DNA of 64,000 bases, from the NCBI GenBank assembly GCA_910575705.1, contig CAJTFG010000001.1, positions 310,001 through 374,000 on the forward strand, in the 5' to 3' direction. This DNA comes from Erysipelotrichales bacterium. GTDB taxonomy: Bacteria > Bacillota_I > Bacilli_A > Erysipelotrichales > Erysipelotrichaceae. Position 1 is the stretch's first letter. Each line of letters starts with the position of its first letter. The notes beneath the pieces are model-generated. The model had not been told where the DNA came from, made no database searches, and was given only the letters and a program-made list of their open reading frames with translations. Positions 1 to 64,000 of this stretch are shown here, piece after piece. The position numbers were made by a program, and so were the translations under genes.

Positions 1-429
1 TCTATGTTCTACTTCCACACCTAACTCGTGGATCCTGCGGATCGCTTTTTCCTCTTCTTCGCTTACCGATAACGCCTTGGTAATCTGTCTTCTGCCTTCT
101 TTAAACCGCATACCGCCGAGATTCAAAGAAGTAATCGGAATTTTCTTTTCGATCAAAGCCAGTGGCGCAAATACATTTTCAAACACCAGCATCGTACGAT
201 ATTTATCTAAAATTCCTTTATTATACTTTTCTACAAACTTATCCACAGAAAGTGCATAAATTTTAATCTCTGCCGGAGCAGATACCTTCAGGATAGAGAT
301 CTGTGTCGGATTATTGGCGATCGCATCATCTACCACAACGACAACTTCAATATTCATTCCACGGATCCAGCTGGTCGCTACCTGACCGTGAATCAGCCGG
401 TCATCTACTCTGCTTATGATTATTCCCAT
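1..429 (-). CDS. PTS mannose/fructose/sorbose-family IIB subunit (partial)
   Basis: Partial gene; 143 codons are visible from the ATG at 429 and the 3' end lies outside the window. The N-terminus reads RVDDRLIHGQV, the hallmark of mannose-family IIB proteins, in which the His of IHGQ carries the phosphoryl group passed from IIA to the sugar entering through IIC/IID. Its start overlaps the nanE stop (420-422), so it is probably translationally coupled to nanE. The context suggests the transporter takes up an amino sugar such as N-acetylmannosamine; that specificity is inferred from nanE, not from the IIB sequence. The remaining subunits would be expected to the left. Confidence 0.9.
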   Translation of the reverse strand, partial: MGIIISRVDDRLIHGQVATSWIRGMNIEVVVVVDDAIANNPTQISILKVSAPAEIKIYALSVDKFVEKYNKGILDKYRTMLVFENVFAPLALIEKKIPITSLNLGGMRFKEGRRQITKALSVSEEEEKAIRRIHELGVEVEHR

Positions 430-1124
430 ATGTGTTTCTCCTTTAAATAGTCTACATACCGTTTGGTTATCAGTTTTGGATTGGTAATCGCAGTCCCTAC
501 AACAATCGCATCCGCACCGCATTCATAGCATTTTTGTGCATCTTCCCTGCTCCAGATCCTACCTTCACAAATCACAAACGCAGATAGTTTGTCTTTACAT
601 TCTCTAATTAAATCAAAATCAGGTCCCTTACATTTATCCTCCGTATACGCGGTATATCCGCTCATCGTCGTAGAAACGATATCCGCACCGGCTTCCGCGG
701 CCTTTTTCGCTTCCTCAAAGGTAGAAATATCCGCCATAAGGATCAAGGAGGGGTCAATTTCTTTTGCTTTTTTAATCGTTTCCCATCCATAGTCCCCCAA
801 ATAATTTTTCCGATCGGTCGCATCCAATGCGATGATATCCGCACCGGCTTCTTTTAAAGCAAAGATAGAATCCACATCTGGTGTTATATAAACATCGCTG
901 CCCTCACTTTCTCTTTTCCAGATGCCGATAATGCAACGATCGGGGAAATGCTTACGAACAAGCGCTACATGTTCAGGAGAGTTCAATCGGAAACCGACGC
1001 AGCCTCCCAAATCGGCAGCATTCGCCATCAGCAGCATGTCCTCAGCCGTATGAAACGTCTTCTCATCATATCCCTGACAAGATACGATCAATCGGTGACG
1101 AATCAAATCAAGTACATTTTGCAT
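420..1124 (-). CDS. nanE: N-acetylmannosamine-6-phosphate 2-epimerase
   Basis: Cytoplasmic TIM-barrel enzyme that converts ManNAc-6-P to GlcNAc-6-P, the step joining sialic-acid/ManNAc use to nagA/nagB. About 234 aa, the usual length. Family motifs seen: LIVSCQ near the N-terminus, GADIIALDAT, LMADIST, and the C-terminal phosphate-binding GADAIVVGTAIT. The start is placed at 1124 because AAAGGAGG lies 7 bases upstream; the frame stays open 11 codons further but without a better site. It heads an operon with the overlapping PTS gene and is divergent from a GntR regulator that probably controls it. Confidence 0.93.
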   Translation of the reverse strand: MQNVLDLIRHRLIVSCQGYDEKTFHTAEDMLLMANAADLGGCVGFRLNSPEHVALVRKHFPDRCIIGIWKRESEGSDVYITPDVDSIFALKEAGADIIALDATDRKNYLGDYGWETIKKAKEIDPSLILMADISTFEEAKKAAEAGADIVSTTMSGYTAYTEDKCKGPDFDLIRECKDKLSAFVICEGRIWSREDAQKCYECGADAIVVGTAITNPKLITKRYVDYLKEKHIWE

Positions 1125-1165
1125 ATATATGCCTCCTTTAAGGTACCTCATATGCATATCTTAAC

Positions 1166-1217
1166 ACATGTATATATAAGTTGTCTATATAAATATGAAA
1201 AACTTGTATATATAGGT
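1166..1217. promoter_or_regulatory. Putative GntR operator pair between nanE and gntR
   Basis: Two near-palindromic 16-mers, ACATGTATATATAAGT (1166-1181) and ACTTGTATATATAGGT (1202-1217), lie 36 bp apart in the divergent nanE/gntR intergenic region. HutC-type GntR proteins often bind paired sites of this size. Assignment is by position and symmetry only; the region is very AT-rich. Confidence 0.5.
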
Positions 1218-1262
1218 CGAATTATGTATACTTATAGTAATTATATAGAGAGGAACATCGCC

Positions 1263-1988
1263 ATGAGAAAGCAGACAAGCAATAAAAATGAGAGCGTGCG
1301 CAACTATATTACCAGCAGGATCGAACAGCACATCTACAATGAAGGACAGGTCATCGAATCGGAAAGCAGGCTTTGCGAAATTCTGAATGTTTCGAGAATG
1401 ACCGTCCGAAAAGCGCTTGATGAGCTTGTAAGCGAAGGGGTCGTATACAAGGAAAAAGGAAGAGGCACCTTCGTTTCTAAAAAACCGAAATATGCGGAAT
1501 TCCGCTTCGGCGCCGGCGGTTTTACTCAGGAAGCTAAAAAAAGAGGAATGACACCGTTTACAAAGGATGCTACTTTAGATCTCATAGAAGCAGATGAACA
1601 AATTGCTAAAAGCATGAATATCCCTCTGCACGAAAAAGTATGGAAAGTCACTCGCATCCGCTGTACGGATGATACGCCGATCATCTATGTGGAAGAATAC
1701 TATCTATATTCACAGTGCCCGGATCTGACCATCGACATCGTTTCTCAATCTATCTATGAGCATCTGGAAAAAAAGGGCATCTCTTTTTCTTTTCTTGATC
1801 AAAAGCTGGAAGCAGTCAGCTGTACGTCGGATATCGCAAAAAAACTCGGCATAAAAAAAGGACATCCTCTAATAAAAATGTCTCTTATCATCTATATGAA
1901 AAACGGTACGGTATTCAACTGCGGAACGGAATATTACCGCACCGATAAATACACGCTCATTCAATCCGTCTACAGCGGCGATGTATAA
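1263..1988 (+). CDS. GntR/HutC-family transcriptional regulator
   Basis: About 241 aa. The N-terminal winged helix (residues about 10-70) contains SESRLCEILNVSRMTVRKALDELVSEGVV, shown here only to mark the recognition helix region around SRMTVRKALDEL. A C-terminal UTRA effector domain follows from about residue 90 (FTQEAKKRGM, VWKVTRIR, YYLYSQCP). The start at 1263 follows GAGAGGAACATCGCC; an upstream extension of the frame runs through the divergent promoter region and is rejected. UTRA domains sense small sugar phosphates; ManNAc-6-P or GlcNAc-6-P are plausible ligands given the divergent nanE-PTS operon. Confidence 0.9.
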   Translation: MRKQTSNKNESVRNYITSRIEQHIYNEGQVIESESRLCEILNVSRMTVRKALDELVSEGVVYKEKGRGTFVSKKPKYAEFRFGAGGFTQEAKKRGMTPFTKDATLDLIEADEQIAKSMNIPLHEKVWKVTRIRCTDDTPIIYVEEYYLYSQCPDLTIDIVSQSIYEHLEKKGISFSFLDQKLEAVSCTSDIAKKLGIKKGHPLIKMSLIIYMKNGTVFNCGTEYYRTDKYTLIQSVYSGDV

Positions 1989-2054
1989 ATCCAAAGCAGA
2001 ACGTAAGCAAAGGTAGAGTGAAAGAAAATGAGGATAGGGGTTCCGTTATAAGGG

Positions 2055-2380
2055 GGCACGATTTCTGTCTATAGTAGCATTATTCCCCTTCAATCCTTGT
2101 GTTATGGTGGTCCGCACTCTTGTACAGGAAGTGTAGTGTCGGCTACAGAGTGGAAGATCACACACAATGTGCGTTTTGAAGAAATATGGATGTCTACACC
2201 AATTGCATCATCAAACGTGCACAATCGAAGCGGAGCATGGAATATGGGGAGTTCCGGTTATGTCCTTTCTTATCCTGCTAACAGTGGAAACCGATCAGAT
2301 TTAACACGGCTTCAGCGTCCGGCTTTGTATCATATCCATACATTGCAATAAGCATTACAATGCTGCATAACTTACAAAGG
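2055..2380 (+). repeat. Variable cassette C1 (TIS...QRPAL domain plus 3' stem-loop)
   Basis: Cassette with the constant 5' mark GCACGATTTCTG (2056-2067). It has an open frame GTISV...QRPALYHIHTLQ to the stop at 2351 and a 3' element ending TACAAAGG (2373-2380). The frame has no start: the leader reads ATGAGGATAGGGGTTCCG and then TTATAA, placing a TAA three codons before GTIS. The 3' element forms an outer stem CTTTGTA/TACAAAG and an inner stem CATTGCAAT/ATTACAATG, both differing from the commoner CTCTGTA and AACTATGAT versions by paired changes. The protein domain (about 98 codons) is unrecognised; W and S/T-rich stretches suggest a lectin- or tail-tip-like domain, which is only a guess. Confidence 0.75.
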
Positions 2381-2411
2381 AAAAGGAAAAATATCATCCC
2401 TCTTTTGCTTC

Positions 2412-2709
2412 TGCACGATTTCTGTATATCATAAGATTAAGGTAATTCCCGGCAGAGATTATTTAGGATCTAAGGAGCCATCCCTTCAATGGAAGCGTGT
2501 ATCGGATTCTAATTATGAATGCTTTTGGAATTCCAGCTATCGAGCTGTGTACACCTCAGATCGCTCCGGTAATGTAATCGGATTCTCAGGCCAATCGGAT
2601 GGTACTCCCAGCAATGGAGTTAATTCCAATACAGCTATCTATCAGCGTCCGGCTCTGTATAGATTAGATAACTATGGTAAGGATCATAGTTCTATATAAG
2701 ATACAGAGG
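2412..2709 (+). repeat. Variable cassette C2
   Basis: Second cassette, 31 bp after C1 and with almost no leader of its own. The frame opens at TGC ACG ATT TCT (CTISVYHKI...) and stays open to the TAA at 2697-2699, ending AIYQRPALYRLDNYGKDHSSI. The stop codon lies inside the 3' stem-loop. The outer stem is CTCTGTAT/ATACAGAG (8 bp, perfect); the inner stem is AACTATGGT/ATCATAGTT. There is no start codon in the domain frame. The body shares little sequence with C1 beyond the ends and scattered W, S and G positions. Confidence 0.75.
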
Positions 2710-2772
2710 GAAAGGTAGAAAGAAGATAATGAGGAGCGGGGTTCCGTTGTAAGGTGGGATTCATTTAAAGCG

Positions 2773-3124
2773 GTGAGATTAGGGTGCTCGCTTCTATGGC
2801 GCACGATTTCTGCCTCTTTTTCTATTCTCTCTACAGTTTCTACCGCCTGTGTAAACTGCTCACCGGATCTTCCGGAGCCTGTTATGAACGGCTCTATGGT
2901 AAGTTCTCTCTACTGGAAGCGAACTGTCGGACATCAGTATGCGGATATTTGGCTGTCATCCATCTCCTCTCTTAGGGAATCTTTCATCGTGGGAAATACC
3001 GGTTACATCGTGAGCAAGCCGGCAAATCTTCTTCCCGAAGAACTCGTACATCGCTCCCAGCGTCCGGCTCTGTACATATTTAATAACCATGATAGGCATT
3101 ATGGTTTTATATAATATACAGAGG
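2773..3124 (+). repeat. Variable cassette C3 (possibly translatable)
   Basis: Cassette with GCACGATTTC at 2801, open from a GTG at 2773 (MRLGCSLLWRTISASF...) through SQRPALYIFNNHDRHYGFI to the stop at 3112-3114. It is one of three copies in which the leader is in frame with the domain. Upstream, at about 2729-2757, is a second copy of the leader (ATGAGGAGCGGGGTTCCG) that ends exactly where GCACG would normally follow, as if a cassette body had been lost. The outer stem is CTCTGTA/TACAGAG; the inner stem is AACCATGAT/ATTATGGTT, with a paired T-to-C/A-to-G change relative to other copies. Confidence 0.75.
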
Positions 3125-3154
3125 AATTTTTAACGGCATTACTAGCTTTTGAGC

Positions 3155-3200
3155 AAAAAATACATCCTCGCGATTTTTTCAAATCACAGGATGTATTTCA
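3155..3200 (-). terminator. Terminator overlapping the pyrC 3' end
   Basis: Inverted repeat AAATACATCCT (3158-3168) and AGGATGTATTT (3188-3198). On the minus strand it is followed by a T-rich tract. It overlaps the last codons of pyrC and separates pyrC from the convergent cassettes C1-C3. Confidence 0.6.
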
Positions 3201-4465
3201 TGATCCAGATATACGATAGCTCCATTGCATATCGTATATTTTATTTTTCCGTATAACGTTTCTTTGACAAAAGGCGAGTTACAGGACTTTGACGCAAATG
3301 ATCCTACGGTCCACTGCTCTTGTTCATCAAAAATAACCAGATCCGCCATACAGCCTATTTTGATCTGCGGAACTTTTAGCTGTAATCTTCGCGCTGGCTG
3401 ACAGCTCATCTTATCGATCAGTTGCGATATGCTCAGATACCCTGTCTTTACCAAATGCGTGATCCCCAAAGACAGCGATGTTTCCAAACCGATAATACCG
3501 CTCGGCGCTTTTACGAATTCCCGCTCTTTCTCCTCTTTGGCATGCGGTGCATGATCCGTCGCAATGATCGTGATCACATTCTCCTGTAACCCTTTTATGA
3601 TCGCCAGTCGATCTTCTTCCTCACGCAAAGGCGGATTCATCTTCGCCAGCGTTCCGTGTTTCAGCACTGCTGTTTCATTCAAACTGAAATGATGCGGAGA
3701 AGCTTCAGCGCTTACATCGATCCCCTCTTTTTGTGCTTGGGCGATCATCATAACCGCTTCTTTACTCGAGATATGCTGAACATGAATCGCCGCCTTGGTT
3801 TCTTTTGCCAAAGCGATATCTCTTCGTACCATGGACAGCTCTGCTTCCCGATCAGCACCATACAGCCCCATCTGACGAGAAATTCTTCCATGGTGAATAC
3901 CGGCTTGCTTTATATAAGCCGGATCCTCCTCATGAAAGCTCAGCACCATATCGAGGTCTCTCGCCTGCCGCATCGCTTCTCTTACAAATGCTTCCTCCTG
4001 CAGCGGAAGTCCGTCATCGCTGAAGCAAACGGCACCGGCTTTCTTCATCGCAGCCATATCGACCAGCTTCTTCCCTCGAAATCCTTCCGAGACCGCAGAA
4101 GCAAAGTATACATGGATCGGAAGATCTTCTATGCGCTTCCTCATCAGCCCCAACAAAGCGGGATCATCCATGATCGGATTTGTATTCGCCATACAGACAA
4201 CATGGGTAAAACCGCCTCTTGCGGCAGCCCGAGCACCGCTGACAAGATCTTCTTTATATGTAAATCCGGGATCACGAAAATGCACGTGGATATCAACGAA
4301 ACCAGGCGCAACGATCATACCTCGTGCATCGATCACACGATCATATGCCGATGACGTCTCATATATGCCCATCGCTTCAATACGCCCTTTATCAATAACC
4401 AGATCCATCGTTTCATCCAATGCGCTTGACGGATCGATCACTCTGCCGTTTCGAATGAGAATCAT
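3179..4465 (-). CDS. pyrC: Dihydroorotase
   Basis: Zinc amidohydrolase of de novo pyrimidine synthesis (carbamoyl-aspartate to dihydroorotate), 428 aa, the length of the Bacillus-type class I enzyme. Visible metal-site motifs: VDIHVHFRDPG (HxH pair), VQHISSKEA, EASPHH, and ATDHAPH near residue 300 with the catalytic Asp. Start at 4465 follows GGGAGGAAGG. It lies 24 bp after a helicase gene on the same strand and may be cotranscribed with it. No other pyr gene is nearby. Confidence 0.95.
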   Translation of the reverse strand: MILIRNGRVIDPSSALDETMDLVIDKGRIEAMGIYETSSAYDRVIDARGMIVAPGFVDIHVHFRDPGFTYKEDLVSGARAAARGGFTHVVCMANTNPIMDDPALLGLMRKRIEDLPIHVYFASAVSEGFRGKKLVDMAAMKKAGAVCFSDDGLPLQEEAFVREAMRQARDLDMVLSFHEEDPAYIKQAGIHHGRISRQMGLYGADREAELSMVRRDIALAKETKAAIHVQHISSKEAVMMIAQAQKEGIDVSAEASPHHFSLNETAVLKHGTLAKMNPPLREEEDRLAIIKGLQENVITIIATDHAPHAKEEKEREFVKAPSGIIGLETSLSLGITHLVKTGYLSISQLIDKMSCQPARRLQLKVPQIKIGCMADLVIFDEQEQWTVGSFASKSCNSPFVKETLYGKIKYTICNGAIVYLDHEIHPVI

Positions 4466-4489
4466 ACCCTTCCTCCCTTTCTATACTCG

Positions 4490-5923
4490 TTATTCCTTCG
4501 CGATTTCCACACGAAGTTTTTTTCCTTTGATCGTCTTCTGCCGCAAACCATCCATAACAAAACAGCCTTTCCCATTGAGGATCTGAACATAGGAAACATG
4601 ATCCTTGATCTGTATGATACCGATGTCACCGGCCTTTACCCCTTCTATCTCGCAAATAGCGCCGACAAAATCACCGACACGCAGCTTTTTCTTTTTTCCA
4701 CCGTTGATATACAGCTTAGTGATCTCCTGTTTGATCTCATGATCTTTTAACCGCTTTATTTGCGGACGCCGCCGCAGTTCTCGTACACTTGAATCATCGA
4801 TCACCAAATGATCGATATCGAGCCGCTCTTTTATCCGGACGGGATTTCCTATATAGCGTTCCGTTTCTTTAACGCGCAGTTCGTCCGAATGCGTTATCAA
4901 AGAGATCGCCTTTCCCGTCCTGTCTTTTCTTGCCGTTCTTCCGATACGATGAACATAGCTTTCCTTCTCTAAAGGAAAATCAACGTTGATAACATGGGAA
5001 ACAGCATCGATATCGATCCCTCTTGCCGCTACATCCGTCGCCACAAGAAAACGCCGTCTGCCTTCCTTAAAGGCACGTATCTGATCGATCCTTTCCTGTT
5101 GCAGCATACCGCCGTGAAGCTTTCCAATACATAAACCATGCTTTTGCAAAACATCGAACGCTTCCTCTACACGCTCTTGGGTACGGAAAAACAAAATAGC
5201 GGAAGAAGGCTGTTCCGTTAAAAGCAATTTCCATAAAAAATCCGGTTTCTCACATTCTTTGATCCGATAAGCATAATGTTCTATCTGTTCATTGATCAAG
5301 CGACTTGGCTGCATATCTATATATATAGGATCTCGTAAATATGTATCCGCTAACTGCTGTATTTCCTCTGGAAGCGTCGCTGAAAACATACACAGTGCGG
5401 CATATTCCGGTACGTAGGATAGAATCTTTTGTACCTTATCCAGAAATCCCATACTCAGCATCTCATCTGCTTCATCCAAGATAACATATTCCACTTTAGA
5501 AATATCAAGAGTACCTCTTTGCAGATGATCCAACACTCTTCCCGGCGTACCGGCGATCACATGTGTCTTTTGTTTCAAATCCATGATCTGCGTTTTCATC
5601 GGCTGCTTTCCGAATACAGCATACGTCTTTACGCGCTTATAAACGCCTATGGCATTGCATTCATCACGTACTTGAAGAGCGAGTTCTCTTGTCGGTACGA
5701 GGATCAGGCATTGCGGGCGGTTTTCTTCCCATGTGACAGATTGCAGCACAGGGAGAGCATATGCCGCAGTCTTACCGCTTCCTGTCTGTGATTTTACCAA
5801 AACATCCTCTTTTTTCAGCAAAGGAAAAAACACTTGCTCCTGTACCGGAAGAACATCTATATAATTCAATTTTTTTAACGCCATCTGGAGATTTCCATCG
5901 ATCGGCAGTTCCGTAAATTTCAT
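4490..5923 (-). CDS. dbpA: DEAD-box ATP-dependent RNA helicase, DbpA/YxiN type
   Basis: About 477 aa. Order of motifs: Q motif (LPVQEQ), Walker A SQTGSGKT, PTRELA, GTPGR, DEAD in ILDEADEMLSMGF, SAT, then the RecA2 domain with ARGIDID and HRIGRTAR. The last ~75 residues (RVGDFVGAICEIEGV...IKGKKLRVEIAKE) match the DbpA RNA-binding domain, which targets hairpin 92 of 23S rRNA, so a role in 50S assembly is likely. The second of two adjacent ATGs (5923) is chosen because AAGGTGAG has suitable spacing; a longer upstream frame is hydrophobic and unlike the family. Confidence 0.92.
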   Translation of the reverse strand: MKFTELPIDGNLQMALKKLNYIDVLPVQEQVFFPLLKKEDVLVKSQTGSGKTAAYALPVLQSVTWEENRPQCLILVPTRELALQVRDECNAIGVYKRVKTYAVFGKQPMKTQIMDLKQKTHVIAGTPGRVLDHLQRGTLDISKVEYVILDEADEMLSMGFLDKVQKILSYVPEYAALCMFSATLPEEIQQLADTYLRDPIYIDMQPSRLINEQIEHYAYRIKECEKPDFLWKLLLTEQPSSAILFFRTQERVEEAFDVLQKHGLCIGKLHGGMLQQERIDQIRAFKEGRRRFLVATDVAARGIDIDAVSHVINVDFPLEKESYVHRIGRTARKDRTGKAISLITHSDELRVKETERYIGNPVRIKERLDIDHLVIDDSSVRELRRRPQIKRLKDHEIKQEITKLYINGGKKKKLRVGDFVGAICEIEGVKAGDIGIIQIKDHVSYVQILNGKGCFVMDGLRQKTIKGKKLRVEIAKE

Positions 5924-6015
5924 CATCTCACCTTTACTTCTATTATAGCCTAATATATCCAAAACATCTAATATCATCTTACAAGAATGTAAGCAAATTG
6001 TAATCATGATCAAAG

Positions 6016-6036
6016 GCAGTATATAAAGAATACTGC
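6016..6036. promoter_or_regulatory. Inverted repeat upstream of a small ORF
   Basis: GCAGTAT (6016-6022) and ATACTGC (6030-6036) form a perfect 7-bp inverted repeat with a 7-bp spacer, 36 bp before the small ORF at 6072. It could be an operator or a leader hairpin. Confidence 0.35.
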
Positions 6037-6071
6037 TATACTTTATACAACGATAAGAAAGGAACATCATT

Positions 6072-6170
6072 ATGAAAAAAGTTTTAATCATTACCGGCGC
6101 AATTCTCTGTACATTTCTTTTAGGATATAAAGCAAACGAACATTACCGATCTGATGACAAGGATCTATAA
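6072..6170 (+). CDS. Small membrane peptide, 32 aa
   Basis: MKKVLIITGAILCTFLLGYK... then a polar tail NEHYRSDDKDL and TAA. One hydrophobic segment (residues 4-18) after two lysines, either a transmembrane helix or an uncleaved signal. The site GATAAGAAAGGAACATCATT precedes the ATG with a good AAAGGA. It is divergent from the helicase and followed by a shared terminator. Too short for family assignment; coding is supported by the ribosome site, clean frame and typical charge pattern. Confidence 0.5.
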   Translation: MKKVLIITGAILCTFLLGYKANEHYRSDDKDL

Positions 6171-6186
6171 TAGAGAACTCATACGA

Positions 6187-6240
6187 TATGAAAAAAGTGT
6201 CTGCTTACCTTCATCATAAGCAGGCACTTCATCTTTTTTA
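6187..6240. terminator. Bidirectional terminator between small ORF and fba
   Basis: Stem AAGTGTCTGCTTA / TAAGCAGGCACTT with a loop of about 10 bases, A-rich on the left and TCTTTTTT on the right, so it can work for both strands. Confidence 0.8.
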
Positions 6241-6243
6241 TGA

Positions 6244-7110
6244 TTATGCTTTTCCGTAAGAACCGAATTCCTTCATCATCGCAATTACTTTTTCTTTCAT
6301 TGCATCTGCACCCGGTTTCAACAGCTTACGAGGATCATATCCTTTGCCTTCCAGATCTTTTCCGGCTTCGATATATTTACGCGTTGCATCCGCAAATACC
6401 AGCTGCAATTCTGTGTTTACATTGATCTTAGATACGCCCAAGCTGATCGCTTTCGCAATCTGATCGGAAGGAATTCCAGATCCGCCATGCAATACCAACG
6501 GTTTTCCGTTCGTTACCTTCTGAATTTCCGCAAGAACATCAAAGTTCAACCCAGCCCAGTTTTCCGGATATTTTCCGTGAATATTACCGATACCAGCCGC
6601 AAGGAAATCCACACCTAAGTTTGCGATCTCTTCACATTCTTTCGGATCTGCGACTTCACCCATAGAAGTAACACCATCTTCTTCTCCGCCAATACCGCCG
6701 ACTTCACATTCAATGGAAATTCCTTTTGAATGCGCCAGCTCGATCATCTCTTTGGATTTTGCTTTGTTCTCTTCAAAATCATAATGAGAACCATCAAACA
6801 TTACAGAAGTAAAGCCGGCTTCAATGCAGGCTTTTGCGCCTTCATAAGAACCGTGATCCAAATGCAGCGCTACCGGAACGGTAATCCCCAGAAAATCATG
6901 AACTTCCTTTACCATAGCTACTACCGTTTTGAATCCGCACATGTATTTTCCCGCACCTTCAGAAACACCTAGCATAACCGGTGAATTCGCTTCCTGAGCA
7001 GCCATCAGAATTGACTTTGTCCATTCTAGGTTATTGATGTTGAACGCACCAACAGCATAATGACCTTCATGAGCTTTTTCAAGCATCTCTTTTGCTGATA
7101 CTAATGCCAT
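6244..7110 (-). CDS. fba: Class II fructose-1,6-bisphosphate aldolase
   Basis: 288 aa zinc aldolase of glycolysis/gluconeogenesis. Visible: N-terminal AVGAFNINNLEW, the LHLDHGSYE segment with catalytic Asp and zinc His, ECEVGGIGGEEDG, HGKYPEN, LVLHGGSGIP with a zinc His, and KINVNTELQ for phosphate binding. Start at 7110 follows AAGGAGG. Monocistronic, with terminators on both sides. The enzyme would receive fructose phosphates from the PTS, ManA and NagB pathways encoded elsewhere in the window. Confidence 0.96.
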   Translation of the reverse strand: MALVSAKEMLEKAHEGHYAVGAFNINNLEWTKSILMAAQEANSPVMLGVSEGAGKYMCGFKTVVAMVKEVHDFLGITVPVALHLDHGSYEGAKACIEAGFTSVMFDGSHYDFEENKAKSKEMIELAHSKGISIECEVGGIGGEEDGVTSMGEVADPKECEEIANLGVDFLAAGIGNIHGKYPENWAGLNFDVLAEIQKVTNGKPLVLHGGSGIPSDQIAKAISLGVSKINVNTELQLVFADATRKYIEAGKDLEGKGYDPRKLLKPGADAMKEKVIAMMKEFGSYGKA

Positions 7111-7251
7111 AAGACTAATTCCTCCTTATTGATTTACATCCTTATTTTACTTCAAAAATATAGATTTGAAAAGACATATACGAATCTTTTGCGATAATTA
7201 TTAAGCGCTGTTAAGAACGATGCCTCCCGTATGAAAAGTCGGAAGGACAGC

Positions 7252-7277
7252 ACAAAAAAACAGCATATGCTGTTTAA
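7252..7277 (-). terminator. Terminator after rpoE
   Basis: Perfect palindrome AACAGCATATGCTGTT followed on the minus strand by a run of T. It ends the ywiB-argS-rpoE operon. Confidence 0.8.
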
Positions 7278-7606
7278 TTGAACTCCTCTTCCTTTGTTTT
7301 TTCTTCCGTATCTTCTGTATCGAAGGTTTCTTCTTCATCTTCCGCCTCTTCGATCAAAAGATCACTCGTATCGATGACAACTTCTTTATACGTATGGCGG
7401 GAACGAAGATCCCATTCATTATTTCCGACATGCACAAAGCGATCATCTAATGATACATCCGTATAAAACTGTGCAATGTTATCTTCCTTCTGCTGTTCAT
7501 TTAAATCTGCCACCTGAGAAGTTTCTTCCCATATTTTCAAAAATGTCATGGCTTTTTTCTTTTTTGTCAATACCTCATATGCGATATCGATCATAGGCTT
7601 ATTCAT
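7274..7606 (-). CDS. rpoE: RNA polymerase delta subunit
   Basis: About 110 aa. The N-terminal HARE-HTH domain (MIDIAYEVLTKKKKAMTFLKIWEE...VSLDDRFVHVGNNEWDLR) is followed by a very acidic tail (EEAEDEEETFDTEDTEEKTKEEE), the two-part architecture of the Gram-positive delta subunit that increases polymerase recycling and specificity. The tail is shorter than in Bacillus. Start at 7606 follows GGGAGACG. It lies 16 bp after argS; the ywiB-argS-rpoE order is also known from Bacillus. Confidence 0.93.
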   Translation of the reverse strand: MNKPMIDIAYEVLTKKKKAMTFLKIWEETSQVADLNEQQKEDNIAQFYTDVSLDDRFVHVGNNEWDLRSRHTYKEVVIDTSDLLIEEAEDEEETFDTEDTEEKTKEEEFN

Positions 7607-7622
7607 CACAAGCGTCTCCCTT

Positions 7623-9269
7623 CTACATTTTTTCAATTGCTTCCACGCCGATCAGCTGAAGTGCATTTTTCAACGTGATCTTCATCGCCGTCAACAGTCC
7701 GAGCCGCTGAGCCGTTAATTCTGCATCATCCGAATTTATTACCTTGCACGCATTATAGAAACTATGAAAATGCTGTGCCAGCTTTTGTATATAATTACAT
7801 ATCTTATGCGGAGCCCGGTTTTCAGCTGCATCAGCGACGACATCGCTGAATTCATTGATAAATTTTAAAAGAACGATTTCTTTTTCATGCGTCAGACGAT
7901 CATAACTGTCCGGCAGCGAATACCCTTCTGCCTGCCGCAATATGGAACAAATACGAGCATGTGCATATTGTGCATAATATACCGGATTGTCATTACTTTG
8001 TTTCTTCGCAAGTCCCATATCAAAATCAAGGTGCGTATCCAATGCACGCTGTACGAAATAATAACGGGCAGCATCTACACCTACTTCATCGCAAAGTTCA
8101 CGAATGGTAACCGCATTCCCGGTACGCTTGCTCATTTTTACTTCCACACCGTTTTCTACGAGACGAACCATCTGGATGATATCCACTTCCAGATCATCCT
8201 GCTGTTTTCCAAGCGCCTGCATCGCCGCCTTCAAACGAGGTATATAACCGTGATGATCCGCACCCCAGAAGTTCACCAGCTTATCATACCCGCGTTCAAA
8301 TTTGGTAATATGATATGCAATATCCGGTACCAGATATGTATAGGAACCGTCACTTTTTTTCAAAACGCGGTCTTTACTGTCCCCATAAGCACTCGTACGA
8401 AACCATACAGCTCCATCTTTTTCATATGTCTGACCCAATTCCACGAGCTCCTGCAGCACCGCTTCCACCTTTCCTTCATCATGCAATGACTGTTCAGAAG
8501 AAAAGACGTCGAAATGAACACGAAAATAATCGAGATCTCTCTTAAGCTTTTCCAATTCTAAGCGAATCCCTTCTTTTTTAAAGAAACGAAGCGTTTCTTC
8601 ATCCTCTTTATTGATGAATTTCTCTCCATATTTACGAGCAATCTCTTCTGCAATGCCGATAACATCCTTACCGTAGTATCCGTCTTCCGGAAGTTCTTTA
8701 TCGATACCGAAGTATTGATGATATCTCGCTAATAACGAATATCCTAAATTATTGATCTGATTGCCGGCATCATTCACATAAAATTCTCTGCATACATCGT
8801 ATCCGCTGGCTTTCAGCAAGCGTGTAACGCTATCGCCCCATGCAGCACCGCGGGCATGCCCCAAATGCAGATCGCCGGTAGGATTCGCCGATACATATTC
8901 CACCAAAACCTTTTCATGATTACCGGATGTATTTTGACCGTACTGATCGCCGGATGACAACACCTTATGGATCACGCTTGTCAAAGAAGCACTCTCCATC
9001 GTAAAGTTGATAAAGCCCGGCCCTGCGATCTCACAATCCTGTATATTTCCTTTCGCAAAGTCCATCGCTTCCACAAGTGCCGCCGCTATTTCCCGCGGGT
9101 TTTTCTTCAGCTCTCTGGCAAGCCGCATCGCCGTATTCGTCGCATAATCACCATGTCCTTTGTCTTTCGGGATTTCAATGACGATCGCTTCTATTGCTAA
9201 TTCTTTATCAAATGCCTTTTTTGCCGCATCCGCAACCGCCTGCTTCAAATTCCATTCTATTTGATTCAT
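7623..9269 (-). CDS. argS: Arginyl-tRNA synthetase
   Basis: 548 aa class I synthetase. N-terminal arginyl-tRNA additional domain, then the HIGH variant HLGHARGA (around residue 125), the KMSKR-like loop VKMSKRTGN (around 360), and the C-terminal DALR anticodon domain (DYAQYAH-like YYAQYAHARICSILRQ). Start at 9269 follows GGAGGGTTT. The ATG overlaps the TGA of the preceding ywiB homologue (ATGA), implying coupling. Confidence 0.96.
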   Translation of the reverse strand: MNQIEWNLKQAVADAAKKAFDKELAIEAIVIEIPKDKGHGDYATNTAMRLARELKKNPREIAAALVEAMDFAKGNIQDCEIAGPGFINFTMESASLTSVIHKVLSSGDQYGQNTSGNHEKVLVEYVSANPTGDLHLGHARGAAWGDSVTRLLKASGYDVCREFYVNDAGNQINNLGYSLLARYHQYFGIDKELPEDGYYGKDVIGIAEEIARKYGEKFINKEDEETLRFFKKEGIRLELEKLKRDLDYFRVHFDVFSSEQSLHDEGKVEAVLQELVELGQTYEKDGAVWFRTSAYGDSKDRVLKKSDGSYTYLVPDIAYHITKFERGYDKLVNFWGADHHGYIPRLKAAMQALGKQQDDLEVDIIQMVRLVENGVEVKMSKRTGNAVTIRELCDEVGVDAARYYFVQRALDTHLDFDMGLAKKQSNDNPVYYAQYAHARICSILRQAEGYSLPDSYDRLTHEKEIVLLKFINEFSDVVADAAENRAPHKICNYIQKLAQHFHSFYNACKVINSDDAELTAQRLGLLTAMKITLKNALQLIGVEAIEKM

Positions 9270-9664
9270 AAACCCTCCTGTAGACTCCATATGATACGAT
9301 ATCCATCCGTTACTTCATCATCCGCAAGGATATCATATTCAAGTGCAATCACATTTTCTTTCTTTATATATTTATATGTATGAACTGCCAATTCGATCGT
9401 TCCATATTCCGATACAATTGACCCTTTGCTTCTTTCCTTATTCATAAAGGTTAGTTTGGTATGGATATCTGTTCCTATACGTTCCAGCTCCAGCATTTTT
9501 TCATCCGCATCAAGCAAGACGATGCTGCCGCTGTCATCCTCTTTGTAAGAAATTCGCACATGATTACCGTCTCTATAAAATTCTGCTTTTCCGTCATATA
9601 AGAGCTGCCGCTGCTGCGTATAGCGGTGCTGCTGTTTTACCTTCAGTTTTATCTCCATATTCAC
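9266..9664 (-). CDS. ywiB: DUF1934 beta-barrel protein (YwiB-like)
   Basis: 132 aa, calycin-like DUF1934 protein of unknown function. All-beta pattern with typical closing LEYDILADDEVTDGYRI. The start is a GTG at 9664 with a weak GAAAG site; an in-frame ATG two codons later is possible. First gene of the operon with argS and rpoE, the same neighbours as B. subtilis ywiB. Confidence 0.8.
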   Translation of the reverse strand: MNMEIKLKVKQQHRYTQQRQLLYDGKAEFYRDGNHVRISYKEDDSGSIVLLDADEKMLELERIGTDIHTKLTFMNKERSKGSIVSEYGTIELAVHTYKYIKKENVIALEYDILADDEVTDGYRIIWSLQEGL

Positions 9665-9688
9665 ATACTCAAATTTCTTTCATGTTGC

Positions 9689-9716
9689 ATTATAGCAGAA
9701 ATTACCCATAGCGCAA
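9689..9716 (-). promoter_or_regulatory. Sigma-A-like promoter of the ywiB-argS-rpoE operon
   Basis: Minus strand TTGCGC (-35), 16-bp spacer, TATAAT (-10), about 25 bp before the ywiB start. Confidence 0.65.
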
Positions 9717-9873
9717 GTATTATTTATAGAAATACATAAAAAATATACGGCATCGGAAGTTTCTGTCTATCATCTGTATTTCTTCCTAAGTTCGTATTAT
9801 AATAGATACGTTTGACAATACTAATTTACTTATGATAAAAATCTGCATATGATAAGCGGAAAGGATGTTGCAT

Positions 9874-10443
9874 ATGAACTCATTTCAAACGTATCGCAAG
9901 CTGTTTGCTTCTACTTTTTATTTAAGCGCCTTTACATTTGGCGGCGGCTATGTCATCGTACCGCTGATGAAAAAGAAATTTGTCGATGAACTGCATTGGA
10001 TCGAAGAAACGGAAATGCTGGATCTCACAGCCATTGCCCAATCAGCACCGGGGGCTATGGCTATCAACGCTTCCATCCTAATCGGATATCGCATCGCCGG
10101 CTTTATCGGCGCTATAGTCACGATCTTAGGAACCGTTCTTCCGCCGTTGATCATTCTTTCTGTCATTTCTTTATTCTATCAGACATTTCAGTCTAACCAG
10201 ATCGTTAAAATCGTGTTAAAGGGGATGCAGGCCGGCGTTGCGGCCGTTGTGATCGACGTTGTCTATACGATGGCAAAGGGTATTGTTTCTCAAAAACAGC
10301 TGCTGCCGATCATCATTATGATCATCTCGTTTATCGCCGGCTACTTCCTTTCCATCAACGTCATGTATATCATCCTCATATGCGGCGTATTCGGAGCCGT
10401 TAATGGCTTTCATGAAGAAAAAGCAAGAAAGGAGCGTTCTTAA
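9874..10443 (+). CDS. Chromate transporter family (CHR), first half-subunit
   Basis: About 189 aa membrane protein with about five hydrophobic segments. The CHR N-terminal signature FTFGGGYVIVPLM and the AQSAPGAMAINASI motif are visible. Short CHR proteins work as pairs of homologous halves with opposite membrane orientation, and the second half follows directly. Start at 9874 is preferred over the ATG at 9865 because that ATG lies inside the Shine-Dalgarno (AAAGGATG). Substrate may be chromate, sulfate or another anion. Confidence 0.85.
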   Translation: MNSFQTYRKLFASTFYLSAFTFGGGYVIVPLMKKKFVDELHWIEETEMLDLTAIAQSAPGAMAINASILIGYRIAGFIGAIVTILGTVLPPLIILSVISLFYQTFQSNQIVKIVLKGMQAGVAAVVIDVVYTMAKGIVSQKQLLPIIIMIISFIAGYFLSINVMYIILICGVFGAVNGFHEEKARKERS

Positions 10444-10997
10444 TGATCTATCTGCAATTATTCTGGAGTTTCTTCCAAATCGGATTGTTCAGCATCGGCG
10501 GCGGCTATGCGGCTCTGCCGCTGATTCAGACCCAAGTCGTTCAAGTACACTCTTGGATAACGATGAATGAATTTAACGATCTGATCACCATATCACAGAT
10601 GACACCGGGACCGATCGCCATTAATTCCGCAACCTTTGTCGGCAATCAGATCGCCGGGCTCGGCGGGGCGATCATTTCTACCCTTGGCTGTATCATGCCA
10701 TCCTGCATCATTGTATCCATACTGGCTTACTTATACTTTAAATATAAAAATATGACCATACTGCAAGGCATCCTCAAAGGTCTTCGTCCTGCCGTTGTTG
10801 CGCTAATTGCCAGTGCAGGTCTTACCATTTTCATTACTGCAATATGGGGCGAATCCATCCAATGGGAAACAACCGACATTACCAATGCATGTCTGTTTAT
10901 CATGGCAATGATCATGCTCAGGAAATTTAAAGCTGACCCTACACTTACCATGATATCCTGCGGCTGTTTAAGCGTTATGATTTATCTTGTATTTTAA
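10443..10997 (+). CDS. Chromate transporter family (CHR), second half-subunit
   Basis: 184 aa, paralogous to the upstream gene: FSIGGGYAALPLIQ, ISQMTPGPIAINSATFVG and several membrane helices. Its ATG overlaps the stop of the first subunit (TAATG at 10441-10445), so equal production is expected. Terminated by a strong hairpin near 11118. Confidence 0.87.
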   Translation: MIYLQLFWSFFQIGLFSIGGGYAALPLIQTQVVQVHSWITMNEFNDLITISQMTPGPIAINSATFVGNQIAGLGGAIISTLGCIMPSCIIVSILAYLYFKYKNMTILQGILKGLRPAVVALIASAGLTIFITAIWGESIQWETTDITNACLFIMAMIMLRKFKADPTLTMISCGCLSVMIYLVF

Positions 10998-11116
10998 AAC
11001 CGCAGACTACTTCTAATATATCTTTCAAGACCATTAAGTTTCGATTTCCATCATTGTATTTTTATAAGAATATCTATATACTATACATGAGATAAGTCAT
11101 ATCTCCTGTATCGAAA

Positions 11117-11147
11117 AGGCAAGTGCGGTAACACTTGCCTTTTTTCA
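11117..11147 (+). terminator. Terminator after the CHR pair
   Basis: GGCAAGTG-CGGTAA-CACTTGCC followed by TTTTTT. Confidence 0.88.
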
Positions 11148-11179
11148 TACAGAAGGTTTCATGATAACTTTATCTGCTT

Positions 11180-11254
11180 CTATTTATGCTTCCGCATCTG
11201 AAGTCCTATTATAGAAATCCAAAGGATCAGATAAAGCATGACTAAGTAAGCCAC
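11180..11254 (-). CDS. Small membrane peptide, 24 aa
   Basis: GTG-started frame MAYLVMLYLILWISIIGLQM then RKHK and TAG. Almost entirely one hydrophobic helix with a basic C-terminus. ACAGGAGGAAAAGA gives an excellent ribosome site. It occupies the otherwise empty 370-bp gap between the CHR pair and the hydrogenase-like gene. Function unknown. Confidence 0.45.
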   Translation of the reverse strand: MAYLVMLYLILWISIIGLQMRKHK

Positions 11255-11366
11255 TCTTTTCCTCCTGTATTCTTATACTTCTTCTTTTCATATGAAACCT
11301 CCTACTTCTCTTTACACCGTTTTTAGGAGGAATCCTAAAAAAAAGAAATCCCATTAAGAATTTCTT

Positions 11367-12938
11367 TTAATTTCTAAATATATAACCATCACACGGCATA
11401 TCCCATGCTTCATGATCCGTATGAAGCAGTTCCTTTGATAAAGAGAATACAAAATCTTTGATCCTATCATCAACCGATATCTTCTTCACCGATTCCAAAC
11501 ACCCCTCAGGACATGCCATCACTTTTATAAAATCATATACCGCTTCTTGATGAAGGACAGCATCCATCAGCTTAGCAGCATCACTTAACCCGGTAGCAAC
11601 GGCTATACGAATTTTTCTGCCATAAAAATCAAATTCCGCTTCCTTCCATGGTCTCCCGTTATATGCCGACAATACATCCCCGAGTTCTGCACGTTCTTCT
11701 GCAGTGCCACTAGAAAAACCAGACAGCACATCAAATACACTTTCCTCCATATGTTCTATATCAATGTGACAAGTACGCATCATATGCGTAATTTCTCTTA
11801 TAGTTAAAACCGCATCTACATCCTGTCCGATCTTTGCATCTCCCATGACCGCAAGATCGGCTTCATACTTTTTCGCAATACATGGCATGAGAGAAACGCT
11901 GACAATCTGTTGGGATTCTATAGAAAACTGCCGGGCATATTGCGTTTTCACGATCGCACCCATAATCTGCTGTGGCGATTTCAAGGCAGATAAATTCTCG
12001 GTCATTTGCGGATAGTGCGCTTTTACAAACTGCACCCAACTTGGACAACTAGATGCCAGCATCGGCATATGTTCTTGCTGTTTTAAACGTTTTAAAAACT
12101 CGCGCTGTTCTTCCGCAAGCATCCAGTCGTATGCGGCATCCGTATTAACAACATGATCAAAACCGATCTTCCGCAATACACCGATCATCTTGTTTATCGT
12201 TTTCTGACTACGTTCAAACCCTAATTCTTCTCCCCATGCCGAAAGCATGGAAGCGGAAGCCTGGATTATCGTTATCTTTTCTTTGTCATCTATGCTTTTC
12301 CATACGTAATCCGTATCATCACGCTCCCGCAGTGCACCGACAGGACAATATGCTATGCACTGTCCGCATAAGGAACAATCAGAATCTTCGATCCTTCGAT
12401 TTTCGGACACATCGACAGTGGTTCTCGCTCCCGTATTTAAAATATCCCATACATGAAGTCCCTGTATTTTTTCACACACTTGCACACAGCGCATGCATTT
12501 TATACATTTATCACTATCTTTTATAAATGGATACCCCTGATACCACGGCTCTTTCTTTACCCGCTTATCATATGGCACTTTTAGAATATTCAAATCATTG
12601 GCAATATGTTGAAGAGCGCAGTTTCCGCTCTGCACACAAAATGCACATTCACAGTTATGCTGCGATAAAAGCAGCTCTGCATTTGTCTTTCTGGTGCTTC
12701 GTACCTTAGGACTATCCGTATATATAACCATTCCCTCTTCTACTATACAATTACACGCTGTCGCAAGACGCTCTCTGCCTTCTATTTCTATCAGGCACAT
12801 GCGACATGCCCCGATAGCATTGATATCTTTCAAATAACAAAGTGTCGGTATATGGATATGATGTCTGCGCGATGCTTCTAAAACTGTTTCTTTTTCATAC
12901 GCCTGCACATCCTGCCCATTAATCACGATCCTGATCAT
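11367..12938 (-). CDS. [FeFe]-hydrogenase-like iron-sulfur protein with altered H-cluster motifs
   Basis: About 523 aa. N-terminus: NuoG/HydA-like [2Fe-2S] domain (IPTLCYL...GACRMCLIEI), a His-Cys [4Fe-4S] site (HNCECAFCVQSGNCALQ), then two ferredoxin clusters (CIKCMRCVQVC, CSLCGQCIAYCPVGA). The H-cluster domain keeps the four [4Fe-4S] ligand cysteines (SSCPSW, MPC..K, MACPEGC). But motif L1 reads SSCPSW instead of TSCCPGW, losing the proton-relay Cys, and L3 lacks the usual GGGQ after the last Cys. The protein may be a sensory or low-activity hydrogenase homologue rather than a main H2-evolving enzyme. It overlaps the next upstream gene by 20 bp. Confidence 0.85.
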   Translation of the reverse strand: MIRIVINGQDVQAYEKETVLEASRRHHIHIPTLCYLKDINAIGACRMCLIEIEGRERLATACNCIVEEGMVIYTDSPKVRSTRKTNAELLLSQHNCECAFCVQSGNCALQHIANDLNILKVPYDKRVKKEPWYQGYPFIKDSDKCIKCMRCVQVCEKIQGLHVWDILNTGARTTVDVSENRRIEDSDCSLCGQCIAYCPVGALRERDDTDYVWKSIDDKEKITIIQASASMLSAWGEELGFERSQKTINKMIGVLRKIGFDHVVNTDAAYDWMLAEEQREFLKRLKQQEHMPMLASSCPSWVQFVKAHYPQMTENLSALKSPQQIMGAIVKTQYARQFSIESQQIVSVSLMPCIAKKYEADLAVMGDAKIGQDVDAVLTIREITHMMRTCHIDIEHMEESVFDVLSGFSSGTAEERAELGDVLSAYNGRPWKEAEFDFYGRKIRIAVATGLSDAAKLMDAVLHQEAVYDFIKVMACPEGCLESVKKISVDDRIKDFVFSLSKELLHTDHEAWDMPCDGYIFRN

Positions 12939-13368
12939 GCCGCTCTTCTTCCCCCTCTGCGCCCTTATGTCTGCGATTGCAAATGCATCGTCCACTTAAA
13001 ATATGCTCCTCATAATCATCATAAAATTTGTGCATACCCCTCAAAACTACTCCTGCTGCTTCATATCCGATCTCACAATCCGCACTGGCATAAATACTCT
13101 CTACTGTCCTCTTGATCAGATCGATGACAGAAAGCGTAGCCTCACCATCCAAAACACGCTTCAGCAATGTCTGAAGCTGCCCCAATCCGATCCTGCACGG
13201 AGCGCATTTCCCGCATGTCTGCGCATGACAAATCTTTAAAAAAGACACCGTCATATCCACCGGACAAAAGTCAGCGGAATCATCAAAAATTCGTCTTTCC
13301 AGATCCGCATACAGATCTCTTGTCACCTGCGGCGACGTTCGGGAAGACATGATCGTCAGTCTACTCAT
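12919..13368 (-). CDS. Truncated NuoF/HydB-like [4Fe-4S] protein
   Basis: About 149 aa. Only the C-terminal NADH_4Fe-4S region of NuoF is recognisable: ICHAQTCGKCAPCRIG, then a distant Cys (YASADCEIGYEAAG) matching the fourth cluster ligand. The FMN/NADH-binding domains are absent, so it cannot itself oxidise NADH. The tail after GRCICNRRHK is low-complexity and charged. Start at 13368 follows TTAGGAGGAAAAGAT. Translation is coupled to the hydrogenase-like gene, suggesting a small electron-transfer partner. Confidence 0.7.
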   Translation of the reverse strand: MSRLTIMSSRTSPQVTRDLYADLERRIFDDSADFCPVDMTVSFLKICHAQTCGKCAPCRIGLGQLQTLLKRVLDGEATLSVIDLIKRTVESIYASADCEIGYEAAGVVLRGMHKFYDDYEEHILSGRCICNRRHKGAEGEEERHDQDRD

Positions 13369-13498
13369 ATCTTTTCCTCCTAAAATAATTATGTTCACTT
13401 TCATAATAAGACATAATCTTTCGATTTTCCACTTTTCTTTCATTTATGGCATTTAGAATTCGATTCTGCCTGTTTTTTATAAAATTCCCCGGGTAATA

Positions 13499-13534
13499 AA
13501 AAAAACCGTAACCGCCTCGTGTTACAGTTTTATA
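13499..13534 (-). terminator. Terminator after prmC
   Basis: Stem AAAACTGTAAC / GTTACGGTTTT on the minus strand (one G-T pair), followed by T residues; it overlaps the prmC stop. Confidence 0.7.
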
Positions 13535-14387
13535 CATCAAAATAGATGAAAAGCATCCGGTCTTTACCGTTGATATCCTTTAATACTTCGATCTCTGCCT
13601 CAGGGAAAAATTCCTTCGCCAAAGCGGTCAATGCCGCTTTCTGCTGATAGCCGATCTCAAACGCCATCATCGCTTTTTCATTCAATACCTTCGGTGCATT
13701 TTCAAAAATCATACGATAAAATTTCAAACCGTCGCTGCCGCCAAAAAGAGCTACGTGCGGCTCATAATTAACAACACTATCCTCCATCTCTTCATCTTCC
13801 GGTATATACGGCGGATTACTGATAAGAATATCCGCTTTTATCTTACGATCGATAAACGGCTCTAGCATATCGCCTACACAAAAGCATACGACCGCATCGT
13901 TGGTCTTCGCGTTTTCATTAGCGATCATCACTGCTTTCTGTGAAATGTCGCTTGCCAGAATATGCAGGCTCGGTTCCTCTTTCTTCAATGCGATCGCGAT
14001 CGCTCCGCTTCCCGTTCCCACATCCAAAAGCACAGCGCCTTTATCTTTAGGGAAACGCTCATCATAAGCCGCTAATATGTTGGCAACGAGCTCTTCCGTT
14101 TCTGGACGAGGGATCAAAACATCTCCATTTACCTTTAAACGATATCCGTAAAACCATGTAAATCCCAAAATATGATCTAGCGGTTTTCCTTCCACGAGCT
14201 GATCGATGCCCTGTTCGTATTCCTCGATCAGTTCCTGCGGCATCTCTGTATCATATTCCATATATAGATTATGAGACTCCATATTCGTAAGCTCCAGCAT
14301 ATACAACAATGCCGCCTGTTCTCCGCGATCCGCTTTCAGCATCCGCTCCTGCGCTTTTTTTAATATTTCTTTATAGCTGGCCATCAT
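13530..14387 (-). CDS. prmC: Release factor glutamine methyltransferase
   Basis: 285 aa SAM-dependent N5-glutamine methyltransferase that modifies the GGQ motif of RF1/RF2. An N-terminal helical domain recognises the factor. The Rossmann domain shows LLDVGTGSGAIAIAL and the substrate-binding ILISNPPYIP. The first ATG overlaps the prfA stop (ATGA), the standard prfA-prmC arrangement. Confidence 0.95.
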   Translation of the reverse strand: MMASYKEILKKAQERMLKADRGEQAALLYMLELTNMESHNLYMEYDTEMPQELIEEYEQGIDQLVEGKPLDHILGFTWFYGYRLKVNGDVLIPRPETEELVANILAAYDERFPKDKGAVLLDVGTGSGAIAIALKKEEPSLHILASDISQKAVMIANENAKTNDAVVCFCVGDMLEPFIDRKIKADILISNPPYIPEDEEMEDSVVNYEPHVALFGGSDGLKFYRMIFENAPKVLNEKAMMAFEIGYQQKAALTALAKEFFPEAEIEVLKDINGKDRMLFIYFDV

Positions 14388-15457
14388 GCATTCCCTGCCA
14401 GCTTTTCCTGCTGATCCGCAGCTTGAAGCGCATCGAACAATTCCTGCACTCTTCCTTCCATGATGCGATCCAATTGCTGTACCGTATACCCGATGCGATG
14501 ATCCGTTACGCGGTTTTGCGGATAATTATACGTACGTATCTTCTCCGAACGATCTCCTGTACCGATCTTGCTGCGGCGTTCCATACCTTGTTCCTCTTCA
14601 AGCTTTCGCTGATGTTCTTCATACACACGGGAACGTATCGTCATCAAAGCTGTAGCCCGATTCTCATGCTGCGAGCGTCCATCCTGACATTTTACGACGA
14701 TCCCCGTCGGCTTATGAATGATCCGCACGGCAGAGTCCGTCTTATTGATATGCTGTCCTCCGGCTCCGGATGAACGCATTGTTTCGATTTCCAAGTCATT
14801 CATATCGATATCGAAATCTTCTTCTTCGATGACCGGCGTCACAAGGACGGTTGCGGTAGACGTATGTATCCTGCCTTGTGATTCCGTCTTCGGAACACGC
14901 TGTACTCGGTGACTACCGGATTCAAATTTAAACATACCGTAAGCGCCGTCTCCTTTTACCTCAAAGGAAACCAATGAAAAACCACCGGCTTCACAGTCAT
15001 CCATTTCAATGATCTCCGTACGCCATCCGACAGCTTCTATATACTTTCCATACATACGGTAAAGATCACCGGCAAAGATATTCCCTTCATCTCCACCGGC
15101 CGCACCGCGTATCTCGACGATGCAATCATGGGAATCGTTGGGATCCTTCGGTATTAAAAGAATCTCCAGTTTATTCAGATATTCCGTCTGTTTCGGCTCC
15201 AGCTCTTCGATCTCTGCCTTCGCCATCTCTTTGATTTCCTTATCATCTTCCATCAGCAGAGCTTTTGCTTCTTCCAGCTGCTCCACGCATTTCTTATATT
15301 CTGTATATGTTTCCACGACTTGTGTAAGATCCGCCTGTTCACGTCCCAGTTTCGCAAGCATCTTATTATCCGATACCACCTCCGGCGACATCATCAGTTC
15401 ATTGATCTCATGATAACGATTTACCATTCCTTCCAGCCGCTCTATCATAACGCTCAT
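14384..15457 (-). CDS. prfA: Peptide chain release factor 1
   Basis: 357 aa RF1, which reads UAA and UAG stops. The peptidyl-tRNA hydrolysis motif is in MRSSGAGGQHINKT. The tripeptide anticodon region is around FKFESGSHRVQRVPKTESQG, which is RF1-like. No frameshift site, as expected for RF1. Start at 15457 follows TAAGGAGGC. Two-gene operon with prmC. Confidence 0.96.
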   Translation of the reverse strand: MSVMIERLEGMVNRYHEINELMMSPEVVSDNKMLAKLGREQADLTQVVETYTEYKKCVEQLEEAKALLMEDDKEIKEMAKAEIEELEPKQTEYLNKLEILLIPKDPNDSHDCIVEIRGAAGGDEGNIFAGDLYRMYGKYIEAVGWRTEIIEMDDCEAGGFSLVSFEVKGDGAYGMFKFESGSHRVQRVPKTESQGRIHTSTATVLVTPVIEEEDFDIDMNDLEIETMRSSGAGGQHINKTDSAVRIIHKPTGIVVKCQDGRSQHENRATALMTIRSRVYEEHQRKLEEEQGMERRSKIGTGDRSEKIRTYNYPQNRVTDHRIGYTVQQLDRIMEGRVQELFDALQAADQQEKLAGNA

Positions 15458-15567
15458 ATAAAAGCCTCCTTAATCAAACCTCGTAAATACCCTTACATAA
15501 TATACCATGTAACATAGCGAAAGAAAAGGACGGAATCTAAATTTCCATCCTCAAATCATCTTCTTTC

Positions 15568-15602
15568 CTATAAAAACTGCACAAGACATGCAGCTGTTTT
15601 TG
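15568..15602 (-). terminator. Probable terminator after the 15606-15917 gene
   Basis: Minus strand CTGCA...TGCAG hairpin followed by TTTTTAT. Confidence 0.55.
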
Positions 15603-15605
15603 ATG

Positions 15606-15917
15606 CTATGCTTTCCCCTGTAAATGATCAATCAAAGAAAGAACATGCTTCTTTGAATTGCGATAACTGAGGAAAGAGCAAAGCGAAAAAATTCCCGCAG
15701 GTACCGCAACTATAAGACCGATCCATTTTAAAACATTTCGGACGCTGTCACTGACCTCTAAAAAGCTGTCATGCATACCGGTAAATCCCCATACAGCGAT
15801 CGCACCGAACAGAAGAGCCGTTAACAGAGAGTATTTACTCCATTTACCGATCCTCTTCGTCAATACATCTTTCATCGCAATCTCATTTTTCAGACTATCG
15901 CGTTCTCTTTTATTCAT
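15606..15917 (-). CDS. Small two-helix membrane protein, unknown
   Basis: 103 aa. Charged N-terminus (MNKRERDSLKNEIAMKDVLTKR), two hydrophobic segments (about residues 28-47 and 63-84) and a basic C-terminus. No family recognised. Monocistronic between prfA-prmC and the PTS operon. Coding is supported by the alternation of charged and membrane segments and by terminators on both sides. Confidence 0.65.
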   Translation of the reverse strand: MNKRERDSLKNEIAMKDVLTKRIGKWSKYSLLTALLFGAIAVWGFTGMHDSFLEVSDSVRNVLKWIGLIVAVPAGIFSLCSFLSYRNSKKHVLSLIDHLQGKA

Positions 15918-15984
15918 ACGTATTCTCCCATCGTTTTTATAGTACTATTTTATCATTTTCACAGCAGAAAATGCAAATATAAGC

Positions 15985-16023
15985 AAAAGAAAATCATCCC
16001 CACTTGGGAGGTAGGGATGATTG
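15985..16023 (-). terminator. Terminator of the mannose PTS operon
   Basis: Minus strand AATCATCCC...GGGATGATT followed by TTCTTTT. Confidence 0.8.
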
Positions 16024-16050
16024 ATCGATAATTGAATTTTAATCCAAAGA

Positions 16051-16920
16051 TTAGTAAGACAAACCTGGATCGAAGAATCCAATAAATACACCGACGAAAG
16101 CCAATACAACCATCAGCAACATAACTTTGATTGGACTGATGTTCTTCTTAGCCATTAACCACCAGCACAACAATACGAACAGCATTGTCAGCATTTTAGG
16201 GAATGCACCGTCAAGAGATGCCTGCAATAATACATCTTTTTCCTGAACGATATATTCACCAGTAGCTTCGTCTAATACACGGTCAGCAGCAGTTGTCAAT
16301 ACAACAGAAGTTGTAATGTTAACCCAAGATGCAGCCATCGCACCAACGATAACCTGACCCATAACGATAACAGATTCACGAAGGGCAGTTGCCTGCTCAC
16401 CAACGATAACTTCTACTGCAGATCCACCCAATTCATAACCTTTGTTATAAATGAATTTCTGGAACCAAATACTTGTTACATTCCAAACAACGATATAGAA
16501 CATAGGACCGATGATTGATCCGCCTTCAGATAAACCTAATGCAACACCCAACAATACAGGAATATAAGTTCCTACGATCAGGGAGTCACCGATACCAGCC
16601 AAAGGACCCATCAAACCAGCACGGATACCGTTGATCATTTCATCATCGATTTCCTCTGCACCGTTTGCACGAGCTTCTTCAAGACCAGCCGTGATACCTA
16701 CAACGATTGAACCGATCTGAGGTTCTGTGTTGAAGAATGGATAATACGTCTGTAATTTTTCTGCCTGCTCATCTTTTGTTTCATACAATTCCTGAATCAA
16801 AGGCAACATTGACCACATGTAAGCAAATGTCTGCATGTGCTCGTGAGAGAAGCAAGTCAGGTTACCATAGAACCAACGCCAGAATGAACTATTTAAGGCT
16901 TTCTTAGAAAGTTTTTTCAT
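16051..16920 (-). CDS. PTS mannose-family IID subunit
   Basis: 289 aa. The IID family signature is clear: SFWRWFYGNLTCFSHEHMQ..., EEARANG and GIRAGLMGPLAGIGDSLI, then membrane helices and a C-terminal VGVFIGFFDPGLSY. IID and IIC together form the sugar channel. Last gene of the operon IIA-IIB-IIC-IID, transcribed leftwards; 2 bp from IIC. Confidence 0.95.
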   Translation of the reverse strand: MKKLSKKALNSSFWRWFYGNLTCFSHEHMQTFAYMWSMLPLIQELYETKDEQAEKLQTYYPFFNTEPQIGSIVVGITAGLEEARANGAEEIDDEMINGIRAGLMGPLAGIGDSLIVGTYIPVLLGVALGLSEGGSIIGPMFYIVVWNVTSIWFQKFIYNKGYELGGSAVEVIVGEQATALRESVIVMGQVIVGAMAASWVNITTSVVLTTAADRVLDEATGEYIVQEKDVLLQASLDGAFPKMLTMLFVLLCWWLMAKKNISPIKVMLLMVVLAFVGVFIGFFDPGLSY

Positions 16921-16922
16921 AA

Positions 16923-17759
16923 TTAAATGTCCTCCTCATCGTCAGCTGCACCTGCTGTTCCTGCACGCAGTTTAATCATTGTCATCTGGTAGTTAACCAG
17001 TGCGAATACGGCACCAACTGCAGTAGCTGCAATCAGTGTTAATCCCATAGATGCTGCCAATGTGAAACCGAATACAAAGAAGATAAGGTCTGCCATTTTC
17101 GTAACAACGGATTTCAGCAAGATAGCGATTCCGACTGCCGGCAACAAGTTACCTAATGTAAAGATGGCCTTCATGTACCAAGAATCCATCGGTAATGCTT
17201 CCTGGAAGTTTCCAACTGCATCAGCACCATAGTAAACGATCAGCATAACTGGGATGAAAGAAATGAAGAAGTGAGAGATCAAAGGTAAGAACACTTCAAC
17301 CTTTCCAAGGATACTGAAATCTTTCTTATCCAGTCTAGCCCATCCAATGTGCTGCCAAATCAAGTTCATCATTGCAGTTCCATAGAACTGAACCGTACCT
17401 ACGGTACCTACTAATGCACCGAGGGCACCTGCAATACCCTGAGCTTCAGGGCTAGCCAAATCTAAACCTTGTGATTTAGCTGTAACATAAGCCAGAGGAA
17501 TACCGATGTAAGAAACTGCACGCAAGTCAGCAGCAACGGTTCCTCCTGGAGTAACTAACGCAATGTAAATAATCTGCATTGGGATTGCAATTGTGATACA
17601 ACCCTCTACGTCACCTAAAATCAATCCGACAAATACGGACGCGATCAATGGTCTGTTTAATGTATAGTTACCAACTGTGGTACCTAAAACAGCAATGGTA
17701 GATGCTGCTAAACAGGACATTATTCCTAGTAACGCTGCTTGTAACCAAGTAATTGTCAT
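16923..17759 (-). CDS. PTS mannose-family IIC subunit
   Basis: 278 aa polytopic membrane protein. Typical features: N-terminal QAALLGIMSCLAAS, NRPLIASVFVGLILGD, then about eight hydrophobic segments, and an acidic tail ADDEEDI. Main translocation channel of the transporter. Specificity within mannose, glucose, fructose or amino sugars cannot be read from the sequence, but manA lies directly upstream. Confidence 0.95.
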   Translation of the reverse strand: MTITWLQAALLGIMSCLAASTIAVLGTTVGNYTLNRPLIASVFVGLILGDVEGCITIAIPMQIIYIALVTPGGTVAADLRAVSYIGIPLAYVTAKSQGLDLASPEAQGIAGALGALVGTVGTVQFYGTAMMNLIWQHIGWARLDKKDFSILGKVEVFLPLISHFFISFIPVMLIVYYGADAVGNFQEALPMDSWYMKAIFTLGNLLPAVGIAILLKSVVTKMADLIFFVFGFTLAASMGLTLIAATAVGAVFALVNYQMTMIKLRAGTAGAADDEEDI

Positions 17760-17813
17760 AACTCTTCTCCTTTTTTTATTTATATCTTCCTTCAGCTATT
17801 AATACTCCCAATA

Positions 17814-18305
17814 TTAATAACCGAATTTAGATCTGAACTTAGGCCATGAACCGATTGCTGTTTCTTCCAGCAATGCAAAGTATACATCATACCCTGCATT
17901 CGTCATAGCTTCACATGCTTCCGCTTCCGGCTGAATCAAACTCTGATTCTGCCCCAGCTTAATTGATCCCGGACGATCGTTACAAGGTCCGATAACGATG
18001 CGTTTTACATCGCTTGGAACAAATTTGTGTTTTACGAGGATCTCAGCCATATCGACTGGATTCTTTGTAATCAAGAAATAACGCTTATCGCTTTTCAATA
18101 CGGTATCAGCTTTTTCCAGGAAATGCTCCATCGTCCAAACAAATACTTTCTTTTCTGTTGATGCGACAAATGACTGCTTCAAAACGGGCGTCGTTGCAGC
18201 CTTGTCATTCACTGCAATAATTCCATCACAAGGGTATTCCTTTGACCACCGTGTGATGATCTGACCATGTATGATACGGTCATCTACTCTTACAAAACTA
18301 ATCAT
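17814..18305 (-). CDS. PTS mannose-family IIB subunit
   Basis: 163 aa cytoplasmic phosphocarrier. FVRVDDRIIHGQIITRW contains the phosphorylated His of the IHGQ motif near residue 14. Same family as the partial IIB at the left edge but clearly a different paralogue. Takes the phosphoryl group from IIA (next gene upstream) and passes it to the sugar. Confidence 0.95.
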   Translation of the reverse strand: MISFVRVDDRIIHGQIITRWSKEYPCDGIIAVNDKAATTPVLKQSFVASTEKKVFVWTMEHFLEKADTVLKSDKRYFLITKNPVDMAEILVKHKFVPSDVKRIVIGPCNDRPGSIKLGQNQSLIQPEAEACEAMTNAGYDVYFALLEETAIGSWPKFRSKFGY

Positions 18306-18323
18306 TTTCTTTTTTCCTCCTGA

Positions 18324-18749
18324 CTAAATATCGTCTTCTGAATCATCGCTCTGTACAACGAATTCACATAAACCGTTGCGTCCTTCGCTTAACAGCGTTT
18401 CTTTCAGCATCGCAAGATCCATGTTATCTTTCATCAATACAGCAGTAATCGCCAACGGCATATTCATACCGGCAATTACCAGAGTTCTCGGCGTAAAGCC
18501 TTTTTCATCTAAAATCCTTAAAGCATTTGTAAACGGCGATCCACTTAAGATATCCGCAAGCAATATCACTTCATCTTCTTCCGTGAATCCAGAAATCAGC
18601 GCTGTGAAATTATCGGAAAACTCATCCGTACCCATGCCATCCCGCAGGCTGGTGCTGAGCACATCATCGCGTTTACCGGTCATCATCTGAACAGCACTAT
18701 GCAATCCAGGGGCAAAGTCACCATGACTTACCATTACTACATACCGCAT
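18324..18749 (-). CDS. PTS mannose-family IIA subunit
   Basis: 141 aa. VMVSHGDFAPGL carries the active-site His near residue 9. ILLADILSGSPFTNA and the VIAGMNMPLA segment are typical of ManX-type IIA domains. It is separate from IIB here, unlike fused E. coli ManX. First gene of the operon, about 65 bp after the -10 element. Confidence 0.95.
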   Translation of the reverse strand: MRYVVMVSHGDFAPGLHSAVQMMTGKRDDVLSTSLRDGMGTDEFSDNFTALISGFTEEDEVILLADILSGSPFTNALRILDEKGFTPRTLVIAGMNMPLAITAVLMKDNMDLAMLKETLLSEGRNGLCEFVVQSDDSEDDI

Positions 18750-18788
18750 AAAATCTTCCTTTCTTTAAATTTAGGAACTTAACGAAAA

Positions 18789-18803
18789 TGTAATCGGTTC
18801 CAT
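18789..18803. promoter_or_regulatory. cre site (CcpA operator) of the mannose PTS operon
   Basis: Minus strand ATGGAACCGATTACA fits the cre consensus WTGNAANCGNWNNCW at every fixed position. It sits just downstream of the promoter -10, the place where CcpA binding represses. Carbon catabolite repression of this PTS is therefore likely. Confidence 0.75.
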
Positions 18804-18813
18804 TTACGATATT

Positions 18814-18842
18814 ATTTTACTCTATCACTATCCGATTTACAA
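18814..18842 (-). promoter_or_regulatory. Sigma-A-like promoter of the mannose PTS operon
   Basis: Minus strand TTGTAA (-35), 17-bp spacer, TAAAAT (-10). Confidence 0.7.
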
Positions 18843-19036
18843 GCTTTCTGCCCAAATTTACGAAATTTTTTAAGCTTTTCTATAACAAATTTATCACACA
18901 ACAATCACATAATCAAGTGATTTCATGTTAAAAATATCGATTTTCGCAAAAAGTAACCGTTTTCACTATTTTTTACTACTGAAATTATGTGATAAGCAAC
19001 CAAAAGGCAACATCCTTCTCACTCCGTCAATTCGCT

Positions 19037-19978
19037 TCATTTAACGATACTTTTCAGAACGCGGCATTTGCCTTTGATCGTATAAGTTCCGCAAGCTGCC
19101 GGAATCAAAATATTTTCCGTATAAGAGACGGCAGTACGCGTTCCATTATACACGATTTCCGCATCATTGCAAACAAAAGACAAGCAATGGAAATCTTTCC
19201 CTTCCGTATCAAATGTCATCTCATCCGCAATATCATATAGGATTACCTGAAATTCATCGCTGTCCGCTAACACTTTCTCGCTGTTTTTTTCAAAATTACC
19301 GATCGGATTGGCGATTTTTTCACTGCTCAGCGTGAGATCGACTACATCAAAGCTCTTTTCCAGATGCAACGGCCGTCCGTTGCCGTTTTCATCCTTACGT
19401 CCGTAATCATAGAAGCGATATGTCGTATTGGAATTCGTACCGACTTCTATCGCAAAAATTCCCGCACCGAGCGCATGCAGCATGCCTGCATTAATATATA
19501 TGAAATCACCTGCCTGAATAGGAACTTTCCGTAAATATTTTTCCAGTGTTTCATCTTCGATCGCCTTACGGATCACTTCCGGATCATCTGTCAGCGTTCC
19601 GGCTACCAGCGTCGCTCCTTCATCTGCATCCAACACGTACCAAGATTCCGTCTTCCCGTTATCGTTCTCGTGTTCCACAGCATATTCATCATATGGATGT
19701 ACTTGAATAGACAAATCTTCTTTCGCATCCAGATAAGCAAGACGCAGCATCTTCTTCCAAGGATGAACACCGAGAACTTCATGTTCCTTTTGTTCGATCA
19801 GCTCGCTTAATGTCATACCCTGATATTCACCATTAAGTATTTCATTTTGTGCATACGGATGTGCCGTAATCTCCCAGCACGTTCCCAGCCCTTTCTCTTC
19901 GATGCCACGAAGTTTCGTCAGACGATCATTTGCCCAGATCGTCTTATCATAGATAGGTTTTAATTTTAACGGATACAT
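19037..19978 (-). CDS. manA: Mannose-6-phosphate isomerase, class I
   Basis: About 313 aa zinc cupin isomerase (mannose-6-P to fructose-6-P), short Gram-positive type. Visible: KTIWANDRL, LSIQVHPYDEYA (zinc Gln and His), TESWYVLDAD (Glu), FIYINAGMLHALG (zinc His), EVGTNSNTTYRFYDYGR. Start at 19978 follows AAGAGGTGATTTG. It lies upstream of the mannose PTS operon on the same strand, and its product feeds fba. Confidence 0.95.
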   Translation of the reverse strand: MYPLKLKPIYDKTIWANDRLTKLRGIEEKGLGTCWEITAHPYAQNEILNGEYQGMTLSELIEQKEHEVLGVHPWKKMLRLAYLDAKEDLSIQVHPYDEYAVEHENDNGKTESWYVLDADEGATLVAGTLTDDPEVIRKAIEDETLEKYLRKVPIQAGDFIYINAGMLHALGAGIFAIEVGTNSNTTYRFYDYGRKDENGNGRPLHLEKSFDVVDLTLSSEKIANPIGNFEKNSEKVLADSDEFQVILYDIADEMTFDTEGKDFHCLSFVCNDAEIVYNGTRTAVSYTENILIPAACGTYTIKGKCRVLKSIVK

Positions 19979-19997
19979 CAAATCACCTCTTGCGTTC

Positions 19998-20026
19998 ATT
20001 ATAAATCATAGTTTATATAAAATCAA
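19998..20026 (-). promoter_or_regulatory. Promoter of manA
   Basis: Minus strand TTGATT (-35), 17-bp spacer, TATAAT (-10), about 20 bp before the manA start. Confidence 0.75.
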
Positions 20027-20030
20027 CACA

Positions 20031-20044
20031 AATGTTATAACATT
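20031..20044. promoter_or_regulatory. Shared palindromic operator AATGTTATAACATT (manA copy)
   Basis: Perfect 14-bp palindrome directly upstream of the manA -35. The identical palindrome, with matching flanks (TATTATAATG on one side), occurs at 38580-38593 before the sugar-isomerase operon. Likely the binding site of one regulator, with the GntR protein at 42627-43358 the best candidate. Confidence 0.75.
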
Positions 20045-20198
20045 ATAATACGGCTTCCGGCTCACATCCCTGTCTAAAAAAGTATATTCATACATAGCAC
20101 TTAGAAATTCCAGAATTTCATATTTCTTCAAAATTATTTTTCAATCCCCATTTATTTTTTATAATAGAAATGCAGGTAGAGAAGAAAGGAAAAGAAAA

Positions 20199-20356
20199 AT
20201 GAAGGCTGATAGCGAAATGAAGGTCGAGGTTCGCTCAAATGGTAAGGAATGGCAGAAAAAAAGAGAATGAAATTTTATGCATAAGGGGTGATTGATCTGG
20301 GATTCAGTCCCAAAGGCAGGAAGAAGATAATGAGGAGCGGAGTTCCATTATAAGGG
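20199..20356 (+). other. Leader of cassette C4 with a short ORF and degenerate leader units
   Basis: A TATAAT at about 20159 precedes AAGAAAGGAAAAGAAAA and a 23-codon frame (20199-20270; MKADSEMKVEVRSNG..., then stop). The GAGGTTCGCTCAAATGG stretch inside it resembles leader units of other cassettes (GAGGTTCGGTCGCTTTGG in C5). A second unit, ATGAGGAGCGGAGTTCC, follows just before the cassette. Whether the short frame is translated is unknown. Confidence 0.45.
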
Positions 20357-20669
20357 GGCACGATTTCTGTAGGACACGCGATTAAAGTCATACCTTCTGA
20401 AAGTTGTACGGATGCATATAATTGTACAGGATCTTCCGATTGGGCATTTTATTTCTTATGGACGGCAAGCCAAGCTCCCCATATCAACATTTGGACAAGT
20501 ACCGTTTCGGAAAAAAATAATCCACATCAAGTAAGGGCATGCGGCGCTTTCTATTATAATCTTCCTAGCAATCATGTAATCACTATAGGGGATGTTGGCT
20601 ATCAGCGTCCGGCTCTGTACAAATGAAATAGCTATAATAAACATTATAGTTCTGCATAACATACAGAGG
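20357..20669 (+). repeat. Variable cassette C4 (solitary copy)
   Basis: GTISVGHAIKVIPSE...GYQRPALYK, 89 codons and TGA (20624-20626). The in-frame TAA of the TTATAAGGGGGC leader lies just upstream. Outer stem CTCTGTA/TACAGAG (3' arm within 20662-20669), inner stem AGCTATAAT/ATTATAGTT. The only cassette at this site; divergent from manA and convergent with the gene at 20734-21081. The variable body shares almost nothing with the other eleven beyond the ends. Confidence 0.75.
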
Positions 20670-20691
20670 ACATCGCATCTATCCAAAACAC

Positions 20692-20728
20692 AAAAACGGC
20701 AATGAAGAAATTCCTCACTGCCGTTTTT
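20692..20728. terminator. Terminator between C4 and the convergent gene
   Basis: AAAACGGCA...TGCCGTTTTT, an inverted repeat with a 17-bp loop; usable on both strands. Confidence 0.75.
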
Positions 20729-20733
20729 ACTGT

Positions 20734-21081
20734 TTATTTGAAGAAAATGGAAGAAAGATCATTCCAATGCTGAATCAGCAATATAGCGATCAAAACGATC
20801 AATGGCATCCCCAATAGGATCCAGTATGCCTTGGAAACCTTTTTCCTCATCTTATCCCATGCTTCCTGCACAAAATAGAAACGGTCATCATCTGTGCGCT
20901 GCACGATGCCATCCTGCATCAGATTCCCGATCGTATACGAAATGACAGCGGACGTCATCTTCACATCCTTAAATTCCTCGATCGGTATCGCCGTTGCCGG
21001 TGACGTAGCTCCTCGTTTCAGGAAAACATCAATAATGATGCGCGCCATGGTTTTCTTTGCTGTATTCTGACTCTTTGCCAT
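20734..21081 (-). CDS. Winged-helix-like protein with C-terminal membrane anchor
   Basis: 115 aa. Residues about 10-70 (TMARIIIDVFLKRGATSP...SYTIGNLMQDGIVQRTDDDRFYF) have the pattern of a winged helix, and residues about 88-108 (AYWILLGMPLIVLIAILLIQ) form one transmembrane helix. No known family. A DNA-binding-like domain tethered to the membrane would be unusual; the fold could instead serve protein contacts. AGGAGAGACAT precedes the start. Confidence 0.6.
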   Translation of the reverse strand: MAKSQNTAKKTMARIIIDVFLKRGATSPATAIPIEEFKDVKMTSAVISYTIGNLMQDGIVQRTDDDRFYFVQEAWDKMRKKVSKAYWILLGMPLIVLIAILLIQHWNDLSSIFFK

Positions 21082-21138
21082 ATGTCTCTCCTCTTTTTCT
21101 ATGATCGCTTTTTATTCTCTCATATCCCGACGTTTTTT

Positions 21139-21930
21139 TCAAATCAGATGAAAATGAATGCAAGCGCGATAAATACCGTCTTCTTCCGATGATGACGTGA
21201 TGTAGTCCGCGACATTCTTTGCCTGCTCATGCGCATCGCCCATCGCCACGCCGCAGCCGCACTGTTCCAACATCTCGATATCATTCAAAGCATCACCGAA
21301 GCAGATGACTTCTTCCATCGGAATATGAAGCTTTTCACAAAGCGCTTGTACACCGGTTGCTTTATTGCAGTGTTTAAAGAAAATATCATAATGATCTTCC
21401 ATAAATTCCACGAAGACAAAATCCGCATATTTCTTTTTATATGCTTCCAGACGCTCTTTCGCGATCACGCTGACCGCCTCATAAGGCAATGATCTCTCAT
21501 GGCGATCCTGCGTTTCCCTCTCATCCTCCAGCAGATCCAAGCGGCCGAGGCAGCGATCGATCATACTGGATATGCGCTTAAAGCCATGATAGATATAAGA
21601 TTTATCCTCAAACTGAAACAACAGCGCGTCATCATTAGCCGTAAAATCCTTTCTCAGTTCTTCCACGGTCTCTTTGGCGATCTCCGCCCGATATAATTCC
21701 TGCCGATCACCATCCATGACATACGTCCCGTTGGAACATACAAAATAATCAAAATCAATCTTCTCCAACAAGCTCTTTTCCATGGCGAAAGGCGGTCTTC
21801 CGCTGGCGATCGCAATTCGTATTCCTCTTTCTTTCAGCTTGCTTAACGCTTCTAAAGTAGAATCCAAAAGAACGCGCTTTTCTCTGCTCACCAAAGTTCC
21901 ATCTACATCAAAAACAGCTAAACGATACAT
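21139..21930 (-). CDS. Cof-type HAD-superfamily phosphatase
   Basis: 263 aa cytoplasmic hydrolase. Motif I FDVDGTLVSREKR, motif II IASGRPP, motif III Lys in a C2 cap-type arrangement, and motif IV VICFGDALNDIEMLEQCG. The Cof family removes phosphate from sugar phosphates, FMN or pyridoxal phosphate; substrate cannot be told. The neighbouring gene at 21940 is 9 bp upstream and probably cotranscribed. Confidence 0.9.
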   Translation of the reverse strand: MYRLAVFDVDGTLVSREKRVLLDSTLEALSKLKERGIRIAIASGRPPFAMEKSLLEKIDFDYFVCSNGTYVMDGDRQELYRAEIAKETVEELRKDFTANDDALLFQFEDKSYIYHGFKRISSMIDRCLGRLDLLEDERETQDRHERSLPYEAVSVIAKERLEAYKKKYADFVFVEFMEDHYDIFFKHCNKATGVQALCEKLHIPMEEVICFGDALNDIEMLEQCGCGVAMGDAHEQAKNVADYITSSSEEDGIYRACIHFHLI

Positions 21931-21939
21931 ATATTCCCT

Positions 21940-22461
21940 CTATTTCTCTTTCTTATTCTTACGATATTCCTTGCGCTTTTCTTCCAGCATATCCCCCATC
22001 GCCTTAGATATGCGAATGGAGTCTTGACTGATCAAAAACAAGTCGTAGCTTTTTATCAAACCCTTCCGCGGTTCCAATCGAACCACACTGCGGTAACGAT
22101 AATGTTTCAGTTCAAAGAAAAACCCGTCCTCATCAAAAAACGCCTGACGCTTCATGATAGAATCCATGACAAAGGTAGCGCAGAAACATCCCATAAAGAA
22201 GAAGCCTGCCGCCATCATATAGTCCTGTTCCATAGCTTCCGTAACCGCCGTCACGAAGCCGAGCACCGTAACGATGCTATATACGACTGCCCATATATAA
22301 AAATCCTGCTGGTACGTATAACGCCCCTTATGCTTCTGTATATATTCCTTTTTCAGCTGTATGTGCTTCAAGAACACTTTCAGCACTTTTACAAAGGTAT
22401 ATAACCCGTATGCCAGCAACAAAACGATGATCGTCGCCTGCACATATATATTGTCTTTCAT
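21940..22461 (-). CDS. Membrane protein, unknown
   Basis: 173 aa. Three hydrophobic segments: about residues 8-26, a pair around 55-72 and 84-100. A C-terminal cytoplasmic beta-rich region follows (FFDEDGFFFELKHYRYRSVVRLEPRKG), with a very basic end (EEKRKEYRKNKKEK). The pattern recalls small YcxB-like or DUF-type membrane proteins but I do not recognise the family. Confidence 0.65.
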   Translation of the reverse strand: MKDNIYVQATIIVLLLAYGLYTFVKVLKVFLKHIQLKKEYIQKHKGRYTYQQDFYIWAVVYSIVTVLGFVTAVTEAMEQDYMMAAGFFFMGCFCATFVMDSIMKRQAFFDEDGFFFELKHYRYRSVVRLEPRKGLIKSYDLFLISQDSIRISKAMGDMLEEKRKEYRKNKKEK

Positions 22462-22518
22462 ACTCGCTCCTCTTTTCTGTCAGCTGTATTATACAACAGC
22501 TTCCCTGATTTACAAAGC

Positions 22519-23673
22519 CTATATTTTTTTATAGACACTGCCAAGAGCGATCGCAAGAACACCGGAAAGTCCGAAAATGGCCAATGTCAGATCCAATCCG
22601 AAGGCATCTGCCAAAATGCCGGAAAGCACCGGTGCTATCAATAGGGATACGCCGACATAGAAAGCACTGGCGATCGTCTGTCCGCTCGCCCGAAGTTCCG
22701 GCGGCGTCGTATCATCTACCAGCGTCTTGCTCGTGATCATGATCAGCGGATAGGTCACACACTGCAGCAGCGATACGGCGATCAGCATTTCCGGAGACTG
22801 TACGACTGCATACAGCAGAAAACGAATGATATACATGACAGTACCGAAAATCATCAGTCGGTAGTCACCGAATTTCTTCAACAGATAACCGCCCGCAAAA
22901 AACAGCGGAAGCTCGGTAAACGCCTGTATGGACCAGCGGGCACCGATCATCCCTTCATCCGCCCCTAACACGAGCATCTTATCGACCATCGTATACGTAT
23001 CTGCCGTCGCAATGATATTAATGATCAAAAAGATCAAAACGATAATCACATAGCGTTTATCCGCAACGAGCTTCTTCAGATCAGAAAAATGAATACCTTC
23101 TTTCTTTTCCTGTTTGATCGCATCCTGCATAAAGAACGTGATCGCCACATTGAAGATTGAAAGAACCGCAAAAACGAGCCCTAAAGAAGGATAGCCGTAC
23201 TGTTCAATGACCCATGCGCCAAGCGGAGATCCGATCATCCATCCGACAGCACCGAACGCGCGGATCGGCCCGTAATTGTTCTTACAATCATCATCGGTTT
23301 CCAAACACCAGGCATCCTGCACCGCCATAACGGTACGGAATAACCCTCCTACCAAAGAGATGAAAATCAGATGCAAAAAGAAATTCATTTCCGTTACCCG
23401 ATACATGACATACGTAGAGATCACAAACAGGATCACGATCAGATTATAAAACACCTTGTCTGTCTTATATTTATCACACAGATAACCCGCAAAAAACTGT
23501 ACGAGGATCGCTACCACCGCACAGCCGGATAGGATGATGCCCCTTTCTACAACATCATACCCTACATATACCAGAAATGTCTGCATGTAGCCGTATGGCA
23601 ATGCAAACGATATAAAAGAAACAAAATACAACAGGCATAACATCAGAATATTCTTTTTTAATTTCGGTTTCAT
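22519..23673 (-). CDS. MFS transporter (LacY-like MFS_1_like type)
   Basis: 384 aa with about 12 hydrophobic segments. FAGYLCDKYKTDKVFYN is the loop 2-3 MFS motif; AFGAVGWMIGSPLGAW and GARWSIQAFTELP are typical of the nucleoside/oligosaccharide:H+ symporter-like group. Last gene of the operon DeoR-HPS-PHI-cupin-MFS, so it probably imports the sugar or nucleoside handled by that pathway. Confidence 0.85.
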   Translation of the reverse strand: MKPKLKKNILMLCLLYFVSFISFALPYGYMQTFLVYVGYDVVERGIILSGCAVVAILVQFFAGYLCDKYKTDKVFYNLIVILFVISTYVMYRVTEMNFFLHLIFISLVGGLFRTVMAVQDAWCLETDDDCKNNYGPIRAFGAVGWMIGSPLGAWVIEQYGYPSLGLVFAVLSIFNVAITFFMQDAIKQEKKEGIHFSDLKKLVADKRYVIIVLIFLIINIIATADTYTMVDKMLVLGADEGMIGARWSIQAFTELPLFFAGGYLLKKFGDYRLMIFGTVMYIIRFLLYAVVQSPEMLIAVSLLQCVTYPLIMITSKTLVDDTTPPELRASGQTIASAFYVGVSLLIAPVLSGILADAFGLDLTLAIFGLSGVLAIALGSVYKKI

Positions 23674-23745
23674 TCTAATTCCCTCATTTCCGTTCTTTTA
23701 AATGCACGAAAGATACTATACAAGACTGCATAGTATCGATTTTCG

Positions 23746-24099
23746 CTATCGGTTATAATCGTCTTCCACACGCACGACATCATCGAGATGCGGCGTACTT
23801 ACTTCGACAAACACCGTATCTTCCAATGCCGTTAAACGATGTTTCATCAAAGGCGCATTGTGCATGATCTCGCCGGATTCGTATATCGTCGTCTGCAATA
23901 CGCCGCTTTCGTTATCTTCCTCTACGGAAAGCTTTCCGTTCAGCACATAGATATGCTCTTCCTTTTGATTATGATATTGAAGAGACGTACGCTCTCCCTT
24001 ATTCAGCGTAATGATCTTCAATGCGTAATGGTCGCTTACCGCGATCCATTTCTCACCGCCCCATGGCTTGTCTACCGACTTTACCGCATTTGTTTTCAC
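23746..24099 (-). CDS. Cupin protein similar to type II mannose-6-phosphate isomerase domain
   Basis: 117 aa single cupin. KPWGGEKWI near the N-terminus, YHNQKEEHIYVLNGKL (metal His, Glu, His), MKHRLTAL (metal His) and VRVEDDYNR at the C-terminus match the isomerase domain of ManC-type proteins, here free-standing. Likely a sugar-phosphate or free-sugar isomerase in the operon; the substrate is unknown. Confidence 0.8.
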   Translation of the reverse strand: MKTNAVKSVDKPWGGEKWIAVSDHYALKIITLNKGERTSLQYHNQKEEHIYVLNGKLSVEEDNESGVLQTTIYESGEIMHNAPLMKHRLTALEDTVFVEVSTPHLDDVVRVEDDYNR

Positions 24100-24111
24100 A
24101 GCATCGTCCTC

Positions 24112-24672
24112 CTATTCCATATTGGCATGACGGCCAAACATCGTATCGGAATCCAGACCTTTCTTTTCCATCAGCATCATGATCGCAATATCCATAAAGA
24201 TGCCCTCGGACTGTTCAAATAAAGAACCCATCGGCTGAATAGATTTGATATCGCCTTCCTTGGCGCTCTTCGGAGAAGGTGCGCTGATCTCGATCACGAC
24301 ATCTGCCATATTGGCAATGGTAGAAGCGGGATTGATCGTAATCAATGCGATCTTAGCTCCCATCTCCTTTGCCTTTGCGGCATGGTTTACCAAAGATTTC
24401 GTCTCTCCGCTGCCGCTGCACACGACCAGAAGACCGTTATCCTTGATATTCGGCGTACATGTTTCTCCGACGACATAGCTGTTGACACCCATATGCATCA
24501 GGCGCATCGCAAAGCCCTTTACCTGAAAACCGCTGCGTCCGGCACCGGCACAATATACTTCTTCCGCATCCATTACCAGCTGTACGAAGCGTTCCGCCGC
24601 TTCCGTATCGATACTGCTTAACGTATGTGTCAATTCCTCTACCACGATCTTTGCATATTCTTTATTGTTCAT
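24112..24672 (-). CDS. hxlB: 6-phospho-3-hexuloisomerase
   Basis: About 186 aa SIS-domain isomerase. AGAGRSGFQVKGFAMRLMHMG, VVCSGSGETKSL and the characteristic C-terminus MFGRHANME identify PHI. It interconverts 3-hexulose-6-P and fructose-6-P. Start at 24672 follows ATAGGAGGAACATC; an upstream 28-codon extension overlaps hxlA and is rejected. Only 10 bp after hxlA. In non-methylotrophs the pair can detoxify formaldehyde or run backwards to make ribulose-5-P. Confidence 0.92.
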   Translation of the reverse strand: MNNKEYAKIVVEELTHTLSSIDTEAAERFVQLVMDAEEVYCAGAGRSGFQVKGFAMRLMHMGVNSYVVGETCTPNIKDNGLLVVCSGSGETKSLVNHAAKAKEMGAKIALITINPASTIANMADVVIEISAPSPKSAKEGDIKSIQPMGSLFEQSEGIFMDIAIMMLMEKKGLDSDTMFGRHANME

Positions 24673-24682
24673 GATGTTCCTC

Positions 24683-25309
24683 CTATTGCATGTGCTGCTT
24701 GATCTCTCTCGCCATGGCAGGACGATCCGCAGCATTGGAGATCGCTCCTCCGACAACGACGATCTCTGCGCCTTCTTTTACGATATCATCGATCGTTGCC
24801 AGCTTTACGCCGCCGGCAACCGCAGATTTCGCCTGTTTAACGACCTGATTAACGACGATCAGCTCATCCAACGGATTTTTTCCGCTGGCCTGTACGTCAA
24901 ATGCCGTATGCACACAGATGTAATCCACACCCATAGCATCCAGCTCCGCCGTTCTCTCCGCCAAATTTTTTACCGCGATCATATCGATCATGATCTTTCC
25001 GCCGTATTTCTTTGCGGCTTTCACAGCGCCGAGAACCGTTTCGTCATTGCTGGCACCTAAGACCGTAACGATATCGGCACCTGCTTTAAACGCACATTCC
25101 GCTTCCAGTTCTCCGGCATCCATGATCTTCGCATCTGCCAACACTTCCAACCCCGGATAGCGTTTTTTAAACTCTCTTACCGGGCGCATCCCCTCTTCGA
25201 TAATAAAAGGCGTTCCTACCTCGATAACATCCACATAGTCCTTCGTTTCATCCAACAAAGAAATACATTCCTCAATCGTCAGCGTATCTAACGCAATCTG
25301 CAATTTCAT
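24683..25309 (-). CDS. hxlA: 3-hexulose-6-phosphate synthase
   Basis: 208 aa TIM-barrel enzyme of the KGPDC/HPS (OMP decarboxylase) superfamily. MKLQIALDTL, VDVIEVGTPFIIEEG, VLADAKIMDAGELEA (catalytic DxKxxD variant), ADIVTVLGAS, VHTAFDVQ and SAVAGGVKL match HPS more closely than UlaD. Condenses ribulose-5-P with formaldehyde, or the reverse. Second gene after DeoR, 2 bp away. Confidence 0.9.
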   Translation of the reverse strand: MKLQIALDTLTIEECISLLDETKDYVDVIEVGTPFIIEEGMRPVREFKKRYPGLEVLADAKIMDAGELEAECAFKAGADIVTVLGASNDETVLGAVKAAKKYGGKIMIDMIAVKNLAERTAELDAMGVDYICVHTAFDVQASGKNPLDELIVVNQVVKQAKSAVAGGVKLATIDDIVKEGAEIVVVGGAISNAADRPAMAREIKQHMQ

Positions 25310-25311
25310 AT

Positions 25312-26076
25312 CTATTCTCCTTTCACGATAATGGCATGTCCTACTTTATCCAAAACAGAGTGATCGATCTGCGGACTCTCGTTTGTCACAAAGTAATCAT
25401 ATTCTTCAAACTTCGCAAATTGATACGTCGATGTCCGGGTAAACTTGGAAGCATCGCTGATCAGTATTTTTTTATCTGAATTTTTCAGCACATGACGGCG
25501 GATCTCCACTTCTTCCAAAGAAAACGTCGTAGGTCCGCTCATACCGAGAAAACCATCCGTTCCCGTGATCATCGCATCCATATGAATGGAATCGAGGACG
25601 CTGATCGCATAATAACCGGTCAGGCATTTCCCTCGCTTCTGGGCAACGCCGCCTGTACATATCACGTTATGATTGCTGCTTAAAGCAATATCAGCCACGA
25701 TGAGCGAATTGGTCACAACGGTCAGCGATTGCTTTATCTTCAACAATTTCGCCAGCTGGATCATCGTACTTCCGCTGTCTAAATATACCACGCTGTGATC
25801 CTCGATCAAATCCAGAGCTCTTCGCGCAATCAGCCGTTTGGCGATCACATTTTCCTGCAGTTTGACATCTACCGGCAGCTGATAATAGTCATGAATGACC
25901 TTCGCACCGCCATGGGTCTTCACTACCATTCCGATTTCATCCAGATAATTCAAATCCTTGCGTATGGTTTCCATAGAAACCTGAAATGCTTTCGCCAGAT
26001 CACTGACCTTTACTTCTGTTTCACTTAGGACCATCTTTGTAATCTCATCTCTGCGATCTTTTGTATTTTTTGACAT
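25312..26076 (-). CDS. DeoR-family regulator of the HPS/PHI operon
   Basis: 254 aa. Winged helix at the N-terminus (VKVSDLAKAFQVSMETIRKDLNYLDEIG, recognition helix around SMETIRKDL), then the DeoRC sugar-phosphate sensor (YLDSGSTMIQLAK, VVTNSLIVADI, GTDGFL, ISDASKF). First gene of its own operon, so autoregulation is likely. One of three DeoR proteins in the window. Confidence 0.92.
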   Translation of the reverse strand: MSKNTKDRRDEITKMVLSETEVKVSDLAKAFQVSMETIRKDLNYLDEIGMVVKTHGGAKVIHDYYQLPVDVKLQENVIAKRLIARRALDLIEDHSVVYLDSGSTMIQLAKLLKIKQSLTVVTNSLIVADIALSSNHNVICTGGVAQKRGKCLTGYYAISVLDSIHMDAMITGTDGFLGMSGPTTFSLEEVEIRRHVLKNSDKKILISDASKFTRTSTYQFAKFEEYDYFVTNESPQIDHSVLDKVGHAIIVKGE

Positions 26077-26184
26077 ACCATATCCCTTTCGCCATCATCG
26101 TAATTGTTTTTTTTCACAAATACAAGCCGATTTTCAAAGATTTCCCAAACAAAACAAAGAAAACTTGGTTTTTTATATTTTTTA

Positions 26185-26198
26185 TGGGATAATTCCCA
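26185..26198. promoter_or_regulatory. Possible operator palindrome upstream of the DeoR-HPS operon
   Basis: TGGGA-TAAT-TCCCA lies about 110 bp before the DeoR start in the divergent intergenic region with the PHP gene. It is the most symmetrical sequence there; the assignment is positional only. Confidence 0.35.
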
Positions 26199-26314
26199 AC
26201 TTTATTGATTGTGTTCCTACTATAATGCCAAGTATTTCATATCACTATAAAAAGTGCTCCTTTTCTTTTTTCTCCGTTTGCGTTAAAATATACGAACAGT
26301 AAGGGGTATCCATC

Positions 26315-27208
26315 ATGACAAATTTTGACTTGCACATGCATTCTAATATAAGCAATGACGGAGAATTGACTCCCGAGGAACTCATCGAGTTAGCACATAA
26401 GCAGGGATTGCGTTATGTAGCATTAAGCGATCATAATGACTACCGCGGTATTGAAAAGATGCAAGAAGCGGGAAAACGATACGATATACAAGTCATACCT
26501 GCCATTGAATTCGATACGTTGTTCGATATTCACGAAGTACACGTACTCGGCTACAATATCGATTATCATCATCCCTATTTTACGGATCTGGCAAAGCAAG
26601 TCGATGACAAAATACTAGTAGGAATGGCGCAGCGTTTTGAAAAATTTCGTCAAGCCTATGGTGTCACGCTTGATGAAAAGGAAGTGTATGCCCGTACGCC
26701 GAAAGGAGAAAACCCTTTTTTCACACTCGTTTCCATGATGCTGAATGATCCTGCCAATAAGGATATTTCGGAATTTCAGGACTATCTGCCCGGCGGTCGC
26801 AGAAGTACGCCACAGGTCGTCAACTTCTATTGGGATAAATGCTGTGTCGGCACAGACAATTATGTAAAAGTGGAATATCCCGATTTTAAAAAGACCGTGG
26901 ATATCATCCATGAGACGGGCGGTATCGCAGTTTTAGCACATCCGTGGAAGACCTTTTACAAACGGGAGAATCTGTTGGAAAAAGCGTTTGCCTGGGGCAT
27001 TGATGGCATTGAAGCCTATAGCAATTACCATGAACCGAAGCACAATGCGTATTATGAAGAAATCGCAAAAAAATATCATGTCCTTATGACATGCGGCAGT
27101 GATTTTCATGGCAGTAAAAAGCCGAATATCATGATGGGCGAATACGGATATCACAAAGATGACGGCGCCGATATCCTACAGACATTCCTTAAAAAACTAG
27201 GCAGATGA
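26315..27208 (+). CDS. PHP-domain phosphoesterase
   Basis: 297 aa metal-dependent phosphoesterase of the polymerase/histidinol phosphatase fold. FDLHMHSNISNDG (HxH), YVALSDHND, IPAIEFDT, VLAHPW and TCGSDFHG are the metal-binding motifs in order. The nearest named relatives are TrpH/RNase AM-type 5'-3' exonucleases. Start follows AAGGGGTATCCATC. Monocistronic, divergent from the DeoR-HPS operon. Confidence 0.88.
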   Translation: MTNFDLHMHSNISNDGELTPEELIELAHKQGLRYVALSDHNDYRGIEKMQEAGKRYDIQVIPAIEFDTLFDIHEVHVLGYNIDYHHPYFTDLAKQVDDKILVGMAQRFEKFRQAYGVTLDEKEVYARTPKGENPFFTLVSMMLNDPANKDISEFQDYLPGGRRSTPQVVNFYWDKCCVGTDNYVKVEYPDFKKTVDIIHETGGIAVLAHPWKTFYKRENLLEKAFAWGIDGIEAYSNYHEPKHNAYYEEIAKKYHVLMTCGSDFHGSKKPNIMMGEYGYHKDDGADILQTFLKKLGR

Positions 27209-27222
27209 CATCTGCCTTTTTT
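27200..27222 (+). terminator. Terminator of the PHP gene
   Basis: GGCAGATG-A-CATCTGCC then TTTTTT; the TGA stop lies inside the stem. Confidence 0.85.
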
Positions 27223-27256
27223 ATTGCAAGCTGCTATGTACTAAGATAAAGAAGAA

Positions 27257-27404
27257 AGGTAGAGAAATGAGGACGAAATTTCATGCATAAGGGGGATCTT
27301 CTTTAAAATAATTGGTCTGGGATTCGTTTAAAGTGATGAGGATAGGAGTTCGTTTAACATGGTGAATAGAAATGAAAAGAGGATAGAGGTTCGGTCGCTT
27401 TGGA
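27257..27404 (+). other. Leader of cassette C5, several degenerate leader units
   Basis: About three to four imperfect units: ATGAGGACGAAATTTCATG, GGTCTGGGATTCGTTTAAAG, ATGAGGATAGGAGTTCG and AGGATAGAGGTTCGGTCG, the last running into GCACGATTTCTG. C10 and C11 have comparable series. No continuous frame leads into the cassette. Confidence 0.5.
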
Positions 27405-27724
27405 GGCACGATTTCTGTTCATCATCAGATATTAGTAAGTATGCAAAGCGGTGATAAAGGAACCAAGGACTTCGCATTCCAATGGAGAAGTCTTCTTCCG
27501 ACACCGAATATTAAAGACTGGATATTCCAATCCACTCCTTATTACGGTAGTATAAACTCTTATGCAAAATGCGGTATCTATGCCATTGCATATACCGGAG
27601 GCTCTACTTATGCAGGTGGAGCAAGTGAAAATCAACGTTATCAGCGTCCGGCTCTGTATATATACCATAAGTAAAATATTAAATAATTATAATAAGCATT
27701 ATAATTTCATACATCATACAAAGG
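27405..27724 (+). repeat. Variable cassette C5
   Basis: GTISVHHQILVSMQSG...RYQRPALYIYHK, 89 codons and TAA at 27672-27674. The inner stem is perfect: AATTATAAT/ATTATAATT. The outer stem CTCTGTA/TACAAAG has one mismatch, the only copy where the outer stem is not fully paired, possibly an intermediate between the C-G and T-A versions. Leader and domain are not in the same frame. Confidence 0.75.
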
Positions 27725-27756
27725 TTTTCTATTTCCAATGTTTACTAGTAAATATC

Positions 27757-27785
27757 TTGATAATATCTGTTATCCTTTTTATAAA
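27757..27785 (+). promoter_or_regulatory. Promoter-like block before cassette C6
   Basis: TTGATA, 17-bp spacer, TATAAA, within a block (TTTACTA...ATATCTGNTATCC...GGTAGGT) also found before C8 and C10. Confidence 0.6.
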
Positions 27786-27830
27786 GGTAGGTTAAAGAAG
27801 AAAGAGGTTAGGATGTTCGTTTGCTTTGGC

Positions 27831-28143
27831 TGCACGATTTCTGCTCATCATCAAATTCTCGCTGTTATGGGTCCCAGCACTACCGGAAGTGTCGACGGCT
27901 CTTTTCGCTGGAAATCTATTTTTACCCCGGATCCGGGACCTATGGATTGCCATAACTCCTTTTATAATTCCTCTCCCGTAACAGTAGAACCACGCTGGAT
28001 TCCCAAATCCGCACATGCAGTTTTATATTCCGGATCAGCTACTGTTATGGGCAACACTTCACAAATAGAACCTCATCAGCGTCCGGCTCTGTCGACGTTC
28101 CATAATCATGATCAATATTATGATTGCATACAACATACAGAGG
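27831..28143 (+). repeat. Variable cassette C6 (possibly translatable)
   Basis: CTISAHHQILAVMGP...PHQRPALSTFHNHD. The frame is also open upstream (KKKEVRMFVCFGCTIS) as far as 27738 and downstream past the stem-loop to 28217, so this copy could be translated from an ATG at 27813. Outer stem CTCTGT/ACAGAG, inner stem AATCATGAT/ATTATGATT. It differs from other copies in reading SAHH and in having SALST in place of PALY-type flanks. Confidence 0.72.
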
Positions 28144-28290
28144 ACATACAAAAAATACGTCATGAACAAACATACCTATGCCGTTCCCAACAATTCAAGA
28201 AAGTTATAAAACAGTGACAGGCCATCATATATGAATGTTTATTACCACTAAATATCTTATGGCTTTTCTTATTTTGAAAGGAGTTTATTT

Positions 28291-28669
28291 ATGAAAAAAA
28301 CGAGTATCGTATAGACGATATAGAAAAAGCATCCTTTTCGTCTTGTTCCTTACTGTTCTATTGGCAAAGGCAGTACAAAGCGTATTACCGACTACCGTCA
28401 CATCTACCAGTCTTCCTCTTATCTCCTCAGAAAAACTCTCAACGGAAGACCTCTGGCATTTAACACTCGTAAACAAATAAAACGCAATACCGGCAAATTA
28501 CGAAGTAAAGTTAGTAGAAGTACCCAAAGGTGAGGAAGTGGATGAACGCATTTATCAGCCGTTGATGAAAATGCTGGAAGCCGCTACTGAAATTCATGAA
28601 AAGGGTATTTGTTTAGAAGAATATTTAGAAAGTTTACATGAAAAAAGACTGTTGATGTTTCATCAATAG
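28291..28669 (+). pseudogene. D-Ala-D-Ala carboxypeptidase (VanY-like) remnant
   Basis: A good ribosome site (GAAAGGAG) and ATG at 28291 lead to a stop after seven codons. In the +1 frame a signal-anchor (SILFVLFLTVLLAKAV) is followed by DLWHLTLVNK, a TAA (28478-28480), then NAIPANYEVKLVEV...VDERIYQPLMKMLEAA. That matches the N-terminal part of VanY/DacB-type peptidases (LILVN..NPxPxxYxVxLVEL). The catalytic zinc domain is missing. One frameshift in the early A run, one nonsense codon and a C-terminal truncation make it a clear pseudogene. Confidence 0.8.
28641..28668 (-). terminator. Possible terminator of nagB
   Basis: Minus strand TTGATG-AAA-CATCAA followed by CAGTC and TTTTTT; it overlaps the end of the VanY remnant. 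Confidence 0.5.
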
Positions 28670-28682
28670 CCTTTAAACATAC

Positions 28683-29441
28683 TTATTGATATTCCTTCAA
28701 AAGCGCAGGATCGGTCATAGATGCGGCATCCTCATCGACGATAAAGATGCAGTTCGGATGCATTCTAGAGAAAGACACCGGCCACATCGGATCGATATGA
28801 TCCGTCTCAAACGTCTTCTTAATCAATTCCGCCTTATGCTTACCGCTGGCAACTACAATAAACGTACGAGTGCGCATGATATCTTCCATACCGATGGAAC
28901 ATGCCTTTGTCGGAACGAGATCGATATTCCCGTCAAAGAAACGTGCGTTCGCTTTTCTTGTAGACTCTGCCAATTCCACGGCATGCGTTCTCGGCAGCAA
29001 ATAAGAATTCGGTTCATTAAATGCAACATGGCCGTCATCGCCGATACCGGTGATCGCAAGATCAAGACCGCCCATCGCAAAAATCTGTTCGCTGTAAGCC
29101 TTGCACATCGCATCTAAGTCTTCCGCAAGACCATTTGGATAATGTACATTCTTAGGATCTACATCGACATACCGTAAAAAATGTTCCTGCATAAAATACG
29201 CATAGCTGTTTTTATCTTCCGGACCGATACCTGCATACTCATCCATATCGAAAGTGATCATATCCTTAAAAGAAACTTCCTTGTTTTGATACATCTTTAC
29301 CAGATACTCATACATACCGATCGGTGATCCGCCTGCCGGCAGACAGAAGATCATATTCGGTTTTTCTTTTACCATCTCCACAATGATTTCTGCTGTTTTT
29401 CTGCTTAATTCATCATAATCTTTCACTAAAATGACTTTCAT
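28683..29441 (-). CDS. nagB: Glucosamine-6-phosphate deaminase
   Basis: 252 aa. FCLPAGGSPIGMYEYL, TFDMDEYAG (catalytic Asp), AITGIGDDGHVAFNEPNS (His of the ring-opening site) and VASGKHKAELIKK are the family motifs. Converts GlcN-6-P to fructose-6-P and ammonia, the last step of amino-sugar use that nanE feeds. Monocistronic and divergent from a DeoR regulator; start follows AAAGGAGG. Confidence 0.95.
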   Translation of the reverse strand: MKVILVKDYDELSRKTAEIIVEMVKEKPNMIFCLPAGGSPIGMYEYLVKMYQNKEVSFKDMITFDMDEYAGIGPEDKNSYAYFMQEHFLRYVDVDPKNVHYPNGLAEDLDAMCKAYSEQIFAMGGLDLAITGIGDDGHVAFNEPNSYLLPRTHAVELAESTRKANARFFDGNIDLVPTKACSIGMEDIMRTRTFIVVASGKHKAELIKKTFETDHIDPMWPVSFSRMHPNCIFIVDEDAASMTDPALLKEYQ

Positions 29442-29478
29442 GGGATTCCTCCTTTATCATACACCGCTATTATATCAT

Positions 29479-29504
29479 CAAAATTATTGATGTCAATAAT
29501 TTTG
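29479..29504. promoter_or_regulatory. Perfect 26-bp palindromic operator of nagB
   Basis: CAAAATTATTGA-TG-TCAATAATTTTG, 12-bp perfect arms, 38 bp before nagB. A half-site ATTATTGA recurs at about 29562-29571 near the divergent deoR gene. It is probably the site of the DeoR protein at 29624-30403. Confidence 0.7.
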
Positions 29505-29623
29505 AATAACAAATTTATTATTATCGATATTTTAAAAGTGCAATTCCCCTACGAGATCTCATAATTATTGAACGCGATAATATTCCTATGTTATACTGGA
29601 AACAATAAATGACAGGAGTATAT

Positions 29624-30403
29624 ATGAACAATTCAAAAAAAGCCAGAATACGACAAGATAAAATGCGCGATATGCTACTGACAAAAGAATTGATCAGCGT
29701 TCAGGAATTTTGCGAACAGCTGAATGCCTCTCAGGCAACGATCCGCAACGACCTTACCTATCTGGAACAGCAAAACGTCTTAAAGCGCGTCCTCGGCGGT
29801 GCCATCTCTACCGAAGGAACACCGCGCAATAGCAATTTCCATCTTCGTTCATCCTTATATACGGAAGAAAAACAGAAGATCGCCGCCTATGCGGTAAAGC
29901 ACTGGATAAAACCAAACTGCACGCTTACCCTTGATGCCGGAACTACATGCCGCTGTATCGCGCAAGAGCTGCTCATGCAAAAAATCCCCTGCAGTGTCGT
30001 TACCAATTCATTCGCCGCCGCCAGCATCTTAGAAAAAAGCGAATATATCCGGCTATATCTCATCGGCGGTTCCTATGACCGAGAACACGCTTCCTTTCAT
30101 GACTTGACCGCTATTCAGATGATATCCTCCTTATACAGCGACATTTATTTTCTATCCCCTAACGGGATCGATCTCAAAGGACAGGTAACAAGTTCCGCTA
30201 CCGAAGAACATGCGATCAAAAAGGCTTTTTTACAGCAATCGCAAAAAGTTATCATCGCCGCAGATCATTCTAAGTTTTGTAAAACCGCATTAAAAGTCCT
30301 GTGCCCGCTTACCGATATTGACACCGTTCTTACCGATGACGGCCTCGATAACGATATACTTCAACAATACCGGCAAGCCGGTATACCGCTCATTGCCTGT
30401 TAA
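29624..30403 (+). CDS. DeoR-family regulator, divergent from nagB
   Basis: About 259 aa. Winged helix ISVQEFCEQLNASQATIRNDL, then a DeoRC domain (LDAGTTCRCIAQ, VVTNSFAAASIL, LSPNGIDL, IAADHSKF). Start at 29624 follows ACAGGAGT. Position suggests control of nagB, making it functionally like AgaR or NagR-type repressors that sense amino-sugar phosphates. Confidence 0.9.
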   Translation: MNNSKKARIRQDKMRDMLLTKELISVQEFCEQLNASQATIRNDLTYLEQQNVLKRVLGGAISTEGTPRNSNFHLRSSLYTEEKQKIAAYAVKHWIKPNCTLTLDAGTTCRCIAQELLMQKIPCSVVTNSFAAASILEKSEYIRLYLIGGSYDREHASFHDLTAIQMISSLYSDIYFLSPNGIDLKGQVTSSATEEHAIKKAFLQQSQKVIIAADHSKFCKTALKVLCPLTDIDTVLTDDGLDNDILQQYRQAGIPLIAC

Positions 30404-30407
30404 CGAC

Positions 30408-30433
30408 AAAAAGCGCCTTACAGCGCTTTTTTT
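30408..30433. terminator. Bidirectional terminator
   Basis: AAAAAGCGC-CTTACA-GCGCTTTTTT between the convergent deoR and glycyl radical genes. Confidence 0.85.
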
Positions 30434-32843
30434 ATAACCGATTTTCCGTTCTTGCGATGATCGCATCCTGTGCCTCTGGCATCAGTGATATGAACTGTGC
30501 ACAATAGCCGGCGACACGAATGATCAGATCGGTATACTCCTGCGGATGTTTTTGCGCTTTGCGCAAAGTATCAGAATCGATGATGTTAAACTGATTATGA
30601 AAAATCTTCTTGCGGCAGCTCGCTTCCAAAAAATGAACGAACTGATCAAGCTTCGATCCATGCAGTGAGCTTTGCGAAAACCGCATATTCAACAGCTGAC
30701 CGGCTGCGATCCTATGATTCGGCAGCTTCGATACGGAATTAATGACCGCTGTAGGCCCATGCGTATCCGTTCCCTGCGTAGGCGAACAGCCTTCATTCAA
30801 CGGACTGTACGCAAAACGTCCGTCTGCCGTAGCCCCGACATCCAGACCATTGGGCACATAGCTGGTAATATTGGATGTCGACATCGTATATCCGCTTAAC
30901 AGAGGCCCTTTACCGCTGCAATTCGTCTGATATTTCGGCAGCAGTTCCAAATAGGAATCGAATACGTCCCGGACGATACCATCCACTTCATCTTCATCGT
31001 TTCCAAACTTCGGAACACGCAAGACCATCTGATGAATACGCCCATACTCCTTTCCTTCCCAATTATGCTCCATCGCTTCCTTAATCTCTTCCAATGTGAG
31101 CTTCTTCTCATCAAACACGAGTTTCTTGATCGCCATCAATCCGTTTCCGACAACCGCCGGACCGATGTTAGACTGAGAAACAAAATCATATTTCGCTCCT
31201 CCGGCTTTCAATGTCTTACCGAGGCGAAGCGAATTGTCGATCATGGAGCTGGCAAACGGATCGGCATCATATATCACAAGCGAAGCATCACATATATGAT
31301 CGCAATCCACAGCCAGATCACTATAGTATGTCAATAACCGTTTCCATCCATCCCACAGTTCTTCATAATTCGCAAAGTGAATATCTCTGCCCTTCTTCCC
31401 ATTCAAAGACAACAGCTGGATCCCCGTTTTCGGATCGGTTCCGTTATTTACCAACAGTTCCAAAAGCTTTCCCCAGTTGACATACGTCATACCGGTTGCC
31501 CGATGCCCGTATTTACCGGGAATTCCCGTTTCCACACAACCGATAGCACAATAATCACGAGCATCTTCCAACGGTATGGAAAGACCCTCCATCGCTTCCA
31601 CGACGACTTCATCATTAAACATGCTCGGCATGCCGCAGCCTGTTCCAATCAATCTGGCAGCTGCTTTCAACAGCGGTTTCGGCGTTTGCAGATTATAGCG
31701 CATGGAAAAATTCGGTTCGGCCATGGAACATTGATGCATCGCTTCTATGCATAAATAAGAAAGTTCATTCGTACCGTCTTTCCCATCCGGACGATACCCT
31801 CCGATCATCAAATTGGAATATAACGGATATCCTTGAGAAAAGCGCGTATGCGAATACGGACGTACCTTGTTGCAGGAAGAATTCATCAAAAACATGTGGG
31901 TAATGATCTCCAATGCCTTTTCCCGGGTAATAACTTGCGCGGCGATATCCTTTTCATACAGATCGATCATATATTGATCAAACCGACCGTAACAGAAGGA
32001 GTGTCCGTTGCTTTCGATCATCTGCAAAACATGGATCAAATAGACAGCCTCTACGCCTTCGTAAAAATGCTCGGTCTTTCCTTCCAGCAAGGTCTCGCAC
32101 ATCACAGCTATCCGTTCATATTCTTCCTTACGCTTACCCTTCGCTGCCGCCGCCAGCTTCTCAGCCAAACGGCCATAGCGTTTGATAAAGTCCAAAGATG
32201 CCTGCATGGAAATGATGACCGCATCATAATACGCGAGTTTTTCGGGATCTTCCGTTTCCGCTTTTCTTTGCTTTGCTTCTTCGATGATACCTCCAAAACC
32301 GACTGCCAGCACCTTTTCATGATCCGGCACGATATGTCCGTCTCCTGACATGGAAATACCGCCCCTGTGCAAAACACCTTGCTTTTCAGACAACAAGTTG
32401 ACTTCCGGCATATGACGGCACACCGCATCCTCATGCGTATGTCCGCTCCAATAAGGCGCAATGATTCGCAATTCCTCTTTTACATCCTCATCGATCATAA
32501 ACACATCCCCAGTACGCTTCGCAAAAGCATCCAGTTCATCGATGACCCAATCGATGGAATATTCCGGAAAGATCGGCGCCGCAAAGTTGCGATTCGCCAT
32601 ATTTCCGAAGATCAAAGAATCCTCCTCAATGTAGATCGTCATCTCCTGCAGCGTCTTCGCAAAGGCTTTCGCTTTTCGAATGATGTAAGGTTCTCCTTCA
32701 GTTTCCCGAAACGACTTGGTATAGATGAGAGCGCGCTCTGCACATATGCTGGCCGTCCGCTTTTGCATCTTCTTGCGCAGACGATCGATACGCTCAAAAT
32801 CGCAATCGTCATTTTCCAATCGGAAATGAAACAGTTCTTTCAT
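30432..32843 (-). CDS. Glycyl radical enzyme of the dehydratase/lyase type
   Basis: 803 aa. PFL-like domain with the active-site loop DYCAIGCVETGIPGK. The single radical Cys followed by Val-Glu is the pattern of diol/glycerol dehydratase, CutC and HypD relatives rather than the CC of true pyruvate formate-lyase. The C-terminal glycyl radical loop reads IRVAGYCAQF and the end RTENRL. Such enzymes need a radical-SAM activase, none of which is in the window. Substrate unknown; the neighbouring deoC-type aldolase suggests a deoxysugar or C2-C3 product. Start follows ACGGAGGGATATT. Confidence 0.88.
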   Translation of the reverse strand: MKELFHFRLENDDCDFERIDRLRKKMQKRTASICAERALIYTKSFRETEGEPYIIRKAKAFAKTLQEMTIYIEEDSLIFGNMANRNFAAPIFPEYSIDWVIDELDAFAKRTGDVFMIDEDVKEELRIIAPYWSGHTHEDAVCRHMPEVNLLSEKQGVLHRGGISMSGDGHIVPDHEKVLAVGFGGIIEEAKQRKAETEDPEKLAYYDAVIISMQASLDFIKRYGRLAEKLAAAAKGKRKEEYERIAVMCETLLEGKTEHFYEGVEAVYLIHVLQMIESNGHSFCYGRFDQYMIDLYEKDIAAQVITREKALEIITHMFLMNSSCNKVRPYSHTRFSQGYPLYSNLMIGGYRPDGKDGTNELSYLCIEAMHQCSMAEPNFSMRYNLQTPKPLLKAAARLIGTGCGMPSMFNDEVVVEAMEGLSIPLEDARDYCAIGCVETGIPGKYGHRATGMTYVNWGKLLELLVNNGTDPKTGIQLLSLNGKKGRDIHFANYEELWDGWKRLLTYYSDLAVDCDHICDASLVIYDADPFASSMIDNSLRLGKTLKAGGAKYDFVSQSNIGPAVVGNGLMAIKKLVFDEKKLTLEEIKEAMEHNWEGKEYGRIHQMVLRVPKFGNDEDEVDGIVRDVFDSYLELLPKYQTNCSGKGPLLSGYTMSTSNITSYVPNGLDVGATADGRFAYSPLNEGCSPTQGTDTHGPTAVINSVSKLPNHRIAAGQLLNMRFSQSSLHGSKLDQFVHFLEASCRKKIFHNQFNIIDSDTLRKAQKHPQEYTDLIIRVAGYCAQFISLMPEAQDAIIARTENRL

Positions 32844-32877
32844 AATATCCCTCCGTTTTCATTATACACAAAAAACG

Positions 32878-32904
32878 AAAGGGCATCACATAGGATGCCC
32901 GACT
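32878..32904 (-). terminator. Hairpin between deoC and the glycyl radical gene
   Basis: Minus strand GGGCATC-CTATGT-GATGCCC then TTTCGTTTTTT. It would separate the two units or attenuate read-through. Confidence 0.7.
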
Positions 32905-32918
32905 TTTACACGAATCGA

Positions 32919-33629
32919 TCACTTGTTTAAATCAAGAACGACCGGTACGGATTTATATCCGACACCCATGCGATCGATCCCCATATCGATCAGCTGCAGG
33001 AAATGCTCTCTGGTGCGGATGCATCCGCTTCCCTTTACCTTGCATTTGCCATCTACTTCTTCCATCATCACTTTGATGATCTCCGGTGTCGCACCATGAG
33101 ATTCATATCCGGTCAGGAAGCCGGTACTTGTCTTAACAAAATCAACGCCTGCCTCTACACAGCACCGACAAGTTTTGCGCACTTGTTCTTCATTCAATGC
33201 ATCCGTTTCAAAGATCACTTTGATCTCCTTGCCATAAGAATGGCATACGTCTGCACATGCCTTCAGATCTTTGGTAACTTCCTCATATTTCCCGCTGCGG
33301 ATCAAACCGAAATTCGCAACGATATCCACTTCTTTTACCGTATCGTAATTTGCGGCAATCTTCATCTGTTCGATGCGAGACTGCGTGGAACTCGTTCCGA
33401 ATGGGAAATCGCATACCGGACATAAACTCGTTGCAGAACCTTTTACATATGGTTCACATAAATCCAAATATGCCGGATTGATACAGATCGTCGCACATTT
33501 CAAAGAAACGCCGTCCTTCGTCAGATCAATGATCTCCTGTTCGGTAAATTCCGGCTTCAATACAGAATAATCAATATAAGATGCCAATTCTTCAACACTC
33601 ATGTCAACTGCTTTCTTTTCTGGTTTCAT
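32919..33629 (-). CDS. deoC: Deoxyribose-phosphate aldolase
   Basis: About 236 aa class I aldolase. LKPEFTEQEI (N-terminal DeoC motif), the IKVIFETDAL strand, FVKTSTGF with the Schiff-base Lys, and VKGSGCIRT with the second catalytic Lys (more often VKASGGIRT). Splits deoxyribose-5-P to acetaldehyde and glyceraldehyde-3-P. Start at 33629 follows AGAGGAAAAACAA. No phosphopentomutase or nucleoside phosphorylase is adjacent, so the substrate may be another deoxysugar phosphate. Confidence 0.92.
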   Translation of the reverse strand: MKPEKKAVDMSVEELASYIDYSVLKPEFTEQEIIDLTKDGVSLKCATICINPAYLDLCEPYVKGSATSLCPVCDFPFGTSSTQSRIEQMKIAANYDTVKEVDIVANFGLIRSGKYEEVTKDLKACADVCHSYGKEIKVIFETDALNEEQVRKTCRCCVEAGVDFVKTSTGFLTGYESHGATPEIIKVMMEEVDGKCKVKGSGCIRTREHFLQLIDMGIDRMGVGYKSVPVVLDLNK

Positions 33630-33651
33630 TTGTTTTTCCTCTTTTCTTTTT

Positions 33652-34068
33652 TTATTTATAAAGCATTTCTTCGATGATATCGCAAGCACAGCTTACATAG
33701 GAAATGCACTTTGCCCGTTTGCCGTCGATCAGCTCGTCATCCTGCTGCAGCAAATGTTTGCATTCCAAATTTCCTATGCGTTCCTGAAATGCCGCAAGCA
33801 TGCTCTCCACACATGGATATGTGATCTTTTTCGTCGTATGCTCCACATCCATTTTTTCGCAGTTCTTAAGTCCTGCACACATCACCATTCCGCTGGCAGC
33901 TCCGCAGATGGTACTTTGACCCGGAATTCCTGAACCAAAGCCTTCCGCTAAGCGATATGCCGTTTCTTTATCCACATGAAAATCTTCACTATAAGCACAG
34001 ATTACAGCCTGTGCGCAGTTATGCCCATGTTTGAAGTTAAAAACGGCCTGTTCCTTTTTTGATTCCAT
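33652..34068 (-). CDS. C_GCAxxG_C_C family (probable redox) protein
   Basis: 138 aa. Family cysteines in order: HNCAQAV near residue 17, ICGAASGMVMCAGL near 60, PCVESM, LECKHL, and paired CACD near the end. The family is linked to redox and glycyl-radical or selenium systems in anaerobes, but the role is unknown. It is upstream of deoC by 22 bp, likely in one transcript. Confidence 0.85.
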   Translation of the reverse strand: MESKKEQAVFNFKHGHNCAQAVICAYSEDFHVDKETAYRLAEGFGSGIPGQSTICGAASGMVMCAGLKNCEKMDVEHTTKKITYPCVESMLAAFQERIGNLECKHLLQQDDELIDGKRAKCISYVSCACDIIEEMLYK

Positions 34069-34287
34069 TGTACACCTCCGTTTGTATTACTACTCACAGT
34101 ATACGTATCTCACAATCATAAGTCAACAAAAATATACATTTACACACATAAATGAGCAAAACTGAGCAATCAATCATATTTTTATGTTCATTATGCACTC
34201 TTATTCTCTAACAAAATCGCCATTATCACCCAAATATAAACGAAAGCATGCTACAATGATATAAAACTATGCACAGGAGATGATAGA

Positions 34288-35049
34288 ATGCTGTCTACAG
34301 AAAGAAAACTATATCTGTTGAATCGCTTGGATCGCGACGGAACCATTCATGTAAAAGAAATTGCCCGTGAACTGAACATTAGCGAAACGACCATCCGCAG
34401 GGATCTGATGGAACTGGAACAGGAAAAACGCATCACCAGAGTATACGGCGGTGCATTAAAAGCCGGCTATGAACACATCCTCAGCGAATCAAAAGAAGCT
34501 GCCATGACGGATCGCATGCACATTAACTTCGATATAAAAAAGCGTATATGCCAAAAAGCCAGCGAACTCGTAAAAGACGGAGAATGTATCTTTTTGGACG
34601 GCGGTACCAGCATTGTGCCTATGATCGATGATCTCGCTAAGCGTCCGGTAACGATTGTTACTCATAATCATCTGATCATGCAAAGACTCCATAATCCGCT
34701 GGCACAGATCATCTTTATCGGCGGTGATTATAATAGGAAATATACGATGAGTGAGGGCCCGATGGCAGAAGGAATGCTGCGGCTGTATCATTTTGACCGC
34801 GCTTTCATCGGCTGTGCCGGTGTCGATGTGGAAACGAAGAAAAGCTTTACCGCAGAGATGGGGACAAGAGAACTCAAAAAAATAGCTATGGAAAATGCCC
34901 GCTGCAGTTATCTGCTGATCGATCATGAAAAACTGAAGATCAAGGGTTTCTGCAAATTCACGGATATCGATACTTTTGAACAGATCTTCTGCGACATGAG
35001 CGATGATCTCCCGCAGGAACTTCCCGATAACTTTGTATTGGTAAAATAG
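34288..35049 (+). CDS. DeoR-family regulator, divergent from the deoC operon
   Basis: 253 aa. Winged helix IHVKEIARELNISETTIRRDLMEL, DeoRC sensor with LDGGTSIVPMIDDLAK, IVTHNHLIMQRL, GCAGVD and LIDHEK. The start follows ACAGGAGATGATAGA. It likely governs the C_GCAxxG_C_C-deoC(-glycyl radical) genes across the 219-bp divergent gap. Confidence 0.9.
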   Translation: MLSTERKLYLLNRLDRDGTIHVKEIARELNISETTIRRDLMELEQEKRITRVYGGALKAGYEHILSESKEAAMTDRMHINFDIKKRICQKASELVKDGECIFLDGGTSIVPMIDDLAKRPVTIVTHNHLIMQRLHNPLAQIIFIGGDYNRKYTMSEGPMAEGMLRLYHFDRAFIGCAGVDVETKKSFTAEMGTRELKKIAMENARCSYLLIDHEKLKIKGFCKFTDIDTFEQIFCDMSDDLPQELPDNFVLVK

Positions 35050-35120
35050 AAGCATGCGATCTCTCATCGTTTCTTTCAAATAATATATTAGGTAGCAGAT
35101 GCAGATAGCTCCTTTTATCC

Positions 35121-35391
35121 TGCACGATTTCTCATTCATACGGTATTATCAGCCGCCACGACAATATACGGGTACCCGTATTTGCATATCCTTGGGAACA
35201 AACAGGATCATGGGGCTATGAATCTTCTTTTATGGCTTCTGCTGATTCCAATATTGCTGCTACCTGTATTCAAAGCTGGGGTTCTTGGGGTCATCCTGTT
35301 GCTTATCGTACCGACGAAGGAAATCAGCGTCCGGCTCTGATGATCTAAGATAACTATGATAGGTATCATAGTTCTATATACCATACAGAGG
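35121..35391 (+). repeat. Variable cassette C7 (sister of C12)
   Basis: CTISHSYGIISRHDNI...EGNQRPALMI, 75 codons, stop at 35346-35348. It lies 71 bp after the deoR stop with no visible leader. Outer stem CTCTG(ATG)/(CAT)ACAGAG with one bulge; inner stem AACTATGAT/ATCATAGTT. The body is closely related to C12, differing at 11 of about 72 residues, several by multi-base codon changes. Confidence 0.75.
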
Positions 35392-35416
35392 TATTTCCAA
35401 TATTTACTAATATTTT

Positions 35417-35445
35417 TTGTACATTATCTGGTATCCTTTCTATAA
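35417..35445 (+). promoter_or_regulatory. Promoter-like block before cassette C8
   Basis: TTGTAC, 17-bp spacer, CTATAA, followed by GGTAGGTAAAAAAAGG. The same block precedes C10 and, diverged, C6. Confidence 0.6.
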
Positions 35446-35492
35446 GGTAGGTAAAAAAAGGAAAAAGAGGACAGGGATTCCATTATAAGGGG

Positions 35493-35785
35493 AGCACGAT
35501 TTCTGCACATCATATGATCGTCATGAAACCAGGAACTAACTTTTTAGGCAGCAAAGACACGTATTTTCAATGGCTCCCTCTATCTGATTATATGTACGAA
35601 GGAACTCCTTCAGCAACCATATCTCCCGATAGCAAAATCGTCTATTGGTTCGGTTTTACCGGGGTTTCTGAAATCGGCTCTAACGGTTCTACGAATATCA
35701 AAGATAAAGAGCAACATCAGCGTCCGGCTTTGTATTATATCGATACATTGTAATAAGTATTGCAATGTCGAATAACTTACAAAGG
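35493..35785 (+). repeat. Variable cassette C8
   Basis: STISAHHMIVMKPGTNF...QHQRPALYYIDTL, 86 codons, stop at 35751-35753. Paired changes in both stems: outer CTTTGTA/TACAAAG, inner CATTGTAAT/ATTGCAATG, both as in C1. The leader frame is open for about 15 codons upstream (GQGFHYKGSTIS) but has no ATG. Confidence 0.76.
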
Positions 35786-35816
35786 ATAAGGAAGAGCATC
35801 CACCCTCTTTTACTTC

Positions 35817-36084
35817 GGCACGATTTCTGTTTTCCATCGGTTACAGCCATTTCGTCAAATTGCGGAAAAAGATTATTATGGAGTTGATCCTACATTTAAT
35901 TTTACTTTGAGCAGTTATGTTTGGCTGTCAACATCTCGACTAACACATCAAACGTTCTGTATAGCAAAGCAAGCTCAAAGTCCTTGCGGTGGCTTCAACT
36001 ATGAAACTATCCTTTCGCAGCGTCCGGCTCTGTACCGATGAAAGAACTATGGTAAGTATCATAGTCGTGTATAACATACAGAGG
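35817..36084 (+). repeat. Variable cassette C9
   Basis: GTISVFHRLQPFRQIA...TILSQRPALYR, 74 codons, TGA at 36039-36041. It lies 31 bp after C8, the same spacing and same CTTTTRCTTCGGCACG-type joint as C1 to C2. Outer stem CTCTGTA/TACAGAG; inner stem GAACTATGGT/ATCATAGTC. Confidence 0.75.
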
Positions 36085-36108
36085 GATTTCTAATATTTAC
36101 TAATTTTT

Positions 36109-36138
36109 TTGTACATTATCTGCTATTCTTTTCTTATT
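36109..36138 (+). promoter_or_regulatory. Promoter-like block before cassette C10
   Basis: TTGTAC then TCTTAT at 17-bp spacing, weaker -10 than C8 but in the same conserved block. Confidence 0.45.
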
Positions 36139-36165
36139 AGGTAGGTTAAAAAGGAAAAAGAGAAT

Positions 36166-36269
36166 GAACTTTTATGTATAGGAGGAACTTTGTTTAACGT
36201 GATGAGGATTGGAGTTCGCTTACTATGGTGAATAAAAATGAAAAGAGGACAGAGGTTCGGTTCCATAGG
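36166..36269 (+). other. Leader of cassette C10, degenerate units
   Basis: Units ATGAACTTTTATGTATAGG, ATGAGGATTGGAGTTCGC and AGGACAGAGGTTCGGTTC in series. The last is in frame with the cassette: an ATG at 36225 gives MVNKNEKRTEVRFHRGTISV. Confidence 0.5.
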
Positions 36270-36540
36270 GGCACGATTTCTGTTCATCATAAAATACTTC
36301 CCTCCGGCAATTTGACTGGATCTTCCTGCGGCGATAATATGGGAGATCTTAGTTTCTGGCAGCTGTCAACAGAAGCTGTCTTTACACCCTCTATGTATAG
36401 CAGTACACATACTATGCTTATAACTCATTTAGGTGGGCAATGTCGTACACGCTCCATAAGTGATTCCACCTTTCAGCGTCCGGCTCTGTATAAATTGGAA
36501 AGCTATAATACGTATTATGGTTCTATATAAGATACAGAGG
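36270..36540 (+). repeat. Variable cassette C10 (possibly translatable)
   Basis: GTISVHHKILPSGNLTG...STFQRPALYKLESYNTYYGSI, stop at 36528-36530. With the upstream ATG at 36225 this would encode a 101-aa protein, though no clear ribosome site precedes that ATG. Outer stem CTCTGTAT/ATACAGAG; inner stem AGCTATAAT/ATTATGGTT. Confidence 0.76.
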
Positions 36541-36544
36541 GAAT

Positions 36545-36636
36545 GGTAGAATTTTATGCATAAGAGGAGCCTTATTTAAAATGATTGGAGTGGGAGTTCG
36601 TTTGCTATGGAGAGGATTGGGGTTCCGTTGTAAGGT
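36545..36636 (+). other. Leader of cassette C11, degenerate units
   Basis: Units ATTTTATGCATAAGAGGAG, GGAGTGGGAGTTCG and AGAGGATTGGGGTTCCGTTG. The final unit places TAA three codons before GTIS, as in C1 and C4. Confidence 0.5.
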
Positions 36637-36949
36637 GGCACGATTTCTGTACATAGCTATATCCTTCCCGTCTTAAATCGCTGTAGTACTTCCGAGAACG
36701 ACTGCAAAGATCCTGCTTTATCCAGCATATCATGGCCTCGCGTCATACCAAATAAGGCCTGGGAGGAAGTCTGGGATTCCAGCCCAAGCGGTTCAAAAAA
36801 TGCTGCCACTATTCTCTCAAAGGGACGTGTTGACCTTTCCAGTAAGACAATAGATATCATACATTCCACTTGGGGACTCTATCAGCGTCCGGCTCTGTAC
36901 AGATTGGATAACTATGATAAGTATTATAGTTGTATATAACATACAGAGG
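36637..36949 (+). repeat. Variable cassette C11
   Basis: GTISVHSYILPVLNRC...WGLYQRPALYRLDNYDKYYSCI, 100 codons, TAA at 36937-36939 inside the stem-loop. Outer stem CTCTGTA/TACAGAG, inner stem AACTATGAT/ATTATAGTT, the version closest to consensus. The longest cassette body. Confidence 0.75.
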
Positions 36950-37100
36950 AAAAAAATAGAAAGAGTCTTAATAGTTTGTTATAGGATGATTTTTGCTATG
37001 ATGGATAAGAAAGGTAGGATAGATGTATATAAGTTTATGATAAATATAAAGAAGAAAAACCTATGGATCCTATCAATACCCAAGTACTTGGATCAGCTAT

Positions 37101-37380
37101 AGCACGATTTCACATTCATACGGTATTATCAGCCGTTATGACGATATAAGAGTACCCGCATTTGCATATTCTTGGAAACAAACAGGATCATGGGGCTATG
37201 AATCTTCTTTTATGTCTTCTGCCGGCACCAATATACTTGCCACTTGTATTCAAAGTTGGGGTTCCTGGGGACGTCCTTGGGCTTATCGTACCGACGAAGG
37301 AAATCAGCGTCCGGCTCTGCAACAAAGAAATCATCCGTTCATATAGAAATGCTTCTATACTGCTGTAGATGATGCAGAGG
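37101..37380 (+). repeat. Variable cassette C12 (sister of C7)
   Basis: STISHSYGIISRYDDI...EGNQRPALQQRNHPFI, 81 codons, TAG at 37344-37346. Its 3' element is the most diverged but keeps the architecture: outer stem CTCTGCA/TGCAGAG (a paired T-A to C-G change) extended by ATCATC/GATGAT, inner TATAGAA/TTCTATA. Strong evidence that structure rather than sequence is conserved. Confidence 0.75.
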
Positions 37381-37414
37381 AAACATAAAACGAATGCCAT
37401 ATGTACAGAAGCCA

Positions 37415-37452
37415 TAAAAAAATCCACTATTTGATTATTCAAACAGTGGAAC
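37415..37452 (-). terminator. Terminator of the glycosyltransferase gene
   Basis: Minus strand CCACTGTTTG-AATAAT-CAAATAGTGG then ATTTTTTT. Confidence 0.85.
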
Positions 37453-37462
37453 ATTAACTATC

Positions 37463-38413
37463 CTATTTCTTACGGTTTGTATTAAAGATATCCGGATCGA
37501 TCATCCGTTCTTCTTTTTCGATACTCTCTTTCGAGCGAACATATCCCTCATTATATTTATCAAAATAATCGTTATATAAAGACAGCGTATCCCCTTGGGC
37601 AAGTATCCTTCCGCCAAATAAGGCTTCCGGATGCGCCGCCAAGACTTCTCTGGTCAGATCTCTCGCACACTGACTTTCCACCCATGCGCCATCCGGCCCG
37701 ACCACACGGTAATCTTCATTGATATGCGCCTTAGCGGCATCCGGCGCAAACTTTTCCATCATCATCGGAATATACATCTCTTCCGGATACCAAGACAGCT
37801 TGAAATTCGCGGATACATAATTAAACTCCGCTACGATCTTTTTTGCGCTTTCTTTCGACAACATAAACCAAGGACTGCCGATCATGATCGTATCATTCAG
37901 CTTACGGCGAAGACCGAACACATTCAGAAACGATGCGTTCGCTTTGGTAAACCAACGTACAAACGCTCCCGTAGGAAATGACAACAGATTCGTAAACGTA
38001 TAATATTTCAATGCCTTCTTACGCAGCTGTGGATCCTCTTTTTCCGTACGAGCAATATGGTAAAAATCCTTTCCCTCATGTTCTTTCAGAAATGCGATGA
38101 TCTCGCTTCTCGGTTTGATCGGCATCATGCCATCCGTCAAATTGATGAAATAATCATACTCATCGTACTCCAGCGCTTCCTTCATCTGTATGATCGTACC
38201 GCGGGCAAGTGACATATCTCCTTCTTGCGCAAACTCCTGTGTTTCCGATATGTGTACACGGCGATCCTCCGCATATACGAAGTGGATCTTTCCCCGCAGA
38301 TCGTTATCGTTAATCATGATAAATACATGATCACCCTGACGAATCAGCTGATTGATCGTTTCGATCAATTCATCATACTCGCGGGTAGAATACATCAAAT
38401 AAGCAATTTTCAT
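37463..38413 (-). CDS. Core-2/I-branching-type glycosyltransferase (GT14-like)
   Basis: 316 aa. AYLMYSTREYDELIETI, VHFVYAEDRR-like IHFVYAEDRRVH, YDYFINLTDGMMPIKPRSEI, GSPWFMLSKESAKKIV and SWYPEEMYIPMMM are the ordered motifs of the Branch family. Bacterial members add sugars to capsule or exopolysaccharide. No other polysaccharide genes are adjacent. Monocistronic. Confidence 0.85.
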   Translation of the reverse strand: MKIAYLMYSTREYDELIETINQLIRQGDHVFIMINDNDLRGKIHFVYAEDRRVHISETQEFAQEGDMSLARGTIIQMKEALEYDEYDYFINLTDGMMPIKPRSEIIAFLKEHEGKDFYHIARTEKEDPQLRKKALKYYTFTNLLSFPTGAFVRWFTKANASFLNVFGLRRKLNDTIMIGSPWFMLSKESAKKIVAEFNYVSANFKLSWYPEEMYIPMMMEKFAPDAAKAHINEDYRVVGPDGAWVESQCARDLTREVLAAHPEALFGGRILAQGDTLSLYNDYFDKYNEGYVRSKESIEKEERMIDPDIFNTNRKK

Positions 38414-38563
38414 ATTATGACCTCCAATGGCATCTGTCTGCCATCTGTTGCTGCATAGTATATATATTATATATCAAAAAGAAAAACTTCCCTATCTTTT
38501 TTCATAAAATTGTTCTTCCCGGCTATATTTTTATATCTTTTTTTGAATTTTATCAAAAAGGTA

Positions 38564-38590
38564 TTGACGTACATATTATAATGTTATAAC
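38564..38590 (+). promoter_or_regulatory. Putative promoter of the isomerase operon
   Basis: TTGACG (38564-38569) and TATAAC (38585-38590) with a 15-bp spacer; a 17-bp alternative is TAACAT. The -10 overlaps the palindromic operator, compatible with repression. Confidence 0.45.
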
Positions 38591-38593
38591 ATT
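38580..38593. promoter_or_regulatory. Shared palindromic operator AATGTTATAACATT (isomerase operon copy)
   Basis: Identical to the manA site at 20031-20044; the common sequence extends leftward to TATTATAATG. It ends 23 bp before the first ATG of the operon. Confidence 0.75.
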
Positions 38594-38616
38594 TATGTGT
38601 GAAAGAGGGTGTATAT

Positions 38617-39177
38617 ATGGAAATCAAAGAAGCTAAGATTTTTCAGGATTATCTTAACGGCGTTATCACGGGAAGTGAAACAGAGACATCAAAAAAGCTG
38701 TTCAAGGATGCAAGATCCTTCTATGAGAACAGCGACTGTGACCTTTCCGATGATACAGTCATGTATGAGGTTTATTCCTATTCCCAAGGCGATCCAAAAC
38801 AGACAGGCAATTTGAATTGGGGACTGACCGTCATGAAACCGGTCACGGTCAATCAGGAATGCAACATCACACGCGGGCATTTTCACGAAGATCTGAACTG
38901 TGCGGAAATATATTTCTGCCTGCATGGAGAAGGACTGCTGCTGTTCATGGACGAAAACGATCACTGCTATGCAGAAAAGATGAAGACCGGTACCGTTCAT
39001 CATATCGACGGACATCTGGCACATCGCTTGGTCAATACCGGTGATGAAGAACTCCGCGTCGGTGCATGCTGGCCGACCACTGCCGGACATGACTATGCGC
39101 GCATTGAGAAAAACCCTTTTAAAGTGAGAATATTTAAAGAAAACGGGAACATCGTTGTAAAGGAGAGACATTCATGA
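38617..39177 (+). CDS. Cupin-type glucose-6-phosphate isomerase
   Basis: About 186 aa. Metal site of archaeal-type cupin PGI: TRGHFHEDLNCAEIYF (HxH, Glu) and HIDGHLAHRLVN (His). Interconverts glucose-6-P and fructose-6-P, or a related sugar phosphate. First gene of the operon; start at 38617 follows AGAGGGTG. Its stop overlaps the next start by 4 bp (ATGA). Confidence 0.88.
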   Translation: MEIKEAKIFQDYLNGVITGSETETSKKLFKDARSFYENSDCDLSDDTVMYEVYSYSQGDPKQTGNLNWGLTVMKPVTVNQECNITRGHFHEDLNCAEIYFCLHGEGLLLFMDENDHCYAEKMKTGTVHHIDGHLAHRLVNTGDEELRVGACWPTTAGHDYARIEKNPFKVRIFKENGNIVVKERHS

Positions 39178-40916
39178 GCTATTTAAATTTTAAATCAACG
39201 TACGAAAAACATCCGAGCACGGCTATTAAAGGACATTATGCCGTATGCGGATACGACAAGATCAAAGAAGAACTGGCATCTAAGATCAACGGAGATACCG
39301 TTCTTGTATTCGACTATTATCCCGGCGTACGCGAGGATGAAGTAAAACAGCTGGTAAACGCCCTGCAGCCGGATACAGTCATCGAAACGATCGATCTATT
39401 CAAAGAAAGCAAAGCGATCACGGAACAGATGAAATATCATCTGACGGATGACCGCGTATTCGGAAGAATGTATTACGGTGAGTTCATTGATTTCATGGAC
39501 GAAGAAAAGTTAAACGCAGCGAAAGCAGCTGTAAAAAACGCAAAAGGTCTGACGATCATCTGCGGTGCGGCTGCCAGTCTGGTCAGCGAAGGCGACATCA
39601 ACGTATATTTCGATCTGGCACGCTGGGAGATTCAGATGCGTTATCGTGCCGGTATGCCGAACTATAAGTGCGATAACAATGAGGAAGACAATCTGCGTAA
39701 ATACAAACGCGCATTCTTCATTGAATGGCGTATTGCGGATAAGCATAAAGCAAAACTGTTTGAGCGTTTTGATTACGTGGTGGATACCAATAAAGAAAAC
39801 GATCCGAAGATGATTACCGGAGATACGTTCCGCGAAAGTTTAAAACAGCTCGTGAAGCGTCCATTCCGTACCGTTCCTTATTTTGATCCGGGCGTATGGG
39901 GCGGACAATGGATGAAAGAAGTGTGCAACTTGGATACATCCAAAGCAAATTACGCATGGAGCTTCGACGGTGTACCGGAAGAAAACAGCCTGCTGTTTGA
40001 CTATGACGGTGTGAAATTTGAACTGCCGGCAATGGATGCCGTATTGTATCAGCCGAAAGAATTGCTGGGGGAAAAGGTATATGCCCGCTTCGGTGCCGAA
40101 TATCCGATGCGCTTTGATTTCTTGGATACGATGGAAGGACAAAATCTTTCATTACAAGTACATCCGTTGACCGAATATATCAAAAAGAACTTCGGTATGC
40201 CATATACCCAAGATGAAAGCTATTATATCTTAGATGCGAAAGAAGATGCATATGTATATTTGGGATTGAAAGAACATATCGATCCTGAGGAGATGATCGA
40301 TGATCTCAGAAAAGCGCAGAAGGGTGACATCGTCTTTGATGCGGATAAATACATCAATAAGTTCCCGGCAAAAAAACACGATCACTTCTTAATTCCTGCC
40401 GGTACATGTCACTGCTCCGGCAGCGGATCCATGGTATTGGAAATCAGCGCTACTCCGTATATCTTCACATTTAAACTGTGGGATTGGGAACGCTTAGGTC
40501 TGGATGGACTGCCTCGTCCTGTTCATGTGGAACACGGTAAAGAAGTCATTCAGTGGAACCGCACGACGCCTTGGGTAAAAGAGCATCTCGTAAATGCCAT
40601 GTATGATGTGAAAGAAGAAAACAACACCTGCCGCATCGAACATACCGGACTTCATGAACTGGAATTCATCGAAACGAGAAGATATACCGTCACCGACTCT
40701 TCTTATCATAAGACCAACGGCAATGTAAACATGCTGAATCTGGTAGACGGCAAGGAAGCTATCGTAGAAAGTCCAAACAATGAATTTGAGCCGTTTATCG
40801 TTCACTATGCGGAAACGTTCATCATTCCGGCATCTGTCAGCGAATATACGATCCGTCCATACGGAAGAAGCGAGAAAGAAGAAATCAAGGTGGTAAAAGC
40901 ATATGTCAGAAACTAA
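39174..40916 (+). CDS. Long class I mannose-6-phosphate isomerase with extra N-terminal domain
   Basis: 580 aa, about 260 aa longer than ManA. The C-terminal half is a ManA-like cupin (GQNLSLQVHPLTEYI, QDESYYILDA, HDHFLIPAGTCHCSGSG, VLEISATPYIFTFKLWDWERLG). The N-terminal ~230 residues (NGDTVLVFDYYPGVREDEVKQ, VYFDLARWEIQMRYR) look like an alpha/beta P-loop-kinase-like fold without a Walker A, and their role is unclear. Overlaps the next gene by 14 bp. Confidence 0.82.
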   Translation: MSYLNFKSTYEKHPSTAIKGHYAVCGYDKIKEELASKINGDTVLVFDYYPGVREDEVKQLVNALQPDTVIETIDLFKESKAITEQMKYHLTDDRVFGRMYYGEFIDFMDEEKLNAAKAAVKNAKGLTIICGAAASLVSEGDINVYFDLARWEIQMRYRAGMPNYKCDNNEEDNLRKYKRAFFIEWRIADKHKAKLFERFDYVVDTNKENDPKMITGDTFRESLKQLVKRPFRTVPYFDPGVWGGQWMKEVCNLDTSKANYAWSFDGVPEENSLLFDYDGVKFELPAMDAVLYQPKELLGEKVYARFGAEYPMRFDFLDTMEGQNLSLQVHPLTEYIKKNFGMPYTQDESYYILDAKEDAYVYLGLKEHIDPEEMIDDLRKAQKGDIVFDADKYINKFPAKKHDHFLIPAGTCHCSGSGSMVLEISATPYIFTFKLWDWERLGLDGLPRPVHVEHGKEVIQWNRTTPWVKEHLVNAMYDVKEENNTCRIEHTGLHELEFIETRRYTVTDSSYHKTNGNVNMLNLVDGKEAIVESPNNEFEPFIVHYAETFIIPASVSEYTIRPYGRSEKEEIKVVKAYVRN

Positions 40917-41802
40917 CAAAAATTATGCGATCATCACAGATCAGGTCGATCAGGATCTGCGTATCGCATGCGCAAAAATAAAAGAAGAAGGCTATACAAA
41001 TATCGAATTGCATAACGTATTCGGTAAGAGCATCGAAGAATGCAGCGAAGAGGAAACGAACGAAATCAAAGCGATCGTCGAGGAATACGGATTAAACGTC
41101 GTCAATCTGGCTACGACGGTCTTCTTCCTCTGCCCGTTGTATGATCATTACCGCGTTTCTTTGTTCAATCCTATGTTCCATGCATTCAAAGGAAATGTGG
41201 AAGAGCATCTCGAAAAGCTGCGTAATGCCTGCCGCATTGCCAACGCATTGGATTGTGAAACGATCCGTATCTTCCCTTTCCGTTTCCCGGATAATGAGGA
41301 AGTGACGGTCGTCGGTACCGATAAAGATATGGAACGCATTATTGAAAACTTCAAAAAGGCTGCCGTGATCGCAGAAGAAAATGATGTGACCCTGGTCGTG
41401 GAAAACTGTCCGTATTCTCACTGTCCAAAAGGAGAGATGACATACAAGCTTATCAAAGCTGTAAACAGCGCGCATATGAAACTGCTTTGGGATCCGGCAA
41501 ACTCTTACCGTGCGGAAGCACATCGCGTTCCGGAAGTGTATAAGAGCTTGGATCTCTTTCAGGAATATGAACTGATCAAAGGAAAAGTGCGTCATCTCCA
41601 CGTTAAAAACTACGCATACGATGAAACATTGGAAAAACCGTTTGCACATACTGCTTTATTTGACGGTGACATTGACTATCCGTCTCTTTTAAAGACGATG
41701 GCAGATACGTATCCATATTATTGCAGTTTGGAACCGGAAGTAGATGAGGAAGGCACGATGAAGTCCATGCGTGAATTGAAGGACTTCTACAACAAGCTAT
41801 GA
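40903..41802 (+). CDS. Xylose isomerase-like TIM-barrel sugar (phosphate) isomerase/epimerase
   Basis: 299 aa AP_endonuc_2 fold. Motifs: GYTNIELHNVFG, VTLVVENCPYSHCPKG (metal Glu), MKLLWDPANSYR (Asp), RHLHVKNYAYDE (His) and YYCSLEPEVDE (Glu). The family covers epimerases and isomerases of free or phosphorylated keto-sugars. Coupled to both neighbours by overlaps. Confidence 0.85.
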   Translation: MSETNKNYAIITDQVDQDLRIACAKIKEEGYTNIELHNVFGKSIEECSEEETNEIKAIVEEYGLNVVNLATTVFFLCPLYDHYRVSLFNPMFHAFKGNVEEHLEKLRNACRIANALDCETIRIFPFRFPDNEEVTVVGTDKDMERIIENFKKAAVIAEENDVTLVVENCPYSHCPKGEMTYKLIKAVNSAHMKLLWDPANSYRAEAHRVPEVYKSLDLFQEYELIKGKVRHLHVKNYAYDETLEKPFAHTALFDGDIDYPSLLKTMADTYPYYCSLEPEVDEEGTMKSMRELKDFYNKL

Positions 41803-42569
41803 ATACCGGGTTTGATATAAAAGCCGATATCAAGAACATGGAGTTTATCTATGGTGAGGATGTTTACGGTCCGATCACGGAGAAGCGAAAACTGGATGAT
41901 ATCCGGCAAAGTTTAAGTGATCCGAATGTGGAAGGACCGGAATATGTCTATGCAGTCGCTATGGATGTTGCGAAAAAGGAACACCGGCAAGATCTGATCA
42001 ACCGTAATTTATTATACGGGGCTATGATCTTCGGCAGCGGCATCATCGGTGAAGAGCCGGTTCGCTCACAAGGTCATATTCATGCGATCTCCCCTTCCTG
42101 CAATGCTTCTACCTGTGAAGTATATGAAATATGGTCGGGAGAAGCGTATATTTATATGCAGGAAACGGCCAAGGATCAGCCGGGCAGATGCTTTGCGGTT
42201 CATGCGAAAGCCGGAGATGTCGTTATCGTACCGCCGTCATGGGCGCATGCGACCGTAAATGCTGATCCGAAAGAGCCGATGCTCTTCGGTGCCTGGTGCG
42301 TACGTGATTACGGTTTTGATTACGATGACGTACGGGCACATAACGGAGTTGCCTATTTCCCGAAGGTAAAAGATGATCACGTGGTCTTTGTGAAAAACAA
42401 TGCTTATCAGAGTGAGGATATCATCATCAAAGAAGCCAGAAGCTATCCGGAGTTTCATCTGAAACAAGGTATCCCTATCTATACGCAGTATGAACATAAC
42501 CGCGATCTGTTTACCTTTGTTACACAGCCGCAGACAGCTGCCGCTATTTGGGAAAACTTTGAACCGTAA
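41799..42569 (+). CDS. Second cupin glucose-6-phosphate isomerase-like protein
   Basis: 256 aa. MEFIYGEDVYGP, RSQGHIHAISPSCNASTCEVYEIWSG (HxH and Glu) and VPPSWAHATVNADP (His) place it in the GPI cupin family (compare PfPGI YYPPV-type motifs). Distinct in sequence from the cupin at 38617. Fourth gene of the operon. Confidence 0.87.
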   Translation: MNTGFDIKADIKNMEFIYGEDVYGPITEKRKLDDIRQSLSDPNVEGPEYVYAVAMDVAKKEHRQDLINRNLLYGAMIFGSGIIGEEPVRSQGHIHAISPSCNASTCEVYEIWSGEAYIYMQETAKDQPGRCFAVHAKAGDVVIVPPSWAHATVNADPKEPMLFGAWCVRDYGFDYDDVRAHNGVAYFPKVKDDHVVFVKNNAYQSEDIIIKEARSYPEFHLKQGIPIYTQYEHNRDLFTFVTQPQTAAAIWENFEP

Positions 42570-42626
42570 ACCGCTTTTCAAATCCTTCTTATACCGATAT
42601 AATAAGGATATAAGGAGATGGAATAC

Positions 42627-43358
42627 ATGAAACTGAACCATAAGCGGGGGGCTATTCCTTTATATCTCCAGATCTACGAGATACTGCGGAGTAAAATAGA
42701 AGGTGAAACGTATGTTTACGGTGATCTTCTTCCGAGTGAACTGGAACTGGAAAAGCATTATCATGTCAGCCGCATTACGGTCAGACAGGCGATCGCGGAG
42801 CTGGAGAAGGAAGGATATGTAAAAAGAGCCAGAGGTAAGGGGACAACGGTTACGTATACCAGTCGTATTAATGAATCTCTCAGCGAGATCCGAAGCTTTA
42901 CAAAAGAGATGGAAGAGCGCGGGCGTAAGCCGGGTACCCGATATATCGATATCCGTAAGACCGCCGCTACAGAAGAAGTTGCCAATGCATTGGGTATAGA
43001 AATCGGCAGCGAGGTGTATCATCTGTATCGTGTCAGAACCGCGGATGATGAACCGATCGTTATCTTCGAGACTTTTTTAAGCAATGATTATGATTTCCCG
43101 CTGGATAAGGAAAGCTATCAAGGGGCAATGTATCAGGTGTTTGAAGAAGTAGGGGCAAAGCTGCCGACGCGTGTTCTGGAAAACTTTCAGGCGATGCTGG
43201 CGGATAAACGAATTGCAGAGCTATTGCATGTGCGCACCGGAAGCCCTATCCTGAAACGCTGCCGTACATCATACAATGCGGAAAACAAGGCCATTGAATA
43301 TACGATATCGTATTATCGCGGTGACCGCTATTCTTACAGCATTCAGCTGGGTGGATAA
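42627..43358 (+). CDS. GntR/HutC-family regulator of the isomerase operon
   Basis: About 243 aa. N-terminal IPLYLQIYEILRSKI, winged helix LEKHYHVSRITVRQAI, UTRA domain from about residue 90 (YHLYRVRTADDEPIVIFETF, YTISYYRGDRYSY). The ATG at 42618 lies inside the AAGGAGATG site, so 42627 is preferred. The likely binder of the AATGTTATAACATT sites at 38580 and 20031. Confidence 0.9.
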   Translation: MKLNHKRGAIPLYLQIYEILRSKIEGETYVYGDLLPSELELEKHYHVSRITVRQAIAELEKEGYVKRARGKGTTVTYTSRINESLSEIRSFTKEMEERGRKPGTRYIDIRKTAATEEVANALGIEIGSEVYHLYRVRTADDEPIVIFETFLSNDYDFPLDKESYQGAMYQVFEEVGAKLPTRVLENFQAMLADKRIAELLHVRTGSPILKRCRTSYNAENKAIEYTISYYRGDRYSYSIQLGG

Positions 43359-43370
43359 TAAAAAAGATTT

Positions 43371-43412
43371 AAAAAGAACTGACTTTGATATTATAGAAGC
43401 CGGTTCTTTTTG
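43371..43412 (+). terminator. Terminator of the isomerase operon
   Basis: AAAAAGAAC (43371-43379) and GTTCTTTTT (43403-43411), loop of 23 bases. The following ~230 bp to 43646 contain nothing I can assign. Confidence 0.6.
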
Positions 43413-43646
43413 TATATTCATCTTTTATTATAGAAGGTTTGATCATGTAAACAGAACGGATATAGAATCTCATCTTGATTTTAATGATTTCCGTTTATTT
43501 TCGGTTACTGCAAAAGGAATACTCTTTCATTTTTATAAGGATCTGTTGTTCATATTCTGAATTTTCAAAAATACAATAGCTTTGCTTACCAAAGCTTTTC
43601 ACCAACATGATATTTTTAATCTAGCGACTATTCCTGCCTATCTAAT

Positions 43647-44534
43647 TTATACAATTCCTTTATCACTTTTCATAGCCTTTACCCTTCTATTCCTATACAA
43701 GATGCTGGCTTGTACCGCACTATAAAGACTTAAAACTGCCGGAATCAATAATGTTGAAGGAAAAAAGTCTTTTTGGAAGAGTCCTAATGTCGTATTGAAC
43801 AAGGCACTAAATATTACAAAAACCGCTATTATATAGTACACATATTCTCCCGGGAAAAATTTAAAAAACATTTCATCAGATCCCATGATTTTTTGTGACT
43901 TTTGAAAAATCAAAGGTAAAATACAAGGTATGATTTGAAAAATATAATTAATTAAAAATATAAACGGATTAAACTTTTTAATAGGCATGCAAAAAAGAAG
44001 ACATAAAAGAATTACAAAGAGCGCAGTTACCAATAAAATATAAATTTTGTTTATGATAAATTTTTCAAAACCATTCGCAAAGCCTTCTCTCTTATTAGTA
44101 TACTCTTCTTCATATTTGGAACCAACATATTGCGGCTCATCTATTTCTTTTTGATGTATTAAAACGGATCTGGCTCCGCTATGTAGTCCACATACCATTG
44201 GACATAAGATCAATAAGCCTTCTATATTCTTATGGACGAAAGCCATGTATGCACATAAAAATGACGGTATGACCAAAAAAAGCATAAAAATAAGATAAGC
44301 ATATTTCATGAAAAAAATTTTTCTAAAAAAATGAGTAGTTCCGATAAAATTATTAAATTTCGCAAATAGAATCGGGAACTGAAATATAATACATAATAAT
44401 ATCGATTGACCAATATATGTAAATAGTTTTTCTAAATCCGGTTGATATATAAAAATAAAAATTACATTAATCATAATTGCTGCTAACAGCATCTTTTTAA
44501 AATCACGAAATATAAACTGCATTAACTTCTCCAT
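43647..44534 (-). CDS. Polytopic membrane protein, unknown (island edge)
   Basis: About 295 aa with some seven hydrophobic segments and one polar loop (HQKEIDEPQYVGSKYEEEYTNKREG). The pattern resembles an ABC-2-type permease half but no signature is clear. Start at 44534 follows TTTTAGGAGGTTCAAA. It is the first gene of the AT-rich island, joined directly to the truncated module remnant at 44545-44583. It could be an immunity protein to a membrane-acting toxin or cargo. Confidence 0.6.
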   Translation of the reverse strand: MEKLMQFIFRDFKKMLLAAIMINVIFIFIYQPDLEKLFTYIGQSILLCIIFQFPILFAKFNNFIGTTHFFRKIFFMKYAYLIFMLFLVIPSFLCAYMAFVHKNIEGLLILCPMVCGLHSGARSVLIHQKEIDEPQYVGSKYEEEYTNKREGFANGFEKFIINKIYILLVTALFVILLCLLFCMPIKKFNPFIFLINYIFQIIPCILPLIFQKSQKIMGSDEMFFKFFPGEYVYYIIAVFVIFSALFNTTLGLFQKDFFPSTLLIPAVLSLYSAVQASILYRNRRVKAMKSDKGIV

Positions 44535-44544
44535 TTTGAACCTC

Positions 44545-44640
44545 CTAAAAATAATCATCAATATTTTTCTTAGTTAATTTCATAGGCTTTCTTATTATTT
44601 TTTAATGGTATATATACTCCGGACTTTTCCAAAGCAATCT
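44545..44640 (-). pseudogene. Remnant of toxin tail and immunity start (copy of the 54695-55170 module)
   Basis: The minus strand reads a toxin-tail remnant (SKIALEKS-like) and then ATG AAA TTA ACT AAG AAA AAT ATT GAT GAT TAT, i.e. MKLTKKNIDDY, the first 11 codons of the immunity gene at 54695-55081. It then runs into TTT TAG and the ribosome site of the membrane protein. It marks a deletion or replacement joint within the array. Confidence 0.7.
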
Positions 44641-44725
44641 TCGATGCTCGGTACAGTCTTAGAAAGACATCTATATTTTAGCACTATTATAGTTTGTTTC
44701 CTATATTTAGTAAAAATTATTACAC
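44640..44725. repeat. Array repeat R13 (partial)
   Basis: GTACAGTCTTAGA...GACATCTATATTTTAGCACTATTATAGTTTGTTTCC core of the array repeat, with its middle part deleted. Confidence 0.75.
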
Positions 44726-44750
44726 TTAATTATAATCAGTCTTATTTATT

Positions 44751-44797
44751 TAAAAACCTTTAAATAATATGTTTTTCACATCATCTAAAGGTTTCAT
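44751..44797 (-). terminator. Module terminator (M13)
   Basis: Stem CCTTTAAATAATATG / CATCATCTAAAGG, A-rich left side giving a T run on the minus strand. Confidence 0.7.
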
Positions 44798-44826
44798 CAA
44801 AATCAATATTTAAAGTTTATACTCTT

Positions 44827-45381
44827 TTATTTAATATCATCCATCACATTTTCTAGATTCAGTCTACTCTTTTCAAGCTCTTTCATATATTCAGATGTAT
44901 ACTGCTCATAACCATGATCTATCAATATGTTTACTAACGTATGGTCCCAGCTTAAATATAACTGATATTCATTCTCTTTTTTAAGATATACCATATTAAC
45001 CAAATTCTTATAATTATCTTTACCATCTTCATTTAATAAATAAAATACATTATAAGTAATAAAATCATCATTTTCATAATCTTTTATCACTCCAACATCT
45101 TCCAATTCTGCATTATCTGCTTCACTATGTATTTCTGTATTTCTATGAATATTAACCCCATTTATATCTATATCAAATTCCATTGGAAATTTTATACTTC
45201 TTGGAGGAGATAATGCTGTTACCACTTTGGTTTTATATTTTATTTCTATGTTTATTATTGTCTCTTCCAACATTATTTCTTTACTTATTATTTGATAATC
45301 TTTTGATTTATAATACAAATAACTCATACTTATGATTAATACAATTAATCCATATAGAAGGATTTCCTTTATTTTTTTCAT
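44827..45381 (-). CDS. Membrane-anchored immunity-like protein (family A)
   Basis: About 184 aa. N-terminal helix (ILLYGLIVLIISMSYLYY) then a beta-rich extracytoplasmic domain: IINIEIKYKTKVV, EFDIDINGVNI, IKDYENDDFITYNV and a helical end LVNILIDHGYEQYTSEYMKELEKS. Paralogous in layout to the genes at 49121, 57381 and 59618. Start at 45381 follows AGAGGTAATTACAAA; the frame continues upstream into possible toxin tail (SDQYVYRGNYK). The outward-facing domain suggests protection against a toxin acting at the membrane or cell surface. Confidence 0.65.
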   Translation of the reverse strand: MKKIKEILLYGLIVLIISMSYLYYKSKDYQIISKEIMLEETIINIEIKYKTKVVTALSPPRSIKFPMEFDIDINGVNIHRNTEIHSEADNAELEDVGVIKDYENDDFITYNVFYLLNEDGKDNYKNLVNMVYLKKENEYQLYLSWDHTLVNILIDHGYEQYTSEYMKELEKSRLNLENVMDDIK

Positions 45382-45542
45382 TTTGTAATTACCTCTATAA
45401 ACATATTGATCACTAAGCTTTTTTGCTTTTAATTTAATTCTTAACATCAAATTCAGATTGTTGTCATATCGAATATTCTAGAATATCATATACTTGTCAA
45501 TTCCTATGAATCTTTTATGATAAATCATTGAAACTATTTTAA

Positions 45543-46043
45543 TTAAAATAAACAATCAATATCAAATCTATCACATTGCTCTTTTAAATAATTTAACCAA
45601 GATATATCTAAGCTAGTGCCATCAGCAGGCATATAGTAAATAAATCCATCTATATCTTTTGGATGATTAAAATCAGCACCTATTTCTGATATTTGTTCAT
45701 AAACATTAGAATATTTATCTTTATTAAAATATAATTGCAACAGCATTGCAAAACGCCATTTATCCATTATTTTTTCAATATCTTCATTATCTTCAAGATT
45801 AACTAATGTTTGGACTTTATTTTTAATATCATCTAATACATCTGAAATAGCAATTTCTAAAATCAAATCAAAATTTTGGATCCCGTCTTGTAAAACAATT
45901 TTAGAGTACTCTATTATATCATTATTTTTTATTATTTCATTTTCTAATCCTACACTCAATTCTCTCCATGTCCAATTTTGAATTAATTTGATTACTTCAG
46001 AGAATTTAAAATCTTTATATAATAAATTTGAATATTTTAACAT
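45543..46043 (-). CDS. Probable immunity protein (DUF2247-like)
   Basis: 166 aa, acidic, helical; IQNWTWRELSVGLENEII and AMLLQLYFNKDKY...ADFNHPKDIDGFIYYMPADG resemble DUF2247 proteins that accompany polymorphic toxins. Cytoplasmic. Follows the broken toxin tail at 46089-46345 on the same strand. Confidence 0.6.
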   Translation of the reverse strand: MLKYSNLLYKDFKFSEVIKLIQNWTWRELSVGLENEIIKNNDIIEYSKIVLQDGIQNFDLILEIAISDVLDDIKNKVQTLVNLEDNEDIEKIMDKWRFAMLLQLYFNKDKYSNVYEQISEIGADFNHPKDIDGFIYYMPADGTSLDISWLNYLKEQCDRFDIDCLF

Positions 46044-46088
46044 TATTAACCTCCATTTAATTTTCGAATTCTCTTGAATATAATATGC

Positions 46089-46345
46089 TTAATTAGGTCT
46101 AAATAATTGATGTGTAACAGTTCTATCAGGGCCAACATAAAAATCAGCATTCCCTATATTTTCATTAATCCTACTATCTCCTTGTGAAAGCAATTTCACA
46201 GTACTTAAATTATGATTCCTCCAGATAAGTTTGAGAGCGACATTCCTGTTGCTGCTACTCCTACATAATATTGTCCTCTTAATATCCGTTCCTTCGCCTG
46301 TTCTTCTGTTAGCTTTGTTCCATCTAATTTACACCCTGCAATTCC
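46089..46345 (-). pseudogene. Frameshifted orphan toxin C-terminus (M12)
   Basis: The minus strand begins in conserved pre-toxin sequence (TGIAGCKLDGTKLTEEQAKERIL) and continues to SNLSGGII and a TAA. A second frame then carries NHNLSTVKLLSQGDSRIN... ending YVGPDRTVTHQLFRPN and TAA at 46089. Only about 45 residues of toxin remain. No start codon; not translatable as a unit. Confidence 0.65.
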
Positions 46346-46349
46346 TGTG

Positions 46350-46450
46350 CTCTATATTCAGTTCAGTCTTGGAGATGTCAAGTCTACAGAGGTAGATGAA
46401 AAGACATTTATATTTTAGCATTATTATAGTTTGTTTCCTATTATATAAAA
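46350..46450. repeat. Array repeat R12
   Basis: TCTATATTCAGTTCAGTCTTGG...CTACAGAGGTAGATG...TTTTAGCATTATTATAGTTTGTTTCC. Lacks the GGAACTATC end. Confidence 0.8.
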
Positions 46451-46500
46451 TAGATGATTATATTTATTTCTTCTATTCTTGTAAAAACTAAGCAACACAT

Positions 46501-46540
46501 AAAAATAGTACTAACCATATGATCTGGCTAGTACTATTAA
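46501..46540 (-). terminator. Module terminator (M11)
   Basis: AATAGTACTA...TAGTACTATT inverted repeat with A/T-rich flanks. Confidence 0.7.
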
Positions 46541-46678
46541 TTATCCCCTTATCCTTAGTTAATAAGAAAGAATATTATCTCTATGTTCTATATAATCTAA
46601 TATTTTTATACTCATACAATATAAATTAATGTTAGTTATTCTTATTTCAGCTTATATAAATTTTACTTAATTGATATG

Positions 46679-47212
46679 TCATTTGCTGTGCACTTCAAAA
46701 CAAAAATATCCAAATGCCAAATCTTCATATCTAAGATTCAATTTTTTTCTTGCATCATCAAACAATATCGGTAATATTTCATTTATATAGCATCTATAAT
46801 TGTCTAAATATAAATGGTAGGTTTCTATATCATCAGGCGTACATATAGGATACAATATTCTTGCTGTTATTTGATTTTCCTTCGTCATATTATCATAATG
46901 TGTTGCTTCATGCGGAATATCATGAATTCTATCCATACATTCCGTCCAATGTATTTTTAATTCTTCTTTTGTAAAGTTATCTCGACACTCCATATAAAAC
47001 ATATAGTCCTCATATTCTATTTGTGTATTTACTTTTGAGTTTTTATAAAAAGGATTAAATTTTATATATTTTGTAGTTTCATTTAACTTTTGTATTTCTT
47101 TTATTAATACCTCTAATTCAATTACAGTCGGATAAAGTCTACTTGTTCCATTATTATAAATAGTTCGATTATATATTAACTCGTTAATTTTCCCTTGTTT
47201 TTTTTCTATCAT
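46679..47212 (-). CDS. Immunity-like protein next to an E5-type toxin
   Basis: 177 aa. The centre contains HDIPHEATHYDNM and ITARILYPICTPDDIETYHLYLDNYRCYINEILP. No family recognised. It lies 9 bp downstream of the colicin E5-like toxin frame and ends before a terminator, the expected place for its cognate immunity gene. Confidence 0.6.
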   Translation of the reverse strand: MIEKKQGKINELIYNRTIYNNGTSRLYPTVIELEVLIKEIQKLNETTKYIKFNPFYKNSKVNTQIEYEDYMFYMECRDNFTKEELKIHWTECMDRIHDIPHEATHYDNMTKENQITARILYPICTPDDIETYHLYLDNYRCYINEILPILFDDARKKLNLRYEDLAFGYFCFEVHSK

Positions 47213-47221
47213 ATTTTTCTC

Positions 47222-47697
47222 CTACTTTGAAAAATTTCCAGATGTAAACTTCCAAAAATCATCTGCTAAATCTGACACTTGTACAACTTTATTTGTAATT
47301 GTATCTATTACTACGTAATGTATTTCATTAATAAAATAAGCTTTTGCCGGATTTCCCGTAAAAGTGTTTACAGAATCAACAACCTTATATGGATTATTAA
47401 TTGTATCCGCAATTTTTTGGTTGCTCCATCCTCTTTCAGTAACTTGGTTTACATAAGCACCTTTACTAAACTTATCACTATATTTAATATCATCTGCCGA
47501 TATTTTATTTCCAAAATCATTATTTTGCTGTTCTCCATTAGTATTTTTTAATTCCCCGCTTACATACGTAATCGCTCCAGCTAAAGTTCCGAAAGATACT
47601 CCCGTAGATGATATACTAGCATTAAACTGACCGTTTAATATCCGTTCCTTCGCCTCTTCTTCTGTTAGCTTTGTTCCATCCTGTATAACTTTTTTTA
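47222..47697 (-). other. Orphan toxin module M11: pre-toxin region plus colicin E5-like RNase, no start codon
   Basis: One uninterrupted minus-strand frame: LSFIIKKVIQDGTKLTEEEA...FNASISSTGVSFGTLAG, then ITYVSG where the paralogues have IMYVSG, then the toxin. Its core YVNQVTERGWSNQKIADTINNP and VIDTITNKVVQVSDLADDFW resembles colicin E5-type tRNA-cleaving domains (GWT/S...I..I.nP; Y.V...t..vvqVSD). The M-to-T change removes the only internal start, so the frame is silent unless recombined into a full gene. Stop TAG at 47222-47224. Confidence 0.72.
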
Positions 47698-47870
47698 TGA
47701 TGAAAGATAAAACTCGTTTGTTTATGGTTCTCAGTTAGGAACTATCCATATAAGATGCTGTAGTTCTATATTCGATACAGTCTTAGAGATATCAAGTCTA
47801 CAGAGGTGAATAAGAAGACATTTATATTTTAGCACTACTATAGGTTATTGCCTATATATAGTGGGAATTA
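47697..47870. repeat. Array repeat R11 (near full length)
   Basis: Runs from AAAGATAAAACTCG through GGTTCTCAGTTAGGAACTATCC, TAGTTCTATATTCGATACAG and CTACAGAGG to TTTTAGCACTACTATAGG. Confidence 0.85.
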
Positions 47871-47973
47871 TCAACTTTATTATAGTTGATTTCACTTTTA
47901 TTCAATTTTTCATGTTTTTTATAAAAGCAAGAATATTTCTATCCCATTGTTATCCCATAATATATTTTTTCTT

Positions 47974-48399
47974 TTATTTCAATTTTTTGGGTAAGTAATT
48001 TTTAATATGTTTGTATAGCGCAGGAATATCTTCAATTGCTTTTTCACATAATAGTTGATATCTTTCTTCACCAAAATATTCTTTTTCTGAAAGAAATTTA
48101 TTCACTATAAAATTTTCTTTTTGCATATTATACAAGCTCAATGGAGCAATCGAATGATTAAACACCTTTTTATTATAAGGGCTTTTAAATTCTGTCCACT
48201 TTAAATTCCCCTCAAAACTTTCTATACATTTTTTAATTATATTATATATTTCTTGGTTTTCAATATCATTTGAAAGACGATAAACTAATTGAGGTATTCT
48301 ATAATAAATATCCTCCGTATAATACATATTATAACGACATTGTGCCAAAGGTAGTACTTCTTTAAAATACATTCCGATAATTTTTTCATATTTGTTCAT
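47974..48399 (-). CDS. Immunity-like protein for the papain-like toxin module
   Basis: About 141 aa, helical, mixed charge (LPLAQCRYNMYYTEDIYYRIPQLVYRLSN...ALYKHIKNYLPKKLK). The start at 48399 follows AAAAAGGAGTGCTAAA, and its ATG directly follows the TAA of the toxin frame (48401-48403), typical of toxin-immunity pairs. No family assigned. Confidence 0.6.
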   Translation of the reverse strand: MNKYEKIIGMYFKEVLPLAQCRYNMYYTEDIYYRIPQLVYRLSNDIENQEIYNIIKKCIESFEGNLKWTEFKSPYNKKVFNHSIAPLSLYNMQKENFIVNKFLSEKEYFGEERYQLLCEKAIEDIPALYKHIKNYLPKKLK

Positions 48400-48400
48400 T

Positions 48401-48930
48401 TTAGCACTCCTTTTTAACGATAATTCCATTTGGATTTAACTGTTTCAGCATATTCATATAGACATCATTAAGTATCGGTTCCATATTATAACGTGGATCA
48501 TAAATATACGTACCATCAGAATAAACTGTATGATATATAAAATTTTGATTAACTCCATATTCAGGTACTATTAATTCTCCTTTTGATGCAGTAATCTCAT
48601 ATATAATCCCTTTTCCTCCAGTAGCATTATATAAATCATCTGCTATTTCAGAACAATCATAATTATAATTTGTGCAATAAAAAGAGGTCTTTTCTTTCAT
48701 CATATCTACTACATCTTTATTCCATAACGGTGGAGGTGGTGGAGTTTCTTCTTTAAGCACTTCATCAGCCAATTTCCCGTTTACACACATAATCGTTCCG
48801 GCTAAAGTTCCGAAAGATACTCCCGTAGATGATATACTGGCATTAAACTCACCGTCTAATATTCTCTTTTTCGCCTCTTCTTCTGTTAGCTTTGTTCCAT
48901 CTAATTTACACCCTGCAATTCCTGTAGTTC
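48401..48930 (-). other. Orphan toxin module M10: pre-toxin region plus papain-like toxin
   Basis: Pre-toxin TTGIAGCKLDGTKLTEEEAKKRIL...STGVSFGTLAGTIMCVNGKL, then a proline bridge (EETPPPPPLW) and the toxin. The toxin's CSEIADDLYNATGGKG, YHTVYSDGTYIYDPRY pattern (Cys, later His and Asp) fits papain-like (Tox-PL type) domains. Uninterrupted; the only ATG (48790) lies at the pre-toxin/toxin border and lacks a ribosome site. Probably silent donor. Confidence 0.68.
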
Positions 48931-49035
48931 TATATTTGATACAGTCTCAGAGATATCAGATCTACAGAGGAGAATAAGAAGACATTTATATTCTAGCACT
49001 ATTATAGGTTATTGCCTATATATGGTAGGAATTAT
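48918..49035. repeat. Array repeat R10
   Basis: TAGTTCTATATTTGATACAG...ATCTACAGAGGAGAATAAG...TTCTAGCACTATTATAGG. Confidence 0.82.
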
Positions 49036-49056
49036 GAAAGCAGCTTTCATTTTTAG

Positions 49057-49100
49057 AAAAAAACAGTATTAGTTTAATACCCCTTACTAATACTGTTTAT
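49057..49100 (-). terminator. Module terminator (M9)
   Basis: AACAGTATTAGT...ACTAATACTGTT; close copy of the one at 58326. Confidence 0.8.
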
Positions 49101-49120
49101 TGTTTACTATACTTTAAAGT

Positions 49121-49711
49121 TTATCTATTCTTCCTCTTCATGTCTTGATTATACCATCTCTCATAATTTTCATCCGTTATCTCTTGTATTTTCTCCTCGC
49201 TATATTCTGTGTATCCTTCTTTCTGTAATATATTGATTAAATCATCATACCACATTTGAAAATTAATACATTTGTTTTCTTTTTTCAAATATACATAATT
49301 CTCAATATTTAATATATTTCTTCCATCCATTACATCGCCATTTAAATAATATTCTATTTGAATGTCATATATAATTATTTTATCATCTTGATAATCTTCA
49401 TCTATATAGATGTTCGTTAGCTCTATAGGATTCTTATCACTTAATAAACTTAACTCTATGTCAAATGCCTTTTTATCAATCTTGGCATTATAAGTTATTA
49501 AACATCGATATCTATCTTCCGGAGAAGGTTTTATTATTAATTCTTTATTCTCATACACTATAGAAACTTTAATCGGTATATCATTTAAAACTACTTCCTC
49601 TTCTATATGTGTTTTTGCGGCTTCTCTTTCTACACTTTCTTTATATGCCACCCATCCAAGCAGGATGATGATTCCTGCAATTAATACTATCAAATATCTC
49701 TCTTTTTTCAT
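49121..49711 (-). CDS. Membrane-anchored immunity-like protein (family A)
   Basis: About 196 aa from the MKKERYLIVLIAG start; a longer frame upstream comes from a frameshifted toxin tail. N-terminal helix LIVLIAGIIILLGWVAY, then EEEVVLNDIPIKVSIVYENK, IKPSPEDRYRCLITYN and a C-terminal helix. Very similar to the gene at 57381-57971 (shared IKPSPED...ENPI blocks). It overlaps the ATGA of the toxin tail as expected for a coupled pair. Confidence 0.7.
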   Translation of the reverse strand: MKKERYLIVLIAGIIILLGWVAYKESVEREAAKTHIEEEVVLNDIPIKVSIVYENKELIIKPSPEDRYRCLITYNAKIDKKAFDIELSLLSDKNPIELTNIYIDEDYQDDKIIIYDIQIEYYLNGDVMDGRNILNIENYVYLKKENKCINFQMWYDDLINILQKEGYTEYSEEKIQEITDENYERWYNQDMKRKNR

Positions 49712-49875
49712 TTTTGGAGTTCCTCCATTAACATATCTTTTACTACTTTTATCTCTTTTTCTGTAAACGTATGTTTTCTTTTCCTTGATACTATATCCAT
49801 CGATAGCAGTCAATAACATATTTACCGTTCTCTTAGCATATCCAAAATCATCATAGCTCTGCTTATGGATCATTT
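49708..49875 (-). pseudogene. Frameshifted toxin C-terminal tail (M9)
   Basis: MIHKQSYDDFGYAKRTVNMLLTA matches MIHKQRYDDFGYAVRTAYFLLT of the 57968-58132 tail. A one-base insertion then shifts it, so instead of EKEIKVVKDMLMEELQK and stop it reads through into the immunity frame. Confidence 0.7.
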
Positions 49876-49883
49876 CCCTTTTT

Positions 49884-50060
49884 ACTTTTCAAAGATAAAG
49901 CTGATTTATTTATAATTCTCAATTATAGGAACTATAAATATAAGATGTCGTAGTTCTATATTCGGTTCGGTCTTAAGGATATTAGATCTATAAAGATGGA
50001 TAAGAAGACATTTCTATTTTAACACTATTATGATTTGTTTCCTATATATGGTAAGAATTA
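49884..50060. repeat. Array repeat R9 (near full length)
   Basis: AAAGATAAAGCTGATTTATT...GGAACTATAAATATAAG...TAGTTCTATATTCGGTTCGG...TTTTAACACTATTATGATTTG. Confidence 0.83.
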
Positions 50061-50091
50061 TTATATTTATTATGGTTGCTTTTATTAATAT

Positions 50092-50133
50092 AAAAACCTC
50101 TAAATAATATGGTTTTCATATCGTCTAGAGGTT
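50092..50133 (-). terminator. Module terminator (M8)
   Basis: CCTCTAAATAATATGG / CATATCGTCTAGAGG with flanking A run. Confidence 0.8.
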
Positions 50134-50170
50134 ACTAACATAAAATTTAAGATTTTACTTAAATCTTGTA

Positions 50171-50551
50171 TTAATAATCAATTGGATAAGCCGTGACATT
50201 TACAACTTTGATTTGAATATTACTATTAATAGGAAAGGCTGTACCTTCAGTAATAAAAGTAATGATACTATTACCTAAACGTAGTACCGCAAATCCAGCA
50301 TCTGATACTTCTTCTAATTTCCCTTGTATTATTGTTTCTTCTTCAGATTGTTTTATTTGAAGTTCATCATTCATTGATAAATATATGTCTTTATTCCAAA
50401 TAAGATGTTGATCAATATCTAATTCAACGTCTATTTTTTCACCAAGTAATGGTAATTCACCTTCCCAAAGAACATTAAACTTTCCATATTTTGATTCAAC
50501 TTTCAAATCTCTCTTTTGCTCATCGTTATATGATAAAATTATTAATTCCAT
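50171..50551 (-). CDS. Immunity-like beta-rich protein
   Basis: 126 aa, nearly all-beta (VLWEGELPLLGEKIDVELDIDQHLIW, IIQGKLEEVSDAGFAVLRLGNSIITFI). No family recognised. It lies 9 bp after the toxin frame at 50561-51067 and before a terminator, so it is the probable cognate immunity protein. Confidence 0.6.
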   Translation of the reverse strand: MELIILSYNDEQKRDLKVESKYGKFNVLWEGELPLLGEKIDVELDIDQHLIWNKDIYLSMNDELQIKQSEEETIIQGKLEEVSDAGFAVLRLGNSIITFITEGTAFPINSNIQIKVVNVTAYPIDY

Positions 50552-50560
50552 TCAGACCCC

Positions 50561-51067
50561 CTATGGTATGATTCTTTGTAATATATTGCTTATAGTCATT
50601 ACATCGTTCACAGGATCATATGTCCAAGTTTCAAAGTGAAAATGACCTTTTGGCGTTCCTAAACTTCCCATCTCATGATTCCCAAATCTAATACTTTTTG
50701 TCCCGTCTGCAGAAAATATTCTATTATTGTCAACCAATCCAGTTCGCGGATTTATATTGGTCTGATTTTGTCCTAAATAATCATTCCATGCATCTACAAC
50801 ATCAGATGGCCTCATTGCATTTGGTGCTTTAGTTTCAGGCAGTGTATTAACTTTTGTATTAACACTTGGTCTATAATTTCCCGTTCCTTCACTAACACTC
50901 TCAACAATCGCATCACCAGCTACATAAGTAGCCGCTTTATTGAATGTAGATTCTACAAAGATCGTAAATGATATCGCTATCTCTGCTACCTTTTCTCTTA
51001 TCCACTTCGGTATCCATTTCTGACTCGCTATCTTATCCGCTGCCTTTATGATTGCTTTATTCAACAA
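50561..51067 (-). CDS. Orphan toxin module M8: SQKWIPKWIREKV pre-toxin plus unknown toxin
   Basis: 168 aa. Pre-toxin type B: NKAIIKAADKIASQKWIPKW...FTIFVESTFNKAATYVAGDAI, shared with 56573 and 58900. The toxin core NPRTGLVDNNRIFSADGTKSIRFGNHEMGSL and GHFHFETWTY is a His/Glu-rich domain of unknown activity found at ends of polymorphic toxins. The frame is intact but starts inside pre-toxin sequence without a convincing ribosome site. Confidence 0.65.
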   Translation of the reverse strand: MLNKAIIKAADKIASQKWIPKWIREKVAEIAISFTIFVESTFNKAATYVAGDAIVESVSEGTGNYRPSVNTKVNTLPETKAPNAMRPSDVVDAWNDYLGQNQTNINPRTGLVDNNRIFSADGTKSIRFGNHEMGSLGTPKGHFHFETWTYDPVNDVMTISNILQRIIP

Positions 51068-51195
51068 GCTATACAGAATGCTACAATTATATATTTAATA
51101 CAATCTTGAAGTATTAATCTATAAAGATGAATAACAAGACATTTATATTTTAGCACTATTATGACTTGTTTCCTATATATGGTAAGAATTATTAT
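51068..51195. repeat. Array repeat R8 (partial)
   Basis: TATATTTAATACAATCTTG...AATCTATAAAGATGAATAACAAG...TTTTAGCACTATTATGACTTG. Confidence 0.78.
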
Positions 51196-51221
51196 ATTTA
51201 TTATGGTTGCTTTTAATATTT

Positions 51222-51263
51222 AAAAACCTCTAAAGTATATGATTTTCATATCATCTAGAGGTT
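51222..51263 (-). terminator. Module terminator
   Basis: CCTCTAAAGTATATG / CATATCATCTAGAGG with A run on the left. Confidence 0.8.
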
Positions 51264-51271
51264 TCACATAA

Positions 51272-51662
51272 TTAATCTATTAATTTTACGATTCTAAAAT
51301 TTAATTTTCTTATCATATTATGCTTTTTAAAAAATTGATACATCTTTTGTGATATTACTACATAAGGTGAAAATCCAGATTTTCCTAACGATTCTTTAGT
51401 TTTAAATATGTCATACGATACATTTTTTAACTTCTCCTCTTTATATACAATAAATGGACCCCATCATAAATATTATATCGTTCTCTTCTACATCTCTCAC
51501 AAGTATACTTATCCTCATAATTCTCTTATTTCTGATGGTTCTGCATAATGAAATCGGGAATTAATATTTACTTCTATCCATTCCGCCTGTCCAGATCCTC
51601 TTCTGTATATTCGTATATTCATATTCTGTGTCTGAAGATAAATAATTACTTATTTTTTCTTT
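51272..51662 (-). pseudogene. Decayed copy of the 61290-62153 immunity-like gene
   Basis: The minus strand ends RIVKLID and TAA, parallel to VVKLVD of 61290-62153. It also keeps the AEWIEVNVNSRFHYAEPS region (here AEWIEVNINSRFHYAEPS), but the middle is deleted and the frames shift. About 390 bp remain of 860. Confidence 0.78.
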
Positions 51663-51663
51663 T

Positions 51664-52221
51664 TTACCAATTTATAGCATCGCTCCAAAATTTTATATAC
51701 TCAATATCTTTAAATTCTATTTCAGAATATTTTTTGGTTCCAAATTCAATTTCGAAATATTGAAATAGATTTTCTCCATAATACACAATATCTAAGCCCA
51801 TAACGGAAAAAATCGGAGAATTTTTTTCTATCATTGCTATATATCTATGCTTATAAATAGGAATTAATCGGGGGGCTTCTTGAAGAAGGCTCTTTATTTT
51901 TTCTTTTAAATCTTGACTTGTTTCAGGCTTTATACCCCAAGAACTCGGCCATTCATCAATTTCATCATAACAATCTAAAATATCCATAAATGGAATATTC
52001 ATTCTCTCTTTTATATAATTAACATTCTTTTGAGTCAAATCTCTCCAATTATAAAATCCCGCACTAACAGGAATCCCTACTTTTAAAAATTCAGAATATT
52101 CAAAAGGAAAACGAATTTCATAAATCTTTTCTATTTCCATAATCTCTTGATTAGATAATCCACAATCAAATTTAATTTCTCTTTGCATTAATTCATTTTG
52201 TAACAATTTATAATCCCACAT
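51664..52221 (-). CDS. SMI1/KNR4 (SUKH) family immunity protein
   Basis: 185 aa. SNQEIMEIEKIYEIRFPFEYSEFLKVGIPVSAGFYNWRDL is the SUKH signature (acidic helix, P..Y..FL..G.P, YNWRD). Later elements IPIYKHRYIAM and SVMGLDIVYYG also fit. Cytoplasmic; SUKH proteins neutralise nuclease toxins, matching the barnase-like fragment just upstream. Confidence 0.85.
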   Translation of the reverse strand: MWDYKLLQNELMQREIKFDCGLSNQEIMEIEKIYEIRFPFEYSEFLKVGIPVSAGFYNWRDLTQKNVNYIKERMNIPFMDILDCYDEIDEWPSSWGIKPETSQDLKEKIKSLLQEAPRLIPIYKHRYIAMIEKNSPIFSVMGLDIVYYGENLFQYFEIEFGTKKYSEIEFKDIEYIKFWSDAINW

Positions 52222-52241
52222 TTTTTTACCTCTACCTATAT

Positions 52242-52430
52242 CTACTCTATCTTAATAAATGTTTCATAATGATCTGGAGTATACCAAACCGAGCCATCAT
52301 CTCCAATAACAATTCTTTCTAATCCTCTGTTTCCATTAGAATTATTTGGATATAAATCGTATTCTCTATAATTGCCATTAGGAAGTATTCCATCACTATT
52401 CTGAAATTTTTTTGTTGTCTTTATATTCAT
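52242..52430 (-). CDS. Barnase-family RNase toxin C-terminal fragment
   Basis: 62 aa. NGNYREYDLY, RGLERIVIGDDGSVWYTPDHYETFIKI aligns with the end of barnase (WREAD..., R..DRIL...TDHYQTFTKIR). It retains equivalents of the catalytic Glu, Arg and His. The N-terminal half of the domain is missing, and the fragment starts directly at a truncated array repeat. Probably inactive alone. Confidence 0.75.
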   Translation of the reverse strand: MNIKTTKKFQNSDGILPNGNYREYDLYPNNSNGNRGLERIVIGDDGSVWYTPDHYETFIKIE

Positions 52431-52432
52431 AT

Positions 52433-52540
52433 AGAAGTGCTACAGTTCTGTATTCGGTATAGTCATTGTTTAAAAAATTGATACATTCTTTGAGAAATTA
52501 ATATATGCGGTCTATATACATAATATATCCTAATAAACTC
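52433..52540. repeat. Array repeat fragment R7 fused to an immunity-gene tail
   Basis: TACAGTTCTGTATTCGGTATAGTC of the repeat joins ATTGTTTAAAAAATTGATACATTC, which encodes on the minus strand ISQRMYQFFKQ, the tail of the 61290-62153 family gene. Confidence 0.65.
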
Positions 52541-52590
52541 CCTCTTAATAATATTGTTCTATTCACTGAATCAATTAAACTTACTTCTAT

Positions 52591-52948
52591 TTAATACACT
52601 TCTGGTTCATAACTAGCAATTATATCCACAACTGAATTAATGCCTATTATACAGTAATGAGTTAGTTTATTTCTTTGTTCAATTCCTAATGATTGTTCTT
52701 CTATCCATTTTAAATAGGAAGAATTTTCTACTTTAAAAAAAGTCCATTTTGTTAATTCTTGTTTATCATATAATATACTTCTCGCACTTTCTTCAGAGCA
52801 AGTATATGAAACTACACATCCATCCCATTTCAGAAGAATTTTCTCTGTTTCATCTTCATTTGATAATTCTATCATAAAACTTTCTTCATCTTTAATACTG
52901 TCAACATAATACTTATTTTTTAACTTTTTTTAGGTTCCCAGTATTTCC
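52591..52948 (-). pseudogene. Frameshifted immunity gene (TFFKVENSSYLKW family)
   Basis: The intact part is 94 aa from 52875 (MIELSNEDETEKILLKWDG...TKWTFFKVENSSYLKWIEEQSLGI...VVDIIASYEPEVY). An ATG near 52961 starts MSDIWKYWEPKK and is separated by indels in A runs from KYYVDSIKDEESF, which leads into the longer frame. A middle segment also looks short for the family. So the natural gene began upstream and is now broken. Confidence 0.65.
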
Positions 52949-53030
52949 ATATATCACTCATTTGAATTTCTCCTTTTATTTATAAATTATTTTTAATATT
53001 CTATACTTATCAGTTAATATTAATCTTTCT

Positions 53031-53435
53031 TTATTTGAAATAGTAAAGACCATACTTCTTATACATTTTTCCCTCTGCTACCATTTCTTCGCATTTTCTT
53101 TTTACTATGTCATAAGAATATGATTCTGCTTCTACAGATTTCCTAACTTGGAGATACTGAATAAAAAGCCAAGGATCAATCCCTACCCAATTTTCATCAT
53201 AACCAAAATTCCAATCAATTAAAACGTCGCCTTGCTGATTTGTAACTCGACATCCGCGACCATGGAAAATATACTTATTTATACTTTTAATCGTTACTTT
53301 CCCTTCTAAAAATAAACTTTTTTTCTCTAAAAAATCTTTTTTTGATGCTACATTAAAATCAAGAAGCATTTTATTAGCCATTTTGTTAGACTCCTCAACA
53401 TACTCATTTAATAAATCAATCAACGTTGCATCCAT
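53031..53435 (-). CDS. Probable immunity protein (DUF6896-like)
   Basis: About 134 aa. IDLLNEYVEESNKMANKMLL, then YIFHGRGCRVTNQQGDVLIDWNFG and WVGIDPWLFIQYLQ match the HG.GC......DWDFG pattern of DUF6896 proteins. Start at 53435 follows GGGAGGATAT. Cytoplasmic. Confidence 0.65.
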   Translation of the reverse strand: MDATLIDLLNEYVEESNKMANKMLLDFNVASKKDFLEKKSLFLEGKVTIKSINKYIFHGRGCRVTNQQGDVLIDWNFGYDENWVGIDPWLFIQYLQVRKSVEAESYSYDIVKRKCEEMVAEGKMYKKYGLYYFK

Positions 53436-53447
53436 ATATCCTCCCAT

Positions 53448-53684
53448 TTAACCATATTATTTAATCATTCTATCTTTTTAATGCTATGGTTAGATTCATC
53501 AAGATGAATGAATATGATATCCATTATTTTCAGATAAGGCCACATTTAAAATATTGTTTGCCAAATAATTGGATTTATTTCAAACTATAGAACTTTTTTA
53601 ACTCAATTATTTATTTTTCCTTAAATCATCTAAAACTTTTTGTTGCATAAACATTTCCTTTTTAACCAATGAATCATCTATTAT
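53448..53684 (-). other. Unassigned gap with short fragment
   Basis: Contains on the minus strand a short frame DSLVKKEMFMQQKVLDDLRKNK and stop, contiguous with the end of the preceding gene region. Nothing else recognised. Confidence 0.3.
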
Positions 53685-53966
53685 TTATAAAAATCGTCTA
53701 ATACTCTCTATGACACTTAATGCTATTACTTCTGTTACATATTCATCCTTCTGTAATAACATTGCTTCTAAAAATTCAAAAACAACCTCAAGTTCAATAT
53801 TTTTTCTCCCATCTAAACATTTTATAATATAGGGACTAAATACATCCCCATATACTACATGAGAACCTGTTTCATCTCCTTCTTGCCACTGCACTTCCCG
53901 CTGATAGTCATCCATTAAATTAGGGAACTTTTTAATCAACAATTGATTCAATTCTTTACTTTTCAT
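53685..53966 (-). CDS. Small immunity-like protein (DUF7674-like)
   Basis: 93 aa, acidic helical: LLIKKFPNLMDDYQREV, DVFSPYIIKCL, VVFEFLEAMLLQKDEYVTEVIALSVIESI. The pattern fits small DUF7674 immunity proteins; family call is from memory of the pattern and moderate. Confidence 0.5.
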   Translation of the reverse strand: MKSKELNQLLIKKFPNLMDDYQREVQWQEGDETGSHVVYGDVFSPYIIKCLDGRKNIELEVVFEFLEAMLLQKDEYVTEVIALSVIESIRRFL

Positions 53967-54046
53967 TTTATTTTCCCAATATTTCCTCTTTCATCCATTA
54001 TTTGGTATATTTACACATCAAAATTAAAATATTAATTATTAAATCA

Positions 54047-54580
54047 TTACATTTTGGATATTAATTCTTTAATTTTCTCTTTAAATTCACTATCTACACA
54101 ATTTGAACACTGTAATAATTCTTTAAATTTCCGTTTATCAACACTATTAGGATAATTTTTCATTATATCTTTTATCACTTTTTCATTAGCACAAATAATT
54201 GCATAATAATCTTGGAAAACACTTATTCCCCAAAGTCCTTCTGTATCATATATAGCATACTCAAATAGCAATATTTCTTTTATATAACTATCATAGTCGA
54301 AAGATGTATATTTCCTATGCATATAACCTAACTCAGTATTTTTTTCCTCTTTTGAAAAACTATCTGCAAACTCAATATCTGATATATAATATTCGTTATT
54401 AAATTGTTTTTTTATCACATTGAATATTGCTAAATATTGCTTCTTCGTGAAGTAAAACCCATCTGTTGGATAAATAATCATAAAGCTCATATTATCAATT
54501 CCCTGAGGATATACAAGCTCATGTTCAATAAATCTAAAACACGTAGAAGAACAAATATTTTCTAATTTTTTTCTATCCAT
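54047..54580 (-). CDS. Immunity-like protein, unknown
   Basis: 177 aa. FIIYPTDGFYFTKKQYLAIFNV, FDYDSYIKEILLFEYAIYDTEGLWGISVFQDYYAIIC then a Lys-rich end. No family recognised. Cytoplasmic. One of a run of consecutive immunity genes (52.6-55.1 kb) without adjacent toxin domains, as if toxins were lost. Confidence 0.5.
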   Translation of the reverse strand: MDRKKLENICSSTCFRFIEHELVYPQGIDNMSFMIIYPTDGFYFTKKQYLAIFNVIKKQFNNEYYISDIEFADSFSKEEKNTELGYMHRKYTSFDYDSYIKEILLFEYAIYDTEGLWGISVFQDYYAIICANEKVIKDIMKNYPNSVDKRKFKELLQCSNCVDSEFKEKIKELISKM

Positions 54581-54694
54581 CTTAACTCCTTAAAATTTTA
54601 TAAATTATTATTAAATTTTTTCAGTCATTATATCTTGTAATGCAAACAATTCCACCACTGTGTCAGTTGTGTCAAATAAAATTTATTATTATAT

Positions 54695-55081
54695 CTAAAC
54701 ATTATCAAAATTCGGATAATCATATTCATCTTTTTTTATTCTATATGCTTTTATATCTTTACACCATATTTCTAAATATAAAGGATGCGCTGTTATTTTT
54801 ATTTTATATAACTCTTCTTCTATTTCTATATTCCAATTTACTAGATAACATGATAGTTCCATTATAGATTGATCTTTATACATTTTATCTTTCGGATATC
54901 CTATACTATGAGAGATATCTACTTTATAGCAATTTAAAAACTTATATACAATATATTCCTCCAGATTATCTTCACATATCATTGTCAATTCTTCTCCGAA
55001 ATATTCATTTTTCAAATAAACAACTAATGATTCATAACTTTCATATAAATAATCATCAATATTTTTCTTAGTTAATTTCAT
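54695..55081 (-). CDS. Immunity-like protein, unknown
   Basis: 128 aa starting MKLTKKNIDDYLYESYESLVVYL. Acidic, alpha/beta, no family recognised. The toxin tail before it survives only as ALLTKASKIALEKSESPYTIKK and stop (about 55092-55170). Its first 33 bp are duplicated at 44551-44583. Confidence 0.55.
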   Translation of the reverse strand: MKLTKKNIDDYLYESYESLVVYLKNEYFGEELTMICEDNLEEYIVYKFLNCYKVDISHSIGYPKDKMYKDQSIMELSCYLVNWNIEIEEELYKIKITAHPLYLEIWCKDIKAYRIKKDEYDYPNFDNV

Positions 55082-55091
55082 AAGCTTTCCT

Positions 55092-55170
55092 TCCTATTAT
55101 TTCTTAATAGTATATGGACTTTCAGATTTCTCCAAAGCTATCTTTGATGCTTTAGTTAATAAGGCATGTT
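55092..55170 (-). pseudogene. Toxin C-terminal tail remnant (M7)
   Basis: The minus strand ALLTKASKIALEKSESPY...KK then TAA, directly between the array repeat R6 and the immunity gene. No toxin catalytic part left. Confidence 0.5.
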
Positions 55171-55330
55171 TATTTATGATTCTTAATTAGGTACTATCCA
55201 TATAAGATACTGTAGTTCTATATTTGATACAGTCTTAGAGTTACCAGATCTATAAAGATGAATAAGGAGATATTTATATATTAACATTATTATGGGTTAT
55301 TGCCTATATATAGTAGGGATTATGAAAGAT
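55160..55330. repeat. Array repeat R6
   Basis: GATTCTTAATTAGGTACTATCC...TAGTTCTATATTTGATACAG...TATTAACATTATTATGGG. Confidence 0.8.
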
Positions 55331-55354
55331 ATTATAATCAATCTTATTACATAT

Positions 55355-55400
55355 AAAAGCCTCTGAACGATATAAAATATATATCATTTAGAGGCTTTAT
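55355..55400 (-). terminator. Module terminator (M6b)
   Basis: AAAGCCTCTGAACGATAT / ATATCATTTAGAGGCTTT. Confidence 0.82.
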
Positions 55401-55409
55401 CGTAATTAA

Positions 55410-55848
55410 TCATTGAAATATTTGATAGTAAATATTTGCATTTTTTAACTCTTTACTAGCTTCTTTTTCTTCTAAAAATTCCATATTCCCTATTATTGTA
55501 AGATATTCTTGTATTTTTTTAGCGGCAAACATATAGTTTGCCTCATTAACAATAATTCCTCTAAATAACTTTTCATTTATTTCTTTTGAAAGCATATTTC
55601 TTTCTTTTTGCTTTTTAATAATATTATCTTTTTCCATGTGCAATTCTACACTAAACTCGCAATAATATAACTCATAAACTTTTTTCTCTTTAGGATCTAT
55701 AAGATACGGTGTAATTAAAATACTAGGGGCAACTTTAGAATCAATTATTAATTTTACAAGTTCTTCCATATTAACCGACTCAATATACATATATCTTGAT
55801 TAATATATAAATTCCCATCAAGTTTAGACAATTTATCTAATAATTTCA
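55410..55848 (-). pseudogene. Immunity gene with 5' frameshift
   Basis: The 126-aa frame from 55790 (MYIESVNMEELVKLIIDSKVAPSILITPYLID...) is intact. The real start appears to be the ATG at 55848 after AAAGGAGAATAGT, giving MKLLDKLSKLDGNLYINQD. A one-base indel near 55790 separates the two. The product is a helical protein of unknown family; the downstream frame may still be translated weakly from the internal ATG. Confidence 0.6.
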
Positions 55849-55867
55849 TACTATTCTCCTTTGCTAT

Positions 55868-55995
55868 TTAGGTAAATATGGATTAATAATATTTTTATCA
55901 GGTATCCAATTCAGGGGATCTAAAGCATTACTAACTTGTACAATTTACTTTGTAACATTATCAACTGGATTATGGTTGATTTTCCAGTAAAAAAG
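55868..55995 (-). pseudogene. Toxin C-terminal tail with nonsense codon
   Basis: The minus strand KINHNPVDNVTK, TAA, IVQVSNALDPLNWIPDKNIINPYLPK, TAG. A single in-frame nonsense codon interrupts the tail. Confidence 0.6.
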
Positions 55996-55999
55996 TTCT

Positions 56000-56563
56000 T
56001 TATACGACCACTATTTCTCTAAGCGAAACCCCTGTAATCCTATTCTTTTCAATAATCTTTTTAAATTTCTCAGATACAAAAATTGGAATTTCTTGTCTAT
56101 TAGAAAGTTTAAATATATCAGAATTTTTTACTTTTTTTTCATATATAGCAAATTTACTAATCGTATATATAATACCAATTCCTAATATTTCCGTTTCAAA
56201 ATATTCAGAATTATCTAAACATAATGCATCAACTAATCTAAGTATATTGGCAATATAATAAGTATATTCTTTTCCACTTTTTCTTTCTATTATTTTAACC
56301 GGAAGAAATTGTATCTCTGTATTCATTATTTCAAGTAAATGTTTAAATTTTCTTGAAACAACAAACCAACCTTTATCATTAACTAGATAGTCTGTCAATA
56401 TCTCTCCTTCATTTTTATCATAGAAAAAATAAAAGCAATTATCCCAATTAAGATTTTTTCTACCTACAAAAAATTCATCTAAAGGAATTCCAAAATCATT
56501 TTCATAATGACAAACTACGTTATTAGATTCATTCATATCCATATTTAATTTAAAATATTTCAT
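56000..56563 (-). CDS. Imm11/DUF1629-type immunity protein
   Basis: 187 aa. GWFVVSRKFKHLLEIMNTEIQFLPVKIIE, YYIANILRLVDALCLDNSEY, PIFVSEKFKKIIEKNRITGVSLREIVV are the ordered motifs of the Imm11 family. Imm11 proteins are a common partner of AHH nucleases, matching the toxin immediately upstream. Confidence 0.8.
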   Translation of the reverse strand: MKYFKLNMDMNESNNVVCHYENDFGIPLDEFFVGRKNLNWDNCFYFFYDKNEGEILTDYLVNDKGWFVVSRKFKHLLEIMNTEIQFLPVKIIERKSGKEYTYYIANILRLVDALCLDNSEYFETEILGIGIIYTISKFAIYEKKVKNSDIFKLSNRQEIPIFVSEKFKKIIEKNRITGVSLREIVVV

Positions 56564-56572
56564 TACTATCTC

Positions 56573-57115
56573 CTATTTTTTATTCCAAAAATCTTTATAT
56601 AATATATTTGGGTTTGACGAAATTTCTTTTTTTAGATTTTCAAATAACTGTAAAAATATATTTTTATTTCCTTGAGCAATACTATCGTATTGCCTCATAC
56701 TTTCCAAAACATAATTATGATAACTATTAGGATGACGCCCTTGATGAGGTAAGAATTCTTTATTCCAATCATCATCTAAATCTAAACCATATTTCTTAGC
56801 AATTCCCTCAAACTCTGGAGTATATGTTTGGTTCTTATCGGTAGCATAGTGGTGAACCTGATTAGGTTTTGTTTGAGGAATGTCAACCTCACCAACACTC
56901 TCAACAATCGCATCACCAACCACATAAGTAGCTACTTTATTGAACGTAGATTCTACAAAGATCGTAAATGACATCGCTAACGCTAGTACTCTTTCTCTTG
57001 TCCACTTCGGTATCCATTTCTGACTTACGATCTTATCTGCTACCTTTAAAACTACCTTATTCACAGATCTGGCAAAATCCGGTATCTTCTTTACTTTAAT
57101 TAAAGATAAAGCCAA
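56573..57115 (-). CDS. Orphan toxin module M6: type B pre-toxin plus AHH-family nuclease (intact)
   Basis: 180 aa from a TTG. Pre-toxin VKKIPDFARSVNKVVLKVADK...SFTIFVESTFNKVATYVVGDAIVESV, then NQVHHYATDKN, TPEFEGIAKKYGLDLDDDWNKEFLPHQGRHPNSYHNYV. That is the AHH nuclease pattern (HNH/endonuclease VII fold) with its His residues. The most complete toxin in the array, uninterrupted and paired with Imm11. No convincing ribosome site; a silent donor unless recombined. Confidence 0.82.
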   Translation of the reverse strand: MALSLIKVKKIPDFARSVNKVVLKVADKIVSQKWIPKWTRERVLALAMSFTIFVESTFNKVATYVVGDAIVESVGEVDIPQTKPNQVHHYATDKNQTYTPEFEGIAKKYGLDLDDDWNKEFLPHQGRHPNSYHNYVLESMRQYDSIAQGNKNIFLQLFENLKKEISSNPNILYKDFWNKK

Positions 57116-57270
57116 TTTGTTTATGGTTCTCAGTTAAGAACTATCTATATAAGATGCTGTAGTTCTATATGCGGTTCAGTCTTAAGGATATCAGATCCAT
57201 AGAGGTAGATAAGAAGACATTTATATTTTAGCATTATTACGGATTATTGCCTATATAGTAAGGATTATTA
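57103..57270. repeat. Array repeat R5 (near full length)
   Basis: AAAGATAAAGCCAATTTG...GGTTCTCAGTTAAGAACTATC...TAGTTCTATATGCGGTTCAG...TTTTAGCATTATTACGG. Confidence 0.85.
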
Positions 57271-57290
57271 TGATTAATTTTATTATACAT

Positions 57291-57330
57291 AAAAGACCTC
57301 TAGACGATATAAAATATATATCATCTAGAG
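57291..57330 (-). terminator. Module terminator (M5)
   Basis: GACCTCTAGACGATAT / ATATCATCTAGAGATC with AT-rich loop. Confidence 0.78.
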
Positions 57331-57380
57331 ATCAAAAATATAAAACGCATAATTTTCAATCAAAACTTCAAAATGAATTC

Positions 57381-57971
57381 TTATTCTTGATATAAAAAAT
57401 TAATTTCATCCAGCCATTTTTCACGACTTTCCACTAAAATTTCATCCATTTTTTGCTCATCATATTCTATATAGCCTGACTTTTCCATTTTTTTGGCAAA
57501 TTCAGCATACCAATCTTTAAAATCAAAGTATTGCTTTATTTCTTTTAAATATCCATAAAAATTTACATCATAAACTATGGCTTCATTTTGTGGATTACCA
57601 TTTTCATAAAACTTTACAACTAAAAGATAAACTTTCACATTATTGTCCTCATAGTATTTATTAATATATATATCTTTAATATCAATCGGGTTTTCATCAC
57701 TTATTAAAGAAAAATTATCATGAAATTTATTATTATCTATCTCTATTTCATAATTTACCAAACATTGATATTTATCTTCGGGAGAAGGTTTTATTATTAA
57801 TTCTTCATTCTCATATGCTATTGAAACTTTAATCGGTATATCATTTAAAACTACTTCCTCTTCTATATGGGTTCTTGTATCTTCTCTATTCACGTTTTCT
57901 TTATATGTCACCCATCCAAACAGGATTATGATTCCTGCAATTAACAATATTATATGTTTATCATCTTTCAT
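57381..57971 (-). CDS. Membrane-anchored immunity-like protein (family A)
   Basis: 196 aa. Anchor IILLIAGIIILFGWVTY, then VVLNDIPIKVSIAYENEELIIKPSPEDKYQCLVNYE..., SDENPIDIKDIYINKYYEDNNVKVY, C-terminal amphipathic part FAKKMEKSGYIEYDEQKM. Clear paralogue of 49121-49711. Its ATG overlaps the TGA of the toxin tail (ATGA). Confidence 0.72.
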   Translation of the reverse strand: MKDDKHIILLIAGIIILFGWVTYKENVNREDTRTHIEEEVVLNDIPIKVSIAYENEELIIKPSPEDKYQCLVNYEIEIDNNKFHDNFSLISDENPIDIKDIYINKYYEDNNVKVYLLVVKFYENGNPQNEAIVYDVNFYGYLKEIKQYFDFKDWYAEFAKKMEKSGYIEYDEQKMDEILVESREKWLDEINFLYQE

Positions 57972-58132
57972 TTCTGAAGTTCCTCCATTAACATATCTTT
58001 TACTACTTTTATCTCTTTTTCTGTAAACGTATGTTCTCTTTTCCTTGATATTACTGGATGATCAGTAGTTAATAAGAAGTATGCCGTTCTCACGGCATAT
58101 CCAAAATCATCATACCTCTGCTTATGGATCAT
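57968..58132 (-). pseudogene. Toxin C-terminal tail, 54 codons (M5)
   Basis: MIHKQRYDDFGYAVRTAYFLLTTDHPVISRK... ending KEIKVVKDMLMEELQK, TGA. The frame from the pre-toxin side (ALSFKSKKGNDP, stop) is offset by one base at the AAAAAGGGG run. Only the end of a toxin domain is left, but it is the part coupled to the immunity start. Confidence 0.62.
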
Positions 58133-58144
58133 TCCCCTTTTTAC

Positions 58145-58290
58145 TTTTGAAAGATAAAGCTAATAGCCATCAATATAAAATGTTGTAGTCTTATATTCGG
58201 CTTAGTCTTAAAACCATCATATGCATAGAGATGGATAAGAAGACACCTATATTTTAGCACTATTATGGTTTGTTTCCTATATATGGTAAA
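58145..58290. repeat. Array repeat R4
   Basis: AAAGATAAAGCTAATAGCC...TAGTCTTATATTCGGCTTAGTC...TTTTAGCACTATTATGGTTTG; the GGAACTATC part is lost. Confidence 0.8.
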
Positions 58291-58325
58291 AATTATTAAA
58301 GGTATTTTAATCCACTTTACTAACA

Positions 58326-58366
58326 AAAAACAGTACTAGTTATTGACTCTTACTAATACTGTTTAT
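58326..58366 (-). terminator. Module terminator (M4)
   Basis: AACAGTACTAGT...ACTAATACTGTT, same as 49057. Confidence 0.75.
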
Positions 58367-58400
58367 TAACACTTGTTTTTTTCCTTATTAAGAATTCAAA

Positions 58401-58913
58401 TTAATCTGCTTTTATAATGACATCAATTAAAAGTAATATACTTTTCAAATTCCCTTTTTTATCTAATCCACAAATCGTATTTTTATTAATCCTAATATAC
58501 TCATCATCTATATCTGCTGTTCCAATTTGAATTCTTTTATTATTTTCATCATAAACAAGTTTAGGATTATACTCATCAATCATAAAGTATTCTTTACTTG
58601 CAGGAAAAAAGTTAAAATAATCATATACTATTCCTTTTTGATATTCTATTTCATTCATTGGTATATTGAAGTTTCTATCCTTGTAATTTGGGATTTCCAA
58701 CTTATCTACAATAGATTTTACTAGTGGTTGAAAACCAGTTACTGAAAATAACACTCCTGTTGAGTAATCAAAGTCCAGTTCTATAGCACTAACTGTTAAT
58801 GAAATATATTTATTTATATCTTCAGTTAAAAATTGATTGCTATCATAGTATAACCTATGATTATTAAAATCATATACTAATTTTTTATTATCAATCATTT
58901 TATCCTCCATCAA
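58401..58913 (-). CDS. Immunity-like protein, unknown
   Basis: 170 aa. LVYDFNNHRLYYDSNQFLTEDINKYISLTVSAIELDFDYSTG..., a later VYDYFNFFPASKEYFMIDEYNPKLVYDENNKRIQIG. Cytoplasmic alpha/beta; no family recognised. It overlaps the end of the frameshifted toxin by 14 bp. Confidence 0.58.
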   Translation of the reverse strand: MMEDKMIDNKKLVYDFNNHRLYYDSNQFLTEDINKYISLTVSAIELDFDYSTGVLFSVTGFQPLVKSIVDKLEIPNYKDRNFNIPMNEIEYQKGIVYDYFNFFPASKEYFMIDEYNPKLVYDENNKRIQIGTADIDDEYIRINKNTICGLDKKGNLKSILLLIDVIIKAD

Positions 58914-59335
58914 TAACCTTTATATACAAAATGCCATATTGTTTTTCCATCTGGGCTAAGTAGTAATTCATAAGTTCCATTACTACCATTAAGTGTCCAT
59001 CAATTTTCCACCATAGTCCATTACTTTTTCCAGGGTCCACACCTGCAGGTCCAGAATTAATAATTTCTTTAATTATGTTGGGTGAATCTTGATACGGCCT
59101 GCTTCCATCTCCATTATGGTATGAATTATCACTGTACTCCCAATCTCCTACTTTAATTTTCTTTTTAATAACTTTCTGAAATATCGAATCTATAAAATCT
59201 GTGAATGCTTTCGCAACGGATAATACCTTTTCTCTTATCCACTTCGGTATCCATTTCTGACTCGCTATCTTATCCGCTGCCTTTAAGATTGCTTTATTCA
59301 CTGCCCCGGCAAAATCCGGTATCTTTTTACCTAGT
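58905..59335 (-). pseudogene. Orphan toxin module M4: type B pre-toxin plus frameshifted toxin
   Basis: The frame from 59301 (MNKAILKAADKIASQKWIPKW..., KVGDWEYSDNSYHNGDGSRPYQ, IIKEIINSGPAGVDPGKSNGLWWKIDG) then goes wrong. The proper tail lies in the next frame: TLNGSNGTYELLLSPDGKTIWHFVYKGY, TGA, a common end of polymorphic toxins. A single-base deletion near 58990 separates them. Confidence 0.75.
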
Positions 59336-59500
59336 TAAAGATAAAACTTGTATGTTTATGGTTCTCAGTTAGGAACTATCCATATAAGATGCTGTCGTTC
59401 TATATTCAGTTCAGTCTTAAAACCATCATATCCATAGGGATGGATAAGAAGACATTTATATTTTAGCACTATTATGGTTTGTTTCCTACATTATGATAAA
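59332..59500. repeat. Array repeat R3 (near full length)
   Basis: AAAGATAAAACTTG...GGTTCTCAGTTAGGAACTATCC...CGTTCTATATTCAGTTCAGTC...TTTTAGCACTATTATGGTTTG. Confidence 0.84.
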
Positions 59501-59510
59501 TTTTACTTAT

Positions 59511-59558
59511 TAAAAAAAGTCTCTAAACAATATAGAAAATATATTATTTAGAAACTTT
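59511..59558 (-). terminator. Module terminator (M3)
   Basis: GTCTCTAAACAATATA / ATATTATTTAGAAAC with left A run. Confidence 0.7.
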
Positions 59559-59617
59559 ACTAAAATTAATTTTTTACTATAGTATAATTGCTTTTATTTT
59601 CTTATATACAATCATAT

Positions 59618-60190
59618 TTATTTTTTAGGTAATATTTCAAATATTTCATTCCAAGGTTTATTCAAATTCTCATCAATGGTGCCAATATTATTTTTGTTAT
59701 ATTGTGTTAATCCGTTGTTATTCAAAATATAAGGTAAATCTTTATACCAATTATCATATACATATCTTTTATTATTACTTTTAATAACTAAATATTTAGT
59801 TAAAGGCATCAAGGATATATCTCCATTCTTTTTATCATGCTGCGCAACTACACAATAACTTATAAAATCTTCATTTTCAAAATCTTTTACAACATAAATA
59901 TTCTTAAAAACAACTGGCATTTCTTCCCCTAATTCTTTAACTTGATCTTTAACTACCTTTCCATCTATTTTTATATTGTAATTAATAAGACATTCATATT
60001 CATATTGTGGCTGTAATCCCCCTGATATATCTTTATTTTTATATTTGAAATTAATATTAAACGATATTCCGTCAAACTCTACTTCTTTATTAAGAAATAC
60101 ATATCCTTGATAATCTTTTAAATATATAAATAATCCTGTTATTAAAATCAGCAACACTCCATATACAATCAGCTTTTTATTTTTTTTCAT
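59618..60190 (-). CDS. Membrane-anchored immunity-like protein (family A)
   Basis: 190 aa. Anchor LIVYGVLLILITGLFIYL, then VEFDGISFNINFKYKNKDISGGLQPQYEYECLINYNIKIDGK..., VVKDFENEDFISYCVV and helical C-terminus LPYILNNNGLTQYN. Same layout as 44827, 49121 and 57381. Its ATG overlaps the TGA of an upstream toxin tail. Confidence 0.7.
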   Translation of the reverse strand: MKKNKKLIVYGVLLILITGLFIYLKDYQGYVFLNKEVEFDGISFNINFKYKNKDISGGLQPQYEYECLINYNIKIDGKVVKDQVKELGEEMPVVFKNIYVVKDFENEDFISYCVVAQHDKKNGDISLMPLTKYLVIKSNNKRYVYDNWYKDLPYILNNNGLTQYNKNNIGTIDENLNKPWNEIFEILPKK

Positions 60191-60360
60191 TTTTCTAGCT
60201 CCTCCATGAATAAATCAATGATCATTTGCTGATATTCAAATGGTAGTCTACTTTCATTGTAGCTATTATCAGGCCATGTATGAGCCATCATTAAATATTC
60301 TGCTCTTGAGTAGTTTTATCCCAGTTTAAGTAATACTTTAATATAAAATCATAAAGACTC
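60187..60360 (-). pseudogene. Toxin C-terminal tail, frameshifted (M3)
   Basis: First frame MSLYDFILKYYLNWDKTTQEQNI then stop; the next frame carries RAEYLMMAHTWPDNSYNESRLPFEYQQMIIDLFMEELEK and TGA. The ending MEELEK parallels MEELQK in M5, so the family A immunity proteins share a related toxin tail. Confidence 0.6.
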
Positions 60361-60438
60361 ATACCTATACTTTATTATTCAAACCCTTTTATAAAAATAT
60401 CAAACTTTTTAAACTTCATATAATACATTAGTGCCAAT

Positions 60439-60738
60439 CTAGTAGTTTAATATTACCATTATCCCATTCTTGTAAAAGCAGTTTAGTATTTGTTTTAAGT
60501 CTTTTTTTGCAATTTCAAGTTTTATCTGTAATAAAAGCATACCATAAAATTCTTCTACTTCTTGAACACTTTTTGTTCTAGCTATTTTAAAAATATTTTT
60601 CAATCTGCTGTATGCTTGATTACTCTTTCTATAATCACCGTTAATCATACAATTGCCGTATATTTTACCATTTTCTATATATTGTCCAACATAATCAACT
60701 AACTTTATTTCTTTTTTTACCACGATGTATTTCCTCAC
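60439..60738 (-). CDS. Immunity-like protein (DUF2019-like), probably truncated
   Basis: 99 aa from a GTG; a second GTG at 60723 has a better-spaced GAGG. YVGQYIENGKIYGNCMINGDYRKSNQAYSRLKNIFKIARTK and EEFYGMLLLQ fit the helical DUF2019-type immunity proteins found after HNH-type toxins. The C-terminus is short; possible continuation (NGNIKLLDWH) lies in another frame down to about 60365, suggesting a late frameshift. Confidence 0.6.
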   Translation of the reverse strand: MRKYIVVKKEIKLVDYVGQYIENGKIYGNCMINGDYRKSNQAYSRLKNIFKIARTKSVQEVEEFYGMLLLQIKLEIAKKDLKQILNCFYKNGIMVILNY

Positions 60739-61140
60739 CTATTTATAAATTCCCATATCTTTTAAACGTTTAATACCAAAGTCATACTGAAACTCAAAAC
60801 TTTTCCCTGCTAACTATTGACGCACAGTTAAGCCATTTGCAAATGATGGTTTAGATGCATAATACCCTGTTATCTGATTATACTGGTCTGGTGTCAACTC
60901 TATCAAATTTCTTGTATTGTGTATTTGTTGCGGACTGAACCCTGATCTTTCTATTTGGTTTTGTTCCACTATATGATGCCAGTGATTTCCTTTTATTTTT
61001 GTTGGGTTCTCTTTTTAAATTCCTTAAATGTGATATATTCTCGATAGTTATAAAGTACGTAGCTATTTCCTACACTACTGATCCCTGACGCAAATGTTCC
61101 TGACATTATTGATGCTACAGATAATTCTAAATCAGATCTA
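60739..61140 (-). pseudogene. Orphan toxin module M2: HHH-type nuclease with frameshift and amber codon
   Basis: Pre-toxin remnant LELSVASIMSGTFASGISSVGNSYVLYNYREYITFKEF, then a one-base slip in an A run. In the new frame KGNHWHHIVEQNQIERSGFSPQQIHNTRNLIEL, a WHH nuclease core, followed by PSFANGLTVRQ, TAG (60814-60816), LAGKSFEFQYDFGIKRLKDMGIYK, TAG. Relatives typically have Trp at the amber position (TGG to TAG). Two separate lesions inactivate it. Confidence 0.78.
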
Positions 61141-61215
61141 CAAAAGTGAATAACAAGACACCTATATTTTAGCACTATTATGATTTGTTTCCTATATATA
61201 GTAAGAATTATTATA
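61125..61215. repeat. Array repeat R2 (partial)
   Basis: ATCAGATCTACAAAAGTGAATAAC...TTTTAGCACTATTATGATTTG. Confidence 0.78.
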
Positions 61216-61240
61216 TTTATTATGGTTGCTTTTAATATTT

Positions 61241-61284
61241 AAAAACCTCTAAATCATATATTCCCATATTATCTAGAGGTTTTT
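61241..61284 (-). terminator. Module terminator (M1)
   Basis: CCTCTAAATCATATA / ATATTATCTAGAGG with A run left and T run right. Confidence 0.82.
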
Positions 61285-61289
61285 CATAA

Positions 61290-62153
61290 TTAATCCACTA
61301 ATTTCACAACATCAAATTTTAATTCTCTTGTCATATTATGCTCCTTAAAAAATTGATACATCCTTTGCGATATTATTATTTTAAAAACAGGGCCTGATCT
61401 TCCTAATTCTTCTTTCGTCTTAAATATATCATATGGCATATTCTTAATCTCTTCTCTCTTATATACCAGCTGGAATGCTTCATCATGCATTGTGCATCGT
61501 TCTCTGCCGCATTTCTTACAAATATGCTTTATCTTATAGCTTTCCGGTTCCATCGCAAAATCTGCTGTATGTTGAATATATATTTGATAAGTATTCTTTA
61601 ACTCCATATCTCCTTTCTCGTTATATACCGGCCATATTTCAAAGCCTTTCAAATCACTTTCTTCTAGTAGCTTCTTTACCTTTTCACTTATAAAGAACTC
61701 GTCCATGATATTTAATACACCTACGATATTTCTCTTCCCTGTAAACCGTATGGATTTCTTCATTCGTATATTATCTATTTGTTTATAAGAATTTATACAG
61801 TCTTCACATCCCGCTATCTTTTGATAATATATTTCTTTATATTTTCCTACATGTGACGGTTCTGCATAATGAAATCTGGAATTAACATTTACTTCTATCC
61901 ATTCTGCTTGTTCTAATTCCTCGTCTGTATATTCATATTCTGTCTGTAAATAATCACTTATTTTTTCTTTTTTTACCAACTTCATAGCTTCCGCAAATAT
62001 TTTATCAAAATTCTTCATATCTGTTTTTAAATAATAAATGACACAATCAATATCTTCTTCAAATGTATACTCTATTTTATTTCGCTCTAAAAATTTCTTC
62101 AAATATTTATTCTTACTAAAATTAAAGTTAACAAATCTATATGATTTTCTCAT
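61290..62153 (-). CDS. Large immunity-like protein with zinc-ribbon-like motif
   Basis: 287 aa. N-terminal FVNFNFSKNKYLKKFLERNKIEYTFEEDIDCVIYYL; AEWIEVNVNSRFHYAEP; a first Cys pair GCEDC and a second HICKKCGRERCTMH; then KEELGRSGPVFKIIISQRMYQFFKEHN. The Cys pairs suggest a metal-bound core. No named family recognised. It follows the nuclease toxin M1. Two decayed relatives lie at 51272-51662 and 52472-52540. Confidence 0.65.
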   Translation of the reverse strand: MRKSYRFVNFNFSKNKYLKKFLERNKIEYTFEEDIDCVIYYLKTDMKNFDKIFAEAMKLVKKEKISDYLQTEYEYTDEELEQAEWIEVNVNSRFHYAEPSHVGKYKEIYYQKIAGCEDCINSYKQIDNIRMKKSIRFTGKRNIVGVLNIMDEFFISEKVKKLLEESDLKGFEIWPVYNEKGDMELKNTYQIYIQHTADFAMEPESYKIKHICKKCGRERCTMHDEAFQLVYKREEIKNMPYDIFKTKEELGRSGPVFKIIISQRMYQFFKEHNMTRELKFDVVKLVD

Positions 62154-62164
62154 AGTTTTCTCCT

Positions 62165-62718
62165 TTAAAATGGGAAATAGGACTTATATGTATTCATATC
62201 ATTCAAAAATGCATTTAACATATCCGGATAATTTGCATAGATACTCTTACCAGCATTTACATATCTTTCCCATGATATTGCACTGTAATCAGTTCCATAG
62301 CTAAACGTTGATCTCCATGCTTTTGTAAAATCTTGATGTTGTGCCCTTGTAACAATGGTACTCATTAGATTATTTGTATTTATATCAAATTTTTCTGCTA
62401 TTCTCTGTTCCAATAAATGATGTGCTTGTATCTCTCCTTGATATCCTGCCGTCAATTTCTTTGCTTCGTTATATGGCATCGTCTTCCCCAGATGCTCATA
62501 TCCTGGTATTTGTACTGATGTTGACGGTGGTGACGAAGTTTCTTCTTTAAGCGGTTTACCAGGCAATTTCCCACTTACATACATAATCGCTCCGGCTAAA
62601 GTTCCGAAAGATACTCCCGTAGATGATATACTAGCATTAAACTGACCGTTTAATATCCGTTCCTTCGCCTCTTCTTCTGTCAGCTTTGTTCCATCCTGTA
62701 TAACTTTTTTTATGATGA
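62165..62718 (-). CDS. Orphan toxin module M1: type A pre-toxin plus AHH/HNH-like nuclease (uninterrupted)
   Basis: The frame is open from the repeat border: SFIIKKVIQDGTKLTEEEAKERIL..., STGVSFGTLAGAIMYVSGKL, then SSPPSTSVQIPGYEHLGKTMPYNEAKKLTAGYQGEIQAHHLLEQRIAEKF and TIVTRAQHQDFTKAWR. QAHHLLE with the later H resembles the His-metal nuclease toxins. The only ATG (62584) is at the pre-toxin border. No ribosome site, so probably a silent donor. Confidence 0.72.
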
Positions 62719-62880
62719 AAGATAAAGCTGGTTTGTTTATAGTTCTCAGCTAGGAACTATCTATATAGAGTGCTGTAGTTCTATATTCTGTTCAGTCTTG
62801 GAGATATCAAGTCCACAGAGGTAGATGAGAAGACATTTATATTTTAGCACTATTATGATCTGTTTCCTATATATAAAGCA
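62718..62880. repeat. Array repeat R1 (near full length)
   Basis: AAAGATAAAGCTGGTTTG...GTTCTCAGCTAGGAACTATC...TAGTTCTATATTCTGTTCAG...CCACAGAGGTAGATGAGAAG...TTTTAGCACTATTATGATCTG. Confidence 0.85.
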
Positions 62881-62974
62881 CATGACTATATTCATAAAAC
62901 TATGTTATAGCTAGCCTAAAAAATGTAGTATGCATACAAACTAAGATTTCCATCTATCCCCACATATAAAAGGC

Positions 62975-63259
62975 TTATTCCATACCTAAATATTTTTTTG
63001 TTCTCAGTGTCGCTGATACAATACATTCTGGTAAAATTTTATAATATTCACCTAATCCATTTTCCAAAACTGGGTACAAAATTGTTTGATATGTTTTATC
63101 AATACCTTCTTCTAATATTTGAACATCTCCAACTTCAAGATCAAAATTATCTGTACTTTTACCGTTAATATTAAATATAAATCTACCATTTATATCACAT
63201 ACATAATATTTAGGATATTTTTTATATAAAAATATAACATTAAGCTTTCTTTTTTTCAA
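62975..63259 (-). CDS. Small immunity-like protein
   Basis: 94 aa, basic N-terminus then beta-rich: VIFLYKKYPKYYVCDINGRFIFNINGKS, LEVGDVQILEEGIDKTYQTILYPVLENGLGEYYKI. No family recognised. Lies in the module following the 63386 gene. Confidence 0.5.
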   Translation of the reverse strand: MKKRKLNVIFLYKKYPKYYVCDINGRFIFNINGKSTDNFDLEVGDVQILEEGIDKTYQTILYPVLENGLGEYYKILPECIVSATLRTKKYLGME

Positions 63260-63385
63260 TGTTATTATATTTATGAATTGAAAAAGCCAGACAAAATAGT
63301 TTTCATAGATTTTACTTTTTCATTCCATGAATTTTTACCAGTCAAATTTTTGAACCTTATTTAGAAATTATTTAATTTTTATTAT

Positions 63386-63775
63386 TTAACTCCCATATGG
63401 GCTTGGTTCAACAACAGAAATATTTTTTTCACTTGCATACTTCATAATTGCTCTATTAACATCATTAATAATAGCTTTATTATTGTCGAAATATTCTTCC
63501 CAAACAATATTAATATCTTCTGAATCCTTTAATAATAAATAAATCTCTGCCAGTGTAATAACACAAGTATTATTTCCTTTCAAATAAACCATATTATCTA
63601 AACTCAGAGAAGTATAACTAAACTCATCACTATTAAACATAGATGGAATTCCTTTGTCATTTATCAGTCTAAATGACATTGTTTGTCTGTCAAAATTCAT
63701 ATAAATCTCAAAAACTAGGTACTCTTTTCCATATGTCAAGTATTCGTTTGTACATTCCTTAAAAATTACTTTCAT
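63386..63775 (-). CDS. Immunity-like protein
   Basis: 129 aa. N-terminal SH3-like part (ECTNEYLTYGKEYLVFEIYMNFDRQTMSFRLINDKGIPSMFN) then a helical end with VWEEYFDNNKAIINDVNRAIM. Small proteins of this pattern are frequent in toxin-immunity loci. It follows the partial toxin at the right edge by 15 bp. Confidence 0.58.
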   Translation of the reverse strand: MKVIFKECTNEYLTYGKEYLVFEIYMNFDRQTMSFRLINDKGIPSMFNSDEFSYTSLSLDNMVYLKGNNTCVITLAEIYLLLKDSEDINIVWEEYFDNNKAIINDVNRAIMKYASEKNISVVEPSPYGS

Positions 63776-63790
63776 AATTACTTTACCTTT

Positions 63791-64000
63791 CTATTTAGGG
63801 AAAACAAATTTAAAATCATCAAATAAATGATTTATTGGATCATATACAAAATGGATTGTGATTTTATTATCACTGGTATAATATACAATCTGGTATTTAT
63901 CCCATCCACTCCATCTAGGATCACTCATTTTTTCCATAATCCTAATAGACTGAGAAAGGGGATCAATTTTTGCATTATTCATTGCCGTTTGCTCTAAAAT
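63791..64000 (-). CDS. Toxin C-terminus, partial at right edge (M0)
   Basis: Open to the window edge: ILEQTAMNNAKIDPLSQSIRIMEKMSDPRWSGWDKYQIVYYTSDNKITIHFVYDPINHLFDDFKFVFPK, quoted here only to its key parts: DPRWSGWDKYQ and the ending DDFKFVFPK. The WxGWDK...IHFVYDP pattern is a common end of polymorphic toxins of unknown activity. It may belong to another orphan module or to the full-length toxin gene beyond 64000. Confidence 0.6.
   Translation of the reverse strand: MLEQTAMNNAKIDPLSQSIRIMEKMSDPRWSGWDKYQIVYYTSDNKITIHFVYDPINHLFDDFKFVFPK

Follow-up and report, generated by a model that had tools for sequence, protein, structure and literature searches.

Nar1 is a eukaryotic hydrogenase-like protein that has no [2Fe] subcluster, occurs in cells without maturases, and can be essential (PMC12621388, in excerpt). 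Loss of the proton-relay cysteine is a mark of the putative sensory [FeFe]-hydrogenase groups C and D, in which M353, M497, and other proton-path residues are also replaced or lacking (PMC8163306, in excerpt). Within group A, the rule by which HydDB recognizes class A2 (“glutamate synthase-linked, putative”) inspects the downstream gene (PMC5037454, in excerpt).

The locus described here lies in a stretch of 64,000 nucleotides that was analyzed as a whole (the window). It appears to hold a hydrogenase gene as it stands after damage to the active site with the wiring intact, which makes the turn of this fold to a non-hydrogenase, as in Nar1, testable. Going by the sequence, we lean toward a role for the protein as an Fe-S relay that carries out no H2 chemistry and is thus a non-hydrogenase. 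A match to PF02906, or to “hydrogenase,” need not imply H2 metabolism.

Architecture and active-site residues of the hydA-like protein

The hydA-like gene fills the interval that an earlier note on this DNA had assigned to it; the note gave no strand, and the coding sequence is on the minus strand (Table 1). It begins with an ATG at 12938, a start that agrees with the homologues, and ends with a stop at 11369-11367, with no stop or frameshift in its 523 codons. The plus strand has many stops in the frame of this coding sequence, and these, together with the strong homology, rule out a chance open reading frame (ORF) or a wrong strand. A Pfam scan identifies the H-domain (PF02906; E 7.2e-71), and phmmer against the PDB reaches E 2.5e-109 with an electron-bifurcating HydA1. 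The closest solved structures are the HydA subunits of electron-bifurcating hydrogenases (8a6t, 7q4v, and 7p5h), along with CpI. AlphaFold modeling of the window protein and two relatives was poor (pLDDT 50).

The M3 architecture is complete, with a [2Fe-2S] site, a His-Cys3 [4Fe-4S] site, two ferredoxin-type [4Fe-4S] sites, and the H-domain. The protein was aligned with 19 homologues. Of these, 14 were close-clade members with complete ORFs, and five were outgroups chosen from the many further sequences retrieved; L009, which contains a run of N, and a group B paralogue (L002) were omitted. All 15 accessory-cluster cysteines that are invariant in the 19 homologues are present, as are His94 and the four cubane cysteines (C298, C353, C476, and C480), just as the earlier note had claimed for the cluster ligands. 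The columns of C353, C476, and C480 hold Cys in 19/19 homologues and that of C298 in 15/19. In four of the 19 aligned group A homologues (L010, L014, L020, and L057), L1 reads TSCSPGW, with the relay Cys kept and Ser in place of the second L1 Cys, which is normally a cubane ligand. The HydA1 chain of 7q4v has this same L1 pattern.

The L1 motif SSCPSW and the missing GGGQ, both pointed out earlier, are confirmed: L1 reads ASSCPSW, with Ser in a column where every aligned homologue has the relay Cys, and L3 reads MACPEGCLESVKK. What the earlier note had missed were the deletions next to the GGVMEA motif and in the C-terminal tail, as well as the truncation of the partner gene. Three residues of the 2Fe pocket are changed in the alignment with CpI (A230S, P231A, and F417R, in CpI numbering), and E279, E282, R286, S319, K358, M353, and M497 of the proton path and pocket are retained. 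The deletions were read from the alignment with the 19 homologues, and the residue changes were read from the CpI alignment as well. The window protein scores 299 and 504 bits on the NCBI group A and A6 models (TIGR02512 and NF040763), reaching neither cutoff (406 and 765), whereas the orthologue in genome G039 scores 499 and 780 bits and exceeds both.

Table 1. Window coordinates of the hydA-like gene, its sites and motifs, and the adjoining genes
Feature	Position	Strand	Remarks
hydA-like CDS	11367..12938	minus	523 aa; M3-type [FeFe]-hydrogenase homologue, active site damaged
Tail after L3	11442..11498	minus	GGGQP gone; ~35 residues absent in all up to LLHTDHEAWDMP
L3 motif MACPEGC	11499..11519	minus	Both ligand Cys kept
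~22-residue gap after FG-x-x-GGVMEA motif	11649..11672	minus	Motif altered: F417 replaced by R, GGVMEA by GDVLSA
L2 motif MPCIAKK	11868..11888	minus	Intact (M353, C355, K358 of CpI)
L1 motif ASSCPSW	12036..12056	minus	Relay Cys299 (CpI) replaced by Ser297; ligand Cys298 kept
Two ferredoxin-type [4Fe-4S] sites, C145-C155 and C188-C198	12345..12506	minus	Kept
His94-Cys98-Cys101-Cys107 [4Fe-4S] site	12618..12659	minus	Kept, including His94
[2Fe-2S] ligands C34, C45, C48, C62	12753..12839	minus	Kept; Cys in 19/19 homologues
Partner ORF	12919..13443	minus	174 aa (homologues start at 13368); carries just the NuoF-C-type [4Fe-4S] domain
prmC-prfA	13530..15457	minus	Beside the pair; named by reading; 66% and 82% identity to L041

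The truncated partner gene and the origin of the pair

The partner ORF lies upstream of the hydA-like gene and overlaps it by 20 bases, and both ORFs stay open across all of the losses. Full partner gene pairs were read in L041, L042, L049, and L083 (with the family scan run on the L041 gene); in these, the partner is a protein of ~610 aa that joins a NuoF-C-type [4Fe-4S] domain to a GltD-type NAD(P)H/FAD oxidoreductase. The window partner has 61% identity to the 610-aa protein of a relative over residues 1-131, and there the homology ends; the protein has shrunk from ~610 to ~150 residues and is without the GltD-type NAD(P)H/FAD part. Because that part is absent, the operon is without its input end as well as its H2 end. 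Searching the rest of the genome with the GltD part gave one strong match, to a GltA-type protein of 496 aa encoded separately on contig C2, and two further matches with E values of 1e-4 or worse. An in-frame junction at a shared GRC of the partner was considered and dropped, because the reading frame of the final codons differs from that of the GltD end.

A terminator scan found 5 sites, compared with 1.6 in shuffles. One of these, on the minus strand at 13531-13502 directly after prmC, would separate the pair from prmC. The promoter scan found 4 sites, compared with 8.2 in shuffles. At 9865-10997 on the plus strand, convergent with the hydA-like gene, the window encodes two half-size chromate transporters in tandem (PF02417; E 8.1e-47 and 9.9e-50).

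The earlier note had proposed placing the protein in the hydrogenase phylogeny (groups A to D). It clusters with intact GltD-linked group A enzymes of G039, G275, and G276 (of one genus) and of G006; among the 19 homologues, the joining node has a support of 76 and the G039/G275/G276/G006 clade itself one of 100, in a tree that was built from group A sequences alone and whose deeper nodes range from 33 to 76 (weak at 33 to 61). The prfA and prmC genes are also found near the intact hydA operon of G039 (L041). Because they lie near the pair in both genomes, the window gene is probably the orthologue, by place, of the G039 gene. Horizontal gain of the pair is not favored, given that prfA and prmC are close by as in G039. 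A plasmid search gave no match. No second copy of the degenerate form was found among the best-scoring loci of 272 genomes of the family, and no other genome of the window's genus was among the matches listed.

Maturation genes in the genome and its relatives

The earlier note had also suggested looking for the HydE, HydF, and HydG maturases and for a canonical paralogue. In this genome (G000), which is 100% complete, all three maturases are under the cutoff. HydG has no match, in a search in which Thermotoga maritima is among the genomes that register. The best HydF score is 85 of 326 bits, from an ORF of 459 aa that contains two GTPase matches of this kind, and the best HydE score is 20.9 of 255 bits, from a 423-aa radical-SAM ORF. 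HypD is absent from the genome as well. A canonical paralogue does exist, but it belongs to group B (L046, 12552-14168, on contig C6 of G000; TIGR04105, 543 bits, cutoff 450), with the motifs TSCCP, PCIAKK, and MACVGGC intact. This intact-motif enzyme thus sits in a genome without maturases over the cutoff. Its contig, as read, also carries genes of a butyrate pathway (thiolase, acyl-CoA dehydrogenase, EtfAB, crotonase, and CoA transferase).

At a threshold of E 0.001, the window protein has matches in 96 of 117 relatives, some of them confined to the Fe-S part, and HydE is found in 20. The curated model found no HydE in any of the nine relatives with a canonical HydA that were checked besides G028 (G039, G275, G276, G006, G232, G254, G285, G287, and G104), of which G104, G275, G276, and G285 are only 82 to 86% complete. 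In G006, a single contig of 3.9 Mb (L042, L072, and L073), HydF, HydG, and HypD are likewise absent. Because canonical-HydA relatives also show no HydE, a lack of maturases would not by itself have caused the decay, and the idea that decay followed maturase loss is weakened. Either the relatives have an unrecognized maturation route or many of the homologues run without a [2Fe] cluster.

Eight of the 117 relatives (G011, G028, G050, G057, G074, G075, G080, and G088) have HydE and HydF without HydG over the cutoff, counting G050, in which HydF is split between two contigs with each piece below the cutoff. HypD is present in seven of these eight genomes versus none of the 12 with all three maturases. 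The exception, G028 (65% complete), has HydF and a partial HydE at the locus and no Nif-like or Hyp genes there. In the other seven, HydE and/or HydF shares a run with NifH-like, NifD/K-like, and Hyp genes (L070 in G074, L071 in G075, L081 in G011, L082 in G057, L088 in G080, L089 and L090 in G050, and L091 in G088). In six of these seven genomes, the set of HypF, HypC, HypD, and HypE is complete, with HypC identified by PF01455 in each; the contig ends inside the run in G088, and the HydF of G011 and the HydE of G050 are on contigs other than that of the run. When the HypA and HypB sequences from two [NiFe] loci were used as queries, no relative of either protein was found in the seven loci. 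At L070, HypF, HypD, HypE, HydF, and HydE exceed their NCBIfam cutoffs, and NifH scores 305 bits against a cutoff of 394. L070 and L071 each encode four NifD/K-like proteins, three of which match PF00148 and one of which matches no family. The HydG-bearing loci that were read (5 of 12) all have the order HydE-HydG-HydF, and the Nif-like and Hyp genes seen in L070 are missing from every one. One of the five, L093, has a HypA-like ORF nearby (54 bits). The HypD genes of G039 and G041 occur with HypA, HypB, and HypC and adjoin complex-I-type genes, which is the arrangement of membrane [NiFe] hydrogenases.

HypCDEF chemistry builds the Fe(CN)2CO unit of [NiFe] enzymes. The gene content of the runs suggests that this chemistry, with a nitrogenase-like reductase, may replace HydG, which would make the runs a candidate HydG-free pathway to the H-cluster. 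If so, the H-cluster would have a second biosynthetic source for its CO and CN ligands, and the runs would matter more than the window gene itself. A literature search returned no such system among the matches listed. In Clostridium acetogens, HydG was undetectable in 5 of 8 with no straightforward explanation given, and four of those five are reported to have HypCDEF without HypA or HypB; going by the locus tags, HydE and HydF are not shown as neighbors of the Hyp genes (PMC9431212, in excerpt). A HydG-free pathway could bear on the HydG gap described in that source.

Uneven erosion and comparison with known systems

Losses were counted at columns invariant in the other 19 sequences, separately for the Fe-S part (residues 1-213) and the H-domain (residues 214-523). 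No invariant residue of the Fe-S part is changed or deleted (0/35), compared with 35/85 in the H-domain (Fisher P = 4.4e-7), and the difference holds for substitutions alone (0/35 versus 25/75; P = 1.7e-5). Repeating the count for each of the 19 homologues in turn gives at most 3/38 (L050) in the Fe-S part and 4/54 (L021) in the H-domain. Within the close clade (15 sequences), the window protein has lost 6/57 in the Fe-S part versus 50/114 in the H-domain (P = 5.8e-6); L050 likewise reaches 6/57 in the Fe-S part, and no other member exceeds 4/68 in the H-domain. On a fixed tree, the Fe-S part gives the window protein a terminal branch of 0.40 (L004, 0.118), and the H-domain gives it one of 1.16 (L004, 0.261). 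Codon positions 1 and 2 still change less than position 3, with window-L003 ratios of 0.39 in the Fe-S part and 0.55 in the H-domain, although third positions are near saturation and the degenerate form is known from one genome only. The L003-L004 ratios are lower (0.26 and 0.36), and the Fe-S part is therefore also somewhat relaxed (0.39 versus 0.26).

Under the relay reading, the protein would have descended vertically from a GltD-linked group A [FeFe]-hydrogenase and be catalytically dead. Both chemical ends are damaged, with several 2Fe-pocket residues and the relay Cys lost at one and the flavin/NAD(P)H domain absent from the operon at the other; the Fe-S chain that links them has kept its ligands. 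The protein would bind its accessory clusters and the cubane, and it would be unable to hold or use a [2Fe] subcluster. Together with its small [4Fe-4S] partner, it may pass electrons between other carriers in the manner of a polyferredoxin. In its favor are the uneven losses and branch lengths, the two open ORFs, the slower change at codon positions 1 and 2, the lack of HypD and of maturases over the cutoff, the partner with its [4Fe-4S] domain but no GltD part, and the precedent of Nar1. However, the operon has no partner with a catalytic site, which is a point against a relay, as are the retained E279, E282, R286, S319, K358, M353, and M497, the relaxation of the Fe-S part with its 6/57 changes in the close clade, and a possible unrecognized maturation route in the canonical relatives. 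The more specific proposal, which we advance tentatively and with some doubt, is that a bacterial hydrogenase took the step to a non-hydrogenase independently of Nar1: having lost its H2 and flavin ends, it would now serve purely as an Fe-S electron wire and be maintained by selection along with its one-cluster partner.

A rather unlikely alternative, though one that carries weight, is that the gene is a nonfunctional relic in slow decay, in which loss of the H2 function was followed by erosion that reached the partner and the H-domain first, with the Fe-S part surviving so far by chance or through residual use. The damage to both catalytic ends, the several deletions, and the shrinking of the partner are all consistent with decay, as are the lack of a second degenerate copy among the best-scoring loci of the family and the codon-position ratio, which is raised in both parts of the protein. 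However, 523 codons remain free of stops and frameshifts, invariant losses are confined to the H-domain in the comparison with all 19 homologues, and codon positions 1 and 2 are still slower than position 3, all of which argue against a relic.

The reading offered in the earlier note was that of a sensory or altered-function protein. The second half of that description fits, in view of the invariant residues lost from the H-domain and the scores below the model cutoffs; the first does not. Like groups C and D, here including TmHydS and TamHydS, the protein has not conserved Cys299, and the four cubane ligands are retained, as a sensory or otherwise modified hydrogenase with a full H-cluster would require. 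Unlike those groups, it has no PAS domain in the Pfam scan and no C-terminal Cx2Cx4Cx16C cluster (C516 is the only Cys after L3), it retains M353, M497, and the remaining proton-path residues, and it clusters with group A. Membership in groups C and D is rejected on this domain content and these kept residues. A full H-cluster is also hard to reconcile with the loss of A230-P231 and F417, the ~22 residues absent nearby, a partner that shows a [4Fe-4S] domain only, and the lack of maturases over the cutoff, and we regard such a hydrogenase as improbable. That the protein is still an active H2 enzyme, with protons moving by another path and maturation by an unrecognized route, is the least probable account, for although the remaining proton-path residues are retained and canonical relatives without a recognizable HydE hint that another maturation route may exist, the losses in the pocket and at GGGQ, the deletions, and the missing reductase part of the partner all speak against it.

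With the relay reading preferred, the locus can be set beside the described systems. The best solved-structure matches, the electron-bifurcating HydA proteins of HydABC, have the same cluster chain; we take them to be catalytic subunits of bifurcating complexes with NuoE/NuoF-type partners. The nearest intact counterpart is the G039 orthologue (L041), of the HydDB A2 type, which has the same M3 Fe-S chain, the same two-gene order, and prfA-prmC nearby, at 50.5% identity. Compared with it, the window locus has lost the relay Cys, the pocket residues, GGGQ, central and C-terminal segments, and the GltD part of the partner. The GltD-type partner gene by which A2 is recognized is thus absent, with the N-terminal [4Fe-4S] domain alone remaining, and where that gene is whole it lies upstream and not downstream as in the HydDB rule, so that “A2” is used loosely here.

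The likeness to Nar1/IOP1 is one of kind and by description, that of a hydrogenase-like protein that keeps the cubane site, and implies no shared function. In the window protein, the cubane ligands are kept and the pocket residues lost. Unlike Nar1/IOP1, the window protein is closest to bacterial group A and has a full M3 N terminus with a [2Fe-2S] site and no known partner in cytosolic Fe-S assembly.
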